From a virus, in the IMG/VR virus record IMGVR_UViG_3300002460_000084, positions 1-39,040 of that record: DNA of 39,040 nucleotides; one strand, given 5' to 3'. Shown in pieces: positions 1 through 39,040 of the stretch. The notes below the pieces were generated by a model that did not search any database, had not been told where the DNA came from, and saw only the letters and a list, made by a program, of their open reading frames with translations. Positions within the stretch are counted from its first letter, which is position 1, and each line of letters opens with the position of its first letter. The position numbers and the translations under genes are program-made.

Positions 1-113
1 CCTCTCAAGTCGTGGGAGTGACGCTGACCGAAGTGGACGAGGCGATCGCTAATAAAAAGATTGAACTTGCCGAACTAGAAGCGTTTAAGGCTGATCTAAA
101 AACGGCAGTATAG
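1..113 (+). CDS. C-terminal fragment of an unknown gene, cut by window start
   Basis: An open frame read from base 3 ends at a TAG at 111-113. The 36 visible residues end in a charged, helix-prone tail (EVDEAIANKKIELAELEAF). The piece is richer in G+C than the genes that follow, like the fibre gene near the right end of the window. The next gene starts 17 nt downstream, so both are probably in one operon. No family can be assigned from this fragment. Confidence 0.55.
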   Translation, partial: SQVVGVTLTEVDEAIANKKIELAELEAFKADLKTAV

Positions 114-130
114 AAAGAGGGTGAATATTT

Positions 131-346
131 ATGTCTGAAACAATGAAAATTGAGCAGAAAGAAGAAGAGCAAAAGGCCTATACAGCGGAGGAGTTTGCCA
201 AAAGTTATAGTGAGTTGTGCGAGAAGATGGGATACAGAATAGTAGTAAACCCAGCATATATTGCAAGAGATGACGGAAGTTTTAGCACGATTTTGCAATA
301 TAGTGTAGGTGCCTTATCCAAGAAAAACAGCAGTCAACAACTTTAA
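131..346 (+). CDS. small conserved-looking phage protein, function unknown
   Basis: A 71-aa acidic protein. The first 20 residues are Glu/Lys-rich, followed by a more folded-looking segment with YRIVVNPAYIARDDGSFS. An AGAGGGTG ribosome binding site sits about 8 nt before the ATG, which supports this start. The gene ends one base before the -35 box of a promoter that leads into the capsid genes, so it probably belongs to the preceding (portal-side) transcription unit. I do not recognise a domain. Position between portal-type and scaffold genes suggests a minor virion or assembly protein, which is inference. Confidence 0.6.
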   Translation: MSETMKIEQKEEEQKAYTAEEFAKSYSELCEKMGYRIVVNPAYIARDDGSFSTILQYSVGALSKKNSSQQL

Positions 347-375
347 TTGACAGAAATACAGTAAATGTATAATAT
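347..375 (+). promoter_or_regulatory. promoter ahead of the scaffold/capsid genes
   Basis: A TTGACA at 347-352 is followed after 17 nt by TAATAT at 370-375; an overlapping TATAAT lies at 368-373. The expected start is near 382. Transcription would run through a terminator-like hairpin at 417-442 before reaching the scaffold gene at 515. Confidence 0.6.
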
Positions 376-416
376 ACGTTCATAGGATGAAAAGGCCTAT
401 CGTAGTGATTTAGAAG

Positions 417-442
417 GCACGTTATTAAAGACGTGCTTTTTT
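417..442 (+). terminator. intrinsic terminator or attenuator in the capsid-operon leader
   Basis: GCACGT (417-422) pairs perfectly with ACGTGC (431-436) across an 8-nt loop, and six T residues follow (437-442). It lies about 35 nt downstream of the predicted start of the promoter at 347-375 and 73 nt before the scaffold gene. It could end upstream transcription, or act as an attenuator of the capsid operon. A short pairing ATAGG/CCTAT lies just upstream. Confidence 0.65.
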
Positions 443-514
443 GTTAACTGGAAAAGAACATTCCCACAGTTTATTTGGGAGATGTCTTGAAAGGTGGTGT
501 AATAGAAAGAAAAT

Positions 515-1246
515 ATGGCAGATACATTTTTTAATGATTTATCAAAAGCTTTAGATGAAGGAGAGGAACAACAAGAAGTTTCCGAAGTTGAAAAAATAAA
601 ACTTGGAGAAAAAGAATATACCCAAGAAGATTTATCAAAGCTTGTGGGCCTTGGTGAGATTGCAAAAGAAGCCGAAGAAAAATATAACACAAGGATTGAT
701 AAAGTGTGGCCTGAATATGGAAAGGGTCAAAATAGAATAAAGGAGCTTGAAGCTGAACTTGAGGTTAGAAAACAAGCTGAAATTAAAGCGCAAGCACCCG
801 TAAATGTAGATGAGGAGGTTGCCAGAAAACAAGCACTAGACGCTGCTAAGGGATTAGGACTTGTAACAAAAGAGGATTTTGAGAACTACATGGCACAACA
901 CTTTCAAAAGTTCTATGTAAGAGAAACTCAAGCAACTCAACTTCTATCAGAACTCGATGATTTGCAAGATGAAGTAAACGGTAAAGACGGTAGACCTGCG
1001 TTTAATAAGGATGAAGTGTTAAAACATATGGCAGAAAGTGGTATATCAAAGCCCATGAGTGCTTATAAGGACTTGTATGAAACGCAACTTGATGCTTGGA
1101 AAGAGGAACAATATAAAAAGGCTAAAAAGCCTGGTCTTGTAACTGAAAGTTCTTCCGCACCTGGCAGTAAAACGCCAAGTGAAGTTAAGGCTACAAAAGA
1201 TAATCTTCAGATTTTGATAGCGGAAGCGTTGTATGGTGGGCAGTAA
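515..1246 (+). CDS. capsid scaffolding-like protein
   Basis: 243 aa, highly charged and predicted helical, with a strong coiled-coil segment around residues 45-95 (KELEAELEVRKQAEIKAQA) and a low-complexity Ser/Pro-rich stretch before the C-terminus. Small acidic, coiled-coil proteins directly upstream of the major capsid gene are typically scaffolds. No protease motif was seen. A GAAAGGTGGTG ribosome binding site precedes the ATG by about 15 nt, the same motif used by the next gene. The call rests on composition and position, not on a recognised domain. Confidence 0.7.
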   Translation: MADTFFNDLSKALDEGEEQQEVSEVEKIKLGEKEYTQEDLSKLVGLGEIAKEAEEKYNTRIDKVWPEYGKGQNRIKELEAELEVRKQAEIKAQAPVNVDEEVARKQALDAAKGLGLVTKEDFENYMAQHFQKFYVRETQATQLLSELDDLQDEVNGKDGRPAFNKDEVLKHMAESGISKPMSAYKDLYETQLDAWKEEQYKKAKKPGLVTESSSAPGSKTPSEVKATKDNLQILIAEALYGGQ

Positions 1247-1297
1247 ATATTATTTTGCAGTAATAGTTTATGTCTTGAAAGGTGGTGAATATATTAT

Positions 1298-2548
1298 ATG
1301 ACAGTATTATTATCAGGGGTAACTAACGCTTTAGAGAAGGTTATTATGCCCTTTATTCAAAACAACTTTAACAGTCAAACAATTTTACTTGACCAAGTAA
1401 AAAGAAACAAAGGAGTTACGTTTCTAAACGATAACTTCTATGCACCTATAAGAACATCCAGACATGGCGGAGTTACAAACCTCGCTAATGATGGTAATTC
1501 TTTAGTTACATCAAGTTCTTCTATTGGTCAGGCTAGTGTGGCTGTGAAAATCCTTACAGGAACCTTCGATATTTCGAAATTGGTCCTGGATGCGACCAAA
1601 ACTACAAAAGGTGCAGTGGAAAACCAACTGACCTTTCAAGCTTCATCGCTCGCTTCCGATTTTGCAAAGGATGTTAACAGACAGTACTTCTCAGATGGTA
1701 TTGGAGTATTAGCAGAAGTCGCTACGTCAGGTTCTGTAGGAGTTGGTACTCTTGCTTTGCAGAGACCTTCCGCAAGCCTCGATGATGGCAGATCCATTGA
1801 TAATTACGGTACAGTGAACGGAGATATTTCTCCAGCAGAATACATTTTCCCTAACATGGTTTTGGGAATTGGTACTGCCGCAGCTGATCTCGGAACTGTT
1901 ACCTCAGTCAGTGGAAACACCGTTATCGTAACCGGAGCGCCTGCCGTTAATAACAACGATGCTATCTATAGAGTAGACGGTACAGGAGAAGGAGCAGGCA
2001 CAGCTGAAATTCAAGGAATGAGGCTAGCACTGTCCTCAAGTACAGGTACATCTACCTACGCAGGTGTTGCAAGAAGTACACAAGGTTGGACACCACAGTT
2101 AGGCACGGCAGCTCAAGCATTGACGCTTTCAGCAATGGAAACTCAATACTTAGCAGCTAAAAAGTTTGCACAGTCTGGAGACAGATACGCAATCTTTACT
2201 AACAAAACTCTATACCAGAAATATGGTGATATCCTTACTTCAATGAGAAGAACGGTCAATCAGGTTGATCTTCTTGGTGGATGGAAAGGATTGGAGTTTG
2301 CTGCAGGTGCGGGTTCTGTGGGAGTGTATCTTGACTTTGATTGTCCTGATGGAGAGGTTCTTATTGTGAATCTTGATAGCTGGACAGTTTGTCAAGTATC
2401 TGACATGGGTTGGTTAGAAAATCCGGATGGCGGATCTTTAATTAGAAGAAGAGACGCAATCACGTACCAAGCTACAATGGTTTGGTTTACTAACCTTATC
2501 TGTTTAGCTCCTGGAGCCAACGCAAGGTTGACCCAGAAGACCAGCTAG
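1298..2548 (+). CDS. major capsid protein
   Basis: 416 aa, a usual length for an HK97-fold coat protein. It begins with a helical N-arm (residues 5-30), then a beta-rich region and a long central helical segment, with a Gly/Ala/Thr-rich domain at about 155-235. It ends with a hydrophobic strand region containing MVWFTNLICLAPGANARL. It follows a scaffold-like gene and uses the same GAAAGGTGGTGA ribosome binding site, expected for a strongly expressed virion gene. I infer the coat role from length, composition and order. An alternative main structural protein is less likely. Confidence 0.75.
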   Translation: MTVLLSGVTNALEKVIMPFIQNNFNSQTILLDQVKRNKGVTFLNDNFYAPIRTSRHGGVTNLANDGNSLVTSSSSIGQASVAVKILTGTFDISKLVLDATKTTKGAVENQLTFQASSLASDFAKDVNRQYFSDGIGVLAEVATSGSVGVGTLALQRPSASLDDGRSIDNYGTVNGDISPAEYIFPNMVLGIGTAAADLGTVTSVSGNTVIVTGAPAVNNNDAIYRVDGTGEGAGTAEIQGMRLALSSSTGTSTYAGVARSTQGWTPQLGTAAQALTLSAMETQYLAAKKFAQSGDRYAIFTNKTLYQKYGDILTSMRRTVNQVDLLGGWKGLEFAAGAGSVGVYLDFDCPDGEVLIVNLDSWTVCQVSDMGWLENPDGGSLIRRRDAITYQATMVWFTNLICLAPGANARLTQKTS

Positions 2549-2557
2549 AAGTGTGTT

Positions 2558-2992
2558 TTGGCTGATTTGTCGCATCTAGCAGATTCTGCTAATAGGAATC
2601 TTAGAAATCAAATCAGCCGTTTAAAAAATATGGCAAAGAAATTACCTATAAAACCGACAGTTACCAACAAAGAGGAAAAACATGATCTTGATAAGTTCTT
2701 TGTTAGCGAAGGTGATTCTAACTTTTCAGAGGACTATAATAAATTTGTGATACAAAAAAGTATTGAGGAAGCAGAGGTACAAAGATTAAAAAGGAAAAAG
2801 GAAATGAAAGAACAGATAGCAGAAAGGGTGGACGCAGTTACCTCATATCTTTTTAGTATGAAAGCAGGTTCGATGCCAATTGATAAATATTTAGGTAAAA
2901 AATGGTTGGCACATTTAAGAGGACAAAAGATTATAGAGAAATTACAAAGAACAAAAGATGGGAAAAATATTGTAGTACTTGATTCAATTTGA
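2558..2992 (+). CDS. Lys-rich helical protein of unknown function, capsid operon
   Basis: 144 aa, strongly charged (Lys/Glu) and mostly helical, with a probable coiled coil around residues 70-95 (IEEAEVQRLKRKKEMKEQ). The frame opens with TTG at 2558, 9 nt after the capsid stop, and the only upstream motif is a weak AGAAGTG. A later in-frame ATG at about 2630 (MAKKLPIKP) is an alternative start. It lies between capsid and a beta-rich virion gene, so a minor capsid or assembly role is possible. No domain is recognised. Confidence 0.6.
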   Translation: MADLSHLADSANRNLRNQISRLKNMAKKLPIKPTVTNKEEKHDLDKFFVSEGDSNFSEDYNKFVIQKSIEEAEVQRLKRKKEMKEQIAERVDAVTSYLFSMKAGSMPIDKYLGKKWLAHLRGQKIIEKLQRTKDGKNIVVLDSI

Positions 2993-3010
2993 AAGGCGGT
3001 GAATAAATAA

Positions 3011-3679
3011 ATGGCATTAAAAAAATATTTTCCAGATATAAGATTTGGAGGTAATAAGGTAGACCCCGACGAGTTGAATATGAGATATGACTATACTGTT
3101 TTGTACCCTAGTGTTTCAGCATCGGGATTTGGTACTTGTAATTTAACGGGAAACGGCGGAACATCTGTTGTTTTCACTAATATCACAGCGGACTATCCCA
3201 GAAACTTCTTGTTTACTATGACGGGGGTTGCGGGTGGTCAGGGTGGTTCTATTACTGTTACAGGTAAAAATCAGTTCGGTGTTACTCAGACCGAATCGGT
3301 TGGTTTTGCAACGGCAAATGCAGGAGGAACTGCGGCTGGCACCAAGATATTCTCCGAGATCACAGTAGGAACTGTTACAGGAGCAGGATTGGGCGGTACA
3401 GCTGTGGGAACTACATCGTTGGGTTATGCAGCTGGTACAGCTTCTGGTATCGCAAATCTCTTTGGTCTTCCTGTAAGAATTGGTGCTACAGGCGATGTTA
3501 AAGGAATTACTTGGGTTAACAACGGTACTGTTACTTCATTAAATGGAGGCACAATAGCAAGTTTCATTGGAACTGCTAACCACACATTTATGGGTACACA
3601 GATTACTGTCGCAACTGATATATACAACGTTTCCATATTGTCTTCATACAATTCGGAAACGGTTGCTAATGTAGCTTAA
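3011..3679 (+). CDS. beta-rich putative virion (head decoration or fibre) protein
   Basis: 222 aa, rich in Gly, Thr, Val and Ala, with alternating hydrophobic residues typical of beta-sandwich or fibre proteins (for example GGSITVTGKNQFGVTQTESV). A GAAAGGCGGTGA ribosome binding site lies before the ATG, matching the capsid gene's signal and suggesting high expression. It follows capsid genes directly and is followed by a pseudoknot-like terminator. Head decoration or neck protein is the best guess from position and composition. No named family was recognised. Confidence 0.65.
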   Translation: MALKKYFPDIRFGGNKVDPDELNMRYDYTVLYPSVSASGFGTCNLTGNGGTSVVFTNITADYPRNFLFTMTGVAGGQGGSITVTGKNQFGVTQTESVGFATANAGGTAAGTKIFSEITVGTVTGAGLGGTAVGTTSLGYAAGTASGIANLFGLPVRIGATGDVKGITWVNNGTVTSLNGGTIASFIGTANHTFMGTQITVATDIYNVSILSSYNSETVANVA

Positions 3680-3738
3680 GAAACTGCATTGATTTCTACT
3701 TAGCACTCTGATATTATTAGTGATATCAAAGTTCTATC

Positions 3739-3791
3739 CCTGGCGGTAGGAAGCCCCGTTTGATTTCGCCAGGAATTGAATGGGGCTTTTT
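3739..3791 (+). terminator. interleaved-stem (pseudoknot-like) terminator/attenuator
   Basis: Two perfect 7-bp pairings interleave: CCTGGCG (3739-3745) with CGCCAGG (3767-3773), and AAGCCCC (3751-3757) with GGGGCTT (3782-3788), followed by a run of Ts to 3791. Either stem alone is possible, or both as an H-type pseudoknot with 5-, 9- and 8-nt linkers. The second stem plus Ts is a standard intrinsic terminator, so the first may delay or prevent it. It separates capsid genes from the methyltransferase/glycosyltransferase genes. A weaker GATAT/ATATC hairpin lies at about 3710-3727. Confidence 0.7.
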
Positions 3792-3795
3792 ACTT

Positions 3796-4443
3796 ATGCA
3801 GGCTATATTCTTTGAAGATTTTAAAAATTCATATATCCCAAATATCTTAGATGAAATATATCTTAAAAAAGTGTATGCTTCTTATTTTGAGGGTAAAAAA
3901 GACCTTACAATTATAGATTGTGGTGCTAATATAGGATTATTTTCACTTTACGCTTACGATTTTGCTAAAAAAATATATGCAATAGAACCATCAGAACAGC
4001 ATGTAAGAGTGTTAAAAAGGATGATTGATTTTAACAAGTTGGCAGACAAGGTTGTCGTGTGCCAGAATGCTATATTCTACGAGGACAAAAATATGGTTTT
4101 AGGACATAATCAGAACACCACCATGTTTTCTCTTAATAAAAATGTTATGGATAAGAGTCTTCCAACGGAAAATGTAAAAGCCGTTACTATGGAAACCTTT
4201 TTCAAGGAAAATGATATAAACCATGTAGACTTCTTGAAACTTGACATTGAAGGTGCGGAATGTGAGGTGGTTGGGGGCAAGGGATTTGAGAATGTTGCTG
4301 ATAGGATTGATGCTATGGTAGTAGAATGGCATGCATGGTCGGGAAGAAACCCCTCACAACTTGCCACAACTCTTGAAGATTATGGTTTTACAGTTACAGC
4401 GCTAAAAGCTGACGCAACCTTAATAGGAGCTGTGAGAAAATGA
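3796..4443 (+). CDS. FkbM-family SAM-dependent methyltransferase
   Basis: 215 aa from the ATG at 3796. An earlier in-frame ATG at 3760 lies inside the terminator structure and is unlikely. SAM-binding motif I reads IIDCGANIGLFS (residues 39-50), an acidic residue follows in AIEPSE (62-67), and FLKLDIEGAECEVV (146-159) is the diagnostic FkbM signature. FkbM enzymes O-methylate sugars or related metabolites, often in glycan clusters. The stop overlaps the next gene's start by ATGA, so the gene is coupled to two glycosyltransferases. A role in decorating a virion or host-surface glycan is inferred. Substrate unknown. Confidence 0.88.
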   Translation: MQAIFFEDFKNSYIPNILDEIYLKKVYASYFEGKKDLTIIDCGANIGLFSLYAYDFAKKIYAIEPSEQHVRVLKRMIDFNKLADKVVVCQNAIFYEDKNMVLGHNQNTTMFSLNKNVMDKSLPTENVKAVTMETFFKENDINHVDFLKLDIEGAECEVVGGKGFENVADRIDAMVVEWHAWSGRNPSQLATTLEDYGFTVTALKADATLIGAVRK

Positions 4444-5279
4444 AAAAGATACTTGTAGCTGTCGCTGACGCTAATAATCTAAAGCTTGCTAAAGGGTTTG
4501 AAAATTCCCTGCGAAAGTTCCATGATGAAGAAGAATTACCGTATTATCTTGTAACGGGAGATGAATTAGCAAAATACTTATCGGATGACCCCGCATTTTT
4601 CTACAGAGCAACACCTATTCTTGGCAAGAGATTCTTAAATGATTACGATGTTGTGATAAAAGTTGACGTAGACCAAATAGTTATGGGGAATCTGTCTTAT
4701 ATATGGGAGCAAGCCAATAGATACGATGTTGGTACAGTTTTAAATATTAATCGTATTGACCCACCTAAATATGGACTGGTTACGACATCAGTAATTGACG
4801 CGCCTGAATACTTTAATTGCGGACTTGTGGCAATGGCAAACAAGGACTTTGTTAATCATTGGGATAAACTTTGTCATTCTAAGTATTTTGATAGATTGCA
4901 GTATAGGGAACAGGACTTACTAAACATAATCTGTCATTTTGGAGAGTATAAAGTTAAATGTTTTGATAACTACGATCCTATAAATGGATATTTCTCATGG
5001 CATGGCTTGGTTGCAAAAGGCGAAACTGCAAACGCTTATTTAAAAGGGAAAGATGTTGTTATTCCTATTGATAAAACTGGATATCCTGATAGAGAGGTTA
5101 TATTAAAATTATGGCATACAGCAGGAGGTAATAACGAAACGAAAGTTAATTACAGAATATATTTTCCCGAAGAGATGATAAAACATATAGATTGGTTAAT
5201 TGGAGATAAGAAAAATGGATTGTGGGGTAATTTAGTTAATACTCATCCGGAGGCAATATATCATGGAAGAACAGAATAA
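4440..5279 (+). CDS. glycosyltransferase, GT-A fold (GT8-like)
   Basis: 279 aa. The N-terminus (MKKILVAVADANN) is a Rossmann-like strand. A DVD motif at residues 76-78 in VVIKVDVDQIVMG is the metal/nucleotide-sugar binding DxD of GT-A enzymes. EYFNCGLVAM (123-132) and REQDLLN (156-162) match the conserved acceptor-side and EQD motifs of GT8-like transferases. No membrane segment is seen, so it is likely cytoplasmic. It overlaps the methyltransferase by 4 nt and the next glycosyltransferase by 17 nt, so all three should be co-translated. Donor and acceptor cannot be told from sequence. Confidence 0.85.
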   Translation: MKKILVAVADANNLKLAKGFENSLRKFHDEEELPYYLVTGDELAKYLSDDPAFFYRATPILGKRFLNDYDVVIKVDVDQIVMGNLSYIWEQANRYDVGTVLNINRIDPPKYGLVTTSVIDAPEYFNCGLVAMANKDFVNHWDKLCHSKYFDRLQYREQDLLNIICHFGEYKVKCFDNYDPINGYFSWHGLVAKGETANAYLKGKDVVIPIDKTGYPDREVILKLWHTAGGNNETKVNYRIYFPEEMIKHIDWLIGDKKNGLWGNLVNTHPEAIYHGRTE

Positions 5280-6450
5280 AAAGAAATTGAGAGTTTGTTG
5301 GAATTCCAACGCACCGTATAGTCCATCGGGGTACGGCCAACAAATGGCTCAACTACTTCCTAAATTTGTTAAAGAGGGTTATCCTACAGCTTGTATAGCA
5401 TTCTACGGTCTGGAGGGCGGAATAATACAGCTTGATGGTATATGGATGTATCCGAGGATATCAAGTGAATGGGGAGATGATGCGATGATAAACCATTCCA
5501 AGCACTTCAAGGCTGATGTAGTGTTTACATTACAGGATTTATGGGTATTGGATATAAATACTCCAAGAACATTGGCGCAGACCGGTAGACGTTTTATACC
5601 TGTGGTTCCTATAGACCACGAGCCCGTACCGCCTGCTATTGTCGATAGACTAAGACACGCATACAGAATAATTACATATTCCAAATTTGGTTATGATGAA
5701 CTTAAAAGAATAGGTATTCATTCTACCTTTATTCCTCATACTGTTGATACATCCATAATGAAAAGGAGTGATAAAAAGGAAGCAAGAAAGAAATTAGGAC
5801 TTCCAGCGGACGCTTTCATATTTGGGATGGTTGGTGCCAATAAAGATAATCCTCCAAGAAAAGGATATCAACATGCTCTTGATGCTTTTGCAATGTTTAA
5901 AAAAAAATACCCTAATTCCGCAATGTATCTTCATACGATGCCAAGACTTCCGACCGGTTTCCCAATTTATGACTATGCAAAAGTCTTGGGAATAGAGGAG
6001 TCTATATTTACGCCTGAATCATATGAACATTTATATACAATTACACAGGCTGATATGGCAAGAGTATATTCTTTAATGGATGTATTCTTATTACCCTCGT
6101 TAAATGAGGGTTTTGGAGTTCCCCTAATTGAAGCTCAAGCTTGTGAGGTTCCCGTTATTGCAACCGACTTTACAGCTATGCGTGATCTTGTAATTGATGG
6201 TGTAACTGGATTTAAACTTAAAGTTAAAGAAAAGAAATATACACCACTGCAATCTTATATCGCCAATCCTGACACTGAGCATTTATATGAACTTATGATT
6301 AAAATGTATGAAATGAAGGAAGAAGAAAGGCTAGTGATGGGAAAGAATGCAAGAAAGTTTGTTGTTGAGAATTACGGTTTAAACCTCGTTTGGAAAAAAT
6401 GCTGGCGCCCTTTTCTTGAAGGACTTGAAGAGGAAATATACCGTAATTGA
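5263..6450 (+). CDS. glycosyltransferase family 4-like (GT-B fold)
   Basis: 395 aa, usual length for GT4. The N-terminal half holds a glycine-rich opening (SPSGYGQQMAQLLPKF, residues 20-35). The C-terminal nucleotide-sugar domain starts near FGMVGANKDNPPRKGY (187-202) and carries the EX7E element E282-GFGVPLI-E290 followed by EVPVIATD. A GGAGG site precedes the ATG inside the upstream gene. The stop TGA lies inside the -35 box of the promoter for the following tail genes. With the FkbM and GT-A genes it forms a sugar-attachment cassette within the virion operon; acting on virion proteins is inference. Confidence 0.9.
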   Translation: MEEQNKKKLRVCWNSNAPYSPSGYGQQMAQLLPKFVKEGYPTACIAFYGLEGGIIQLDGIWMYPRISSEWGDDAMINHSKHFKADVVFTLQDLWVLDINTPRTLAQTGRRFIPVVPIDHEPVPPAIVDRLRHAYRIITYSKFGYDELKRIGIHSTFIPHTVDTSIMKRSDKKEARKKLGLPADAFIFGMVGANKDNPPRKGYQHALDAFAMFKKKYPNSAMYLHTMPRLPTGFPIYDYAKVLGIEESIFTPESYEHLYTITQADMARVYSLMDVFLLPSLNEGFGVPLIEAQACEVPVIATDFTAMRDLVIDGVTGFKLKVKEKKYTPLQSYIANPDTEHLYELMIKMYEMKEEERLVMGKNARKFVVENYGLNLVWKKCWRPFLEGLEEEIYRN

Positions 6451-6475
6451 CATAATGTTTTTAGCGTAATATACT
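6447..6475 (+). promoter_or_regulatory. consensus promoter directly abutting the next start codon
   Basis: TTGACA (6447-6452), a 17-nt spacer, and TATACT (6470-6475). Only 6 nt separate the -10 box from the ATG at 6482, so the transcript should start at or beside the start codon. No ribosome binding site is seen. Confidence 0.75.
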
Positions 6476-6481
6476 CTAAAA

Positions 6482-6766
6482 ATGCAACCTATCTCAGGAT
6501 ATAATTGGACTATAGTTTCAGGTACTGCTGCAGGTACAACGGTTGTGTCTTCAGCTGGAGCTAGGCTTCACGCAGTAATAATTCCATCTACAAAAACAGG
6601 AACTGTGACTATATATGACGATTCAGCAGGGGCAACTGGTAATTCTATTGAGGTTGTAAATGACACAGTTGACTTTCCTACTGCCCTTCCTCTTGATTTT
6701 TCAATGAGATATGGAATAGCTGCAGTTAAAGGTGGCACTACATCGATGGTGGTTGTTTGGAGTTAA
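6482..6766 (+). CDS. small beta-rich putative virion protein
   Basis: 94 aa, rich in Thr, Val, Ala and Gly with alternating strands (for example KTGTVTIYDDSAGATG), like small phage neck or fibre-associated beta proteins. No Shine-Dalgarno sequence precedes it; a strong promoter ends 6 nt upstream, so translation is probably leaderless. The next gene follows 4 nt after the stop. I do not recognise a named domain. A structural role is inferred from composition and position. Confidence 0.65.
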   Translation: MQPISGYNWTIVSGTAAGTTVVSSAGARLHAVIIPSTKTGTVTIYDDSAGATGNSIEVVNDTVDFPTALPLDFSMRYGIAAVKGGTTSMVVVWS

Positions 6767-6770
6767 AAAT

Positions 6771-7289
6771 ATGCAAAGCAAGAATGGTATAACAGGAATA
6801 ATAAGTTACAAACTATATGATCCATTTGGTAATTTAAAAGCAGCTGGAACATCGAGTAATGTAATCACAACACAAGGTTCTAAGTATTATGTTGATCAAT
6901 TAAGTGATGTTGGAGCTGCAGCAGCACGTCTTATGTATCTTGGCACAGGATCATCAACACCAGGTACAACTGATACTTGGGTTACAGGATATTTTTCAAA
7001 TAATGGTACTGCTGCTGGAACAGCTGGGAGCGCAACAGTAGCTACAAATTCAGGAACTGCAAATAACTTGCAATATGTCGGTACATTTGGGGCAGGCTAT
7101 GCGACACAAGCTACTGATCCCATTACTAATGTTGGGATTGCTAATATGACGGCAAGTGCTGACGGTAATGGAACTCCAAATGTAACAACAACCTTTTTTA
7201 TATCTCATGGTACTTTGAACCCATCGACCACAAAAGCAGCTGGAGACAGTTTAATCATTACGTGGGATCATAGCTTCGTGGGGTCATGA
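6771..7289 (+). CDS. beta-rich putative tail/virion protein
   Basis: 172 aa from the ATG at 6771, which sits 8 nt after a GGAG. The longer frame from 6732 would overlap the previous gene and lacks a better site. The sequence is Thr/Gly/Ala-rich (NNGTAAGTAGSATVATNSG), with YKLYDPFGNLKAAGTSSNVI near the N-terminus and the C-terminal strand SLIITWDHSF. This composition is common in tail and fibre-associated proteins. It is co-directional with the preceding 94-aa gene and followed by an HNH gene. No family assigned. Confidence 0.65.
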   Translation: MQSKNGITGIISYKLYDPFGNLKAAGTSSNVITTQGSKYYVDQLSDVGAAAARLMYLGTGSSTPGTTDTWVTGYFSNNGTAAGTAGSATVATNSGTANNLQYVGTFGAGYATQATDPITNVGIANMTASADGNGTPNVTTTFFISHGTLNPSTTKAAGDSLIITWDHSFVGS

Positions 7290-7325
7290 TTTGACAGGTA
7301 ATTAAACTCCAAGTAAAATAGGTTA

Positions 7326-8057
7326 ATGGAAAGTAAAATCTGCATTGTATGTGGTAAGGTTTTCTACAAAAAACTAACAACAAGTAAGAAGGTTTGGTTT
7401 GGATCAAAATACTGTTCTCATAGTTGTCAACACATAGGAATAACCAAAAATGATAGAAATAGAATCTGTCTTGTGTGTAAAAAACATTTTCTTTGTGCGC
7501 CCTCTAACTTGAATGCCAAGTTCTGCTCAAGAGAGTGTATGGGAAAAGGTGTAGATTACACAAAACGTCCTCAATATATACCAGAAGCTCACGATGGTTC
7601 TTTAATAAAATGTGCGTGTGGTTGTGGAACTTCCATACCAATGTATGACAGGAAATTCCGTAGGAGGAAATATGTCGTTGGACATACTATGATAGGGAAA
7701 AAGATAATAAGGAAACAGATTACAATAGATAGACATAGGGAAACCATGATGAAAAATGGTAAATTAAGGGGCAAAGGTCATTGGAATTGGAGGGGCGGTA
7801 TTACAGATGAAATAAGACTGTTACGCCATACTCCACAATACAACAACTGGCGTTTTGCAGTGTACAAAAGAGACAAATATCATTGTATTTATTGTAATAA
7901 ACATTGTCATGAAAAGGACATAGTAGCTCATCACATAGAGGATTTTAAGAGCAATATAAAACTTAGATACGATATTGGTAACGGTGTAACCTTATGCAGG
8001 AAATGTCATCTTAATTTACATAGGAATTCGATCCAACTACAAGTAACACTCTTTTAG
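7326..8057 (+). CDS. HNH homing endonuclease with zinc ribbons
   Basis: 243 aa. Two Cys-rich zinc-binding modules occupy the N-terminal third (CIVCGKVF then YCSHSCQ; CLVCKKHF then KFCSREC), and a third Cys cluster lies at CACGCG. A linker with GKGHWNWRGG resembles NUMOD3-type DNA-binding repeats. The C-terminal nuclease reads CIYCNKHCHEKDIVAHHIEDF followed by NGVTLCRKCHLNLH, giving the H-N-H catalytic core between two CxxC zinc pairs. It sits between virion genes with no functional link to them, as expected for a free-standing homing endonuclease. Two more HNH genes occur in this window. Confidence 0.9.
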   Translation: MESKICIVCGKVFYKKLTTSKKVWFGSKYCSHSCQHIGITKNDRNRICLVCKKHFLCAPSNLNAKFCSRECMGKGVDYTKRPQYIPEAHDGSLIKCACGCGTSIPMYDRKFRRRKYVVGHTMIGKKIIRKQITIDRHRETMMKNGKLRGKGHWNWRGGITDEIRLLRHTPQYNNWRFAVYKRDKYHCIYCNKHCHEKDIVAHHIEDFKSNIKLRYDIGNGVTLCRKCHLNLHRNSIQLQVTLF

Positions 8058-8066
8058 TGTTAAAAT
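8058..8066 (+). promoter_or_regulatory. extended -10 promoter candidate
   Basis: TGT followed by TAAAAT (8061-8066) forms an extended -10 box in the tail of the HNH gene region, 6 nt before the ATG at 8073. No good -35 is visible. It would give a leaderless transcript starting at the next gene. Confidence 0.4.
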
Positions 8067-8072
8067 GAGAAT

Positions 8073-8978
8073 ATGGCAATCACAGTAACCAGTCTAGCCT
8101 TTGTGGGATCTAACAGCGTAACGAGCCACACTACCGCAAGTCTTGCAATGGCAGCAAATAAACTAATAACTGTTGAGGTTTGGAATAAAGTACCAAGTGG
8201 CACTGCAAACCTTCCCACCTGTACAGGCGCTACAAAGACTTGGACACAAATAGCCACTCAACTTAGCGCGGATAATCTTAACAGAATGACCTTTTTTAGG
8301 TCACTTGATAGTTCCCTTATTACTGAAACCATAACCGCCGACTGTACAGCCACACAAGACTATATAAGAATAAACGTAGTTGAATGGGGAGGGGTTGATA
8401 CGTCAGGTACTAATGGTTCGGGAGCAATAGTTCAAAGTGGAAGTAACACAAACGCAGGGTCACAATCATCAATAACGGTTACACTTTCCGCTTTTGGTAG
8501 TGTTAATAATGCAGCATGGGGTGTTATGGCAAAACCCGGCGTTAATGCAGTAACTTTGGGTAGTGGTTTTACATTAATAGCAGCAGACCAGGGAACTCCT
8601 CAAGTTAATTCGGAATGGAAATTAAATGATAACACGGTTGATTGGTCGTGGACAGCCGAAAGCATTGCAACGGTCGCAATGGCTGTAGAGATTGCAGCAT
8701 CAATACCAATCTTAAAATCTTTATCAGATAACGTAACTTTAACCGAGAGTTTATCTTATGCGTGGGCTAAGAGTAAATCTATATCTTCAAACGTGGGATT
8801 AACAGATTCTTTTACATATGCTCTAAGCAGGAATTTTCCTATATCTTCAAACGTGGGATTAACAGATTCCATATCTTACCAAATGATTCAAAAGGTATAT
8901 AATTCAAACATTAGACCGATTGGGTTTTTGGAAGTGGAAGAAATAAAACCGAGCGTGTATAGTGTTGAGGATAGATAA
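8073..8978 (+). CDS. putative tail fibre/virion protein with internal repeats
   Basis: 301 aa. Residues 1-215 form a beta-rich domain (Thr/Ser/Val/Ala, with WGGVDTSGTNGSGAIV). Residues 220-275 contain three copies of a roughly 20-residue repeat, such as SSNVGLTDSFTYAL and SSNVGLTDSISY. The C-terminus ends in charged residues (EVEEIKPSVYSVEDR). Such repeats are frequent in surface-exposed virion proteins. No Shine-Dalgarno sequence is present; an extended -10 box lies 6 nt before the ATG. The stop overlaps the next ATG by TAATG. Function beyond structural is not recognised. Confidence 0.65.
   Translation: MAITVTSLAFVGSNSVTSHTTASLAMAANKLITVEVWNKVPSGTANLPTCTGATKTWTQIATQLSADNLNRMTFFRSLDSSLITETITADCTATQDYIRINVVEWGGVDTSGTNGSGAIVQSGSNTNAGSQSSITVTLSAFGSVNNAAWGVMAKPGVNAVTLGSGFTLIAADQGTPQVNSEWKLNDNTVDWSWTAESIATVAMAVEIAASIPILKSLSDNVTLTESLSYAWAKSKSISSNVGLTDSFTYALSRNFPISSNVGLTDSISYQMIQKVYNSNIRPIGFLEVEEIKPSVYSVEDR
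8779..8869 (+). repeat. 31-bp direct repeat, 60-bp period
   Basis: A 31-nt sequence at 8779-8809 recurs exactly at 8839-8869 inside the virion gene, in frame (20 codons apart). It encodes the repeated segment ISSNVGLTDS. Exact identity including third positions points to recent tandem duplication. Confidence 0.9.
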
Positions 8979-10126
8979 TGTCACAAGTTATTAAAGTAAA
9001 AAATAATCTAGCAAACGAATCTCCATACAGCTTTTTAAGTAGTTCTATATCTACAGGCGGAACAGCGCTACCCGTTAAAAATATAAATGCATTCCAGGCT
9101 TCTTGGGGCGTTCAACTTGGCAAAACAGGTGAGGAGACATCAGAGATACTTATGATGGGGACAGCAACACCGTCCGGAACTGTGTTAAACACAACGGGAA
9201 CAGTAAAATTTGCTCATTCAACAGATACGCCGGTATATGCTATTAAATACGATCAGATGGTATTTAAGGTATCAACATCAGGAACATCAGGAACTGTGAC
9301 CCCAATTACTGATGGTACCCTAACAATCACTCCTGACTCTACAATCACACAGTTTGACTACGCATCTGGTTCCGTTACCTATGCGTATAAAGTTTCTTTT
9401 AGGAATTCTGTAAGTGGGGAGCAGTCCTCTAACTCTGACTTTATAACTTCGTTGGGATTTTCTTTTTATTCGTTAGCAAAGATAAGGGAACGTGCTAAGA
9501 GTAAATTGTTTTCAGCTAATTACATGAAAGAGGACGCTGTTGTTAATGATTGGGTAAATGAGTGGTTAGAGAAGATGACAAATACTGCTATTGATGTTAA
9601 TAAAGATTATAATATAGGTACAGTTGATGTTTCGTTTGGGACTAATGGTTTAGGAACTATAACATCGGATAACTTTAAGGAAGCAAGAAGAATATGGATA
9701 ACATATAATGGCAGTGACTATTATGAGGCGACAAAGATTGATCCGACAGGATATGTGCCTTCACAATCTTTCAACTCAACCCATCCTTATTTTGAATATG
9801 CTGGAGATAACATAGTTAAAATTCATCCATCAGATAGTGCCGGAACTGTAAGATTAACATATTATACATTGCAAACCGCATTAACTAATGATACTGATAC
9901 ACTTCCAGTTTCTATGCGTGGTTATAGTAAATCGTTTGTTGACTATACTCTATCTATGGCCTATTACCTTGACGATAAAGATGCCAAAGGCAAGCTATTT
10001 ATGGATTCAGCAAATATAGAGTTAGAGAGATTTAGAGTTGAAATTACACCGAGATCAAAAACAGGTCCACAGTTTATACAAATGCTTGATGCAATAAGTG
10101 GGGATGAAGAATCTCATTATCTTTAA
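8978..10126 (+). CDS. putative head-tail connector/adaptor protein
   Basis: 382 aa. The N-terminal half (1-150) is beta-rich and contains GTPSGTVLNTTGTVKFAHSTDTPVY-type strands. From about residue 165 the protein becomes helical (SLAKIRERAKSKLF, VVNDWVNEWLEKM). It then returns to a mixed domain ending in a helical SFVDYTLSMAYYLDDKDAKG segment. Helical modules sensing N-terminal residues and membrane-free architecture resemble connector proteins that sit under the portal. It is coupled to the preceding gene and precedes the tail hub candidate. Assigned by architecture and order only. Confidence 0.55.
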   Translation: MSQVIKVKNNLANESPYSFLSSSISTGGTALPVKNINAFQASWGVQLGKTGEETSEILMMGTATPSGTVLNTTGTVKFAHSTDTPVYAIKYDQMVFKVSTSGTSGTVTPITDGTLTITPDSTITQFDYASGSVTYAYKVSFRNSVSGEQSSNSDFITSLGFSFYSLAKIRERAKSKLFSANYMKEDAVVNDWVNEWLEKMTNTAIDVNKDYNIGTVDVSFGTNGLGTITSDNFKEARRIWITYNGSDYYEATKIDPTGYVPSQSFNSTHPYFEYAGDNIVKIHPSDSAGTVRLTYYTLQTALTNDTDTLPVSMRGYSKSFVDYTLSMAYYLDDKDAKGKLFMDSANIELERFRVEITPRSKTGPQFIQMLDAISGDEESHYL

Positions 10127-10129
10127 GTT

Positions 10130-11551
10130 ATGATTACAAGAGTTGTAAATATAGGAGGGATTAACACTTATGTTAACCCTTTAATAGAGGAAAGAACCGA
10201 CAATAAAGCCTTTTTGACAAGGGCTGTTAATGTTGATTCATATCCTTATGGAGGAAAATCAAAAAGACCTGGATATATAACCTTTTTAGGCACTGCGGAT
10301 GGAAGTGCTATTAATTCCCTATTCTCATGGACAAAAGAAGATGGCACAACACTTTTTAATTATAGAGCGTCTGGAAGTTCCTTATACTATTCAATACAAG
10401 GTACTGGTGCTTGGACATTGGCCGGCAATGGCACAATAAGTGTAGGTAAACATGTTGGCTACGCTGTGCTTGGAGATACGCTTATTATGGGAGATGGGGC
10501 TGGCTCAACAAGACATACTACAAATGGCACATCTTTTACAAATACAACGTTAGCTCCAATTGGAGAACATTTTACACAATTTCAAAGAAGAATATATATA
10601 GGAGGAACATCATCAACCCTTTTTTATTCAACTACAAACGATGCGACAAACTGGAATACATCGGGTACATCCGATTCAAGTTCATTTACCATACCTGGGG
10701 CTGGAAAAATAAATAAAGTTATAAACGCAAATAATAGACTTGTTGCGACTAAAAATTCAGGTTTAGTATACAGATGGGATGGTTATAGTCTTGTGGACAC
10801 ATCAACCTCACTTGGTCCTACATCTCCATATTCTGTTTCCGATGCCGAAGGTTATTTCTTTTGGCTTAACAGACTTGGACATTTTGGTTACGGTGGAGAT
10901 AAACCAAAACTTTTATCAAATGCGATACAAGGGCAAGTTTATAATAATATGGGAAGCGGTATTGCTGGAGCTAATTTTACAACAGCACCTGGAATTGTAC
11001 ATAAATATGATTGGCTATGTGCAGTTGGCACGGTGACTGATGATTTCACAAATGAACCTGTTGCAAATGCAATTATAAAATACTCCTTTCAGAAGAATGA
11101 GTATCTAAATTACTCATTTAATAATAATCCTACAGCGTGGCATAGTTATGTAGATGCTAATGGAATAAATCAACTAATATTTGGTGATAATACTGGACAA
11201 TGTTATCAAATGTCTGGTACTGCAACAACTGATAATGGGGCGCCAATAGCATCTCTTATGCAGTTTGTTTTAGATCATGATAATCCTGAACTTGATAAAA
11301 AATACAACTGGTTTTGGGCTTTTTTTAACCCTGGTTGTGAGGCAAATATTCAAGTAGCTATTTCAGATACATATAGAACTTCGGGTCTTAATTGGGTAGA
11401 AATAGGAGATGCATCATCTGGCGTTGCTGAGTTTAGATTTCCTGAAGGATCAAGAGGAAAGTTACTATTTGTTAAAATATACGAATCTTCATCTAATACG
11501 GGATTTAGATTTTATGGTTGTGTAATAGATGCGGAGTTAATACCACAATGA
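10130..11551 (+). CDS. tail hub / DNA-stabilisation-like beta-propeller protein
   Basis: 473 aa. The N-terminal segment (RAVNVDSYPYGGKSKRPGY, residues 31-49) resembles the opening of short-tailed-phage tail hub proteins of the P22 gp10 type, which plug the portal after packaging. The rest is built of repeated beta blades (AVLGDTLIMGDGAG, RIYIGGTSSTLFYS, VNAN-RLVATKNSG). Together with a P22-size portal and no tape measure, it supports a podovirus-like particle. The ATG lies 3 nt after the upstream stop and lacks a strong ribosome binding site, so coupling is likely. Similarity is from memory of the family. Confidence 0.6.
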   Translation: MITRVVNIGGINTYVNPLIEERTDNKAFLTRAVNVDSYPYGGKSKRPGYITFLGTADGSAINSLFSWTKEDGTTLFNYRASGSSLYYSIQGTGAWTLAGNGTISVGKHVGYAVLGDTLIMGDGAGSTRHTTNGTSFTNTTLAPIGEHFTQFQRRIYIGGTSSTLFYSTTNDATNWNTSGTSDSSSFTIPGAGKINKVINANNRLVATKNSGLVYRWDGYSLVDTSTSLGPTSPYSVSDAEGYFFWLNRLGHFGYGGDKPKLLSNAIQGQVYNNMGSGIAGANFTTAPGIVHKYDWLCAVGTVTDDFTNEPVANAIIKYSFQKNEYLNYSFNNNPTAWHSYVDANGINQLIFGDNTGQCYQMSGTATTDNGAPIASLMQFVLDHDNPELDKKYNWFWAFFNPGCEANIQVAISDTYRTSGLNWVEIGDASSGVAEFRFPEGSRGKLLFVKIYESSSNTGFRFYGCVIDAELIPQ

Positions 11552-11561
11552 AAGGACTAAA

Positions 11562-12995
11562 ATGAGCGAACTTGATCAATATCTAATGCCAACAAATTCT
11601 CCAATTAATATGGGTACGACTGTGAGTGCTTACCAGGTTGACTCTCTTTATGAGGACAGTTCCATTAGAACAGCAGGTATTCAAGGAAGTGCTGTTATTG
11701 ATAGTAAGATGGGTACATTTTCCGCTGGGAAAATAACAGCTGGAACGATTGTAGCTGATGTTGCATATGCTGGAACGTTAACAGCAAATCAATTAAATGG
11801 TGGAACACTAACACTTGGCGGAACGGTAAACGGTAACGGTGTTATGCAGATAAAAAATGCTGCTGGTACTACTATTGTACAAGGAGATAATCTTGGACAT
11901 CATTATTATGGCACAAGTGGAACACAGGAGTTAATAAGGGTAGATAGTACGGGATTACATGCATTAAATACTGGAGGTACAACACTTTATGAGATAAAAG
12001 CTGATGGGTTTTTTGCGTATGGTACAACCTCCGATGTCATACAAGTACGAGAAACTTCATCTACTGCTAACTCGTATGGATTCTTGGGTTACACAACATC
12101 ATCCGGAAATCCTTATTTTTATATATTAACCGGAGATAGCAAAGGACTTTTTATTCAAACCAGTCTAAAAGCATTTGTTGTTTCCAGCACTGATTTAAAC
12201 TTAATCGCAGGAACTGATGCCACTCTGACAGCGGACAATGATATGTTCATAGTTTGTGATGCAAACGACAACGCATCCGGAGCTATGTACTTTAAGAATT
12301 ACAACTCCCGTAACTACAGATTTTGGGACAAGAACAATGGGGTTTATAGAACATTAACAATGGATTCTGATAAAACTGCTATTATGCCAACAAGGGATGG
12401 GTATAAGGCATTATACTGTGTTGAATCTCCTGAAGTTTGGTTTATGGATTTCGTAGAGAAAAAAGATCATTTAGATCCGTATTTTGAGGATGTTACTATT
12501 CCTCCTTATAAGTATATTCAGTGTGACGATGGAACGTACCAAGTATGGGGTAAAAGAAAGGGTAAGGAAGATAAAAGGTTTGAACCCAAGAGTGTTAGTG
12601 AGTTCATAGAAAATGATAAATTTTGGTCTCAGGCACAAAGACCATCAAAACCCGACTATAGTAATCTTATAAGTAAACTATCGCAATATAGGGAAGAATG
12701 GGGGAGTGCGGAGGAATTGGAAGAATACAAGTATTTAGAGAAGAATATAATGGCTTTTAAATCTACAGATGGAGAGAGGGTAGAGGTTGAGGAACCTATA
12801 TTCGTGTCTAAACTGAGAAAGTCTGGAAACCCGCACCCTTTAAAAGAAGTTGCAATGAAGAAAATAGATGATGTGGTAGAAAAATTAAAAAGTGGTATAT
12901 TTATAGATATACAGGATGAACAGGAAGTTCCTAAATTTGATAAAACGAAAGGTATAAAAAGGTTAGAATCTACAAAATACGATGCCAACGATTGA
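11562..12995 (+). CDS. tail fibre / tail-associated protein
   Basis: 477 aa. The N-terminal part (25-110) has repetitive fibre-type strands (GKITAGTIVADVAYAGTLTA). A central beta region follows (GFFAYGTTSDVIQVRET). The C-terminal 190 residues are different: an ALYCVESPEVWFMDF segment, then a charged helical tail with FSKL-type repeats of Lys/Glu. The layout suggests a shaft plus a tip or chaperone-like C-terminus. An AAAGGACT site precedes the ATG and the stop overlaps the next gene by 14 nt. Host-binding function is inferred. Confidence 0.7.
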   Translation: MSELDQYLMPTNSPINMGTTVSAYQVDSLYEDSSIRTAGIQGSAVIDSKMGTFSAGKITAGTIVADVAYAGTLTANQLNGGTLTLGGTVNGNGVMQIKNAAGTTIVQGDNLGHHYYGTSGTQELIRVDSTGLHALNTGGTTLYEIKADGFFAYGTTSDVIQVRETSSTANSYGFLGYTTSSGNPYFYILTGDSKGLFIQTSLKAFVVSSTDLNLIAGTDATLTADNDMFIVCDANDNASGAMYFKNYNSRNYRFWDKNNGVYRTLTMDSDKTAIMPTRDGYKALYCVESPEVWFMDFVEKKDHLDPYFEDVTIPPYKYIQCDDGTYQVWGKRKGKEDKRFEPKSVSEFIENDKFWSQAQRPSKPDYSNLISKLSQYREEWGSAEELEEYKYLEKNIMAFKSTDGERVEVEEPIFVSKLRKSGNPHPLKEVAMKKIDDVVEKLKSGIFIDIQDEQEVPKFDKTKGIKRLESTKYDAND

Positions 12996-13974
12996 TGAGC
13001 AAATTGCAAATTTAAAATCTCAGGGCAAATCAGAATCTACATCTAAAAGTCTTGCTAAACTTGTCAAAGCGAGACAAACAAGTGGTGGAAGTACAACTGT
13101 ATATGGAAATACTGGACTTGCAAACCCCGCAACACAGGGAATTTCTACCGGCTCAATATCTTCATCTGGTAATAGTTCCGATGTTATTAGCCGTGCTATT
13201 GCTATGCAAAACCAGGCCATACAACCGGCGGTTAATACATTACAACAAGGAATACCGGAAATCCAACAGAAATTTGCAACCGCAACATCTCAAGTTCAAG
13301 CGGAGATGGAACCTTTAAAACAGCGATACCAAAATCTTTTGAACAGCATAAAAGGAAATCAAACTATAGCCGAAAATAGACAATCTGTTACTACATCTGG
13401 AGAACTTGGTAAAAGAGGAATATCTGGAGACAGTACGTTAGCACAACAGGAGTTAACAAATGCGTTAAACCCAATTACACAGCAATATACAACTCTTGCA
13501 ACAGACACGGGTTTACAGCGTGAGGCTGATCTTCGCAATCTTGCAAATCAAGTCACTAATTTAACAGGACAGCAAACGGAAAGTGTCAGAAGTGTATTAA
13601 ATGCAATAGCTCAATTACAGGCAGGAGCTGGACAAACTGGGATATCTCAGGGTATACAACAAGGACAGTTCGGGCAGACACTTGCAAATACACAAGCGCA
13701 ACAGGCGTTGGACTTGCAAAAGTATTTGCAAACCACATTACCGTTAGCACAAAGGGAACTTAATAAACCCTATTATCAACCCGATCCTACTGGAGACTTG
13801 ATTAAGCAATTACAAGCAAGGCTTATACAACAACAGATTGACTCTGAATCAAGAGTTGGTACTGGATCGTCAATAGCAAACGATGCGACAAACTTTATAG
13901 GGTTGCCTCCGTTGGATTTTAGTAATCTTAATGTTATGCCATTAAATTTACCATCGGGGGTGAAACTTCGTTAA
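12982..13974 (+). CDS. Gln-rich internal virion (ejection) protein candidate
   Basis: 330 aa, rich in Gln, Ala, Thr and Asn, predicted almost wholly helical from residue 65 on (for example LQQGIPEIQQKFATATSQVQ and QAEMEPLKQRYQNLL). There is a short basic N-terminus and a C-terminal Pro/Leu-rich tail. Long Gln-rich helical proteins located just downstream of tail genes and upstream of a large hydrophobic protein resemble podovirus ejection proteins. It overlaps the upstream fibre gene by 14 nt. No enzymatic motif is seen. Confidence 0.6.
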   Translation: MPTIDEQIANLKSQGKSESTSKSLAKLVKARQTSGGSTTVYGNTGLANPATQGISTGSISSSGNSSDVISRAIAMQNQAIQPAVNTLQQGIPEIQQKFATATSQVQAEMEPLKQRYQNLLNSIKGNQTIAENRQSVTTSGELGKRGISGDSTLAQQELTNALNPITQQYTTLATDTGLQREADLRNLANQVTNLTGQQTESVRSVLNAIAQLQAGAGQTGISQGIQQGQFGQTLANTQAQQALDLQKYLQTTLPLAQRELNKPYYQPDPTGDLIKQLQARLIQQQIDSESRVGTGSSIANDATNFIGLPPLDFSNLNVMPLNLPSGVKLR

Positions 13975-13977
13975 CAA

Positions 13978-16128
13978 ATGCCATTAAATTTTTCAGATCC
14001 ACAAGAGGTTAGGCTGTTTAGATCACAGCAATTACAAAAGGGAAGAAATCCACAAGAGGTTGATAACTTCATTAGGCAACAAGTACAAACAGAGGTTTCT
14101 TCTTCTGGAATGTCAGCTTTGGGCGGACTCGATGCTATAACATCCCCCGAACCTATAGATACAAGAAACAGAGGGTTTTTAGCGGAGATGGCAAGAAGTA
14201 TTGTTAACCCCGTAATCAAAGGTGTTAATATCATTGGAGAATCTTTGGGACAAACAGGAAGGACAGTTTCTGATTTAGATCGTATAAAACTTCTCTTAGG
14301 AAGAGATATAAGCGAGAAATCCGCTCAAAGAATAGCAAATGAACCAATAAATGTTTTTGCGCCAGAAGATTTAGTAAGAGATATATCGGGAAACATTGGA
14401 AAAGGAGTATCAGAAGGTTTTAGAGGCGGAGCTGGAATAGCTAATTTAGTAGCATTATTGTCAGGTGGAGGACTAAAATCAACAATAGGAAAGATCGCTC
14501 CAAAGGCTGTATCCACAATTGCTCCCTTATCTACTGGAGCTAAAGTAGTAGGTACTTTCGGAAGGGAAGCGTTACTTGGTACATTGTATGGGGGCGCGCA
14601 GGAGAAATCGACATTGAAGTCCTCTCTCGGTACGGGACTTTTAGCTGGAGGAATGGGTGGAATTATACAAGCATCAGCTCCCGTTGTTAAAGGAGTTGTA
14701 GGTAAAGTTGCGCCCAAACTTAGCGATATTGCGACAACTCTTGAGGAAAGATCATTCATCAAAAGGTTCGGAAGACCTACTAAATCGGAAGGTGCGGTTT
14801 CCTTAATTAAAGATGCTAACACAATTCCTGAATTTCGTGGCGCTAAGAATATCGGAAATCTTGTCGATAAGTCAACAAGTATTTTAAAAAAAGATGGTCC
14901 GACAATAAATAATATAACTATTAAATTGTCTAAACAAGGAAAGATTATAGATGCCAGTAGCGTTGTTTCCTTCTTAGAAAAAGAACTTAAAGATGCTCCA
15001 ACTACAGGTGCCAAAAGAACAATACAAAAAGTTCTCGATGAAGTAATGTCTGATTTATCACCACCAGAAGCCAGCGTTCGTTCTTTAACGGACTTTGTTG
15101 AAACTACAAAATCTACTCTAGATATAGACCCTAATCTTTTTTATAAAATAAAGCAAGATTATGGAAAGAGAATAAACTGGGATAAGTTTGACCCCTCAAA
15201 GGAAAATGAGGCAAATCTGTACGGGCAGGTTTATAGCAAAATGAACGTTGTAATGGATAAGATGTTAAAAGATAACGGATTTTCTGAATTTAGAGTTGTA
15301 AATAACAGACTTCATGTTGCAAGCAAAGTAAATGATTTTGCCACAAGAATATCTAACACAGTACCTACAGGAAATAATTTAGGACTTTTAGATACTTTGT
15401 TTGGTGTGGGTACATTTGCAGTCACAAAAAACCCGTTAGGTCTCTTGAGTGGTATACTTGGACGTAAGATAGTGGAATCACCACAAGCGACAGGTTTAGC
15501 AAGTAAATCATTAGAATTAGGAGGAGATTTGTTAGAAAAAGCAACAATACCACAAATACCATCAAGTTTAGCAAGAATTCTTGCGGGAGGTGTGACATTA
15601 CCAAAAGCCTTAACGCAAGGTCAGTTTGCGGAACAGCAACGGACACAAGTTCCTGAAATTACCCAACAAATACCACAAGCCACACAGAGAGGGGGTGGGA
15701 TTAGTAAAGAGATGCAAGATACAATATTTATGTTAAAGGTTTTAGATCCCAAGAACGCCGATGTATACAATAATTTAGCTGGTAGTGGGGTTGATAAAAA
15801 GACAGAAGCACAAGTCGCTAGAGATAATACACAATTCCTTATAGAGAACGCTTTTTCTCAGTTACAGACTAACCCTAAATTAAGAACAGGTCTTATTGGA
15901 TCTCCTACAGAACAATTAAAGGCTAAAATAGGTATTGCAGACCAGCCCACACTTGATTTTAATATAACCATTTCGAATCTTAACGCAACAATAGCCAAAG
16001 CGAGGGGAGGTACTTCTTTTACTCCAAACGAACAGAAACTACTTGACAGATATGCTCCCAAAGTTGGAGATAGTAGGCAAGAGTTGTTAACTAAGTTAAG
16101 AAAACTAAATGAAGTGTTTAATCAGTAA
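13978..16128 (+). CDS. large internal virion / ejection protein candidate
   Basis: 716 aa. The N-terminal 45 residues hold a helical, Gln-rich motif (RLFRSQQLQKGRNPQEVDNF). A Gly/Ala-rich hydrophobic region with possible membrane-active segments spans about 125-245 (GFRGGAGIANLVALLSGGG, LLAGGMGGIIQASAP). A helical charged centre (270-450) and a second hydrophobic stretch (460-490) follow, then a Gln-rich tail. Size, last place in the virion operon and amphipathic pieces fit DNA-ejection proteins. No transglycosylase motif was found. It starts 3 nt after the preceding stop. Confidence 0.6.
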   Translation: MPLNFSDPQEVRLFRSQQLQKGRNPQEVDNFIRQQVQTEVSSSGMSALGGLDAITSPEPIDTRNRGFLAEMARSIVNPVIKGVNIIGESLGQTGRTVSDLDRIKLLLGRDISEKSAQRIANEPINVFAPEDLVRDISGNIGKGVSEGFRGGAGIANLVALLSGGGLKSTIGKIAPKAVSTIAPLSTGAKVVGTFGREALLGTLYGGAQEKSTLKSSLGTGLLAGGMGGIIQASAPVVKGVVGKVAPKLSDIATTLEERSFIKRFGRPTKSEGAVSLIKDANTIPEFRGAKNIGNLVDKSTSILKKDGPTINNITIKLSKQGKIIDASSVVSFLEKELKDAPTTGAKRTIQKVLDEVMSDLSPPEASVRSLTDFVETTKSTLDIDPNLFYKIKQDYGKRINWDKFDPSKENEANLYGQVYSKMNVVMDKMLKDNGFSEFRVVNNRLHVASKVNDFATRISNTVPTGNNLGLLDTLFGVGTFAVTKNPLGLLSGILGRKIVESPQATGLASKSLELGGDLLEKATIPQIPSSLARILAGGVTLPKALTQGQFAEQQRTQVPEITQQIPQATQRGGGISKEMQDTIFMLKVLDPKNADVYNNLAGSGVDKKTEAQVARDNTQFLIENAFSQLQTNPKLRTGLIGSPTEQLKAKIGIADQPTLDFNITISNLNATIAKARGGTSFTPNEQKLLDRYAPKVGDSRQELLTKLRKLNEVFNQ

Positions 16129-16130
16129 TC

Positions 16131-16193
16131 TTACAAATCGAACATAAGTATAAACAGACCGTACAATAGAGCTAGAAATAAAATCATTAGCAT
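16131..16193 (-). CDS. candidate 20-aa hydrophobic micropeptide
   Basis: The frame starts at an ATG at 16193 and encodes MLMILFLALLYGLFILMFDL, a single hydrophobic helix. A TATAAT on the minus strand (16200-16205) lies 6 nt before the ATG, but no matching -35 box is visible. It ends 3 bp from the virion gene's stop, on the opposite strand. Its size makes chance occurrence quite possible. Confidence 0.25.
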   Translation of the reverse strand: MLMILFLALLYGLFILMFDL

Positions 16194-16264
16194 ACTATAA
16201 TTATATACCTATTCTTCAACCACAATTACAAAACTTGCTCAATATGTTAGGAGCGCAAGCTGGA

Positions 16265-16345
16265 TCAAGGCTCTAAGAAGAACCCTAATACACCCATTAT
16301 TACTATTCCTGCTACTGCTGACAATAACATAATTATTATATCCAT
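16265..16345 (-). CDS. candidate 26-aa membrane micropeptide with its own promoter
   Basis: The frame encodes a 26-residue peptide that is almost entirely hydrophobic (MDIIIMLLSAVAGIVIMGVL, then GFFLEP), a single predicted membrane helix. A near-consensus promoter (TTGACG, 17 nt, TATAAT) ends exactly 6 nt before the ATG, so the mRNA would be leaderless. Small hydrophobic peptides of this kind include type I toxins and regulators of lysis, but no antitoxin RNA could be identified. Function unknown. Confidence 0.4.
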   Translation of the reverse strand: MDIIIMLLSAVAGIVIMGVLGFFLEP

Positions 16346-16351
16346 GTGTTG

Positions 16352-16380
16352 ATTATACTCCTTATATATACCGTCGTCAA
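16352..16380 (-). promoter_or_regulatory. minus-strand promoter for the 26-aa peptide
   Basis: On the minus strand TTGACG (16375-16380) and TATAAT (16352-16357) are separated by 17 nt. The -10 box lies 6 nt from the ATG at 16345. Confidence 0.6.
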
Positions 16381-16625
16381 ACTACCCTCTTATAAGAAAA
16401 AAACACTTGCCCTAGTTTCATACTATATACTATACGCCTCGATGAGTAATATTTTTGCCACAGCTTCAAACCTCTAACCCCCGACCCGATTACGTTGTTT
16501 TTGGCACTTACGGAACTTTCATAAAAAAATGACCATTTGCCGATTATGTAGTTTTCATTCAAATCCAACCTGTGCCTATTTGTGGGAGGCAGCACACCGT
16601 GTCCATAAAGTTTTTAAAGAACAAA

Positions 16626-16646
16626 AAACACGCCTCTTGCGTGTTT
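16626..16646 (-). terminator. terminator-like hairpin, best on minus strand
   Basis: AAACACGC (16626-16633) pairs perfectly with GCGTGTTT (16639-16646) over a 5-nt loop. Read on the minus strand it is followed by six Ts, so it is a good minus-strand terminator. On the plus strand only three Ts follow. Confidence 0.6.
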
Positions 16647-16701
16647 GCTATATTTGTGGTATTTTGTGTGTAATATTTTCTTCACAGAATAAATATACAT
16701 T

Positions 16702-16731
16702 AAAGCCCGAGACCTTGTCAAGGGCTTTTTT
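16702..16731 (+). terminator. intrinsic terminator downstream of the virion operon
   Basis: AAAGCCC (16702-16708) pairs with GGGCTTT (16722-16728) and six Ts run to 16731. The 13-nt loop can form extra TTG/CAA pairing. It is placed to end virion transcripts before the lysis promoter at 16803. Confidence 0.75.
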
Positions 16732-16802
16732 GTTTGTATGTCATATATATTCACATTGCGTTGTCACAATATCCATAGACGGTTGGCACTCTCGCATTTC
16801 AT

Positions 16803-16824
16803 TTGACAACAATTTTAGTATAAT
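16803..16824 (+). promoter_or_regulatory. promoter of the lysis region
   Basis: TTGACA lies at 16803-16808. TATAAT at 16819-16824 is too close to it for normal spacing; with a 17-nt spacer the -10 would be TACACT at 16826-16831. The ATG of the first small gene is at 16833, 8 nt after TATAAT. Which -10 box is used cannot be settled by eye. Confidence 0.5.
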
Positions 16825-16832
16825 ATACACTA

Positions 16833-17054
16833 ATGCGTACATTCTATACTCTATTAATTATTGGTATAATTGTACATTTTATACCAACAGCGAAGGAGCG
16901 TGAGACCATATGGGAACGATTAAAAATAGAACCTTCGAAAAGGCGGAGATTAAAAAAGAATACTACATTATTAAAGAACCGTGGTGGGTTAATCCAATCC
17001 CTAAAATTGAAAATAAAAAGAGTCATAAACCGTCTTACGTACAGCTCTCCTTAA
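16833..17054 (+). CDS. possible small membrane protein, start of lysis region
   Basis: 73 aa: a hydrophobic N-terminal helix (MRTFYTLLIIGIIVHFIP) followed by a very basic tail (KRRRLKKN). The ATG is 8 nt from a TATAAT and has no ribosome binding site, so it would be leaderless. From 16910 on it overlaps a second frame with a ribosome binding site and better-balanced composition, so the tail may be a frame shadow. A holin-type membrane role is possible from position, not shown. Confidence 0.35.
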   Translation: MRTFYTLLIIGIIVHFIPTAKERETIWERLKIEPSKRRRLKKNTTLLKNRGGLIQSLKLKIKRVINRLTYSSP

Positions 17055-17062
17055 GAATATGA
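16910..17062 (+). CDS. small protein of unknown function
   Basis: 50 aa with mixed charge (MGTIKNRTFEKAEIKKEYY, then IIKEPWWVNPIPKIENKK). AAGGAG lies at 16893-16898, 11 nt before the ATG, a little far. It overlaps the frame starting at 16833, and only one of the two may be expressed beyond 16910. It is followed 12 nt later by a membrane protein gene and the amidase. No family recognised. Confidence 0.45.
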   Translation: MGTIKNRTFEKAEIKKEYYIIKEPWWVNPIPKIENKKSHKPSYVQLSLRI

Positions 17063-17074
17063 TAATATAAGGAG

Positions 17075-17353
17075 ATGGTAGACATCTCCCTCCTGCATCA
17101 AAGCCTAACAAACGATGTGGTAATGCTTTTTATTATTACTTTATTGTCGTATGTTATAAAAGTTGTATTTAAACCATCCATGCTTGAAGCATCTTTGCTT
17201 GCAAGATTTGCTGTAACTCTCTTATTAAACTTCCTCGCTTTCTTATCAAGAAAACATCCCGTAATGAGGATGCATATACTTGATATAAAAGATGAAGGTT
17301 TGGTTTTAAAAAACAAGTTGCGTGGAAAATATGTTAGGAAAGTGTTAGGATAA
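17075..17353 (+). CDS. membrane protein next to the amidase, possible holin/lysis accessory
   Basis: 92 aa. Two hydrophobic segments lie at about residues 14-30 (VVMLFIITLLSYVIKVV) and 41-58 (ARFAVTLLLNFLAFLS), followed by a basic cytoplasmic-looking tail (LKNKLRGKYVRKVLG). AAGGAG directly abuts the ATG, an unusually short spacing, so a later start is possible. It ends 4 nt before the amidase gene. Two membrane segments and that neighbour make a lysis-related role likely, but the 18576 gene is another holin candidate. Confidence 0.6.
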   Translation: MVDISLLHQSLTNDVVMLFIITLLSYVIKVVFKPSMLEASLLARFAVTLLLNFLAFLSRKHPVMRMHILDIKDEGLVLKNKLRGKYVRKVLG

Positions 17354-17357
17354 TACT

Positions 17358-18560
17358 ATGTCCCCTGAAAAGATCAAACAGGACATTACTACTATAAATC
17401 AATGGCCTACAAGATATGGATTTGCTGTGAAAGGTATTGTTATTCATTCTATGTGGGGAACTTATAAAGGCTCTATTGAATGGTTTAAAAATCCTAAAGC
17501 TGTTGCATCAGCTCACTATGTTATTAGTGCAGAGGGTGAAATATCCTTATGTGTGCCAGAGGAGCATGCTGCTTGGCATGCAGGAGTTATCACTGTTGCA
17601 AAAGAAGATGCCCCACAGTTTTTGCAAGACAACTGGGGAACTAATTTAAATTTAATTTCAATAGGTTGTGAGTTGGAAGATAGAAGAAATAAAAACTATA
17701 ATTACCCAGCTGCAGAATACGAAGCTTGTATAATGTTGGTTTCGGATATCTGTATCAGACATAGTATACCTGTAGATAGAGGTCATATCATAATGCATGA
17801 AGAATCAGATCCGATAAACAGATCGGACCCAGTTGGAAACTGGAATCATGATAAATTTATCCAAGATGTTTTAAAACAGATTAAGTTTGGAAATCAAGAG
17901 GAAGGAGGTGTACAAGAATCAAATAAGAGATTTTATCCTATTGATCCACTAAAGAAGGTTACTGTATATGCAGAATCTGATGGTGCGTATGTTAGATCAG
18001 AGCCTTTAAGAAGAAGCGTTAAAAAGACTAAATTACTGCCTCCTTTTTATGAAATGGTACAAACAAACCTTTCAGGAAGTAAATTTATCTCTCCTGGTAA
18101 TTCATTTAAAGTGAAGGGTTTTATTGAAGGAGAAGATATAAATAGTAATAATTTATGGTGGGTATCTGAATATGGTAATTATGTTTGGAGCGGGGCAACA
18201 GTTGACAAACCAGACATCACAAACTATCCTGATACGATAGTAGATAAAATTTCGGAAGGATTAAATAAAATGACACAATCAGAAAAAGAAACAAAAGTCG
18301 CAGAACTTAAATTAAGAGTCGAAGAATTGCAGAAGTATGTAACCGAAGCACAGGCTGAACTTGCAACAGCTGAATCTACTGAAGTTGTAGAACCAATCGT
18401 AGAAGTTCCTGTTGAAGAAGTGGTAGTAACGCCTGAAGTTGAAACTGTTGAAACAGTAGCAGAGGTTACTCCTGAAGTAGACACTAACGCAGAAGCAAAA
18501 GAGGAATTATCAAAGCTTGAACAAATGGTAGCTGATATGAAGACGAAGTTAGGATTATAA
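17358..18560 (+). CDS. endolysin: N-acetylmuramoyl-L-alanine amidase with SH3-like domain
   Basis: 400 aa. Residues 1-180 form an Amidase_2/PGRP-like zinc domain: H30 in GIVIHSMWGT, SAHYVIS at 51-57, GCELED at 103-108, and H147 with D157 in MHEESDPINRSDPVGNW as likely remaining zinc ligands. It cleaves the amide bond between muramic acid and L-alanine of peptidoglycan. A second domain (about 195-285) has SH3-type strands and may bind the cell wall. The last 100 residues are a Glu/Val-rich low-complexity tail with a coiled-coil start. No signal peptide is seen, so a holin is needed for release. Confidence 0.92.
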   Translation: MSPEKIKQDITTINQWPTRYGFAVKGIVIHSMWGTYKGSIEWFKNPKAVASAHYVISAEGEISLCVPEEHAAWHAGVITVAKEDAPQFLQDNWGTNLNLISIGCELEDRRNKNYNYPAAEYEACIMLVSDICIRHSIPVDRGHIIMHEESDPINRSDPVGNWNHDKFIQDVLKQIKFGNQEEGGVQESNKRFYPIDPLKKVTVYAESDGAYVRSEPLRRSVKKTKLLPPFYEMVQTNLSGSKFISPGNSFKVKGFIEGEDINSNNLWWVSEYGNYVWSGATVDKPDITNYPDTIVDKISEGLNKMTQSEKETKVAELKLRVEELQKYVTEAQAELATAESTEVVEPIVEVPVEEVVVTPEVETVETVAEVTPEVDTNAEAKEELSKLEQMVADMKTKLGL

Positions 18561-18575
18561 GTAAAGTTAACAAAA

Positions 18576-18878
18576 ATGGATAAATTTAGTACAAAAAGTG
18601 GCGTTACCACTACCGAATTTTGGTTTGCATTACTTCCTACCGTCTTTTCAATGCTGGTGATGGCAGGAGTAATAGCGCCAAATGATTCGAGCTATCTCCT
18701 AGGGCTTGCAAAAGAAATAGTGCCTGGAATTGTGGCAACCGTGTCTTTAGTTGTTTATATTACATCCAGAACTAATCTTAAAAGGGAATATATAAAGTCC
18801 CAATCTGGTATAGAATCGCTCCCAGACACAGAACAAAAAGGTATTTTAGAATCTTCAGCAGAAACGAAATTAGGCTGA
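18576..18878 (+). CDS. small membrane protein, putative holin
   Basis: 100 aa. After 12 polar residues, two hydrophobic segments (about 15-35 FWFALLPTVFSMLVMAGVIA and 45-67 LAKEIVPGIVATVSLVVYIT) are joined by a short polar turn. A charged, hydrophilic C-terminus follows. This topology and a position 15 nt after the endolysin fit a class II-like holin. No clear ribosome binding site is seen. Its last 101 bp overlap a convergent minus-strand gene. Assignment by topology and context. Confidence 0.65.
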   Translation: MDKFSTKSGVTTTEFWFALLPTVFSMLVMAGVIAPNDSSYLLGLAKEIVPGIVATVSLVVYITSRTNLKREYIKSQSGIESLPDTEQKGILESSAETKLG

Positions 18879-19152
18879 CAATCCTTTTCCTACTTTTAAA
18901 GAACTCCTTTATGGGTTGTATGGCCAGTTTTTTTATCTCATCTATACCTTTTTCTGATATATTGTATCCAAATTCATCCGATATCTTAAAATAACCATGC
19001 TTTCTAAGAAGATAAACCAGTGGGAAAAAGTGCAACATCATAAATGTAAACATTATAGATAACTCATAGTTTTCACCTACAATACCTGCGAAAAGTCCTA
19101 CAATATAGATTCCCGATAGCACATAATCCAATGGTTTAATGTACTTTTTCAT
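18778..19152 (-). CDS. membrane protein at the 3' end of the early operon
   Basis: 124 aa. Hydrophobic segments lie near residues 10-28 (YVLSGIYIVGLFAGIVG), 32-50 (SIMFTFMMLHFFPLVYLL) and the C-terminus (about 95-120, FLLKILKYLFVLCLGAILYQ). The middle is charged. The ATG overlaps the upstream stop by 4 nt and AAGGGG lies 11 nt before it. Its 3' end crosses into the convergent 18576-18878 gene by 101 bp, so the last membrane segment is coded opposite the other gene's tail. Function unknown. Confidence 0.55.
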   Translation of the reverse strand: MKKYIKPLDYVLSGIYIVGLFAGIVGENYELSIMFTFMMLHFFPLVYLLRKHGYFKISDEFGYNISEKGIDEIKKLAIQPIKEFFKSRKRIVSLISFLLKILKYLFVLCLGAILYQIGTLYIPF

Positions 19153-19274
19153 TTAACAAGCCCCTTAACAGCGAGTATAATCATAATAACTATAAACCAG
19201 GTTGGCACGGTTATATTATATGGATGCGCAAACCATTCCCAATTTATATGTGGTAAGTAATTTGTTATGTCCAT
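19149..19274 (-). CDS. 41-aa single-span membrane peptide
   Basis: The peptide begins MDITNYLPHINWEWF and continues into a C-terminal membrane helix (VPTWFIVIMIILAVKGLVK). The stop overlaps the next gene's ATG by 4 nt, and its start overlaps the preceding gene by 10 nt, matching the tight packing of this operon. No strong ribosome binding site is seen, so it is probably coupled. Function unknown. Confidence 0.5.
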   Translation of the reverse strand: MDITNYLPHINWEWFAHPYNITVPTWFIVIMIILAVKGLVK

Positions 19275-19381
19275 AATTTCATCCACTTAGGTCTACTCAA
19301 ATAAACAAACCCCTTATCACAACTCAAGCATCCCTTACCTTCACAAAACTCACATAATTTTCTAAATTGTTTTTTAATCAT
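19265..19381 (-). CDS. 38-aa zinc-ribbon-like peptide
   Basis: The peptide contains CEFCEGKGCLSCDKGF, a CxxC...CxxC pattern resembling a DnaJ-type zinc-binding hairpin. The start ATG overlaps the upstream stop (ATGA), and the stop overlaps the next start. Length and pattern suggest a minimal zinc ribbon, perhaps a DNA-, RNA- or protein-binding adaptor. Function unknown. Confidence 0.5.
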   Translation of the reverse strand: MIKKQFRKLCEFCEGKGCLSCDKGFVYLSRPKWMKLWT

Positions 19382-19602
19382 ACTTCTGGAATCTTTCCCT
19401 CTTCCCATATCTTATACCCACTCATTCGATTTAAAATCTTAACGTGCCAATGTACAAATCTTCTAAATAAGTAACTTACCGTTTCCCCGATATTGGTAAA
19501 GTGGCTTTCTTGCATAGGTTTATAGATTTCTGGCATAGATTTCATGTCTTTTTTAAATTGTTTGCCTAGATGTTCGCTTAAATATACGGGTATTGCTGTC
19601 AT
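19378..19602 (-). CDS. small protein of unknown function, early operon
   Basis: 74 aa with a helical N-terminus (SEHLGKQFKKDMKSM) and an aromatic centre (VSYLFRRFVHWHVKIL). AGGAGAGGAG precedes the ATG by about 5 nt, a strong ribosome binding site that supports this start. It overlaps the upstream gene by 50 nt and the downstream one by ATGA. No family recognised. Confidence 0.55.
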   Translation of the reverse strand: MTAIPVYLSEHLGKQFKKDMKSMPEIYKPMQESHFTNIGETVSYLFRRFVHWHVKILNRMSGYKIWEEGKIPEV

Positions 19603-19759
19603 TTACTCTCCTCTCCTTCGGACTCGGATAAACAGGATAGGGGGGATAAGGTATTGTTTGTGGCGTAGTTGTAGGACTTCCCGCCCCCACAGGTTCTAGG
19701 TGAATGTAAATATGTATCTCAATTACCTGATTCTTTTCTTTAGTTTTCTTTTTACTCAC
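19553..19759 (-). CDS. small Pro/Tyr-rich protein of unknown function
   Basis: 68 aa. It starts with GTG at 19759, inside a GTGA overlap with the upstream gene and after a near-perfect AAGGAGGA site. The sequence has a basic N-terminus, a short strand (QVIEIHIYIHLEPV) and a Pro/Tyr-rich stretch (TIPYPPYPVYPSP). Its last 50 nt overlap the next gene. No domain recognised. Confidence 0.5.
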   Translation of the reverse strand: MSKKKTKEKNQVIEIHIYIHLEPVGAGSPTTTPQTIPYPPYPVYPSPKERRVNDSNTRIFKRTSRQTI

Positions 19760-20025
19760 TTGTCCTCCTTTTGTTTGGTTTTGAGGGCCGATTGAACCTC
19801 TTTTGCTATCTTACAGGCGTAACACTCCTCATAAGGTTCGTCATAGTCATTTCCCCAACCACCAGAACCACCAGAACCACCAGACCCATCGCACCACTCA
19901 CACTTTCTATCTGGATTGTAGTAGCATATTTTTTCGTGTTTTTCCATTGTTGTCGCTTTAGCTAGAACCTTTTTACAGAAATCGCACTTAAATCTTGTTC
20001 TTAATATGGGTTTTAATTCTTTCAT
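19756..20025 (-). CDS. zinc-finger protein with Gly-Ser linker
   Basis: 89 aa. A C2H2-like finger lies near the N-terminus (CDFCKKVLAKATTMEKHEKIC, residues 14-34; last ligand Cys). A second pair CEWC (43-46) is followed by a GSGGSGGSGG linker and a CYAC pair (69-72), so the two pairs could form one zinc ribbon around the linker. Start overlaps the upstream stop by ATGA. Likely a nucleic-acid- or protein-binding adaptor; function unknown. Confidence 0.6.
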   Translation of the reverse strand: MKELKPILRTRFKCDFCKKVLAKATTMEKHEKICYYNPDRKCEWCDGSGGSGGSGGWGNDYDEPYEECYACKIAKEVQSALKTKQKEDK

Positions 20026-20459
20026 TGTTGTAGCTCCCTGCTATCTTTGGTGGGTTGGGTCTTGATGTTTTCCATGAACTTAGTGAAAACCCTGTCCAAT
20101 TCTTCTAAAGTTACAAAGTATTCCCTATTCTCGCCAAACACCTCTTTTTTCTTATGGGCGTACCCATACACATCTGCACAAAAAGTAGTTAGTAAGTCCT
20201 CAACATCAACTAACTTTTGTTCTTCCCTGCTATCTTTGGCGGATTGGAGATAGGGTTTCAAGTCCCACACTATCCCCCGTGCTATTTCTATCGGAAGCGG
20301 GTTAGTACCAACCAATATTTTATTACAAAGGTAGTTGTTAACTATAATTATCGCCCTCGCCTCATTATCCCCCTCACTAACGCTTTGTGGTTGGGGTTGG
20401 GGAAAAGACTTGTGCTTTCCTAGTTTTATCTCATTTGATAATTTTCTTGTCTTAGTCAT
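20022..20459 (-). CDS. helical early protein of unknown function
   Basis: 145 aa. After a basic, Pro/Gln-rich N-terminus the rest is mostly helical (LVDVEDLLTTFCADVYGYAH; TLEELDRVFTKFMENI). The peptide KDSRE occurs twice, near residues 77 and 138, and the underlying 16-bp DNA is nearly identical at 20034 and 20224. It begins directly after the stop of the DUF6745-like gene. No family recognised. Confidence 0.55.
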   Translation of the reverse strand: MTKTRKLSNEIKLGKHKSFPQPQPQSVSEGDNEARAIIIVNNYLCNKILVGTNPLPIEIARGIVWDLKPYLQSAKDSREEQKLVDVEDLLTTFCADVYGYAHKKKEVFGENREYFVTLEELDRVFTKFMENIKTQPTKDSRELQQ

Positions 20460-21458
20460 TTAAGACTCCATTAAACCTAAATACTCCTCTTTCGTTATAG
20501 AATATTTCCATGCCATACATTCATCGGGATCGTGCGTTTTTCCAATCTCAGGATCAACACCACTAACGTAAACTCTTTCGGTTGATGGACAAGCGTACTT
20601 TAAAAAATATGCGGGTTGTGAAAATACTCCATCTATGAGGAACAATTCGTTACCTTTACCTGATTTACTTATCAAAATGGCGTTTGAGTCTTCTAATAGT
20701 TTCTCTGCCCCATATACCTTTAATGTAGCCATTCTTTGTTCTATGTTAATAAGTCCCATAACTTCCTTAAATGTCATTTTTCTTTGAACCACGGAAAACC
20801 ATAAATCACGGTCAAATTTTATTCCATGTAACCAGTACGTTTCTTTGTCCGCAAACTTTAAAGCATATTGAGTCTCATTGTGTAATCTTTTATCAAGTAA
20901 GGAGACTTCGGGGAAAGGTAATAAATATAATGTCTTTTTCGTCATAAAAATATATGCGTTTCCAGCATTTACAATATCTTTTATTGCTTCTATTTTATTC
21001 TTATTTCTTTGTAGTACTTTTAATTGAGGATAAAATTCATTAATAAATAATATCCAATTATTTTCGTAGAATTCAAAAATTGACGAAAACTCTGACCTAA
21101 GCTCTGACCAAAGCTCTGACGAAAACTCTGACGAAAACTCTGACGAAAACTCTGACGAAAACTCTGACAAAAACTCTGACGAAAGCTCTGACGAAAGCTC
21201 TGACCAAAGCTCTGACCAAAACTCTGACCAAAGCTCTGACCAAAACTCTGACCAAAGCCCCTCTGACCTAAGCTCTGACGAAAACTCTGACGAAAGCTCT
21301 GACAAAAACTCTGACCATTTACTAATCACCCTAACTTGTCTTTTCTTTATTAACGCTTCATTTAGTTTATTCCCAGCAGATTCTAAATCTCCTCTTTTAC
21401 CCAAAAGACTAAATTGGCTTCTCAAGTAGTTAATTCTATTCTCTTTAGTATTTTCCAT
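20460..21458 (-). CDS. DUF6745-like protein with a 4-residue repeat helix
   Basis: 332 aa. Residues about 48-126 are some 19 copies of a Ser-Glu-(Phe/Leu)-(Ser/Trp/Arg) unit (e.g. SELWSEFWSELWSE). The remaining part has LHNETQYALKFADKETYWLHG (two motifs, LHNE and YWLHG), a MATLKVYGAEKLL helix and a C-terminal CPSTERVYVSGV, DECMAWK block. These motifs and the preceding W/S-rich repeat fit the DUF6745 family as I remember it. Molecular function is not known. It directly precedes a conserved 103-aa partner gene upstream in the operon. Confidence 0.6.
   Translation of the reverse strand: MENTKENRINYLRSQFSLLGKRGDLESAGNKLNEALIKKRQVRVISKWSEFLSELSSEFSSELRSEGLWSEFWSELWSEFWSELWSELSSELSSEFLSEFSSEFSSEFSSEFSSELWSELRSEFSSIFEFYENNWILFINEFYPQLKVLQRNKNKIEAIKDIVNAGNAYIFMTKKTLYLLPFPEVSLLDKRLHNETQYALKFADKETYWLHGIKFDRDLWFSVVQRKMTFKEVMGLINIEQRMATLKVYGAEKLLEDSNAILISKSGKGNELFLIDGVFSQPAYFLKYACPSTERVYVSGVDPEIGKTHDPDECMAWKYSITKEEYLGLMES
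21080..21314 (-). repeat. 12-bp tandem repeat, about 19 copies
   Basis: The plus strand reads GACSAAARCTCT repeated about 19 times, coding on the minus strand for SE(F/L)(S/W/R). One unit is 15 bp rather than 12 near 21255-21269. Unit differences cluster in neighbouring copies, as expected from slippage or unequal exchange. Confidence 0.85.
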
Positions 21459-21770
21459 TTAATCCCTAACTTTAGTAAGTTCCCTATCAAAATAGTTATA
21501 TTCTCTTTCCGTTAGTACTTTATAAGTTTGTGGTTCTAAAGTTAGAGTTTTATGTTCTTCATGGGATAATGTCGCCAACTCTTTTAGAGAGAAATATTTA
21601 TCTCCTTCTAACTCAAATACTTCCACATCAGTTGTTGTTTCAAGGACATGCTTGTGTCCCGTAACTTCCCCTAACGCTAAAACATTTAACTTACCATTAG
21701 ATACTACCTTTGCGTTTGAAGGTATTTTGTCTATTGTTTTTATGAGTAAATCGCCATGTCTAAAATTCAT
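21459..21770 (-). CDS. small conserved partner of the DUF6745-like gene
   Basis: 103 aa. It has a GDLLIKTIDKIPSNAKVV N-terminus, LGEVTGHKHVL (about residues 33-43), LSHEEHKTLTLEP (68-80) and a YKVLTEREYNYFDRE ending. I recall small proteins with this GExTGHxH...HEEH...REY layout next to DUF6745-type genes; that memory is unverified. The conserved His/Glu pairs suggest a metal-binding small beta barrel. The stop abuts the next gene's ATG. A GGAAAA purine stretch precedes its ATG. Confidence 0.6.
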   Translation of the reverse strand: MNFRHGDLLIKTIDKIPSNAKVVSNGKLNVLALGEVTGHKHVLETTTDVEVFELEGDKYFSLKELATLSHEEHKTLTLEPQTYKVLTEREYNYFDRELTKVRD

Positions 21771-21799
21771 ATTTTCCTTTCAAATTAAATAATTAACAA

Positions 21800-21864
21800 A
21801 AACCTTGAGACAAGACTAATGCCTGTCCAGAAGACTTAAACTTTCCTATCCTATCTCAAGGTTT
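21800..21864 (-). terminator. inverted repeat, terminator-like, in early operon
   Basis: AAACCTTGAGA (21800-21810) and TCTCAAGGTTT (21854-21864) pair perfectly over 11 bp around a 43-nt loop. On the minus strand the second arm runs into TTTTTG. It lies in the 124-nt gap between the annealing-protein gene and its downstream genes, so it may attenuate them. The loop has no obvious second stem. Confidence 0.55.
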
Positions 21865-21894
21865 ATACCAGCCTCTCCTCTCACACTAACCTTA

Positions 21895-22572
21895 TTATAA
21901 CCCTCCATCAAAATTCACGTCTTTTGGATCAACATATTCTGTTTTTGATCCTTCCATCATATCAACTTTACCAATCCATTCACTCGCCTGTGCAACCGTT
22001 AAATCTTTGTGACTATCAATTTTGTATTCCTTTTTTAACAACTGCTTCATTGCTTCAACATTTAAATCTCTTTCTGCATACATTGCCCTTATCTTGCCAA
22101 GTTGTTTTAATGTAGCCTTGTTGTCCTCTAATTTGCCTTCAGGTGTATTCTTAGCAGTTACAGGCGCATCAACTACCCTTTCCTGTCCTTCATCTAAATC
22201 TGGGGCAAACTGAGTGCCGTAGCCACACATCGCAAGGCATCTTCCGATTGCACCGGTTTCCGCTTTCTCAAGATAGTCTCCCCATCCGATTTTATCTTCT
22301 CTTTTATGAGCGGTTGCAAACGGCTTTGAAAACCCCTCTGCGTATATCGAAGCTTTTACTATTGCGAACATATCTGTATTCGCTATTATTTCTGTAATTA
22401 TCTGCCATTCCGGTCTTTCAGCTCTCATCCATACCATACGCCACGCAACCGGAAGGTACATAGTGGTAACTTCCTTATAACTTCCGTCCGGTTGTTTTGC
22501 TTTATGCTTTAATTCCAGCAAATGCTCGCTCGGATTAAATTTATTTTCTTTAACTTCTTTTGTACTAGGCAT
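21895..22572 (-). CDS. ssDNA-annealing/recombination-mediator-like protein
   Basis: 225 aa. The N-terminal region (about 30-130) carries YLPVAWRMVWMRAERPEW and the motif DYLEKAETGAIGRCLAMCGYGTQFAPDLDEGQE, here broken for length: DYLEKAETGAIGRCLA then MCGYGTQFAPDLDEG. EKAETGAIGR-type motifs occur in phage single-strand annealing/Rad52- or ERF-like proteins. The C-terminus (150-205) is a helical tail. Its ATG overlaps the upstream stop. The role in replication-linked recombination is inferred; family membership is not certain. Confidence 0.6.
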   Translation of the reverse strand: MPSTKEVKENKFNPSEHLLELKHKAKQPDGSYKEVTTMYLPVAWRMVWMRAERPEWQIITEIIANTDMFAIVKASIYAEGFSKPFATAHKREDKIGWGDYLEKAETGAIGRCLAMCGYGTQFAPDLDEGQERVVDAPVTAKNTPEGKLEDNKATLKQLGKIRAMYAERDLNVEAMKQLLKKEYKIDSHKDLTVAQASEWIGKVDMMEGSKTEYVDPKDVNFDGGL

Positions 22573-22726
22573 TTATTCCTTGTCTGCCATATTCAGCAAT
22601 ATAAGCGTGTGCTTTATCATATGACCATTTATGGATAACCTCTATGAAGGTATTTTTCCAATCTCCTCTTTGCCACGCAATCGTTTTTACAGCGATTAAC
22701 ATTTTCTGTGTTGGCTTACCTTCCAT
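22565..22726 (-). CDS. 53-aa early protein of unknown function
   Basis: Encodes MEGKPTQKMLIAVKTIAWQ then RGDWKNTFIEVIHKWSYDKA, a mixed helical peptide. AAGGAGATCGT precedes the ATG with ideal spacing, so the start is well supported. It overlaps the upstream gene by 11 nt and the downstream annealing protein by 8 nt. No domain recognised. Confidence 0.6.
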   Translation of the reverse strand: MEGKPTQKMLIAVKTIAWQRGDWKNTFIEVIHKWSYDKAHAYIAEYGRQGINA

Positions 22727-22862
22727 ACGATCTCCTTACATAAGAATTTATTACACTCGTTCCGAAAGATACTAAATCCTGCCTTGCGATAATATAATTA
22801 TCGTATGAAATTTGCAGATCATGTGCAAGTTCCATAAGGCTTTTTTGTTTTGGTTTAGGCAT
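22716..22862 (-). CDS. 48-aa first gene of the minus-strand early operon
   Basis: Begins MPKPKQKSLMELAHDLQISY at the ATG at 22862, preceded by GAAAGG 8 nt upstream. A longer frame to 22922 would start inside the promoter and is rejected. It is a basic, helical protein without a recognised fold. It lies about 25 nt downstream of the strong early promoter at 22894-22922. Confidence 0.6.
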   Translation of the reverse strand: MPKPKQKSLMELAHDLQISYDNYIIARQDLVSFGTSVINSYVRRSYGR

Positions 22863-22893
22863 TATTAAACCTTTCAAATTAATTACTAAGAGT

Positions 22894-22922
22894 AATATAC
22901 TAGATATACAAACAGTTGTCAA
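22894..22922 (-). promoter_or_regulatory. early minus-strand promoter with operator-like sequence
   Basis: On the minus strand TTGACA (22917-22922), 17 nt and TATATT (22894-22899). The region 22904-22923 is identical over 20 bp to 26949-26968. The core ACAACTGTTTGT has 4-bp inverted arms (ACAA/TTGT), as a dimeric repressor might bind. A divergent promoter for the plus-strand genes begins at 22937. Confidence 0.75.
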
Positions 22923-22936
22923 GGGGTATATTTCTG

Positions 22937-22965
22937 TTGACTACGTTCTATATAAGTAGTATTAT
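22937..22965 (+). promoter_or_regulatory. divergent promoter of the 22973 operon
   Basis: TTGACT (22937-22942), 17 nt, TATTAT (22960-22965). The start codon of the first gene is 7 nt further, so the transcript is probably leaderless. It shares an intergenic space of about 110 bp with the minus-strand early promoter. Confidence 0.7.
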
Positions 22966-22972
22966 TTAACTA

Positions 22973-23149
22973 ATGAGAAGAACTTGCCTGTACTCAACTA
23001 TTGGGGAATGTAAATACGATAATATGGTAGATACCAGAAAACACGCTTATTCCTATAGAAAAGCCAATGGAAAAACTGTTTATTGGCACTATCTTTGTTT
23101 CTTGAAAGACACTAAGGAGTTATTTGAGGGACTTTTGAAAAATGTCTAA
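22973..23149 (+). CDS. 58-aa protein of unknown function
   Basis: Starts MRRTCLYSTIGECKYDNMVD and ends KELFEGLLKNV, basic, with four Cys residues but no regular zinc pattern. It has no ribosome binding site; the -10 box of a strong promoter is 7 nt upstream of the ATG. The stop overlaps the next gene's start by 8 nt. Function not recognised. Confidence 0.55.
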   Translation: MRRTCLYSTIGECKYDNMVDTRKHAYSYRKANGKTVYWHYLCFLKDTKELFEGLLKNV

Positions 23150-23477
23150 TATATTTAATTTAAGTTTCCAACAAGAAACATACATTTTTATTCTTCTACA
23201 AACTACTTTATTTGTGCTTTTTGGTTTAATCCTTTATAGGTTTATAATGACTTTGTTAAGACCTTTTATGTTAAGGGGCTGTAAGCATGAAGATGTACTT
23301 ATTGAAAAGGACATAGATGTTACGTTTAATACAGTTTGTTATAAACATATTTGCAAAAGATGTGGATGCATTAAAACCGTATATCCAATGGAAAGTTACA
23401 GAACCAAAAAGGGTAGAGGCGTTGGAAGGATACAGAAAGGACTTAGACAAAAACTTTCGAAGCAAAATGGAAAGTAA
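23142..23477 (+). CDS. membrane-anchored small protein with zinc-type Cys cluster
   Basis: 111 aa. A membrane segment lies at about 13-39 (IFILLQTTLFVLFGLILYRF). The soluble part has Cys residues at 47 and in VCYKHICKRCGC (about 65-76), a probable zinc site. The tail is basic (KKGRGVGRIQKGLRQK). It overlaps the preceding gene by 8 nt. Overlap with the downstream frame is 11 nt if that gene starts at 23467. Function unknown. Confidence 0.5.
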   Translation: MSNIFNLSFQQETYIFILLQTTLFVLFGLILYRFIMTLLRPFMLRGCKHEDVLIEKDIDVTFNTVCYKHICKRCGCIKTVYPMESYRTKKGRGVGRIQKGLRQKLSKQNGK

Positions 23478-23781
23478 CGTATATCGTTACCTTATTGAAT
23501 GTCATCCGGATTTAAAACTTGTTGAATACGAGGCGCATAGATTTAATCATAAAGATGGGTTACCGATGGGATTTGTTTATACACCAGATTTTAGGTGTAC
23601 TACACACAACAACAAACAATTTTATATTGAAGTTTGCCCTGTGTTAGATGGTTATCACAGACATAATTACGATGTTATGAGGAAATATAGACCCGATATT
23701 AAACTACACGTCGTAAATAGTGAGGTCTATGCAGATATAAAGAAGAGATTTTCTAAGAAGACACGGGGTTGGGAATATTAA
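23467..23781 (+). CDS. possible PDDEXK-type nuclease-like protein
   Basis: 104 aa from the ATG at 23467 (a longer frame from 23317 would overlap the preceding gene by 160 nt). It contains an early Glu in EYEAHRF, VYTPDFRC (about 37-44) and FYIEVCP (52-58), an arrangement like the E...PDF...ExK core of small endonucleases. However, the expected catalytic Lys is a Cys here, so activity is doubtful. No strong ribosome binding site is visible, and it overlaps the upstream gene by 11 nt. Its 3' end overlaps the convergent HNH gene by 29 bp. Confidence 0.45.
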   Translation: MESNVYRYLIECHPDLKLVEYEAHRFNHKDGLPMGFVYTPDFRCTTHNNKQFYIEVCPVLDGYHRHNYDVMRKYRPDIKLHVVNSEVYADIKKRFSKKTRGWEY

Positions 23782-24235
23782 GTCTTGCAAACTCTCCAAA
23801 ATATTTCTTGTATGCATTATCTACAGCTTTAGCCGCCTTTAGTTTGGTTTTATAAATACCTAAGAAAATACTTTTTTGATTGTGTTCTATAGTGGCTGTC
23901 CATCTATCCACAAATTTTCTTTTTATTTTAGAAACTCCCTTAAAACCACTTGTATTATTTTTTCCTATCCTTCTATTCATTGAATTTTGTTGAATTGTAC
24001 ATATACGGAGATTGCACCGTCTATTATCCAATAAATCCCCATTTATGTGATCAACAATCATATTCTTTGGCGGGTTCAAGATATATCTATGTAAAAATAG
24101 GTGTTTTCTTCCTACTACGTCTACATATTTTCTACCATTATTATTCTGTAATCGCCAATTATATTTGAAAACCTTTTCTTTGTCTTGGGCATCTATCCGA
24201 AAATAAACATCTTTTTTATCTAGTTTTATAAGCAC
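23753..24235 (-). CDS. HNH homing endonuclease with AP2 DNA-binding domain
   Basis: 160 aa. Residues 50-85 hold the HNH core (LHRYILNPPKNMIVDHINGD, then NRRCNLRICTIQQN). Residues 95-155 resemble the plant-type AP2/ERF domain found in phage HNH enzymes (GFKGVSKIKRKFVDRWTATI, IFLGIYKTKLKAAKAVDNAY). It starts with GTG at 24235, 7 nt from an extended -10 box, so it may be leaderless. It is a free-standing selfish gene, as are the HNH genes at 7326 and 31690. Confidence 0.88.
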   Translation of the reverse strand: MLIKLDKKDVYFRIDAQDKEKVFKYNWRLQNNNGRKYVDVVGRKHLFLHRYILNPPKNMIVDHINGDLLDNRRCNLRICTIQQNSMNRRIGKNNTSGFKGVSKIKRKFVDRWTATIEHNQKSIFLGIYKTKLKAAKAVDNAYKKYFGEFARLNIPNPVSS

Positions 24236-24242
24236 TTGTATA

Positions 24243-24251
24243 ACTATACCA
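24243..24251 (-). promoter_or_regulatory. extended -10 for the AP2-HNH gene
   Basis: On the minus strand TGG precedes TATAGT (24243-24248), giving an extended -10 with 7 nt to the GTG start at 24235. No -35 match is clear. Confidence 0.4.
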
Positions 24252-24282
24252 CAATTAGTGAGGTTCCAGCGTGATATCTAAC

Positions 24283-24311
24283 TTGGTGTTTAGATAATAT
24301 GGTGATATAAT
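24283..24311 (+). promoter_or_regulatory. promoter candidate for a small plus-strand ORF
   Basis: TTGGTG (24283-24288), 17 nt, TATAAT (24306-24311). The predicted start is about 8 nt before the ATG at 24326, so the leader is very short. Confidence 0.4.
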
Positions 24312-24325
24312 ATGTTGACTATAAT

Positions 24326-24496
24326 ATGAAACGAGCTTATCTTGTTTCTAGTTTGACCATTTTGTTTATCTCTTATTTATATCAAACCACAAGAAGTATG
24401 GGGTTTAAAATATGTTTTGTTGTGAGGGATAAAATGCCAGCTTTAATTCCTTTATTTAAACTCATTGGAATATATCCAAAAACTATAATTGGATGA
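24326..24496 (+). CDS. candidate 56-aa membrane-anchored peptide
   Basis: The frame encodes an N-terminal hydrophobic helix (MKRAYLVSSLTILFISYLY) and a second hydrophobic part (MPALIPLFKLIGIYP). No ribosome binding site is seen; a -10 box lies 14 nt upstream. It sits in an otherwise non-coding interval upstream of two hairpins. It may be a genuine small gene or a chance frame. Confidence 0.35.
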   Translation: MKRAYLVSSLTILFISYLYQTTRSMGFKICFVVRDKMPALIPLFKLIGIYPKTIIG

Positions 24497-24511
24497 TGTA
24501 TAATGAATTTG

Positions 24512-24544
24512 TGCTGAAAGGGCATTAGGCATTACTTTTCAGCA
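24512..24544 (+). other. 8-bp hairpin upstream of the bidirectional terminator
   Basis: TGCTGAAA (24512-24519) pairs perfectly with TTTCAGCA (24537-24544) over a 17-nt loop. A TATAAT at 24499-24504 lies just upstream, so a short plus-strand RNA ending at the 24555-24591 terminator is possible, but there is no good -35. Confidence 0.4.
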
Positions 24545-24554
24545 TAATTTTATT

Positions 24555-24591
24555 ACACAAAAGCCCCTCCATTAAAGAGGGGCTTTTGTGT
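24555..24591 (+). terminator. strong bidirectional terminator
   Basis: ACACAAAAGCCCCTC (24555-24569) pairs perfectly with GAGGGGCTTTTGTGT (24577-24591) across a 7-nt loop. The A-rich left arm and T-rich right arm make it work in both directions. It closes the structured RNA on the minus strand and could end plus-strand transcripts from 24283. Confidence 0.9.
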
Positions 24592-24760
24592 TTCCTGTCC
24601 AGAATTTAGTTGATATAGGCTGGTTATTAATCAAAACCTCTGCACATTCATTTTGATTAGCGTAACCTCGTATGTGCATACTTATGGATTCCATTAGGAT
24701 AACGACCTAAATATTATCCCATTTGTGAGACTCTCAGCATATTATGTCTCCACCTATATC
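24555..24760 (-). ncRNA. candidate structured RNA with pseudoknot, no class recognised
   Basis: The minus-strand promoter at 24767-24796 predicts a start at about 24760. The RNA's 5' end would form a closing stem with 24611-24619 (TGATATAGG pairs with CCTATATCA at 24753-24761). Inside are: a 9-bp stem 24628-24636 with 24651-24659, extended by GGTTA/TAACC (24622-24626 with 24663-24667); a loop-to-downstream pairing TGCACAT (24641-24647) with ATGTGCA (24672-24678); GGATAA/TTATCC at 24697-24702 and 24714-24719; and GAGAC/GTCTC at 24727-24731 and 24746-24750. It ends at the bidirectional terminator. About 205 nt, no ORF. Class not identified. Confidence 0.6.
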
Positions 24761-24766
24761 AGTAAA

Positions 24767-24796
24767 ATTATATCATCAAAAATAGATACTTGACAA
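24767..24796 (-). promoter_or_regulatory. minus-strand promoter of the structured RNA
   Basis: On the minus strand TTGTCA (24791-24796) and TATAAT (24767-24772) are 18 nt apart. The -35 box overlaps the -35 of the divergent plus-strand promoter at 24790, so the two promoters should compete or be co-regulated. Confidence 0.65.
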
Positions 24797-24817
24797 ACAC
24801 TTAAACGAGTATACTAT
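24790..24817 (+). promoter_or_regulatory. promoter of the replication operon
   Basis: TTGACA (24790-24795), 16 nt, TACTAT (24812-24817). The predicted start is about 24824, giving a leader of about 25 nt before the ATG at 24850. A TGACAA overlap makes the -35 shared with the minus-strand promoter. Confidence 0.7.
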
Positions 24818-24849
24818 TTATCTTTAGTAATTAATTAAATGAATGAATA

Positions 24850-25089
24850 ATGAATAAAACTGTAATATCAAGGACAGAAAAATCTCACCAAGACTTATTA
24901 AATAAGGTTTTAAGTAAAAAACTAGATATTTCTAAGATCACGCAACTATCTTGGAGTATCTCCCAGGTAGATAGAATGTATCCTGTTTCCGGAACTGATG
25001 AGGATTTGGAAGCATTGTTAAATTCTTATGAAAGAATTTGGGATGATTTTATTTATTTAGCCCAAAAGGAATTGGGTTTGACGGATTAA
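24850..25089 (+). CDS. small protein at the head of the replication operon
   Basis: 79 aa, helical, acidic (for example DEDLEALLNSYERIWDDFIY). The ATG lacks a Shine-Dalgarno sequence; two short in-frame or overlapping ATGs lie just upstream. It precedes the replication initiator by 6 nt. No domain is recognised; it does not resemble a repressor. Confidence 0.5.
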   Translation: MNKTVISRTEKSHQDLLNKVLSKKLDISKITQLSWSISQVDRMYPVSGTDEDLEALLNSYERIWDDFIYLAQKELGLTD

Positions 25090-25095
25090 ACCCTA

Positions 25096-25926
25096 ATGAA
25101 TATCGGTTACATAGCCCTACACAGAAAGATTTTAGATTGGGAATGGTATAAAAACACCAATGTTGTACGAGTCTTTTTTCATCTATTAATTAAAGCCAAC
25201 TTTGAAAAGAAAAAGTGGATGGGTATAGAAATTATGAGAGGAAGTTTTATAACTAGCTATGCAAATTTATCTTTTGAAACGGGTTTATCAATACAACAGG
25301 TACGAACTGCGATAAATAAGCTAAAATCAACAAGCGAAATAACAAGCATAGCAACAACCGAATACACCGTCATAACGGTGGTAAACTATGACGAATATCA
25401 GAATACTAACAAGCATAGCAACAAACGAGCAACAAACGAGCAACAAACGAGCAACAAACGAGCAACAACTACTAATAAAGATAATAAAGATAATAAAGAT
25501 AATAAAGAGAGAGAACACACTCTGGATACTCTTATAGATAAGAAGCATTGGAAACCCAAGCCGTATGCACCACAGGCAGTCCGTAGAATTGACGACGGAC
25601 TGCACCACGTGCCCAATAAGGATACACATATTAAGGATACACATATAAGGGAGAGAGAGTCCACACTCACGGTAGCACCTCTTAAAAGAAATAATATCGG
25701 TAAAGAAACTTTTGAGAGCATAGCTGACCGTTATGAAGTGCCTACCGATTTTGTTGAGGATTGTTGGGATTCTGCGCAAAACTGGCTTGATGCTAACGCT
25801 AAGGTAAAAAAGGATTATAAGGCCTTTTTATCTAATTGGGTCAAACGTGAACGTGCAAGTTATATTTTGAATGCTAAAAAATTACAAACCAGAAGAGGAG
25901 GTGTTTTCGATGCAAGAACTAAATAA
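25096..25926 (+). CDS. replication initiator / helicase-loader-like protein (O/DnaD type)
   Basis: 276 aa. Residues 1-100 form a winged-helix-like domain (YIALHRKILDWEWYKNTNVV; TGLSIQQVRTAINKLKST) of the type found at the N-terminus of phage replication proteins. A low-complexity linker (108-138) is encoded by DNA repeats that look like an origin. The C-terminal domain (200-260) has SIADRYEVPTDFVEDCWDSA and DYKAFLSNWVKRE, as in replisome-organiser proteins. It likely binds the origin and recruits the host helicase. The stop overlaps the next gene by 17 nt. Exact family not proven. Confidence 0.72.
   Translation: MNIGYIALHRKILDWEWYKNTNVVRVFFHLLIKANFEKKKWMGIEIMRGSFITSYANLSFETGLSIQQVRTAINKLKSTSEITSIATTEYTVITVVNYDEYQNTNKHSNKRATNEQQTSNKRATTTNKDNKDNKDNKEREHTLDTLIDKKHWKPKPYAPQAVRRIDDGLHHVPNKDTHIKDTHIRERESTLTVAPLKRNNIGKETFESIADRYEVPTDFVEDCWDSAQNWLDANAKVKKDYKAFLSNWVKRERASYILNAKKLQTRRGGVFDARTK
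25417..25469 (+). repeat. 11-bp tandem repeats (iteron candidates) in the initiator gene
   Basis: Four full copies of AGCAACAAACG (25417-25427, 25428-25438, 25439-25449, 25450-25460) and a partial fifth. The unit is not a multiple of three, so the protein repeat appears only each 33 bp. A further related copy of TAACAAGCATAGCAACAA lies about 70 bp upstream (25340-25357) and again at the start of the array. A one-helical-turn period is typical of initiator-binding iterons. Confidence 0.75.
25473..25508 (+). repeat. 9-bp AT-rich repeats, possible DNA unwinding element
   Basis: Four exact copies of TAATAAAGA lie at 25473, 25482, 25491 and 25500, directly after the iteron array. They contain only one G each. 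Such AT-rich tracts beside iterons are the usual melting site of phage origins. They encode the NKD repeats of the initiator's linker. Confidence 0.7.
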
Positions 25927-26185
25927 AGATAATGTAATATTATCTTGGTGGGTTGTTATAACTGATAGAAATGAGTACAAGTTAAGCCAAAAGGAAATGG
26001 AAGGTTTGCTGTCGGCGGATTCAAAAGGTATGAGATTCATTATGTTCGATAAGTTCATGTTAAATGTCGCTTTTGTTAAAGAAGCGTACAGAAAAAGAGA
26101 AAAAAGAGATACTAAGTTTTATAGCATACCGGATGAAGAAAAAAAGTATTTGGTAGAAGAAACGAAGTTAGTTGAAATTGAATGA
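25910..26185 (+). CDS. small protein of unknown function, replication operon
   Basis: 91 aa from the ATG at 25910, which follows AGAGGAGG by about 8 nt; the longer frame from 25871 lacks a ribosome binding site. Mixed helix/strand (NVILSWWVVITDRNEYKLS; GMRFIMFDKFMLNVAFVKEA) with a Glu/Lys-rich tail. It overlaps the initiator by 17 nt. No family recognised. Confidence 0.6.
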   Translation: MQELNKDNVILSWWVVITDRNEYKLSQKEMEGLLSADSKGMRFIMFDKFMLNVAFVKEAYRKREKRDTKFYSIPDEEKKYLVEETKLVEIE

Positions 26186-26195
26186 AGGGGGAACA

Positions 26196-26477
26196 ATGAA
26201 TAAAACAGATAAACAACAAACATTATGGGTGTTAAAGCAGGTCGGAGACAAGGGTATTCATTCCTTTGAATTAAATAGATTGATTGGTTCAACACGGGCT
26301 GCTGCTAGGATAAATGATTTAAAACACGAAGGTTATCAGATTGATACGAAACATGAAAAAGTGGGTAATGCTTGGGGTGTTAGATATTTTCTTAGAAAAA
26401 GTGTTAAGGAAGAAATAAAGCCTTTTAAATGGGAATTTGATTTAATCAATAATATAGCAAGAAAAGTTCTACTGTAG
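26196..26477 (+). CDS. winged-helix DNA-binding-like protein
   Basis: 93 aa from the ATG at 26196, preceded by AAGGGGG 5 nt upstream. An N-terminal winged helix is suggested by VLKQVGDKGIHSFELNRLIG and STRAAARINDLKHEGYQID, followed by a beta wing (GNAWGVRYFL). It is a plausible transcription regulator or replication adaptor. A longer frame from 26172 is less likely. Target unknown. Confidence 0.55.
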   Translation: MNKTDKQQTLWVLKQVGDKGIHSFELNRLIGSTRAAARINDLKHEGYQIDTKHEKVGNAWGVRYFLRKSVKEEIKPFKWEFDLINNIARKVLL

Positions 26478-26507
26478 TACAATGTAGTAAGAGAGAAGGT
26501 GATTTAG

Positions 26508-26666
26508 ATGCAAACATATTTTCTTGGTTTCTTAGTTTTTGTACTTGGATATTCCGTTTCAAAATTCCTATTTAGATTCGTACCTGCTTTAGCAGAACTA
26601 ACAGAAGTGGTTTCTGTAGCGTTAGGGGTTGCAGCAGCGTTATTATCAATGGGGCTTTTGAAGTAA
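26508..26666 (+). CDS. 52-aa membrane protein, end of replication operon
   Basis: Two hydrophobic segments (MQTYFLGFLVFVLGYSVSK and EVVSVALGVAAALLSMGLL) separated by an Arg-containing turn. GAAGGTG precedes the ATG. A terminator follows 11 nt after the stop. It could be a second holin-like protein, but it is far from the lysis cassette; function unknown. Confidence 0.55.
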   Translation: MQTYFLGFLVFVLGYSVSKFLFRFVPALAELTEVVSVALGVAAALLSMGLLK

Positions 26667-26676
26667 CTCATAACTG

Positions 26677-26703
26677 AAACTCCCCGCTTTTTGCAGGGAG
26701 TTT
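26677..26703 (+). terminator. intrinsic terminator between replication and 26729 genes
   Basis: AAACTCCC (26677-26684) pairs perfectly with GGGAGTTT (26696-26703), with an 11-nt loop and T residues to 26704. It should work in both directions, ending the replication operon and the opposite 26914 gene. Confidence 0.8.
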
Positions 26704-26728
26704 TGGTCACAATATCTATAGCGGTTAG

Positions 26729-26914
26729 TTATTTTAACATAACAGTTGACGTTGCTTCTTTTGTTATCTCACCAGTCGCAGTTTTTTTAGGGGTTAGTAG
26801 AAACATGGTAAGGATAATAGACACTAAGATAACAATATAAAATACCCCTAAGAATATGAGTTTGTACAATGCCTTTTCTATTTTTGCTAAATCAAATTTT
26901 TTTATATTAATCAC
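26729..26914 (-). CDS. small membrane protein with uncertain start
   Basis: 61 aa, with a basic N-terminus and one strong membrane segment (LIFLGVFYIVILVSIILTMF), then a polar tail. The open frame reaches a GTG at 26914 only 2 nt after AAAGG. The full site AAAGGCGGTGA spans it, so initiation may be further on, possibly at a non-standard codon. It is isolated between a terminator and the promoter at 26949. Function unknown. Confidence 0.4.
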   Translation of the reverse strand: MINIKKFDLAKIEKALYKLIFLGVFYIVILVSIILTMFLLTPKKTATGEITKEATSTVMLK

Positions 26915-26948
26915 CGCCTTTTAATTACATTTTACCACCTTCAAGACT

Positions 26949-26978
26949 CTTGACAACTGTTTGTATATAGTGTAATTT
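26949..26978 (+). promoter_or_regulatory. promoter with operator-like sequence ahead of the 26985 operon
   Basis: TTGACA (26950-26955), 17 nt, TAATTT (26973-26978). CTTGACAACTGTTTGTATAT at 26949-26968 is identical to the minus-strand early promoter region (22904-22923). The ATG at 26985 is 6 nt after the -10 box, so the first mRNA is probably leaderless. The regulator could be the Phd-like product of the first gene. Confidence 0.7.
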
Positions 26979-26984
26979 ACACAT

Positions 26985-27254
26985 ATGCCAAACATCGTAT
27001 CGGTAAAAGAATTCAAAGATAACACAAAAGAATATATTGATAGTCTCATTAATAGCACAGATGAGGATTACATAATTGTTGCGAATAAAAATCAATCAGA
27101 AAAAAGTTTTTTAGTTACTATGCCCAAAAGTTACGCATCTCTTGCGGATAAGGCTTTATTAAAAAACCTTGCAAATGTAATCAGAAGAAGTATTGAAAAT
27201 ATAAAGGCACGGGTATCGGAAATAAAAAGAGAGGTCAGAAGCAAAAGAAAATGA
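26985..27254 (+). CDS. Phd/YefM antitoxin-like protein
   Basis: 89 aa. The N-terminal part (ISVKEF-type VSVKEFKDNTKEYIDSLI, DEDYIIVANKNQSEKSFLV) resembles the Phd/YefM fold, in which residues 1-60 dimerise and bind DNA. The C-terminus is basic and helical (RRSIENIKARVSEIKREV). It is the first gene under a promoter shared with the early operon. No toxin gene is next to it: the next product is a PDDEXK-like nuclease. So autoregulation and a repressor function are inferred. Confidence 0.5.
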   Translation: MPNIVSVKEFKDNTKEYIDSLINSTDEDYIIVANKNQSEKSFLVTMPKSYASLADKALLKNLANVIRRSIENIKARVSEIKREVRSKRK

Positions 27255-27547
27255 GTGGTAAATATTCAAGAACAAAAGGTGCAAATGGAGAAAGATCAAT
27301 TGTTAATTTATTGAAAGAAAGAGGGGTTATAGCAAAAAGAATCTCCATGATGGAAACTGGAGGAATTGATAAAGGTGATGTTCTGGTTGCGGATATCTGG
27401 AAAGCTCAAGTAAAGGTGGGTGGGCACGTTCCTGATTTTCTGTATAAAGTTCTTGACAAGGGAGAAAATATGGCGTTTCTTAAACGAGATAGAAAAGACT
27501 GGCTAGTGGTACTTAATCTTGAGTGGTTTATTGAGACATTTTTATGA
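27251..27547 (+). CDS. PDDEXK nuclease, Holliday-junction-resolvase-like
   Basis: 98 aa. RTKGANGERSIVNLLKERG (E14) is followed by GGIDKGDVLVADIW (D43) and AQVKVGG (Q53, K55), which matches the E-GD-QxK core of Hjc-type resolvases. There is an RDRKDWLVVLNLEWFIETF strand-helix end. It could resolve recombination intermediates before packaging, alongside the annealing protein at 21895. Start overlaps the previous stop by ATGA. Confidence 0.72.
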   Translation: MSGKYSRTKGANGERSIVNLLKERGVIAKRISMMETGGIDKGDVLVADIWKAQVKVGGHVPDFLYKVLDKGENMAFLKRDRKDWLVVLNLEWFIETFL

Positions 27548-27828
27548 CAGAACTAAATTATAAATCAATAACAATGATAATAAACCTTATTGATAAAAGA
27601 GTTGAAGTTTTGGAAAAGGGAATATCCGGGGATATAGGTGGAGATAAGTATAAGATACGAGAATCAATGCTATCTTTAAGTGGCGACAAATCGGACGAAG
27701 AAAGGGAAAAAGATGATCTTGTTAAACTAAGACTTTCTTTGCTTGAAGAAATAAACAAAGCCAATTTTATATTCGGACTTCAAGTCGGTAACAAATCAAT
27801 AACTACATTAGGAAATACAAATGCTTAA
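27544..27828 (+). CDS. small helical protein of unknown function
   Basis: 94 aa, charged, helical, with likely coiled coil at both ends (IINLIDKRVEVLEKGISG; DLVKLRLSLLEEINKANF). It overlaps the nuclease and ParB-like genes by 4 and 8 nt, so it is tightly coupled to both. No family recognised. Confidence 0.5.
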   Translation: MTELNYKSITMIINLIDKRVEVLEKGISGDIGGDKYKIRESMLSLSGDKSDEEREKDDLVKLRLSLLEEINKANFIFGLQVGNKSITTLGNTNA

Positions 27829-28390
27829 AACTGTCGCAGAACTTGATCAGGAGAAATTTAGAATACCAATAGATGAATTGTCACCTGGGGATAACTATAA
27901 AAATGTAACAAGAGAGGCGACAGATAGAATAAAAAGATCAATGCTTGAAGAAATTGCACTAGGTAGTGATCCACAAGTAACACCACTCTTAGTTGATGCA
28001 AGAGCGGGTAGTTATGGAAAAATAATAGGTGGAAATCATCAATACTTTGCTATAAAAGAACTTATTAAAGAGGGTAAATGGCCTTATGAGAATAAGATAA
28101 AGGTTGAAGTAGCAAATCCGAAAGATGACAAACACGCAAAGATGCTGGCATTAAAACATAACACTCAATATGATATTGCAACAAAAGAAAGACTTGCAGA
28201 ATGGGGAGCAGTACTTGTAGAAAGCGGGTATGCACTTTCTGATATTCCTGTAATGACAGATATACCGGAACTTACTCTTCTTGATGTTATGGACTATGTA
28301 AGTCCAAGTGAAAAAGAAGAGATAAATAACATAACCGATAGAGAAAAAGAAGTAAAATGCCCAAATTGTGGACATAGTTTTTATGTATGA
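27821..28390 (+). CDS. ParB/Srx-like protein with C-terminal zinc motif
   Basis: 189 aa. The ParB N-terminal fold is suggested by an IPIDELSPGDNYKNVT start and GKIIGGNHQYFAIKEL (66-81), where GGNHQY is the family's GxHR-type nucleotide/metal motif. The C-terminus has CPNCGHSFYV, a zinc knuckle. ParB/Srx proteins in phages act as nucleases, CTP-using DNA-binding proteins or modification enzymes. It starts inside the previous gene (8-nt overlap). Role is not fixed. Confidence 0.65.
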   Translation: MLKTVAELDQEKFRIPIDELSPGDNYKNVTREATDRIKRSMLEEIALGSDPQVTPLLVDARAGSYGKIIGGNHQYFAIKELIKEGKWPYENKIKVEVANPKDDKHAKMLALKHNTQYDIATKERLAEWGAVLVESGYALSDIPVMTDIPELTLLDVMDYVSPSEKEEINNITDREKEVKCPNCGHSFYV

Positions 28391-28575
28391 AAAAACTTGT
28401 GTCTTGCCCAAACTGTGAAAAGAATGGGAGGAAAGAAATACTTGGAGAAATAGATAATGACAATAACTTCTCAATTATGAGATATTCAAATCAATATACA
28501 AAGATAATAAGTGATAGTTTTGAGGTAATGTGTGGGGTATGTGGTGAGGTAATATTTTACAGAAGGAAGCAATGA
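28387..28575 (+). CDS. zinc-ribbon small protein
   Basis: 62 aa with two CxxC pairs, CPNC (about 7-10) and CGVC (49-52), a classic zinc ribbon spaced by a mostly polar segment. It overlaps the ParB-like and the epimerase genes by ATGA. The first pair resembles the zinc knuckle at the end of the preceding protein. Function unknown. Confidence 0.5.
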   Translation: MKKLVSCPNCEKNGRKEILGEIDNDNNFSIMRYSNQYTKIISDSFEVMCGVCGEVIFYRRKQ

Positions 28576-29504
28576 AAGATAAAATAGCACTGATAACAGG
28601 TTTGAATGGATTTTTGGCAACAAATTTGGCCGGAGCTTTAATTGAAAAGGGTGTTAAGGTTGCGGGCATTCCAAGAGAAACATTAGCAAATCCGATGCTT
28701 CTTGATGATTTTGTTTCCGGTCTTTCCCCAAACTATATATTTCATTTTGCAGCGTATGGAAATCATTATGATCAAGATGATGATGATGAGATAGTTTCAA
28801 CAAATATATTAAAAACATATTTTCTTTTTACTGCGACAAAGTATATAGATTATGAGTGTTTTATAAATGTTTCAAGTTCATCTGTTTATGGTGCAAAAAG
28901 CACCCCAATGAAAGAGGATATGTTACTTGAGTCAGATACTATGTATGGTGTAACAAAGATAGCGAGCGAATCCATTGCAAGAGCTTTTGCTAAAAAATAT
29001 AACAAGCCGATTATTAATATCAGACCTTTTAGTGTATATGGACCAGGAGAGGCGGGGCATCGTTTCATACCCACATTAATAACAGCAATTAAAAAAGAAG
29101 AGATGGAATTTACACTCGATCCAAATGCCTCACATGATTGGATATATGTTGAGGATTTTATAAACGGTATATTTGCGGTCATTGCCAATGCAAAAGATTT
29201 CATAGGTAAATCCGTGAACATAGGAACTGGAAAACAACATACAAATAAAGAGGTAGCAGAAACTTTAGTATCTATTGCCAATGCCAAAAGCCCAATGAGG
29301 TTAAAAGAAACCACATTGTTAAGAAGTTATGATACTACGAACTGGATAGCTGATACATCGTTATTAAGACATGTAGGTTTTAGACCAAAGTTCACATTAA
29401 AAGAAGGGTTATCAAATACTTATGAGTATTATAATAATTTAAAACCAAGGAATGATCTTGATCGTGCTATGGAACAATCTTTAAGAATGGTTAATGCATT
29501 ATGA
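28572..29504 (+). CDS. NAD-dependent epimerase/dehydratase (extended SDR)
   Basis: 310 aa, normal length. ITGLNGFLATNL (8-19) is the GxxGxxG-type NAD site. NVSSSSVYG (99-107) and YGVTK (125-129) give the catalytic Ser/Thr and YxxxK. RPFSVYGPGE (151-160) is the typical follow-up motif of nucleotide-sugar epimerases/dehydratases. It likely modifies a nucleotide sugar. It is followed with 4-nt overlap by two transketolase pieces, so all may work on one sugar pathway feeding the glycosyltransferases at 4440-6450. The product is not known. Confidence 0.88.
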   Translation: MKDKIALITGLNGFLATNLAGALIEKGVKVAGIPRETLANPMLLDDFVSGLSPNYIFHFAAYGNHYDQDDDDEIVSTNILKTYFLFTATKYIDYECFINVSSSSVYGAKSTPMKEDMLLESDTMYGVTKIASESIARAFAKKYNKPIINIRPFSVYGPGEAGHRFIPTLITAIKKEEMEFTLDPNASHDWIYVEDFINGIFAVIANAKDFIGKSVNIGTGKQHTNKEVAETLVSIANAKSPMRLKETTLLRSYDTTNWIADTSLLRHVGFRPKFTLKEGLSNTYEYYNNLKPRNDLDRAMEQSLRMVNAL

Positions 29505-30148
29505 TTGTAAATAAGGATTTGAAAAGAAGAATAATTGAAATTTCATATAAACATAAACTTTCTCATTTAGGCAGTTGTTTGACTACCGTTGATTTAATAA
29601 AGGAAATATACGATGAAAAAAACGATGATGAAAAGTTTGTGCTATCTGCGGGGCATTCAGGATTAGCGTTGTATGTGGTATTAGAAAGTATTTATCCAAG
29701 AGTAGATGCGGAAGAATATATAAAAAGAGATGGAATACATCCTGATAGAAATAACGAAAGTGAAGAATTTATAGATTGTTCAACAGGCTCACTGGGGCAT
29801 GGATTACCAATAGCTATAGGTATGGCATTATCCGATAGAAATAAAAATGTATACTGCATGATAAGTGATGGCGAATGTGGAGAAGGCTCAATAAGCGAGT
29901 CTTTAAGGATAATGGCAGAGCATGAGATAAATAATCTATATGTATATATTAATGATAACGGTTATTCAGCATATGATAGAACAGTAAACAGAGTACGTTG
30001 GTTGTTATATTCTTTTCCTTCTTTGCATTCCAACATGAATCATAAAATAACAAATTGTGATTACCTACCTTTTCTTAAAGGCTTGGAGGGACATTATCAT
30101 ATTATGAATGAAAATGAATATGATTTTGCGTTAGGAATACTAGGATGA
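29501..30148 (+). CDS. transketolase N-terminal (TPP-binding) subunit
   Basis: 215 aa. STGSLGHGLPIAIGMAL (94-110) and SDGECGEGSISES (122-134) are the TPP-magnesium motif regions of transketolase, and INDNGYSAYDR (150-160) continues the metal site. Full transketolases carry three domains in about 630 aa; here only the PP domain is present. The following gene 30309-30833 supplies the Pyr domain, with a 55-aa gene between. Overlaps are ATGA, so a heteromeric two-subunit enzyme is expected. Confidence 0.87.
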   Translation: MIVNKDLKRRIIEISYKHKLSHLGSCLTTVDLIKEIYDEKNDDEKFVLSAGHSGLALYVVLESIYPRVDAEEYIKRDGIHPDRNNESEEFIDCSTGSLGHGLPIAIGMALSDRNKNVYCMISDGECGEGSISESLRIMAEHEINNLYVYINDNGYSAYDRTVNRVRWLLYSFPSLHSNMNHKITNCDYLPFLKGLEGHYHIMNENEYDFALGILG

Positions 30149-30312
30149 AATCAGCTGAGTTCAATAAATTAATAGATGATGTGATTGAAATATTATGGGA
30201 AATGGATGCTGTTGAAGTTCCATATGGAGGTGGTATTAGAGTATCGTATTCAGGGGATGAGTTAAAAACTGCAGTTGCAAGAATAAGAGCATTGGGGGCG
30301 GTTAAACAATGA
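30145..30312 (+). CDS. 55-aa gene between the transketolase subunits
   Basis: Begins MKSAEFNKLIDDVIEILWEM and ends GDELKTAVARIRALGAVKQ. It overlaps both neighbours by ATGA, so its place between the subunits is likely deliberate or recent insertion. Small, mixed, without a recognised fold. It may be a third component of the complex or an unrelated gene. Confidence 0.55.
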   Translation: MKSAEFNKLIDDVIEILWEMDAVEVPYGGGIRVSYSGDELKTAVARIRALGAVKQ

Positions 30313-30833
30313 ACCCAAAAGAAAGATTAAAAAATTATCCATTGCATGAATCTATACGAGGTTATTTTGGTTATGAACTTTATAAACATATGGAAAGAAA
30401 TAATGATACATGGCTTGTGTCCATAGATCTAGGCTATGGACTTTTCAACGCCCACTTTGAGGACTTTCCGGAGAGGTGCATCAACACGGGTGCAGCGGAG
30501 GAATCCGCTCTTGACATTTGTGTAGGTCTTGCACTTTCTGGAAAGCTCCCAGTGGTCTACAGTATCACACCATTTCTTTTGTGGAGAGCTGCCGAAGTAA
30601 TAAGGCTTTACATAGATCATGAAAATATACCTGTAAAGCTTATTGGTAGTGGGAGAGATAAGGACTATTCAATAACTGATGGGTTTTCCCATGACGCTAC
30701 TGATGCGAAGGATTTACTTGCTTTGTTTCCAAATATCGCTGAATATTGGCCTGAATCAAAGGAGGAAATTGCATGGGTAGTAAAGCAGATGTTGGACAAC
30801 GGCTATCCTACGTTCGTATCGCTTAAGAGATAA
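30309..30833 (+). CDS. transketolase Pyr-domain subunit
   Basis: 174 aa. VSIDLGYGLFNAHFEDFPER, then INTGAAEESALDICVGLALS (58-77), where the Glu in GAAEES (E64) is the likely cofactor-activating Glu of the Pyr domain. GSGRDKDYSITDGFSHDATD follows with the conserved DGxSHD segment, and the protein ends with PTFVSLKR. The C-terminal third domain of full transketolases is absent. Together with 29501-30148 it should form the active site at the subunit interface. Two-carbon transfer to a sugar is predicted. Confidence 0.85.
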   Translation: MNPKERLKNYPLHESIRGYFGYELYKHMERNNDTWLVSIDLGYGLFNAHFEDFPERCINTGAAEESALDICVGLALSGKLPVVYSITPFLLWRAAEVIRLYIDHENIPVKLIGSGRDKDYSITDGFSHDATDAKDLLALFPNIAEYWPESKEEIAWVVKQMLDNGYPTFVSLKR

Positions 30834-30955
30834 GCTATCACCACTTCCCTCCCCTATTCCGAGGGGATGTCTCTAAAACATCCATTTCATGGGGTTTTGG
30901 GTAGTTGAAAATTTTCTAGAGGTCGTTATTTCTAGTAGGGGAGTCTGAACACATT
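30834..30955 (+). promoter_or_regulatory. 122-bp gap with overlapping hairpins before the packaging genes
   Basis: TCCCC (30850-30854) can pair with GGGGA (30863-30867), while GGATGT (30865-30870) can pair with ACATCC (30878-30883); both cannot form at once. A 10-bp palindrome GAAAATTTTC and a twice-occurring TTTCTAG lie downstream. It lies just upstream of the terminase genes, so either a leader control or part of a packaging site is possible. No promoter match was found. Confidence 0.35.
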
Positions 30956-31243
30956 ATGTACCCAATAAAGACTATAAAAACACATGACACTTATGAAGCT
31001 AGTTTTTATATACTTTATGGAGGTATATTTGCAAAAGTGAGGGAAATGAGGTTAAATAAGAAACGAGCTAAGAAAAAGGGCTATGTGGATATGTGGACAA
31101 TTACTGTGGATAACGTACCGCAATGGGCAATAGAAACTTGGCAAACTAGAAAGGCTTATGGGAACATTACAGAGTTTGTAGATGTCCGTAATAAGTTAAA
31201 GAAAGATATAAAACGTGCAATCGCAGGTAAGTTTACCTATTAA
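30956..31243 (+). CDS. DUF5659-like small protein
   Basis: 95 aa. Layout: a strand-helix opening with IKTHDTYEASFYILYGGIF, a basic middle, then FVDVRNKLKKDIKRAIAG. The early D...A-S-F helix and C-terminal helix recall DUF5659 proteins, seen near phage packaging genes. AGGGGAG lies 12 nt before the ATG. It overlaps the terminase small subunit by 29 nt. Function unknown. Confidence 0.45.
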   Translation: MYPIKTIKTHDTYEASFYILYGGIFAKVREMRLNKKRAKKKGYVDMWTITVDNVPQWAIETWQTRKAYGNITEFVDVRNKLKKDIKRAIAGKFTY

Positions 31244-31688
31244 AACAACCAAACTGACTAAATTAGAACGCAAATGGTACAAAGAATACCTTAAATGTTT
31301 TAATTCTTCTGATGCGTTGAAAAATGCTTATCCTAATAATAATTATGCTTACGATAGTATAAGAACTATGGCTGCCCAAACAAAAAAGTCTGTTTTTGCA
31401 AAACTTAGCGTGACAGAGGATGACCTAATGGAGCAGATGGGTTTAAGTGATGAGGGACTATATCAAGATGTTATTGATGGAAGAAAAGCAACAAGGGCAT
31501 TAGTGGTTGATGGTAAAGTGGTTGGAGTTCCAGATTATTCCACAAGACATAAATTTACAGAAACAGCATTAAAATTAAGAGGGAAACTTACTGATTCAAG
31601 CCGATTAGAACTAACCGGTAAAGATGGCGAACCAATAAGGTTGAGCATAATTGCGGGGATAGGTTTTATGCCTCCTAAGGATATTTAA
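31215..31688 (+). CDS. terminase small subunit
   Basis: 157 aa starting with GTG at 31215, overlapping the upstream gene by 29 nt. The N-terminal half is a helix-turn-helix-like domain (KLERKWYKEYLKCFNSSDAL; SIRTMAAQTKKSVFAKL), the centre is helical, and the C-terminal part (DYSTRHKFTETALKLRGKL) resembles the oligomerisation region of small terminases. It recognises DNA for packaging together with the large subunit at 32208. Order with large terminase and portal supports it. An HNH gene separates the subunits. Confidence 0.7.
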   Translation: MQSQVSLPIKTTKLTKLERKWYKEYLKCFNSSDALKNAYPNNNYAYDSIRTMAAQTKKSVFAKLSVTEDDLMEQMGLSDEGLYQDVIDGRKATRALVVDGKVVGVPDYSTRHKFTETALKLRGKLTDSSRLELTGKDGEPIRLSIIAGIGFMPPKDI

Positions 31689-31689
31689 A

Positions 31690-32223
31690 ATGCCTAGCGG
31701 TGTTTATAGGAGATCTTTACAAAATAAATTAAATATAAGTAAAGCCTCTATGGGAAGAACTCCATGGAACAAAGGAAAAATTGGTATATATAGTGATGAG
31801 ACTAGATATAAAATGGGGGCTAGTTTCAGGGGCAAAAAACAACCAAAACTAGCTGAATTTAACAGAAAAAAGATTTTTACTGAAGAATTAAGAAGGAAAA
31901 TGTCTTTAAGACAAAAGGGTGAGAAGGGTTCGAATTGGCGAGGAGGGGTTGGTATAGTTAATGTAAAGATCAGAAATTCTATTGAAGGTAAACTATGGCG
32001 TGAGGCAGTTTTTGCTAGGGATGGTTGGATTTGTCAAAAGTGTTTAATAAAAGGTGGAGTTCTTAGAGCACATCATATTTATAGCTTTAATAAATATAAT
32101 AATATGCGATTTGATATACATAACGGCGTGACATTATGCAATAAGTGCCATAAAGAGTTTCATTCTAAATATGGTGTGAGAGATAATAATTTGGGGCAGT
32201 GCGACAAATGGCTACTGAGATAA
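31690..32223 (+). CDS. HNH homing endonuclease with NUMOD3-type repeats
   Basis: 177 aa. SKASMGRTPWNKGK and SFRGKKQPKLAEFNRKK, with KGEKGSNWRGG, are NUMOD3-like DNA-binding pieces. The HNH core is RDGWICQKCLIKGGVLRAHHI followed by NGVTLCNKCHKEFH (CxxC pairs and catalytic His), here split for length. It lies between terminase small and large genes, starting 1 nt after one and overlapping the other by 16 nt. Homing endonucleases often sit beside terminase genes. Confidence 0.88.
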   Translation: MPSGVYRRSLQNKLNISKASMGRTPWNKGKIGIYSDETRYKMGASFRGKKQPKLAEFNRKKIFTEELRRKMSLRQKGEKGSNWRGGVGIVNVKIRNSIEGKLWREAVFARDGWICQKCLIKGGVLRAHHIYSFNKYNNMRFDIHNGVTLCNKCHKEFHSKYGVRDNNLGQCDKWLLR

Positions 32224-33515
32224 CTTTTCCCAATATTGAGAGATTGAACAAATATCAAAAGGAAATACTGTTTGAGGATAATCATAGATTTAAGGTCTGT
32301 ATATGGCATCGTCGGTGTAGAAAAACCACCACAGCTATAATTGAGATAACAAAACAAGCACACATCAGAAAAGGTATTTATTGGCATTTATTCCCTACAT
32401 ACACAGAAGCTAAAAACTCTATATGGCGTGATCCAAAAATGTTGTTTGGTAACATCCCAGAAGAACTTATTGAAAAAAGAAATGAAGCTGAAATGGTAGT
32501 TACATTTAAGAATGGTTCTATCTATCAGCTTATCGGTGCTGACAATGCGGATAGACTAAGAGGAGCAGGCCCTATGGGTATGGTGCTTGATGAATACGAT
32601 ACTATGAAAAATGACGTGTGGCCTGTTGTTGAGCCTATACTTCGTGCGAATGGAGGTTGGGCGTGGTTTGTTGGAACTCCAAAAGGTAAACAGAAGTTAT
32701 ATGATTTGTATAACAGAGGGCAGGATGTTAATAACACCGAGTGGAAGTCATGGATATTAAGAGCCGATCAGTCAGGAATAATTCCATCCGACCAATTAGA
32801 AGAATCAAGAAAAACAATGAGTCAATCGTTATTTAACCAAGAATGGATGTGTGATTTTCTTGAAGGTGAGGGATCAGTGTTTCGTAATGTCCGTGCTATT
32901 TGCAATGCTGTTCCACAAAAACCTAAGATTGATCATTATTATGTAATGGGTGTTGATCTTGCAAAAGTACAGGATTATACAGTAATAGCGATATACGATA
33001 GAACTACAAACCAAGAGGTTTATCAAGATAGATTTCAGACACTAGAATGGCCATTTCAAAAGAAACGTATTATGGAGATAGGAAGATACTACAATAATGC
33101 TCTAATGAGCGTTGATGCAACAGGTATTGGAGACCCGATAGTTGATGATTTGTTAAGGGCGGGTTGTGCAGTTGAGCCGTTTAAAATAACTAATCAGAGT
33201 AAGAAAGAACTCATTGAAAAGTTATCTATTTGGATTGAACAAGCGAAGATCAGGTTACTTCCAATGGAGGAAACGATGCTGGAGTTTGATAATTTTAGTT
33301 ATGACATTTCAAGTAATGGGAGGATAGTATATAATGCGAGAGAGGGTTATCATGACGACATTGTAATTGCGAATGCACTTGCAGTTTGGCAATTGCAACC
33401 TTTATATATAGCTCCGAAAAAAGAAGAATTGCCGTTGGTTAAGGAAGCATATATACAACGTGTTAAAATGCAACACGGTGAGATTGATCCTTACTTTGAT
33501 TTACAGGAAATATGA
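32208..33515 (+). CDS. terminase large subunit
   Basis: 435 aa from the ATG at 32208 (a GTG at 32199 is less likely). The ATPase has a Walker A-like WHRRCRKTTT (33-42), Walker B MVLDEYD (125-131) and coupling motif VGTPKG (155-160). The RNase H-like nuclease has D250 in VMGVDLAKVQDY, D303 in SVDATGIGDP and YHDDIV (381-386). It cuts and pumps DNA into the procapsid through the portal at 34259. The Walker A is unusual in carrying Arg-Cys-Arg before Lys. Length is on the short side for this family but complete. Confidence 0.93.
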   Translation: MATEITFPNIERLNKYQKEILFEDNHRFKVCIWHRRCRKTTTAIIEITKQAHIRKGIYWHLFPTYTEAKNSIWRDPKMLFGNIPEELIEKRNEAEMVVTFKNGSIYQLIGADNADRLRGAGPMGMVLDEYDTMKNDVWPVVEPILRANGGWAWFVGTPKGKQKLYDLYNRGQDVNNTEWKSWILRADQSGIIPSDQLEESRKTMSQSLFNQEWMCDFLEGEGSVFRNVRAICNAVPQKPKIDHYYVMGVDLAKVQDYTVIAIYDRTTNQEVYQDRFQTLEWPFQKKRIMEIGRYYNNALMSVDATGIGDPIVDDLLRAGCAVEPFKITNQSKKELIEKLSIWIEQAKIRLLPMEETMLEFDNFSYDISSNGRIVYNAREGYHDDIVIANALAVWQLQPLYIAPKKEELPLVKEAYIQRVKMQHGEIDPYFDLQEI

Positions 33516-33985
33516 CAGAAACAGAAACCACAATATTTGAAGAATCCGAAAACGAAATAATGCCTAAGATAGAAGAGGGATGGGTAGAGAAGGTTATATT
33601 TCATGAAAATGTAGTAAGAGAAACCTTATTATTTGTTGAGGATATTTTACAAAGATCATCCATACCCTTTATGATATTAGGAGATATTGGGAAGTTATTA
33701 TTTGAACAAGAAGTTCCTACTCTTGATGTTAGTAGTGTAGAGATTGGTATATTGAAAGGACAAATGACAGATCAGTGTATTTCAACATTAAATAGTCTTT
33801 GTAAATTAGTTAAAAATGGCGAGAATTATTTTATAGATTATAATGAAGTTCCTGTAAAACTAACTATAATAAGTCATTATTATCCTTTTTTTATGAATCC
33901 GGATGTAAGATATTATATGTTAACAGAGTTTAGAATACCTAATCCCTTTAATGCTTATTGGGAGGAAAGAGATAAGATAGAATGA
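33512..33985 (+). CDS. nucleotidyltransferase-like fold candidate, packaging operon
   Basis: 157 aa. After an acidic N-terminus, residues 35-130 have a pattern like the minimal nucleotidyltransferase fold: helix VRETLLFVEDILQRSS, strand FMILGDIGKLLF, then TLDVSSVEIGIL and DYNEVPVKLTII. The canonical GS...DxD motif is not clear, so activity is uncertain. It is coupled to the terminase (4-nt overlap) and the following membrane protein. Weak, composition-based proposal; unknown otherwise. Confidence 0.4.
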   Translation: MTETETTIFEESENEIMPKIEEGWVEKVIFHENVVRETLLFVEDILQRSSIPFMILGDIGKLLFEQEVPTLDVSSVEIGILKGQMTDQCISTLNSLCKLVKNGENYFIDYNEVPVKLTIISHYYPFFMNPDVRYYMLTEFRIPNPFNAYWEERDKIE

Positions 33986-34266
33986 CAGAATACGCATTAG
34001 TTGCAGTTATATTTATGTTACTTCTCGCAAATATTGGACTTGTTATTTTCTTTTTCAGATTTGTTGAGAAAATGGAAAAGGAAAACAAGAGTTATATAAA
34101 AGCTTTTATGTCAAAGGATGCTAGAGAGTTTAGTTTATCTGACATTGAACCAAAAGAAGAAAAAGAAGACCTTTTTGTAAATCAGGAATATGTGCCAATA
34201 GAGCAAGCTGAAGATTCTCTATTTAAACAAGCTATTAAAGATTTTCAGGATGTAATACATGGCTGA
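33982..34266 (+). CDS. single-span membrane protein with acidic tail
   Basis: 94 aa. A strong N-terminal membrane helix (VAVIFMLLLANIGLVIFFF, residues 7-25) is followed by a charged soluble part rich in Glu and Lys (EPKEEKEDLF). It is tightly coupled by ATGA to the gene before and overlaps the portal by 8 nt. A membrane protein in the packaging operon is unusual; function unknown. Confidence 0.55.
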   Translation: MTEYALVAVIFMLLLANIGLVIFFFRFVEKMEKENKSYIKAFMSKDAREFSLSDIEPKEEKEDLFVNQEYVPIEQAEDSLFKQAIKDFQDVIHG

Positions 34267-36397
34267 TAAAGTTGTTGATAAATACATTCCAACATCGGGT
34301 ATAGGTATGGAAATAGATGCAATGGTTGCAATGGTCGAAAATCAGCGTAAATCATTTGAACGCAGGTGGTACGATAATAACTTTTTTGATGACGGATACC
34401 ATTTTAGATATATATCAAGAACAACTGGAAAGATAATAGATTCATCATCAATAGGAGATGCCAATCTTCCACAAAGAGCAATTCCAAAAGCATCAAGACA
34501 AATAAGAGGTATTGCAAACCTGCTTCTTGGACCTGACTATACACCTGTTGTGTATCCCGAAAAGGTTAGTATGGCACAATTTCCTCCAATAACAGGTACT
34601 GATCCACAGACAGGGCAACAGATATCACAACCAAACCCTGACTATCAAAAATCTATTGATGTTGCTAAAGAAACGGCTAAAAAGGTTGGACATTATATTA
34701 TGAAGGAATGGGAAAAACAGGAGTTAAAAGAAAAACTCACATTGATGTTATTATTGGCAGCCAAAAATGGTATATCATTTCTTCAGGTATGGCCCGATGC
34801 TGTTGAAGAGAAGATAAAAACTCAAGTGTATGATGCTTTTGATATATATCTGCTTGGTAGTATTTCCTCAATATACGACTCACCTTTTATAATAAAAACT
34901 ACACCTCGGCTTATCAGTGTAATAAAGGCTAATGAGAACTATGATAAAGATCAATTAAATCTTATAAATCCAGATAATAAATACGCTTCAAGTGAGATAA
35001 AACAAGCCTATATGCAGGCAAGATATGGAAGTGGTATGGAATCAGACAAAGCTACAACCCTTATATTAAAAGAAGCATTTATAAAGGAATATGTTGGTAG
35101 TGAAAATATGGGAAGGATTACATCTAAAAATACCGATGTGTTAAAGGGAAAAAAGATAGGAGATATGATCATAAGACATGTTTTTAGTGCAGGTGGGGTT
35201 TGGCTTTTGGATGAATACATTGGTTTACCTGAATACCCATTTGTTGATTTTAGATTTGAACCAGGTCCTATATATGGAAAAACTTTAATGGAGAATTTTA
35301 TACCTGCAAATAAATCATTGGACATTGTTATGTCAAGAGTTGAACGTTTTGCAAATACTATGGTTACAGGCACATGGTTAACAAGAAAAGGTGAGAATCT
35401 TCAAATATCAAATCTTTCAGGCGGGCAAAAACTTGAATATACACAGACACCGCCAGTTCAAGGAAACATAGCAAATATTCCTCCTTTTATGTTTCAGTAC
35501 ATACAGTTATTAAACTCAATAATCGAGGAGCAAGGAGCTAGCACTTCGGCTCTTGGAGTGCTACCAGATGGGGTGAAAAGTGGAATCGCTATTGAGTCTG
35601 TTAAGTCAACAGAATATGCTAACCTAAAAATAGCATCAGATCAACTGAAAAGTACAATAAAAAGAACTAGTGAAAGAATGATTGATATAGCTTCTGATTT
35701 TGTTATGCCTCAAACTGTTTATGTGCTTGAAAAGGGTAATCCGTCATATTTTGATATAATAGGGCAAAATGGCATTGATGTGAGAAATAAAATTGGTGAG
35801 GATGTTAGCCAAATGATACCAATTAAGAAAGATTATCTTGTCGATATTCAAGTTGAGTCTGGTCTTGGATTTACACAAGAGGGTAAAAAACAGACAATGC
35901 AACAGATAATAACTTTCTTTGAACCGCTGATGGAAAAAGGTCTCATTTCACAAGATGCTCTAAAAGTATTAGTTAGATCAACTCTTGAAACTTTCCAATA
36001 TGGGAATGCTGGAGAATTTGTTGAGGCTATGGATACCGGTATGTCAACAGCCCCTATGACAGGACAACAGATTGATCAAATGAAAATAGCGGTTTTGGAG
36101 GTACTAAAAGAGGCGGGTGTAGTTGGTCCGCAAGCAGATCAAAAATTTGTTGATAGTACAAAAGTTGGAGTACTTGAGGCAATGAAAGACACAGGCGCAC
36201 TTAGTAATGTAAATAAACAGAACCAATCACAAACTCCAAAAGAACCGAGTGAATCTATATCATTTAAGGATTTGCCTATTTCTGGAAAACAACAGATGGC
36301 AGAGCATGCAGGAATACAACTTGATCCTAATGAATTAGCACGACAGGAACAGCTGAATCAAAAAATTTCAAGTATATCGTCGAAAGGAGGTCAATAA
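34259..36397 (+). CDS. portal protein
   Basis: 712 aa, near the size of P22-type portals. The N-terminal part includes [19 protein letters not shown]; the wing/stem region follows ([20 protein letters not shown] and [20 protein letters not shown]). A long helical segment with [20 protein letters not shown] leads to a C-terminal barrel-like helical part and a Gln-rich tail. It forms the dodecamer through which terminase packs DNA. It follows terminase by two small genes. No frame interruptions are seen. Confidence 0.85.
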
Positions 36398-36398
36398 A

Positions 36399-36608
36399 AT
36401 GCCACTTAAAAAAGGGAATTCGGATAAAACCGTAAGTTCCAATATAAAAGAACTCATGCACTCAGGTTATGAACAGAAACAAGCCGTTGCAATTGCTATG
36501 AACAAGGCAGGTAAATCAAAAAAGAAGAAATATAAAAAAGGACAATCTTATTCCAAAGATGCTGTGCAGGGAGCAATGCATAAAATGGATAAGGGAAAGA
36601 TGATGTAA
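36399..36608 (+). CDS. small basic protein after the portal
   Basis: 69 aa, Lys-rich. [20 protein letters not shown] and [16 protein letters not shown] follow a pattern seen in small phage proteins next to portals. AAAGGAGG precedes the ATG in ideal position. Likely DNA- or virion-associated; function unknown. Confidence 0.65.
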
Positions 36609-36910
36609 TGAGTAAGGTTATTATTCAGTATTATTTAATATTTGATCCTGCCGAGACATGGACATATAAATCACAATTTGAAGATGATTTTGCAACATTT
36701 CTGCGTGTAAGGGGTCTTGAGGCAGAAATAGTGCAAATGCCCGATAGCTCAATTCAGGGCAATGTTAGATATCTTTTTATTAAAAAATCTGAAGGTATAG
36801 TTTTAAATCCCGCCCCTAAAGAAAAATCTGTAAAACAAACTGTAGCGAGTCTTTCACAAAAGAAAGGATTTGACGGAAAATTTGTCAAGGCAAATACACC
36901 GAGTAAATAA
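36608..36910 (+). CDS. small protein of unknown function in the portal operon
   Basis: 100 aa, mixed strand/helix at the N-terminus (KVIIQYYLIFDPAETWTYKS) and a basic Lys-rich tail (KEKSVKQTVASLSQKK). It overlaps the previous stop by one base pair pattern (TAATG). Conserved family not recognised. Position suggests a head-assembly or virion role. Confidence 0.55.
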   Translation: MSKVIIQYYLIFDPAETWTYKSQFEDDFATFLRVRGLEAEIVQMPDSSIQGNVRYLFIKKSEGIVLNPAPKEKSVKQTVASLSQKKGFDGKFVKANTPSK

Positions 36911-37339
36911 ATGTCACAGTATGCAATTCAAGATGAGAACCAATTTCCTGCTCTTTTAGGTCATAGTGGCACGACAGGAACAGCTGAGATAAGACGCATA
37001 GTTGTTACTGATGAAGGTGCTGTCAAAGTTGATCTTGTATCGGGCGATACTATAAACATTGGTACAATAAATGTGGGTACGGTTTCTGTTAGTGGCACAG
37101 TGCCTGTAAGTGGTACAGTTTCTACATCTCCAAGTCTATATGCTCTAAAAACCGATGATTCTTCATCCGGAACAACGTATGTTGGAGAAGCTACAACAGG
37201 TTCGTTAGGAACTTCTACAGTTTGGAGGATAAAAAAGATTGTAGATACTGGAGGTACAGCACTTGATTTAACTTGGGCGGGGGGGAGTGCAACATTCACA
37301 AATGTGTGGAATAATAGGGGAACATTAAGTTATAGCTAG
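36911..37339 (+). CDS. beta-rich virion/fibre-type protein
   Basis: 142 aa. After a polar N-terminus, residues 35-75 are a Val/Thr/Ser/Gly repeat (INIGTINVGTVSVSGTVPVS), typical of beta-helix or shaft segments. The C-terminus has TWAGGSATFTNVWNNRGTL. It starts directly at the previous stop. Probable small structural or fibre protein; function unknown. Confidence 0.6.
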   Translation: MSQYAIQDENQFPALLGHSGTTGTAEIRRIVVTDEGAVKVDLVSGDTINIGTINVGTVSVSGTVPVSGTVSTSPSLYALKTDDSSSGTTYVGEATTGSLGTSTVWRIKKIVDTGGTALDLTWAGGSATFTNVWNNRGTLSYS

Positions 37340-37354
37340 AAGTATAATAAAAAA

Positions 37355-37444
37355 ATGGCGTACGATTTATTTACCAAGAATTTCAAAAAGGTAGGAGACA
37401 AATATACGATGGGTCTACGAGTCATAATTAAGGAGAAAAGATGA
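37355..37444 (+). CDS. candidate 29-aa ORF before the fibre gene
   Basis: Encodes MAYDLFTKNFKKVGDKYTMG and ends RVIIKEKR, overlapping the next ATG by 4 nt as many real genes here do. It lacks a clear ribosome binding site. The next gene's AAGGAG site lies inside it. Coding status is uncertain. Confidence 0.3.
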   Translation: MAYDLFTKNFKKVGDKYTMGLRVIIKEKR

Positions 37445-38721
37445 GTGACTTTTCAGTAGTAAAGATACTTGGAACACCAACAATTAATCTTACTCCAGCC
37501 ACGGCTTCCCAGGTGAATATTGTTGATACTGGCGGTTACTATGTCGGCACTGAAGTAGAAACCGCTCTGGCCGAAATCGGGGCGGGAACCACCCTAGATA
37601 GTCGCTATATAAATGTTTCTGGTGATACGATGACTGGCCTTCTTCAGTTTAGCGGGACTACTCATGCTGGATTAAAACTTCTTTCTTTAACAACCACGCA
37701 ACGAGATGCTCTAACCCCCGCAAATGGCATGATTGTTTATAATTCAACTGACAATCAGGTGCAGGGGTATGTGGGGGGGACATGGGGACAGATAGGCGGC
37801 GGTGGCTCTCAAACTCCCTGGACAAGCGACGTAAACGCCGCTGGATACAAACTTATTGGAAACACAACAACAACTGGCGATCTAACCCTCCAAACCACTT
37901 CTGGTGTAGGTACCACTGGCGCGGATATGCACTTTCTTGTCGGCAACAACGGAGCAACCGAGGCAGTGACAATATTAAACAGCGGCAACGTCGGCATCGG
38001 GACGACGGGACCGGGGGCGAGGTTGGGTTTTGCGGCGGCAACAACAGCCGCAGGTGGAATTGATTTTGGAGGCGATGTAACGTTATACCGAGGTGCAGCA
38101 AATGAACTTAGAACAGATGATATGATAGAGTCCGTCAGAGCTAGTTCTACAGATAACGCTTTCTTAACTTGGGTCACTGGTGATTCAAATAATCGATGGT
38201 ATGTAACGGCAGACGGTACAATGCGTTGGGGACCAGGTAATGCTTCTGTTGATACAAACTTGTACCGTGGTGCAGCAAATATATTACAGACTGACGATGG
38301 ATTAAATATAGCGGGCAACGTCGGCATCGGGACGACTTCACCCACCAATCTACTCTCTTTAGGTGGCAATTCTGCTCGTATCTTCTGGCTTGAACGACAT
38401 ACTACAGCTAATACGGCAGGAAACACTTTAACTGTTACTGCTGGTGGGGCAACATCGGGGGCAACAGATAAAAATGGTGGAGATTTGCTTTTACAGGGTG
38501 GATTGAGTACAGGAACAGGCGAAAGCGGCGTCAAAATATATGGTTGTGTGGCAGGAGCAACAGGAACAGCGGACAGAACACAAACTATCGGTATTCAGGT
38601 GCTTGGAAACAAACTCGGTTTCTATGGTTTAGCAACTCCAGTTATTAAGCCAACAGGTGTTGCAGTAACGGCAGAAGGTATTCACGCTGCATTAGTTAGT
38701 TTGGGCTTGATTGCAGCGTGA
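37441..38721 (+). CDS. tail-fibre-like protein with repeats
   Basis: 426 aa. The N-terminus (residues 1-60) fits a virion-anchor region, followed by FSGTTHAGLKLLSLTTTQRDALTPA-type strands and a triple-beta shaft with repeats of NVGIGTTGPG and NVGIGTTSPT (about 182 and 292), and LYRGAANELRTDD / LYRGAANILQTDD. NVGIGTT repeats occur in fibre and tailspike shafts. AAGGAG precedes the ATG by 5 nt. Bases before about 38060 are markedly richer in G+C than neighbouring genes, so part of the gene may have been acquired. It lies directly upstream of a recombinase. Confidence 0.75.
   Translation: MSDFSVVKILGTPTINLTPATASQVNIVDTGGYYVGTEVETALAEIGAGTTLDSRYINVSGDTMTGLLQFSGTTHAGLKLLSLTTTQRDALTPANGMIVYNSTDNQVQGYVGGTWGQIGGGGSQTPWTSDVNAAGYKLIGNTTTTGDLTLQTTSGVGTTGADMHFLVGNNGATEAVTILNSGNVGIGTTGPGARLGFAAATTAAGGIDFGGDVTLYRGAANELRTDDMIESVRASSTDNAFLTWVTGDSNNRWYVTADGTMRWGPGNASVDTNLYRGAANILQTDDGLNIAGNVGIGTTSPTNLLSLGGNSARIFWLERHTTANTAGNTLTVTAGGATSGATDKNGGDLLLQGGLSTGTGESGVKIYGCVAGATGTADRTQTIGIQVLGNKLGFYGLATPVIKPTGVAVTAEGIHAALVSLGLIAA
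37984..38336 (+). repeat. 23-bp direct repeat within the fibre gene
   Basis: A 23-bp GC-rich sequence beginning GGCAACGTCGGCATCGGGAC occurs at 37984-38006 and again at 38314-38336, 330 bp (110 codons) apart and in the same frame. It encodes the NVGIGTT repeat. Identity at synonymous positions suggests duplication or recombination within the fibre. Confidence 0.85.
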
Positions 38722-38722
38722 C

Positions 38723-39040
38723 ATGAGTACCGAAGATTTTTACAACGGACTTTACGCAAAACATGGGTTTTGTACTATAACTGTTGAGGGTTACAAGCGC
38801 ACATTAAGTAAGGTTTTAAGGGATTTAGGGACACAAAGACCAACTGTAAAACAAATAGAAAAATATATTGCAGAGATGCACAAAAAGGGATACTCGTATT
38901 CTCATTTAAGAAATACTATTATTATTGTTGAGAGGTATTGTACCTTTCTTAAAAGACCGATTAAACTTGCCAGACCAAGAAAGCCACAACCAATGATAAA
39001 GGAAATCTTATCGGAAGCGGAGGTAGTTAGGATTTTAGCA
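38723..39040 (+). CDS. tyrosine recombinase/integrase, N-terminal part, cut by window end
   Basis: 106 residues visible. An N-terminal SAM-like, helical domain spans about 1-80 (VEGYKRTLSKVLRDLGTQRP; VKQIEKYIAEMHKKGYSYSH) with typical YSYSHLRNTIIIVERYCTFL pattern; the catalytic domain begins at KEILSEAEVVRILA. The catalytic Arg/His/Tyr are beyond the window. It starts one nt after the fibre stop. Role could be integration or site-specific rearrangement of neighbouring fibre genes; the first is the default. Confidence 0.82.
   Translation, partial: MSTEDFYNGLYAKHGFCTITVEGYKRTLSKVLRDLGTQRPTVKQIEKYIAEMHKKGYSYSHLRNTIIIVERYCTFLKRPIKLARPRKPQPMIKEILSEAEVVRILA

Follow-up and report, generated by a model that had tools for sequence, protein, structure and literature searches.

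A predicted small RNA gene back-to-back with the replication genes of an uncultured bacterial virus

The 39,040-bp record of an uncultured bacterial virus was analysed along its whole length (hereafter the window). A 615-bp gap separates a minus-strand HNH endonuclease gene from a block of rightward genes, and the element that sits in this gap is best explained as a small RNA gene that is autonomous and specific to this phage lineage, ordinary in kind and new in sequence. We hold this reading with about even confidence. Transcription by host RNA polymerase would begin on the minus strand near 24760 and end at the terminator at 24555-24591, giving an RNA of ~205 nt in which a closing stem, P1, joins the 5′ part to the 3′ part.

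The case for a separate transcription unit begins with its two ends. The RNA promoter, on the minus strand at 24767..24796, consists of a -35 box TTGTCA (24796-24791), an 18-nt spacer and an extended -10 TGA-TATAAT (24772-24767); it scores 11/12, with TGN preceding the -10. The first-pass annotation had proposed this same TTGTCA/18 nt/TATAAT promoter, and it was indeed found on the minus strand at 24796-24767. The window holds eight promoter-like sites scoring at least 11/12, and only at the RNA promoter is the site then followed by a closing stem of at least 8 bp. From the promoter spacing the RNA is predicted to start near 24760, which is where P1 begins, as had been claimed. At the other end, 160-200 nt downstream in the unit, a strong bidirectional intrinsic terminator (24555..24591, acting on both strands) is built from two perfect 15-nt arms, 24555-24569 and 24577-24591, which bears out the earlier description of a perfect bidirectional terminator; its pairs have a probability of about 1 in the fold ensemble. 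Promoter and terminator thus agree with an autonomous minus-strand unit, whose transcription we infer from these signals. On the plus strand, two consecutive terminator-like hairpins span 24512-24591, with ends at 24548 and 24590, and probably also end the rightward transcript of the genes at 23142-23781.

On the far side of the promoter, the rightward replication block (24850..25926) opens with a 79-aa ORF of unknown function (24850-25089, plus strand), followed by a DnaD-like helicase loader (25096-25926, plus strand; phrog_2514, E 4e-32). The GC-skew turns at ~23 kb, and this turn together with the divergent gene order places the element at the early/replication hub of the genome. The replication block has its own divergent promoter at 24790..24817 on the plus strand, with a -35 box TTGACA (24790-24795), 16 nt and a -10 TACTAT. 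The -35 boxes of the RNA promoter and the replication promoter overlap in the palindrome TTGACAA. Because the -35 is shared, the two promoters would exclude each other: polymerase probably cannot occupy both simultaneously. The RNA unit may hence counterweigh, damp or time transcription of the replication genes, in a manner similar to lambda pO-oop. In addition, the folded RNA may persist and act in trans on a host or phage target; within the phage genome, its loops are no more complementary to gene starts than shuffled sequences are.

The lambda comparison is one of layout. In lambda, pO is oriented against pR and lowers pR transcription, and loss of pO harms replication (PMC3985674); the pO-oop-tO unit yields a leftward RNA that ends at a hairpin terminator, and this OOP RNA is an antisense RNA to cII, with which it shares an overlap of 52 bases (PMC5869508). 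Like OOP, the RNA predicted here is a short leftward transcript beside replication genes, with its own promoter opposing the rightward transcript and a hairpin terminator (PMC5869508, PMC3985674), and the sequence signals give it an autonomous promoter and terminator opposite replication genes. Unlike OOP, it overlaps no annotated gene: the ORF lists hold no antisense overlap with a regulatory gene, and no credible gene lies opposite 24555-24762. The lambda promoters are convergent, whereas here they stand back-to-back on a shared -35, and the RNA predicted here is, at about 205 nt, a long one with several helices. Since the antisense overlap of OOP is absent, we do not claim the element as an OOP family member. 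The trans-acting phage small RNAs PreS (LPR1) and VpdS offer a second comparison, being likewise phage-encoded, small and tied to the control of phage replication, but they are shorter, at about 50-88 nt (table in PMC12197685), against ~205 nt for the element, which has no Rfam match.

The predicted fold centres on a structured core (24611..24761, minus strand) closed by P1, in which 24761-24752 pairs with 24620-24611 over 10 bp, 9 of them Watson-Crick; the 9-bp closing stem proposed in the first-pass annotation is therefore present. P1 is the informative part of the fold. A stem of 9 bp from the 5′ end arises in 0.25% of shuffles, and a 9-bp stem in a window the size of the start site occurs at 0.66% of random window positions. 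The folding energy of the whole transcript lies far below that of shuffles (z -6.9), mostly due to the terminator; without the terminator, the core (24606-24762) retains a moderate z of -2.7, and the core without P1 only -0.6. Folded from the plus strand, the core does slightly worse (-35.0 vs -40.7 kcal/mol for the minus strand). Within P1, three minus-strand hairpins are predicted: P2 (24727..24750; 5 bp, pair probability 0.97-0.98), P3 (24695..24721; 9 bp, 0.77-0.94) and P5 (24623..24667; 5 bp, an internal loop and 10 bp under a 12-nt loop, about 0.8). P2 and P3 correspond to the two further hairpins described earlier, while P5 is the internal helix with an internal loop, counted here as 5 + 10 bp in place of 14 bp.

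The proposed pseudoknot fares less well. The loop-to-downstream pair of 7 bp exists as complementarity between TGCACAT on its 5′ side (24672..24678, minus strand) and ATGTGCA in the P5 loop on its 3′ side (24641..24647, minus strand), but a complementary pair of 7 bp arises somewhere in 54% of shuffles, so that TGCACAT/ATGTGCA is at chance level. Only 4 nt lie between the TGCACAT strand and the foot of P5, a hairpin of 15 bp, and the strand would need to span this helix to pair with the loop; on this steric argument, the pair and P5 look mutually exclusive, being hard to form together. A nested fold in which the 7-bp helix replaces P5 is only 1.9 kcal/mol worse. The pair is therefore at best an alternative helix, and two alternative folds would fit the calculations as well as a pseudoknot does. 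With the modest core z, a crossing pair at chance level and P5 in competition with it, the compact pseudoknotted RNA of the first-pass annotation is weakly supported; the fold as a whole is plausible and unproven. Its most ambitious extension would make the element the first of a new class of phage RNAs. The closed core of several helices would alternate between two nested folds, one with P5 and one with the TGCACAT/ATGTGCA helix, and in this way control either a short leader peptide of its own or a protein partner at the replication switch. We consider this improbable.

Two readings dispense with a stand-alone RNA and take the same stretch as coding or as DNA. Neither a long ORF nor a protein homologue occurs within the RNA unit, so the earlier statement that no ORF explains it stands in that respect, but two small ORFs lie inside it. 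The first is an 8-codon ORF, MLRVSQMG (24714..24740, minus strand), with the Shine-Dalgarno AGGTGGAG at 24755-24748; P2 contains part of that Shine-Dalgarno together with the ATG. The second, of 40 codons (24572..24694, minus strand), has no Shine-Dalgarno, runs into the terminator and ends in its loop. A pseudogene reading in which one stop and one frameshift were allowed gave no family match. The unit could be a short mRNA or leader, in which AGGTGGAG and the ATG at 24740 yield an 8-residue peptide, or re-initiation translates the 40-residue ORF, while the fold controls access through the sequestering of the Shine-Dalgarno by P1 and P2. The ATG lies ~20 nt from the predicted start, and its anti-SD pairing of -7.4 kcal/mol is stronger than at 95.6% of non-start ATGs and within the range of real phage genes, although ~4% of random ATGs have an equally good score. 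The good Shine-Dalgarno of the 8-codon ORF, in a phage that puts such sites to use (e.g. at the capsid gene at 1298), makes a translated leader a real rival. By a phase-specific composition score the 40-codon ORF is comparable to real genes, but false ORFs elsewhere can reach the same range, and searches of PHROGs, Pfam and phage records returned no relative of it. Overall, we regard a translated leader as unlikely, and somewhat more so the proposal that control is exerted at the level of DNA. There, the inverted TGATATAGG repeats that form the P1 arms, together with other copies of TGATATA, would be operator or origin sites between the divergent promoters, and the RNA fold would be incidental. 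The inverted repeat (24603-24619/24753-24769) does reach beyond the start site, TGATATA occurs five times in the 615-bp island vs 0.4 expected, and the GC-skew turn and the helicase-loader gene are close by. However, some 7-mer reaches five copies in 15% of island shuffles, so that the repeats are not significant across all 7-mers; no iteron array was found, and the near-consensus promoter and the terminator that flank the element favour a transcript.

The least probable of the accounts, in our judgement very doubtful, treats the unit as an attenuator, a 5′ leader controlled by its terminator, that would regulate the HNH gene downstream together with the leftward operon. The HNH-type homing endonuclease gene (23753..24235, minus strand) does lie past the terminator, 320 nt downstream of the element on the same strand, and an alternative fold is close in energy. 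Against this, the gene lacks an evident Shine-Dalgarno, no convincing antiterminator was found to oppose a terminator that pairs with a probability of about 1, and two rightward genes intervene between the element and the leftward operon. That operon, moreover, has a separate 11/12 promoter-like site at 22922, and the RNA unit is hence not needed as its leader. The site, TTGACA-17-TATATT on the minus strand, belongs to a second divergent promoter pair at 22894-22965, whose plus-strand partner is TTGACT-17-TATTAT at 22937 (10/12); the pair likely drives the leftward operon and the genes at 23142-23781. The sequence TGGTGATATAATATGTTGA at 24300-24328 is similar to the 5′ portion of the RNA, with 16/19 positions identical to TGGAGACATAATATGCTGA of the minus strand; two copies of TATAATATG also occur there, 14 nt apart. 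A type III toxin-antitoxin RNA of the ToxI kind, which would have tandem pseudoknot repeats ahead of a toxN-like gene, was also considered and rejected: the element contains no tandem repeats, and the downstream gene is an HNH endonuclease.

Returning to the small RNA gene, its novelty was assessed by searches for known families and for relatives. Rfam 15 (4227 models) gave 0 matches at gathering score in the whole window, as the first-pass annotation had anticipated in recognising no known class. At a relaxed threshold only weak matches appeared nearby, mostly anchored on the terminator, and the sequences of relatives returned nothing at either the gathering or the relaxed threshold. ARAGORN found no tRNA or tmRNA, and blastn against phages and plasmids gave chance-level stretches only. 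The only other copy of the element, in contig L003 from the same virus population, is identical and so offers no covarying pairs. A DNA pattern scan of viral contigs for P1/P2 and the pseudoknot junction recovered the identical population and five chance matches, and the latter were rejected by the RNA covariance model. No homologue was found in >130 related or seed-matched viral loci, nor in 113 genomes from the class to which Pelotomaculum, source of the nearest prophage, belongs; the covariance model R1, run over the related loci and the same 113 genomes, returned nothing credible, with a best non-self score of 17.4 bits (E 0.9). Since R1 was built from a single sequence and misses diverged relatives, these empty searches are weak evidence of absence. 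Structured candidate RNAs from comparative genomics rest on many compared sequences (e.g. PMC2864571); the element resembles them in its multi-helix fold, its lack of a long ORF and its origin in phage or metagenome DNA, but differs in being known from one sequence, and single-sequence RNA analyses have drawn explicit caution (PMC11234323). The earlier ranking of the element as the strongest candidate here for something undescribed is right in so far as nothing similar was found, but small RNAs restricted to one phage lineage are already familiar as a kind.

Relatives of the virus itself do exist. Its terminase has relatives at 55-75% identity, most of whose contigs stop short of the early region, and the closest cellular match is a prophage terminase (43%) in a Pelotomaculum genome. 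One relative, L019 (66%), clearly covers the early region, and there the helicase loader is opposite in orientation and a different structured leader is present. This leader, at 2502-2584 of L019 (minus strand), lies directly upstream of the helicase-loader gene and is strongly structured (z -7.5 for 2492-2656); in it, the 9-bp pair AAACTTAGG/CCTAAGTTT crosses GTGCAG/CTGCAC and the terminator-like GGGGAATGTG/CACGTTCCCC-TTATTTTT. It has no Rfam family, has the appearance of an attenuator that forms either a pseudoknot or a terminator ahead of the replication gene, and is possibly more interesting than the small RNA element itself. In another relative, L020, a strong bidirectional terminator hairpin stands upstream of the terminase gene, at 1250-1420.

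Several features elsewhere in the window deserve record. Three ORFs in this one small genome resemble free-standing HNH endonucleases (7326-8057, 23753-24235 and 31690-32223); the family comparison covers the one at 23753-24235 only. A 332-aa protein encoded at 20460-21458 (minus strand) carries a long stretch of SEFWSEL/SELSSEF-type repeats in its N-terminal half, and its PHROG match is very weak. At 28572-30833, an epimerase-like gene is followed by two transketolase-like halves, as read from the translations; the same order is kept in relatives L005 and L019, an unusual cargo adjoining packaging genes.

What the sequence shows directly is the promoter, the terminator, the shared -35 and a predicted fold, and a small RNA gene beside the replication block is a credible reading of it. 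If the fold is under selection, the element would represent a new RNA family, which one sequence cannot say. If the element is transcribed, it would add a replication-linked small RNA gene to a phage group of which hardly any relatives have been cultured. It would also show, in clean form, one -35 box serving both an RNA gene and a replication operon, an arrangement in which promoter competition is directly testable.

Follow-up and report, generated by a model that had tools for sequence, protein, structure and literature searches.

Replication origins that lie within the gene of their own initiator are already established for lambda O, TP901-1, SPP1 gene 38 and the rep gene of pSK41. In TP901-1 and Tuc2009, direct repeats inside the gene of the replisome organiser are bound by this protein and act as ori (PMC8965321). 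In SPP1, oriL is located in gene 38 and consists of direct repeats and an AT-rich DNA unwinding element (DUE); gp38 binds, and gp39 and gp40 load the helicase (PMC6316719). Lambdoid phages have their ori in O, the middle of which contains iterons and then an AT-rich tract (PMC7466680). In pSK41 rep, four central Rep boxes are situated between the parts encoding two DnaD-like domains; the N-terminal domain binds them, and ori encodes the central part of Rep (PMC5703833). A stretch NDNDNDNDN between the modules of a replisome organiser has been read as a possible protein linker (PMC12403621).

Here a similar locus is described from a virus record of 39,040 bp, the whole of which was analysed and is called the window. 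Short tandem repeats inside a DnaD-like gene very probably form the replication start site of this phage, built into its initiator gene, as judged from the sequence and from a comparison covering about 300 related phage genes in all. Few uncultured phages have a known replication origin; in the present case the sequence alone reveals the likely position of the origin and part of the rule by which it is recognised.

Initiator gene and neighboring features

The features of the locus are summarized in Table 1. The 276-aa protein matches the profile of PHROG 2514 ('DnaD-like helicase loader') with E 4e-32 over aa 2-140, which leaves its C-terminal part outside the match; PHROG 7498, 186 and 345 were also matched. 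For PF09681 (Phage_rep_org_N, Pfam) a score of 18 bits (E 0.0029) was obtained, below the gathering cut-off of 23.3 bits. Relatives found by tblastn over aa 1-123 originate from Vibrio, Cellulophaga, Staphylococcus and gut phages, and the first 120 or so residues share about 33-60% identity with proteins of Vibrio, Cellulophaga, Shewanella, Staphylococcus and gut phages. The search of the locus against plasmids delivered no match.

The AlphaFold2 model of the N-terminal domain (mean pLDDT 91.7, pTM 0.83) contains helices at aa 21-33, 55-62 and 66-78 and a wing formed by strands 82-86 and 91-95. The conserved domain ends with NYDEYQ, and the copies of an 11-mer start directly after it. The C-terminal module is conserved with the relatives L366 and L358 (46%, E 3e-10 to 5e-10) and with L603, and has few relatives; it matched no named family or named helicase-loading domain, with sub-threshold hits only, and is presumed to be the part that interacts with the helicase or its loader. 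In Vibrio phage jenny 12G5 and Shewanella phage 3/49 a DnaB-like helicase gene is located directly 3' of the initiator gene. None was recognised among the window genes examined, and the phage of the window is therefore presumed to use the helicase of its host.

Table 1. Features of the initiator locus (coordinates of the window)
Feature	Coordinates	Strand	Basis
Initiator / replisome-organiser gene, DnaD-like, 276 aa	25096..25926	+	PHROG 2514 profile match; tblastn relatives
Codons of N-terminal winged-helix DNA-binding domain (aa 4-103)	25105..25404	+	AlphaFold2 model
Tyr55 codon, start of HTH helix 2	25258..25260	+	Second-ranked co-varying residue; first residue of helix 55-62
Codons of predicted recognition helix (aa 66-78)	25291..25329	+	AlphaFold2 model; co-variation of aa 67
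Codon of aa 67 (Gln)	25294-25296	+	Top co-varying residue with iteron positions 7-8
Upstream degenerate iteron cluster, codons beside and within the wing	25323..25361	+	Own-iteron matches at 25323, 25347 and 25350; family-wide enrichment
Main iteron array, 11 bp x 4.7, unit AGCAACAAACG (family register: ACGAGCAACAA)	25417..25468	+	TRF; reshuffling test
AT-rich tract, 9-bp TAATAAAGA x 4, presumed DNA unwinding element, strand nearly C-free	25467..25508	+	TRF; nearest-neighbour free energy
C-terminal module (aa 194-252)	25675..25851	+	Conservation with L366, L358 and L603

Several other features of the window were recorded. A 12-bp repeat of 19.5 copies (21081-21317), located in a minus-strand gene (20460-21458) and encoding a repeat peptide of the WSEF/SSEL type, has a period that is a multiple of three and is probably a protein-level repeat. 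Sugar-related genes occur at 3760-6450 and 28572-30833; by eye, the set comprises an FkbM-like methyltransferase, two glycosyltransferase-like genes and two ORFs resembling transketolase halves, and it further includes an NDP-sugar epimerase (PHROG 540, E 1e-53). Three ORFs resembling HNH-type endonucleases were likewise noted by eye (7326-8057, 23753-24235 and 31690-32223), one of which separates the minus-strand early genes from the initiator region, as was a strong terminator-like hairpin (AAAAGCCCCTC...GAGGGGCTTTT, 24565-24593) upstream of the initiator operon.

Repeats of the window

The 11-mer and 9-mer repeats of the initial annotation are present inside the DnaD-like gene as error-free copies: TRF reported AGCAACAAACG with period 11 and 4.7 copies and, at 25473-25508, TAATAAAGA with period 9 and 4.0 copies, both with 100% match. 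The former is the best array of four 11-bp units in the window (identity 1.00; next best 0.56), and no second iteron array was found in the window. Copies of the 11-mer with one mismatch (5 found, 0.51 expected) occur outside the array solely at 25350-25360. When synonymous codons were reshuffled with the protein held fixed, the observed 11-bp self-match was reached in none of 20,000 trials, and the 11-bp repeat is therefore a repeat of the DNA and no by-product of the peptide. At the protein level the linker reads KRATNEQQTSN and is repetitive as well.

The 40 bp from 25467, which adjoin the array, are the least stable of all 39,001 40-mers of the window (nearest-neighbour free energy -37.6; mean -49.0), in agreement with the proposed order of iterons followed by an unwinding tract.

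Survey of relatives

An initial search for relatives had been seeded with the peptide NKDNKDNK of the AT-rich tract, which biased the sharing of that tract; the survey was extended with the N-terminal domain only, and the 11-bp statistic is independent of the tract. Most relatives were gathered by the DNA-binding domain alone, with the linker excluded from the search, and others by whole-protein search. After phages and contigs of earlier searches had been added and sequences with at least 80% identity removed, 178 distinct relatives were left. A 20-sequence alignment was dropped as a scanning model since it was too diverse. One record among the relatives, PP511318.1 (L020, L616), carries a Microviridae taxonomy line, yet its genome has 35.8 kb and encodes terminase, portal and tail sheath; the record is thus misclassified.

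Coding sequence alone favours periods that are multiples of three. In the 75 bp after the domain of the 178 relatives, the excess of self-matches is 0.199 at lag 11, 0.144 at lag 22 and 0.112 at lag 33, and about zero or negative at lags such as 9, 10, 13 and 15. Among lags 7-16, the best one in the linker is 11 in 145 of 178 relatives and 12 in a further 22, compared with 11 in only 11 of 177 for a downstream control stretch of the same loci. The protein-preserving null is exceeded at p<0.05 in 81% of the relatives, and the best 4 x 11-bp array of the whole locus falls in the linker in 135 of 163 loci. An absence of the repeats from related phages with the same gene had been named in the initial annotation as evidence against an origin; the period is present in the majority given above and in 112 of 138 held-out relatives. 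A gut-phage subclade (L202, L211, L212 and L216) and L252 possess the domain and lack the linker array, so that their origin must lie elsewhere; the DNA fetched for L202, L205, L211, L212, L214, L215, L216 and L252 contains no clear 11-bp array at another position.

Upstream of the array, in the stretch 75-13 bp before the domain end, the own repeat of each phage has a mean rank of 0.86 among foreign repeats (controls 0.53 and 0.52; 277 relatives). The enrichment peaks at -67 from the domain end, has a shoulder near -60 and is strongest over about -67 to -58. Together with the degenerate own-type copies of the window, this makes the left edge of 25,334 given earlier for the element a reasonable one.

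The weakest 40-mer of the locus lies within the linker in 44 of 163 loci (4.5 expected), and the longest C-free run has a median of 39 in the linker region as against 18 in the control, the tract usually being a C-poor strand. Solobacterium phage SMO_1P retains both elements although its ORF terminates within the iterons, which leaves the AT-rich tract non-coding. Since this tract persists beyond the stop codon, the comparison indicates that it is the DNA and not the linker peptide that is conserved. Together with the reshuffling test, SMO_1P bears out the earlier view of the peptide as mostly a by-product of the DNA. The locus is a clear case of an overlapping DNA element that shapes a coding sequence.

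Co-variation of initiator and iteron

In the family register the repeat reads roughly (A/G)C(A/G)A-NNNN-CAA. Position 9 is C in 151 of 152 arrays. Positions 1-3 and 5-8 differ between phages and mostly agree within an array, which in sequence terms is the pattern of a co-evolving binding site. When mutual information was calculated for all columns of the N-terminal domain and all iteron positions, aa 67 with positions 8 and 7 ranked first. In 72 independent nearest-neighbour pairs, a change of aa 67 is accompanied by a change of positions 7-8 (p 1.3e-6, first of about 400 tests); second in rank is aa 55 with positions 5-6 (Fisher p 1e-4, 72 nearest-neighbour pairs). In the AlphaFold2 model, which was made after the ranking, the two HTH helices are 55-62, which begins with aa 55, and 66-78, in which aa 67 comes second.

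The rule was applied to a held-out set of 138 relatives with less than 80% identity to the first set and to each other, 125 of them with a usable array, whose register was fixed with positions 5-8 masked. Lys67 goes with GG at positions 7-8 in 19 of 19 cases, against 2 of 106 for all other residues (p 1.6e-20), and Gln67 with AA in 36 of 53, against 12 of 72 (A at position 7 in 51 of 53). Arg67 goes with GA in 21 of 37, against 4 of 88, a count lowered by the sometimes ambiguous phase of Arg-type arrays (ACGACCAACAA fits two registers). The prediction thus held on unseen sequences. These sequences share collections and clades with the first set, and the counts are not fully independent; the conservative figure is that from a tree built without the column of aa 67, in which all 6 contrasts of Lys and Gln on supported branches have the expected direction and 0 the opposite one. 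The initiator of the window fits the rule (Gln67, AA), and Cellulophaga phage phi18:3 is of the Lys type, with the array GGGCAAGCAAA. In all 4 cases of Asp at this position (L242, L246 and two held-out arrays; register set blind), positions 7-8 are CC, a number too small for a claim.

The co-variation is strong indirect, yet independent, evidence that the initiator probably reads the repeats in its own gene. Along with the family-wide period, it supports the initial placement of an origin inside an O/DnaD-like initiator gene.

Proposed origin and alternative explanations

We consider it highly likely that the window carries a theta-type origin inside its own initiator gene, which would function by binding of the winged helix to the iterons, opening of the AT-rich tract and loading of a helicase, with specificity set through aa 67 and aa 55. 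The layout, together with the cited precedents, is the basis on which physical binding, unwinding, helicase loading and origin activity are proposed here. The N-terminal winged helix would bind the contiguous 11-bp iterons, one per helical turn, and since neighbouring iterons are one helical turn apart, the bound initiators would all lie on one face of the DNA. The weaker upstream cluster, in the codons of the DNA-binding domain, would be bound too. The resulting nucleoprotein complex would open the adjoining AT-rich 9-bp repeats, and the C-terminal module would deliver or recruit a helicase loader or helicase, leading to loading of the replicative helicase. Specificity would reside at the N-terminal end of each HTH helix, namely in aa 67 and probably in aa 55; Gln67 would read A-A at iteron positions 7-8 where, in relatives, Lys would read G-G and Arg G-A.

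A minimum of the GC skew at the site had been suggested as a check. The detrended minimum of the window, at 25,698, is indeed 237 bp from the site, but those of five relatives are 3-7 kb from the array (four at about 3 kb), often at a switch of gene orientation; GC skew was therefore regarded as uninformative and dropped as evidence for the origin.

An unlikely alternative is that the repeats are an operator, through which the protein binds its own coding sequence and represses or times its synthesis, replication starting elsewhere. Autoregulation is common among initiators, and evidence of binding does not by itself establish origin function; however, the repeats are found some 320 bp into the gene, next to the DNA with the lowest stability in the window, and the layout is that of experimentally tested origins (PMC6316719, PMC8965321, PMC7466680). 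A low-complexity linker rich in N, K, Q and T that grew by replication slippage, with the DNA repeat as an incidental result, is very improbable. Flexible linkers do expand by slippage, and the peptide is repetitive, but the 11-bp period is not a multiple of three, the protein-preserving null is rejected in the window and across the family, the repeat sequence follows the recognition helix, and the elements of SMO_1P continue beyond the stop codon. As a full explanation slippage is refuted by period, null, co-variation and SMO_1P; it may be a way in which repeat copies are added. Very improbable too is that a different phage protein binds the repeats as a site for packaging, recombination or partition. 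Tandem repeats also mark pac and centromere sites, and a ParB-like gene is present at 27821-28390, but if a foreign protein were the binder, the repeats would not co-vary with the recognition helix of the gene in which they lie.

Beyond the window, the origin reading extends to a wider one that appears fairly likely: a large superfamily of initiators, in phages and prophages of many bacterial phyla, would carry a self-contained specificity cassette within one gene, consisting of a winged helix, contiguous 11-bp iterons, a second cluster in the codons of the DNA-binding domain and a rule for aa 67 (Gln-AA, Lys-GG, Arg-GA, perhaps Asp-CC). If true, hundreds of uncultured phages could have their origin and its specificity read from the sequence. 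The family also provides natural initiator pairs that differ in specificity, with which the reading of iterons by winged helices can be tested.

Comparison with known systems

Neither the family-wide 11-bp layout of the iterons nor a recognition rule for the initiator family of the window is described in the papers searched, which included few subscription ones. Homology of the N-terminal domain to TP901-1 Rep, 80alpha gp20 and lambda O was not detected by single sequence or profile, nor to r1t ORF11 by profile.

PHROG 2514 is matched by lambda O as well as by the protein of the window, with largely different parts covered. The initial comparison with lambda-type phages stands for the layout of an origin in the initiator gene. 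It does not extend to the initiator domain, which is different, or to the iterons: those of lambda are 18-bp inverted repeats spaced about 20-24 bp apart (best lag 23), an arrangement typical of lambda-type origins, in contrast to the contiguous 11-bp direct repeats of the window.

Rep of plasmid pSK41 (RepA_N family), a protein with DnaD-like folds, resembles the initiator of the window in that its boxes lie in the middle of the gene, but belongs to a plasmid and not to a phage. N-terminal domain structures of RepA-type initiators align over nearly the whole model (4pql, Z 8.5; 4pt7, Z 8.5; 5kbj, Z 8.0), with 6% identity; winged helices of other kinds reach similar Z scores (CRP about 9; unrelated ones up to 9.4). 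Going by their titles, we take these three entries to be RepA_N initiators.

Compared by description, oriL of Bacillus phage SPP1 is like the window in combining direct repeats and an AT-rich DUE inside the gene of the origin-binding protein; SPP1 has a second origin, oriR, unlike the window, in which a single array was found. In phage 80alpha a putative origin is annotated inside gp20. The lactococcal P335 phages TP901-1 (rep/ORF13) and Tuc2009 (Rep2009) also carry their repeats inside the initiator gene, with a period of 15 bp in TP901-1 instead of 11 bp, and the best PHROGs of the P335 phages (186; 1163/5708) differ from that of the window. The layout of the window is found again in orf11 of r1t, where GGAACC occurs every 11 bp four times and is followed by an AT-rich TAAGAATAGAT tract.
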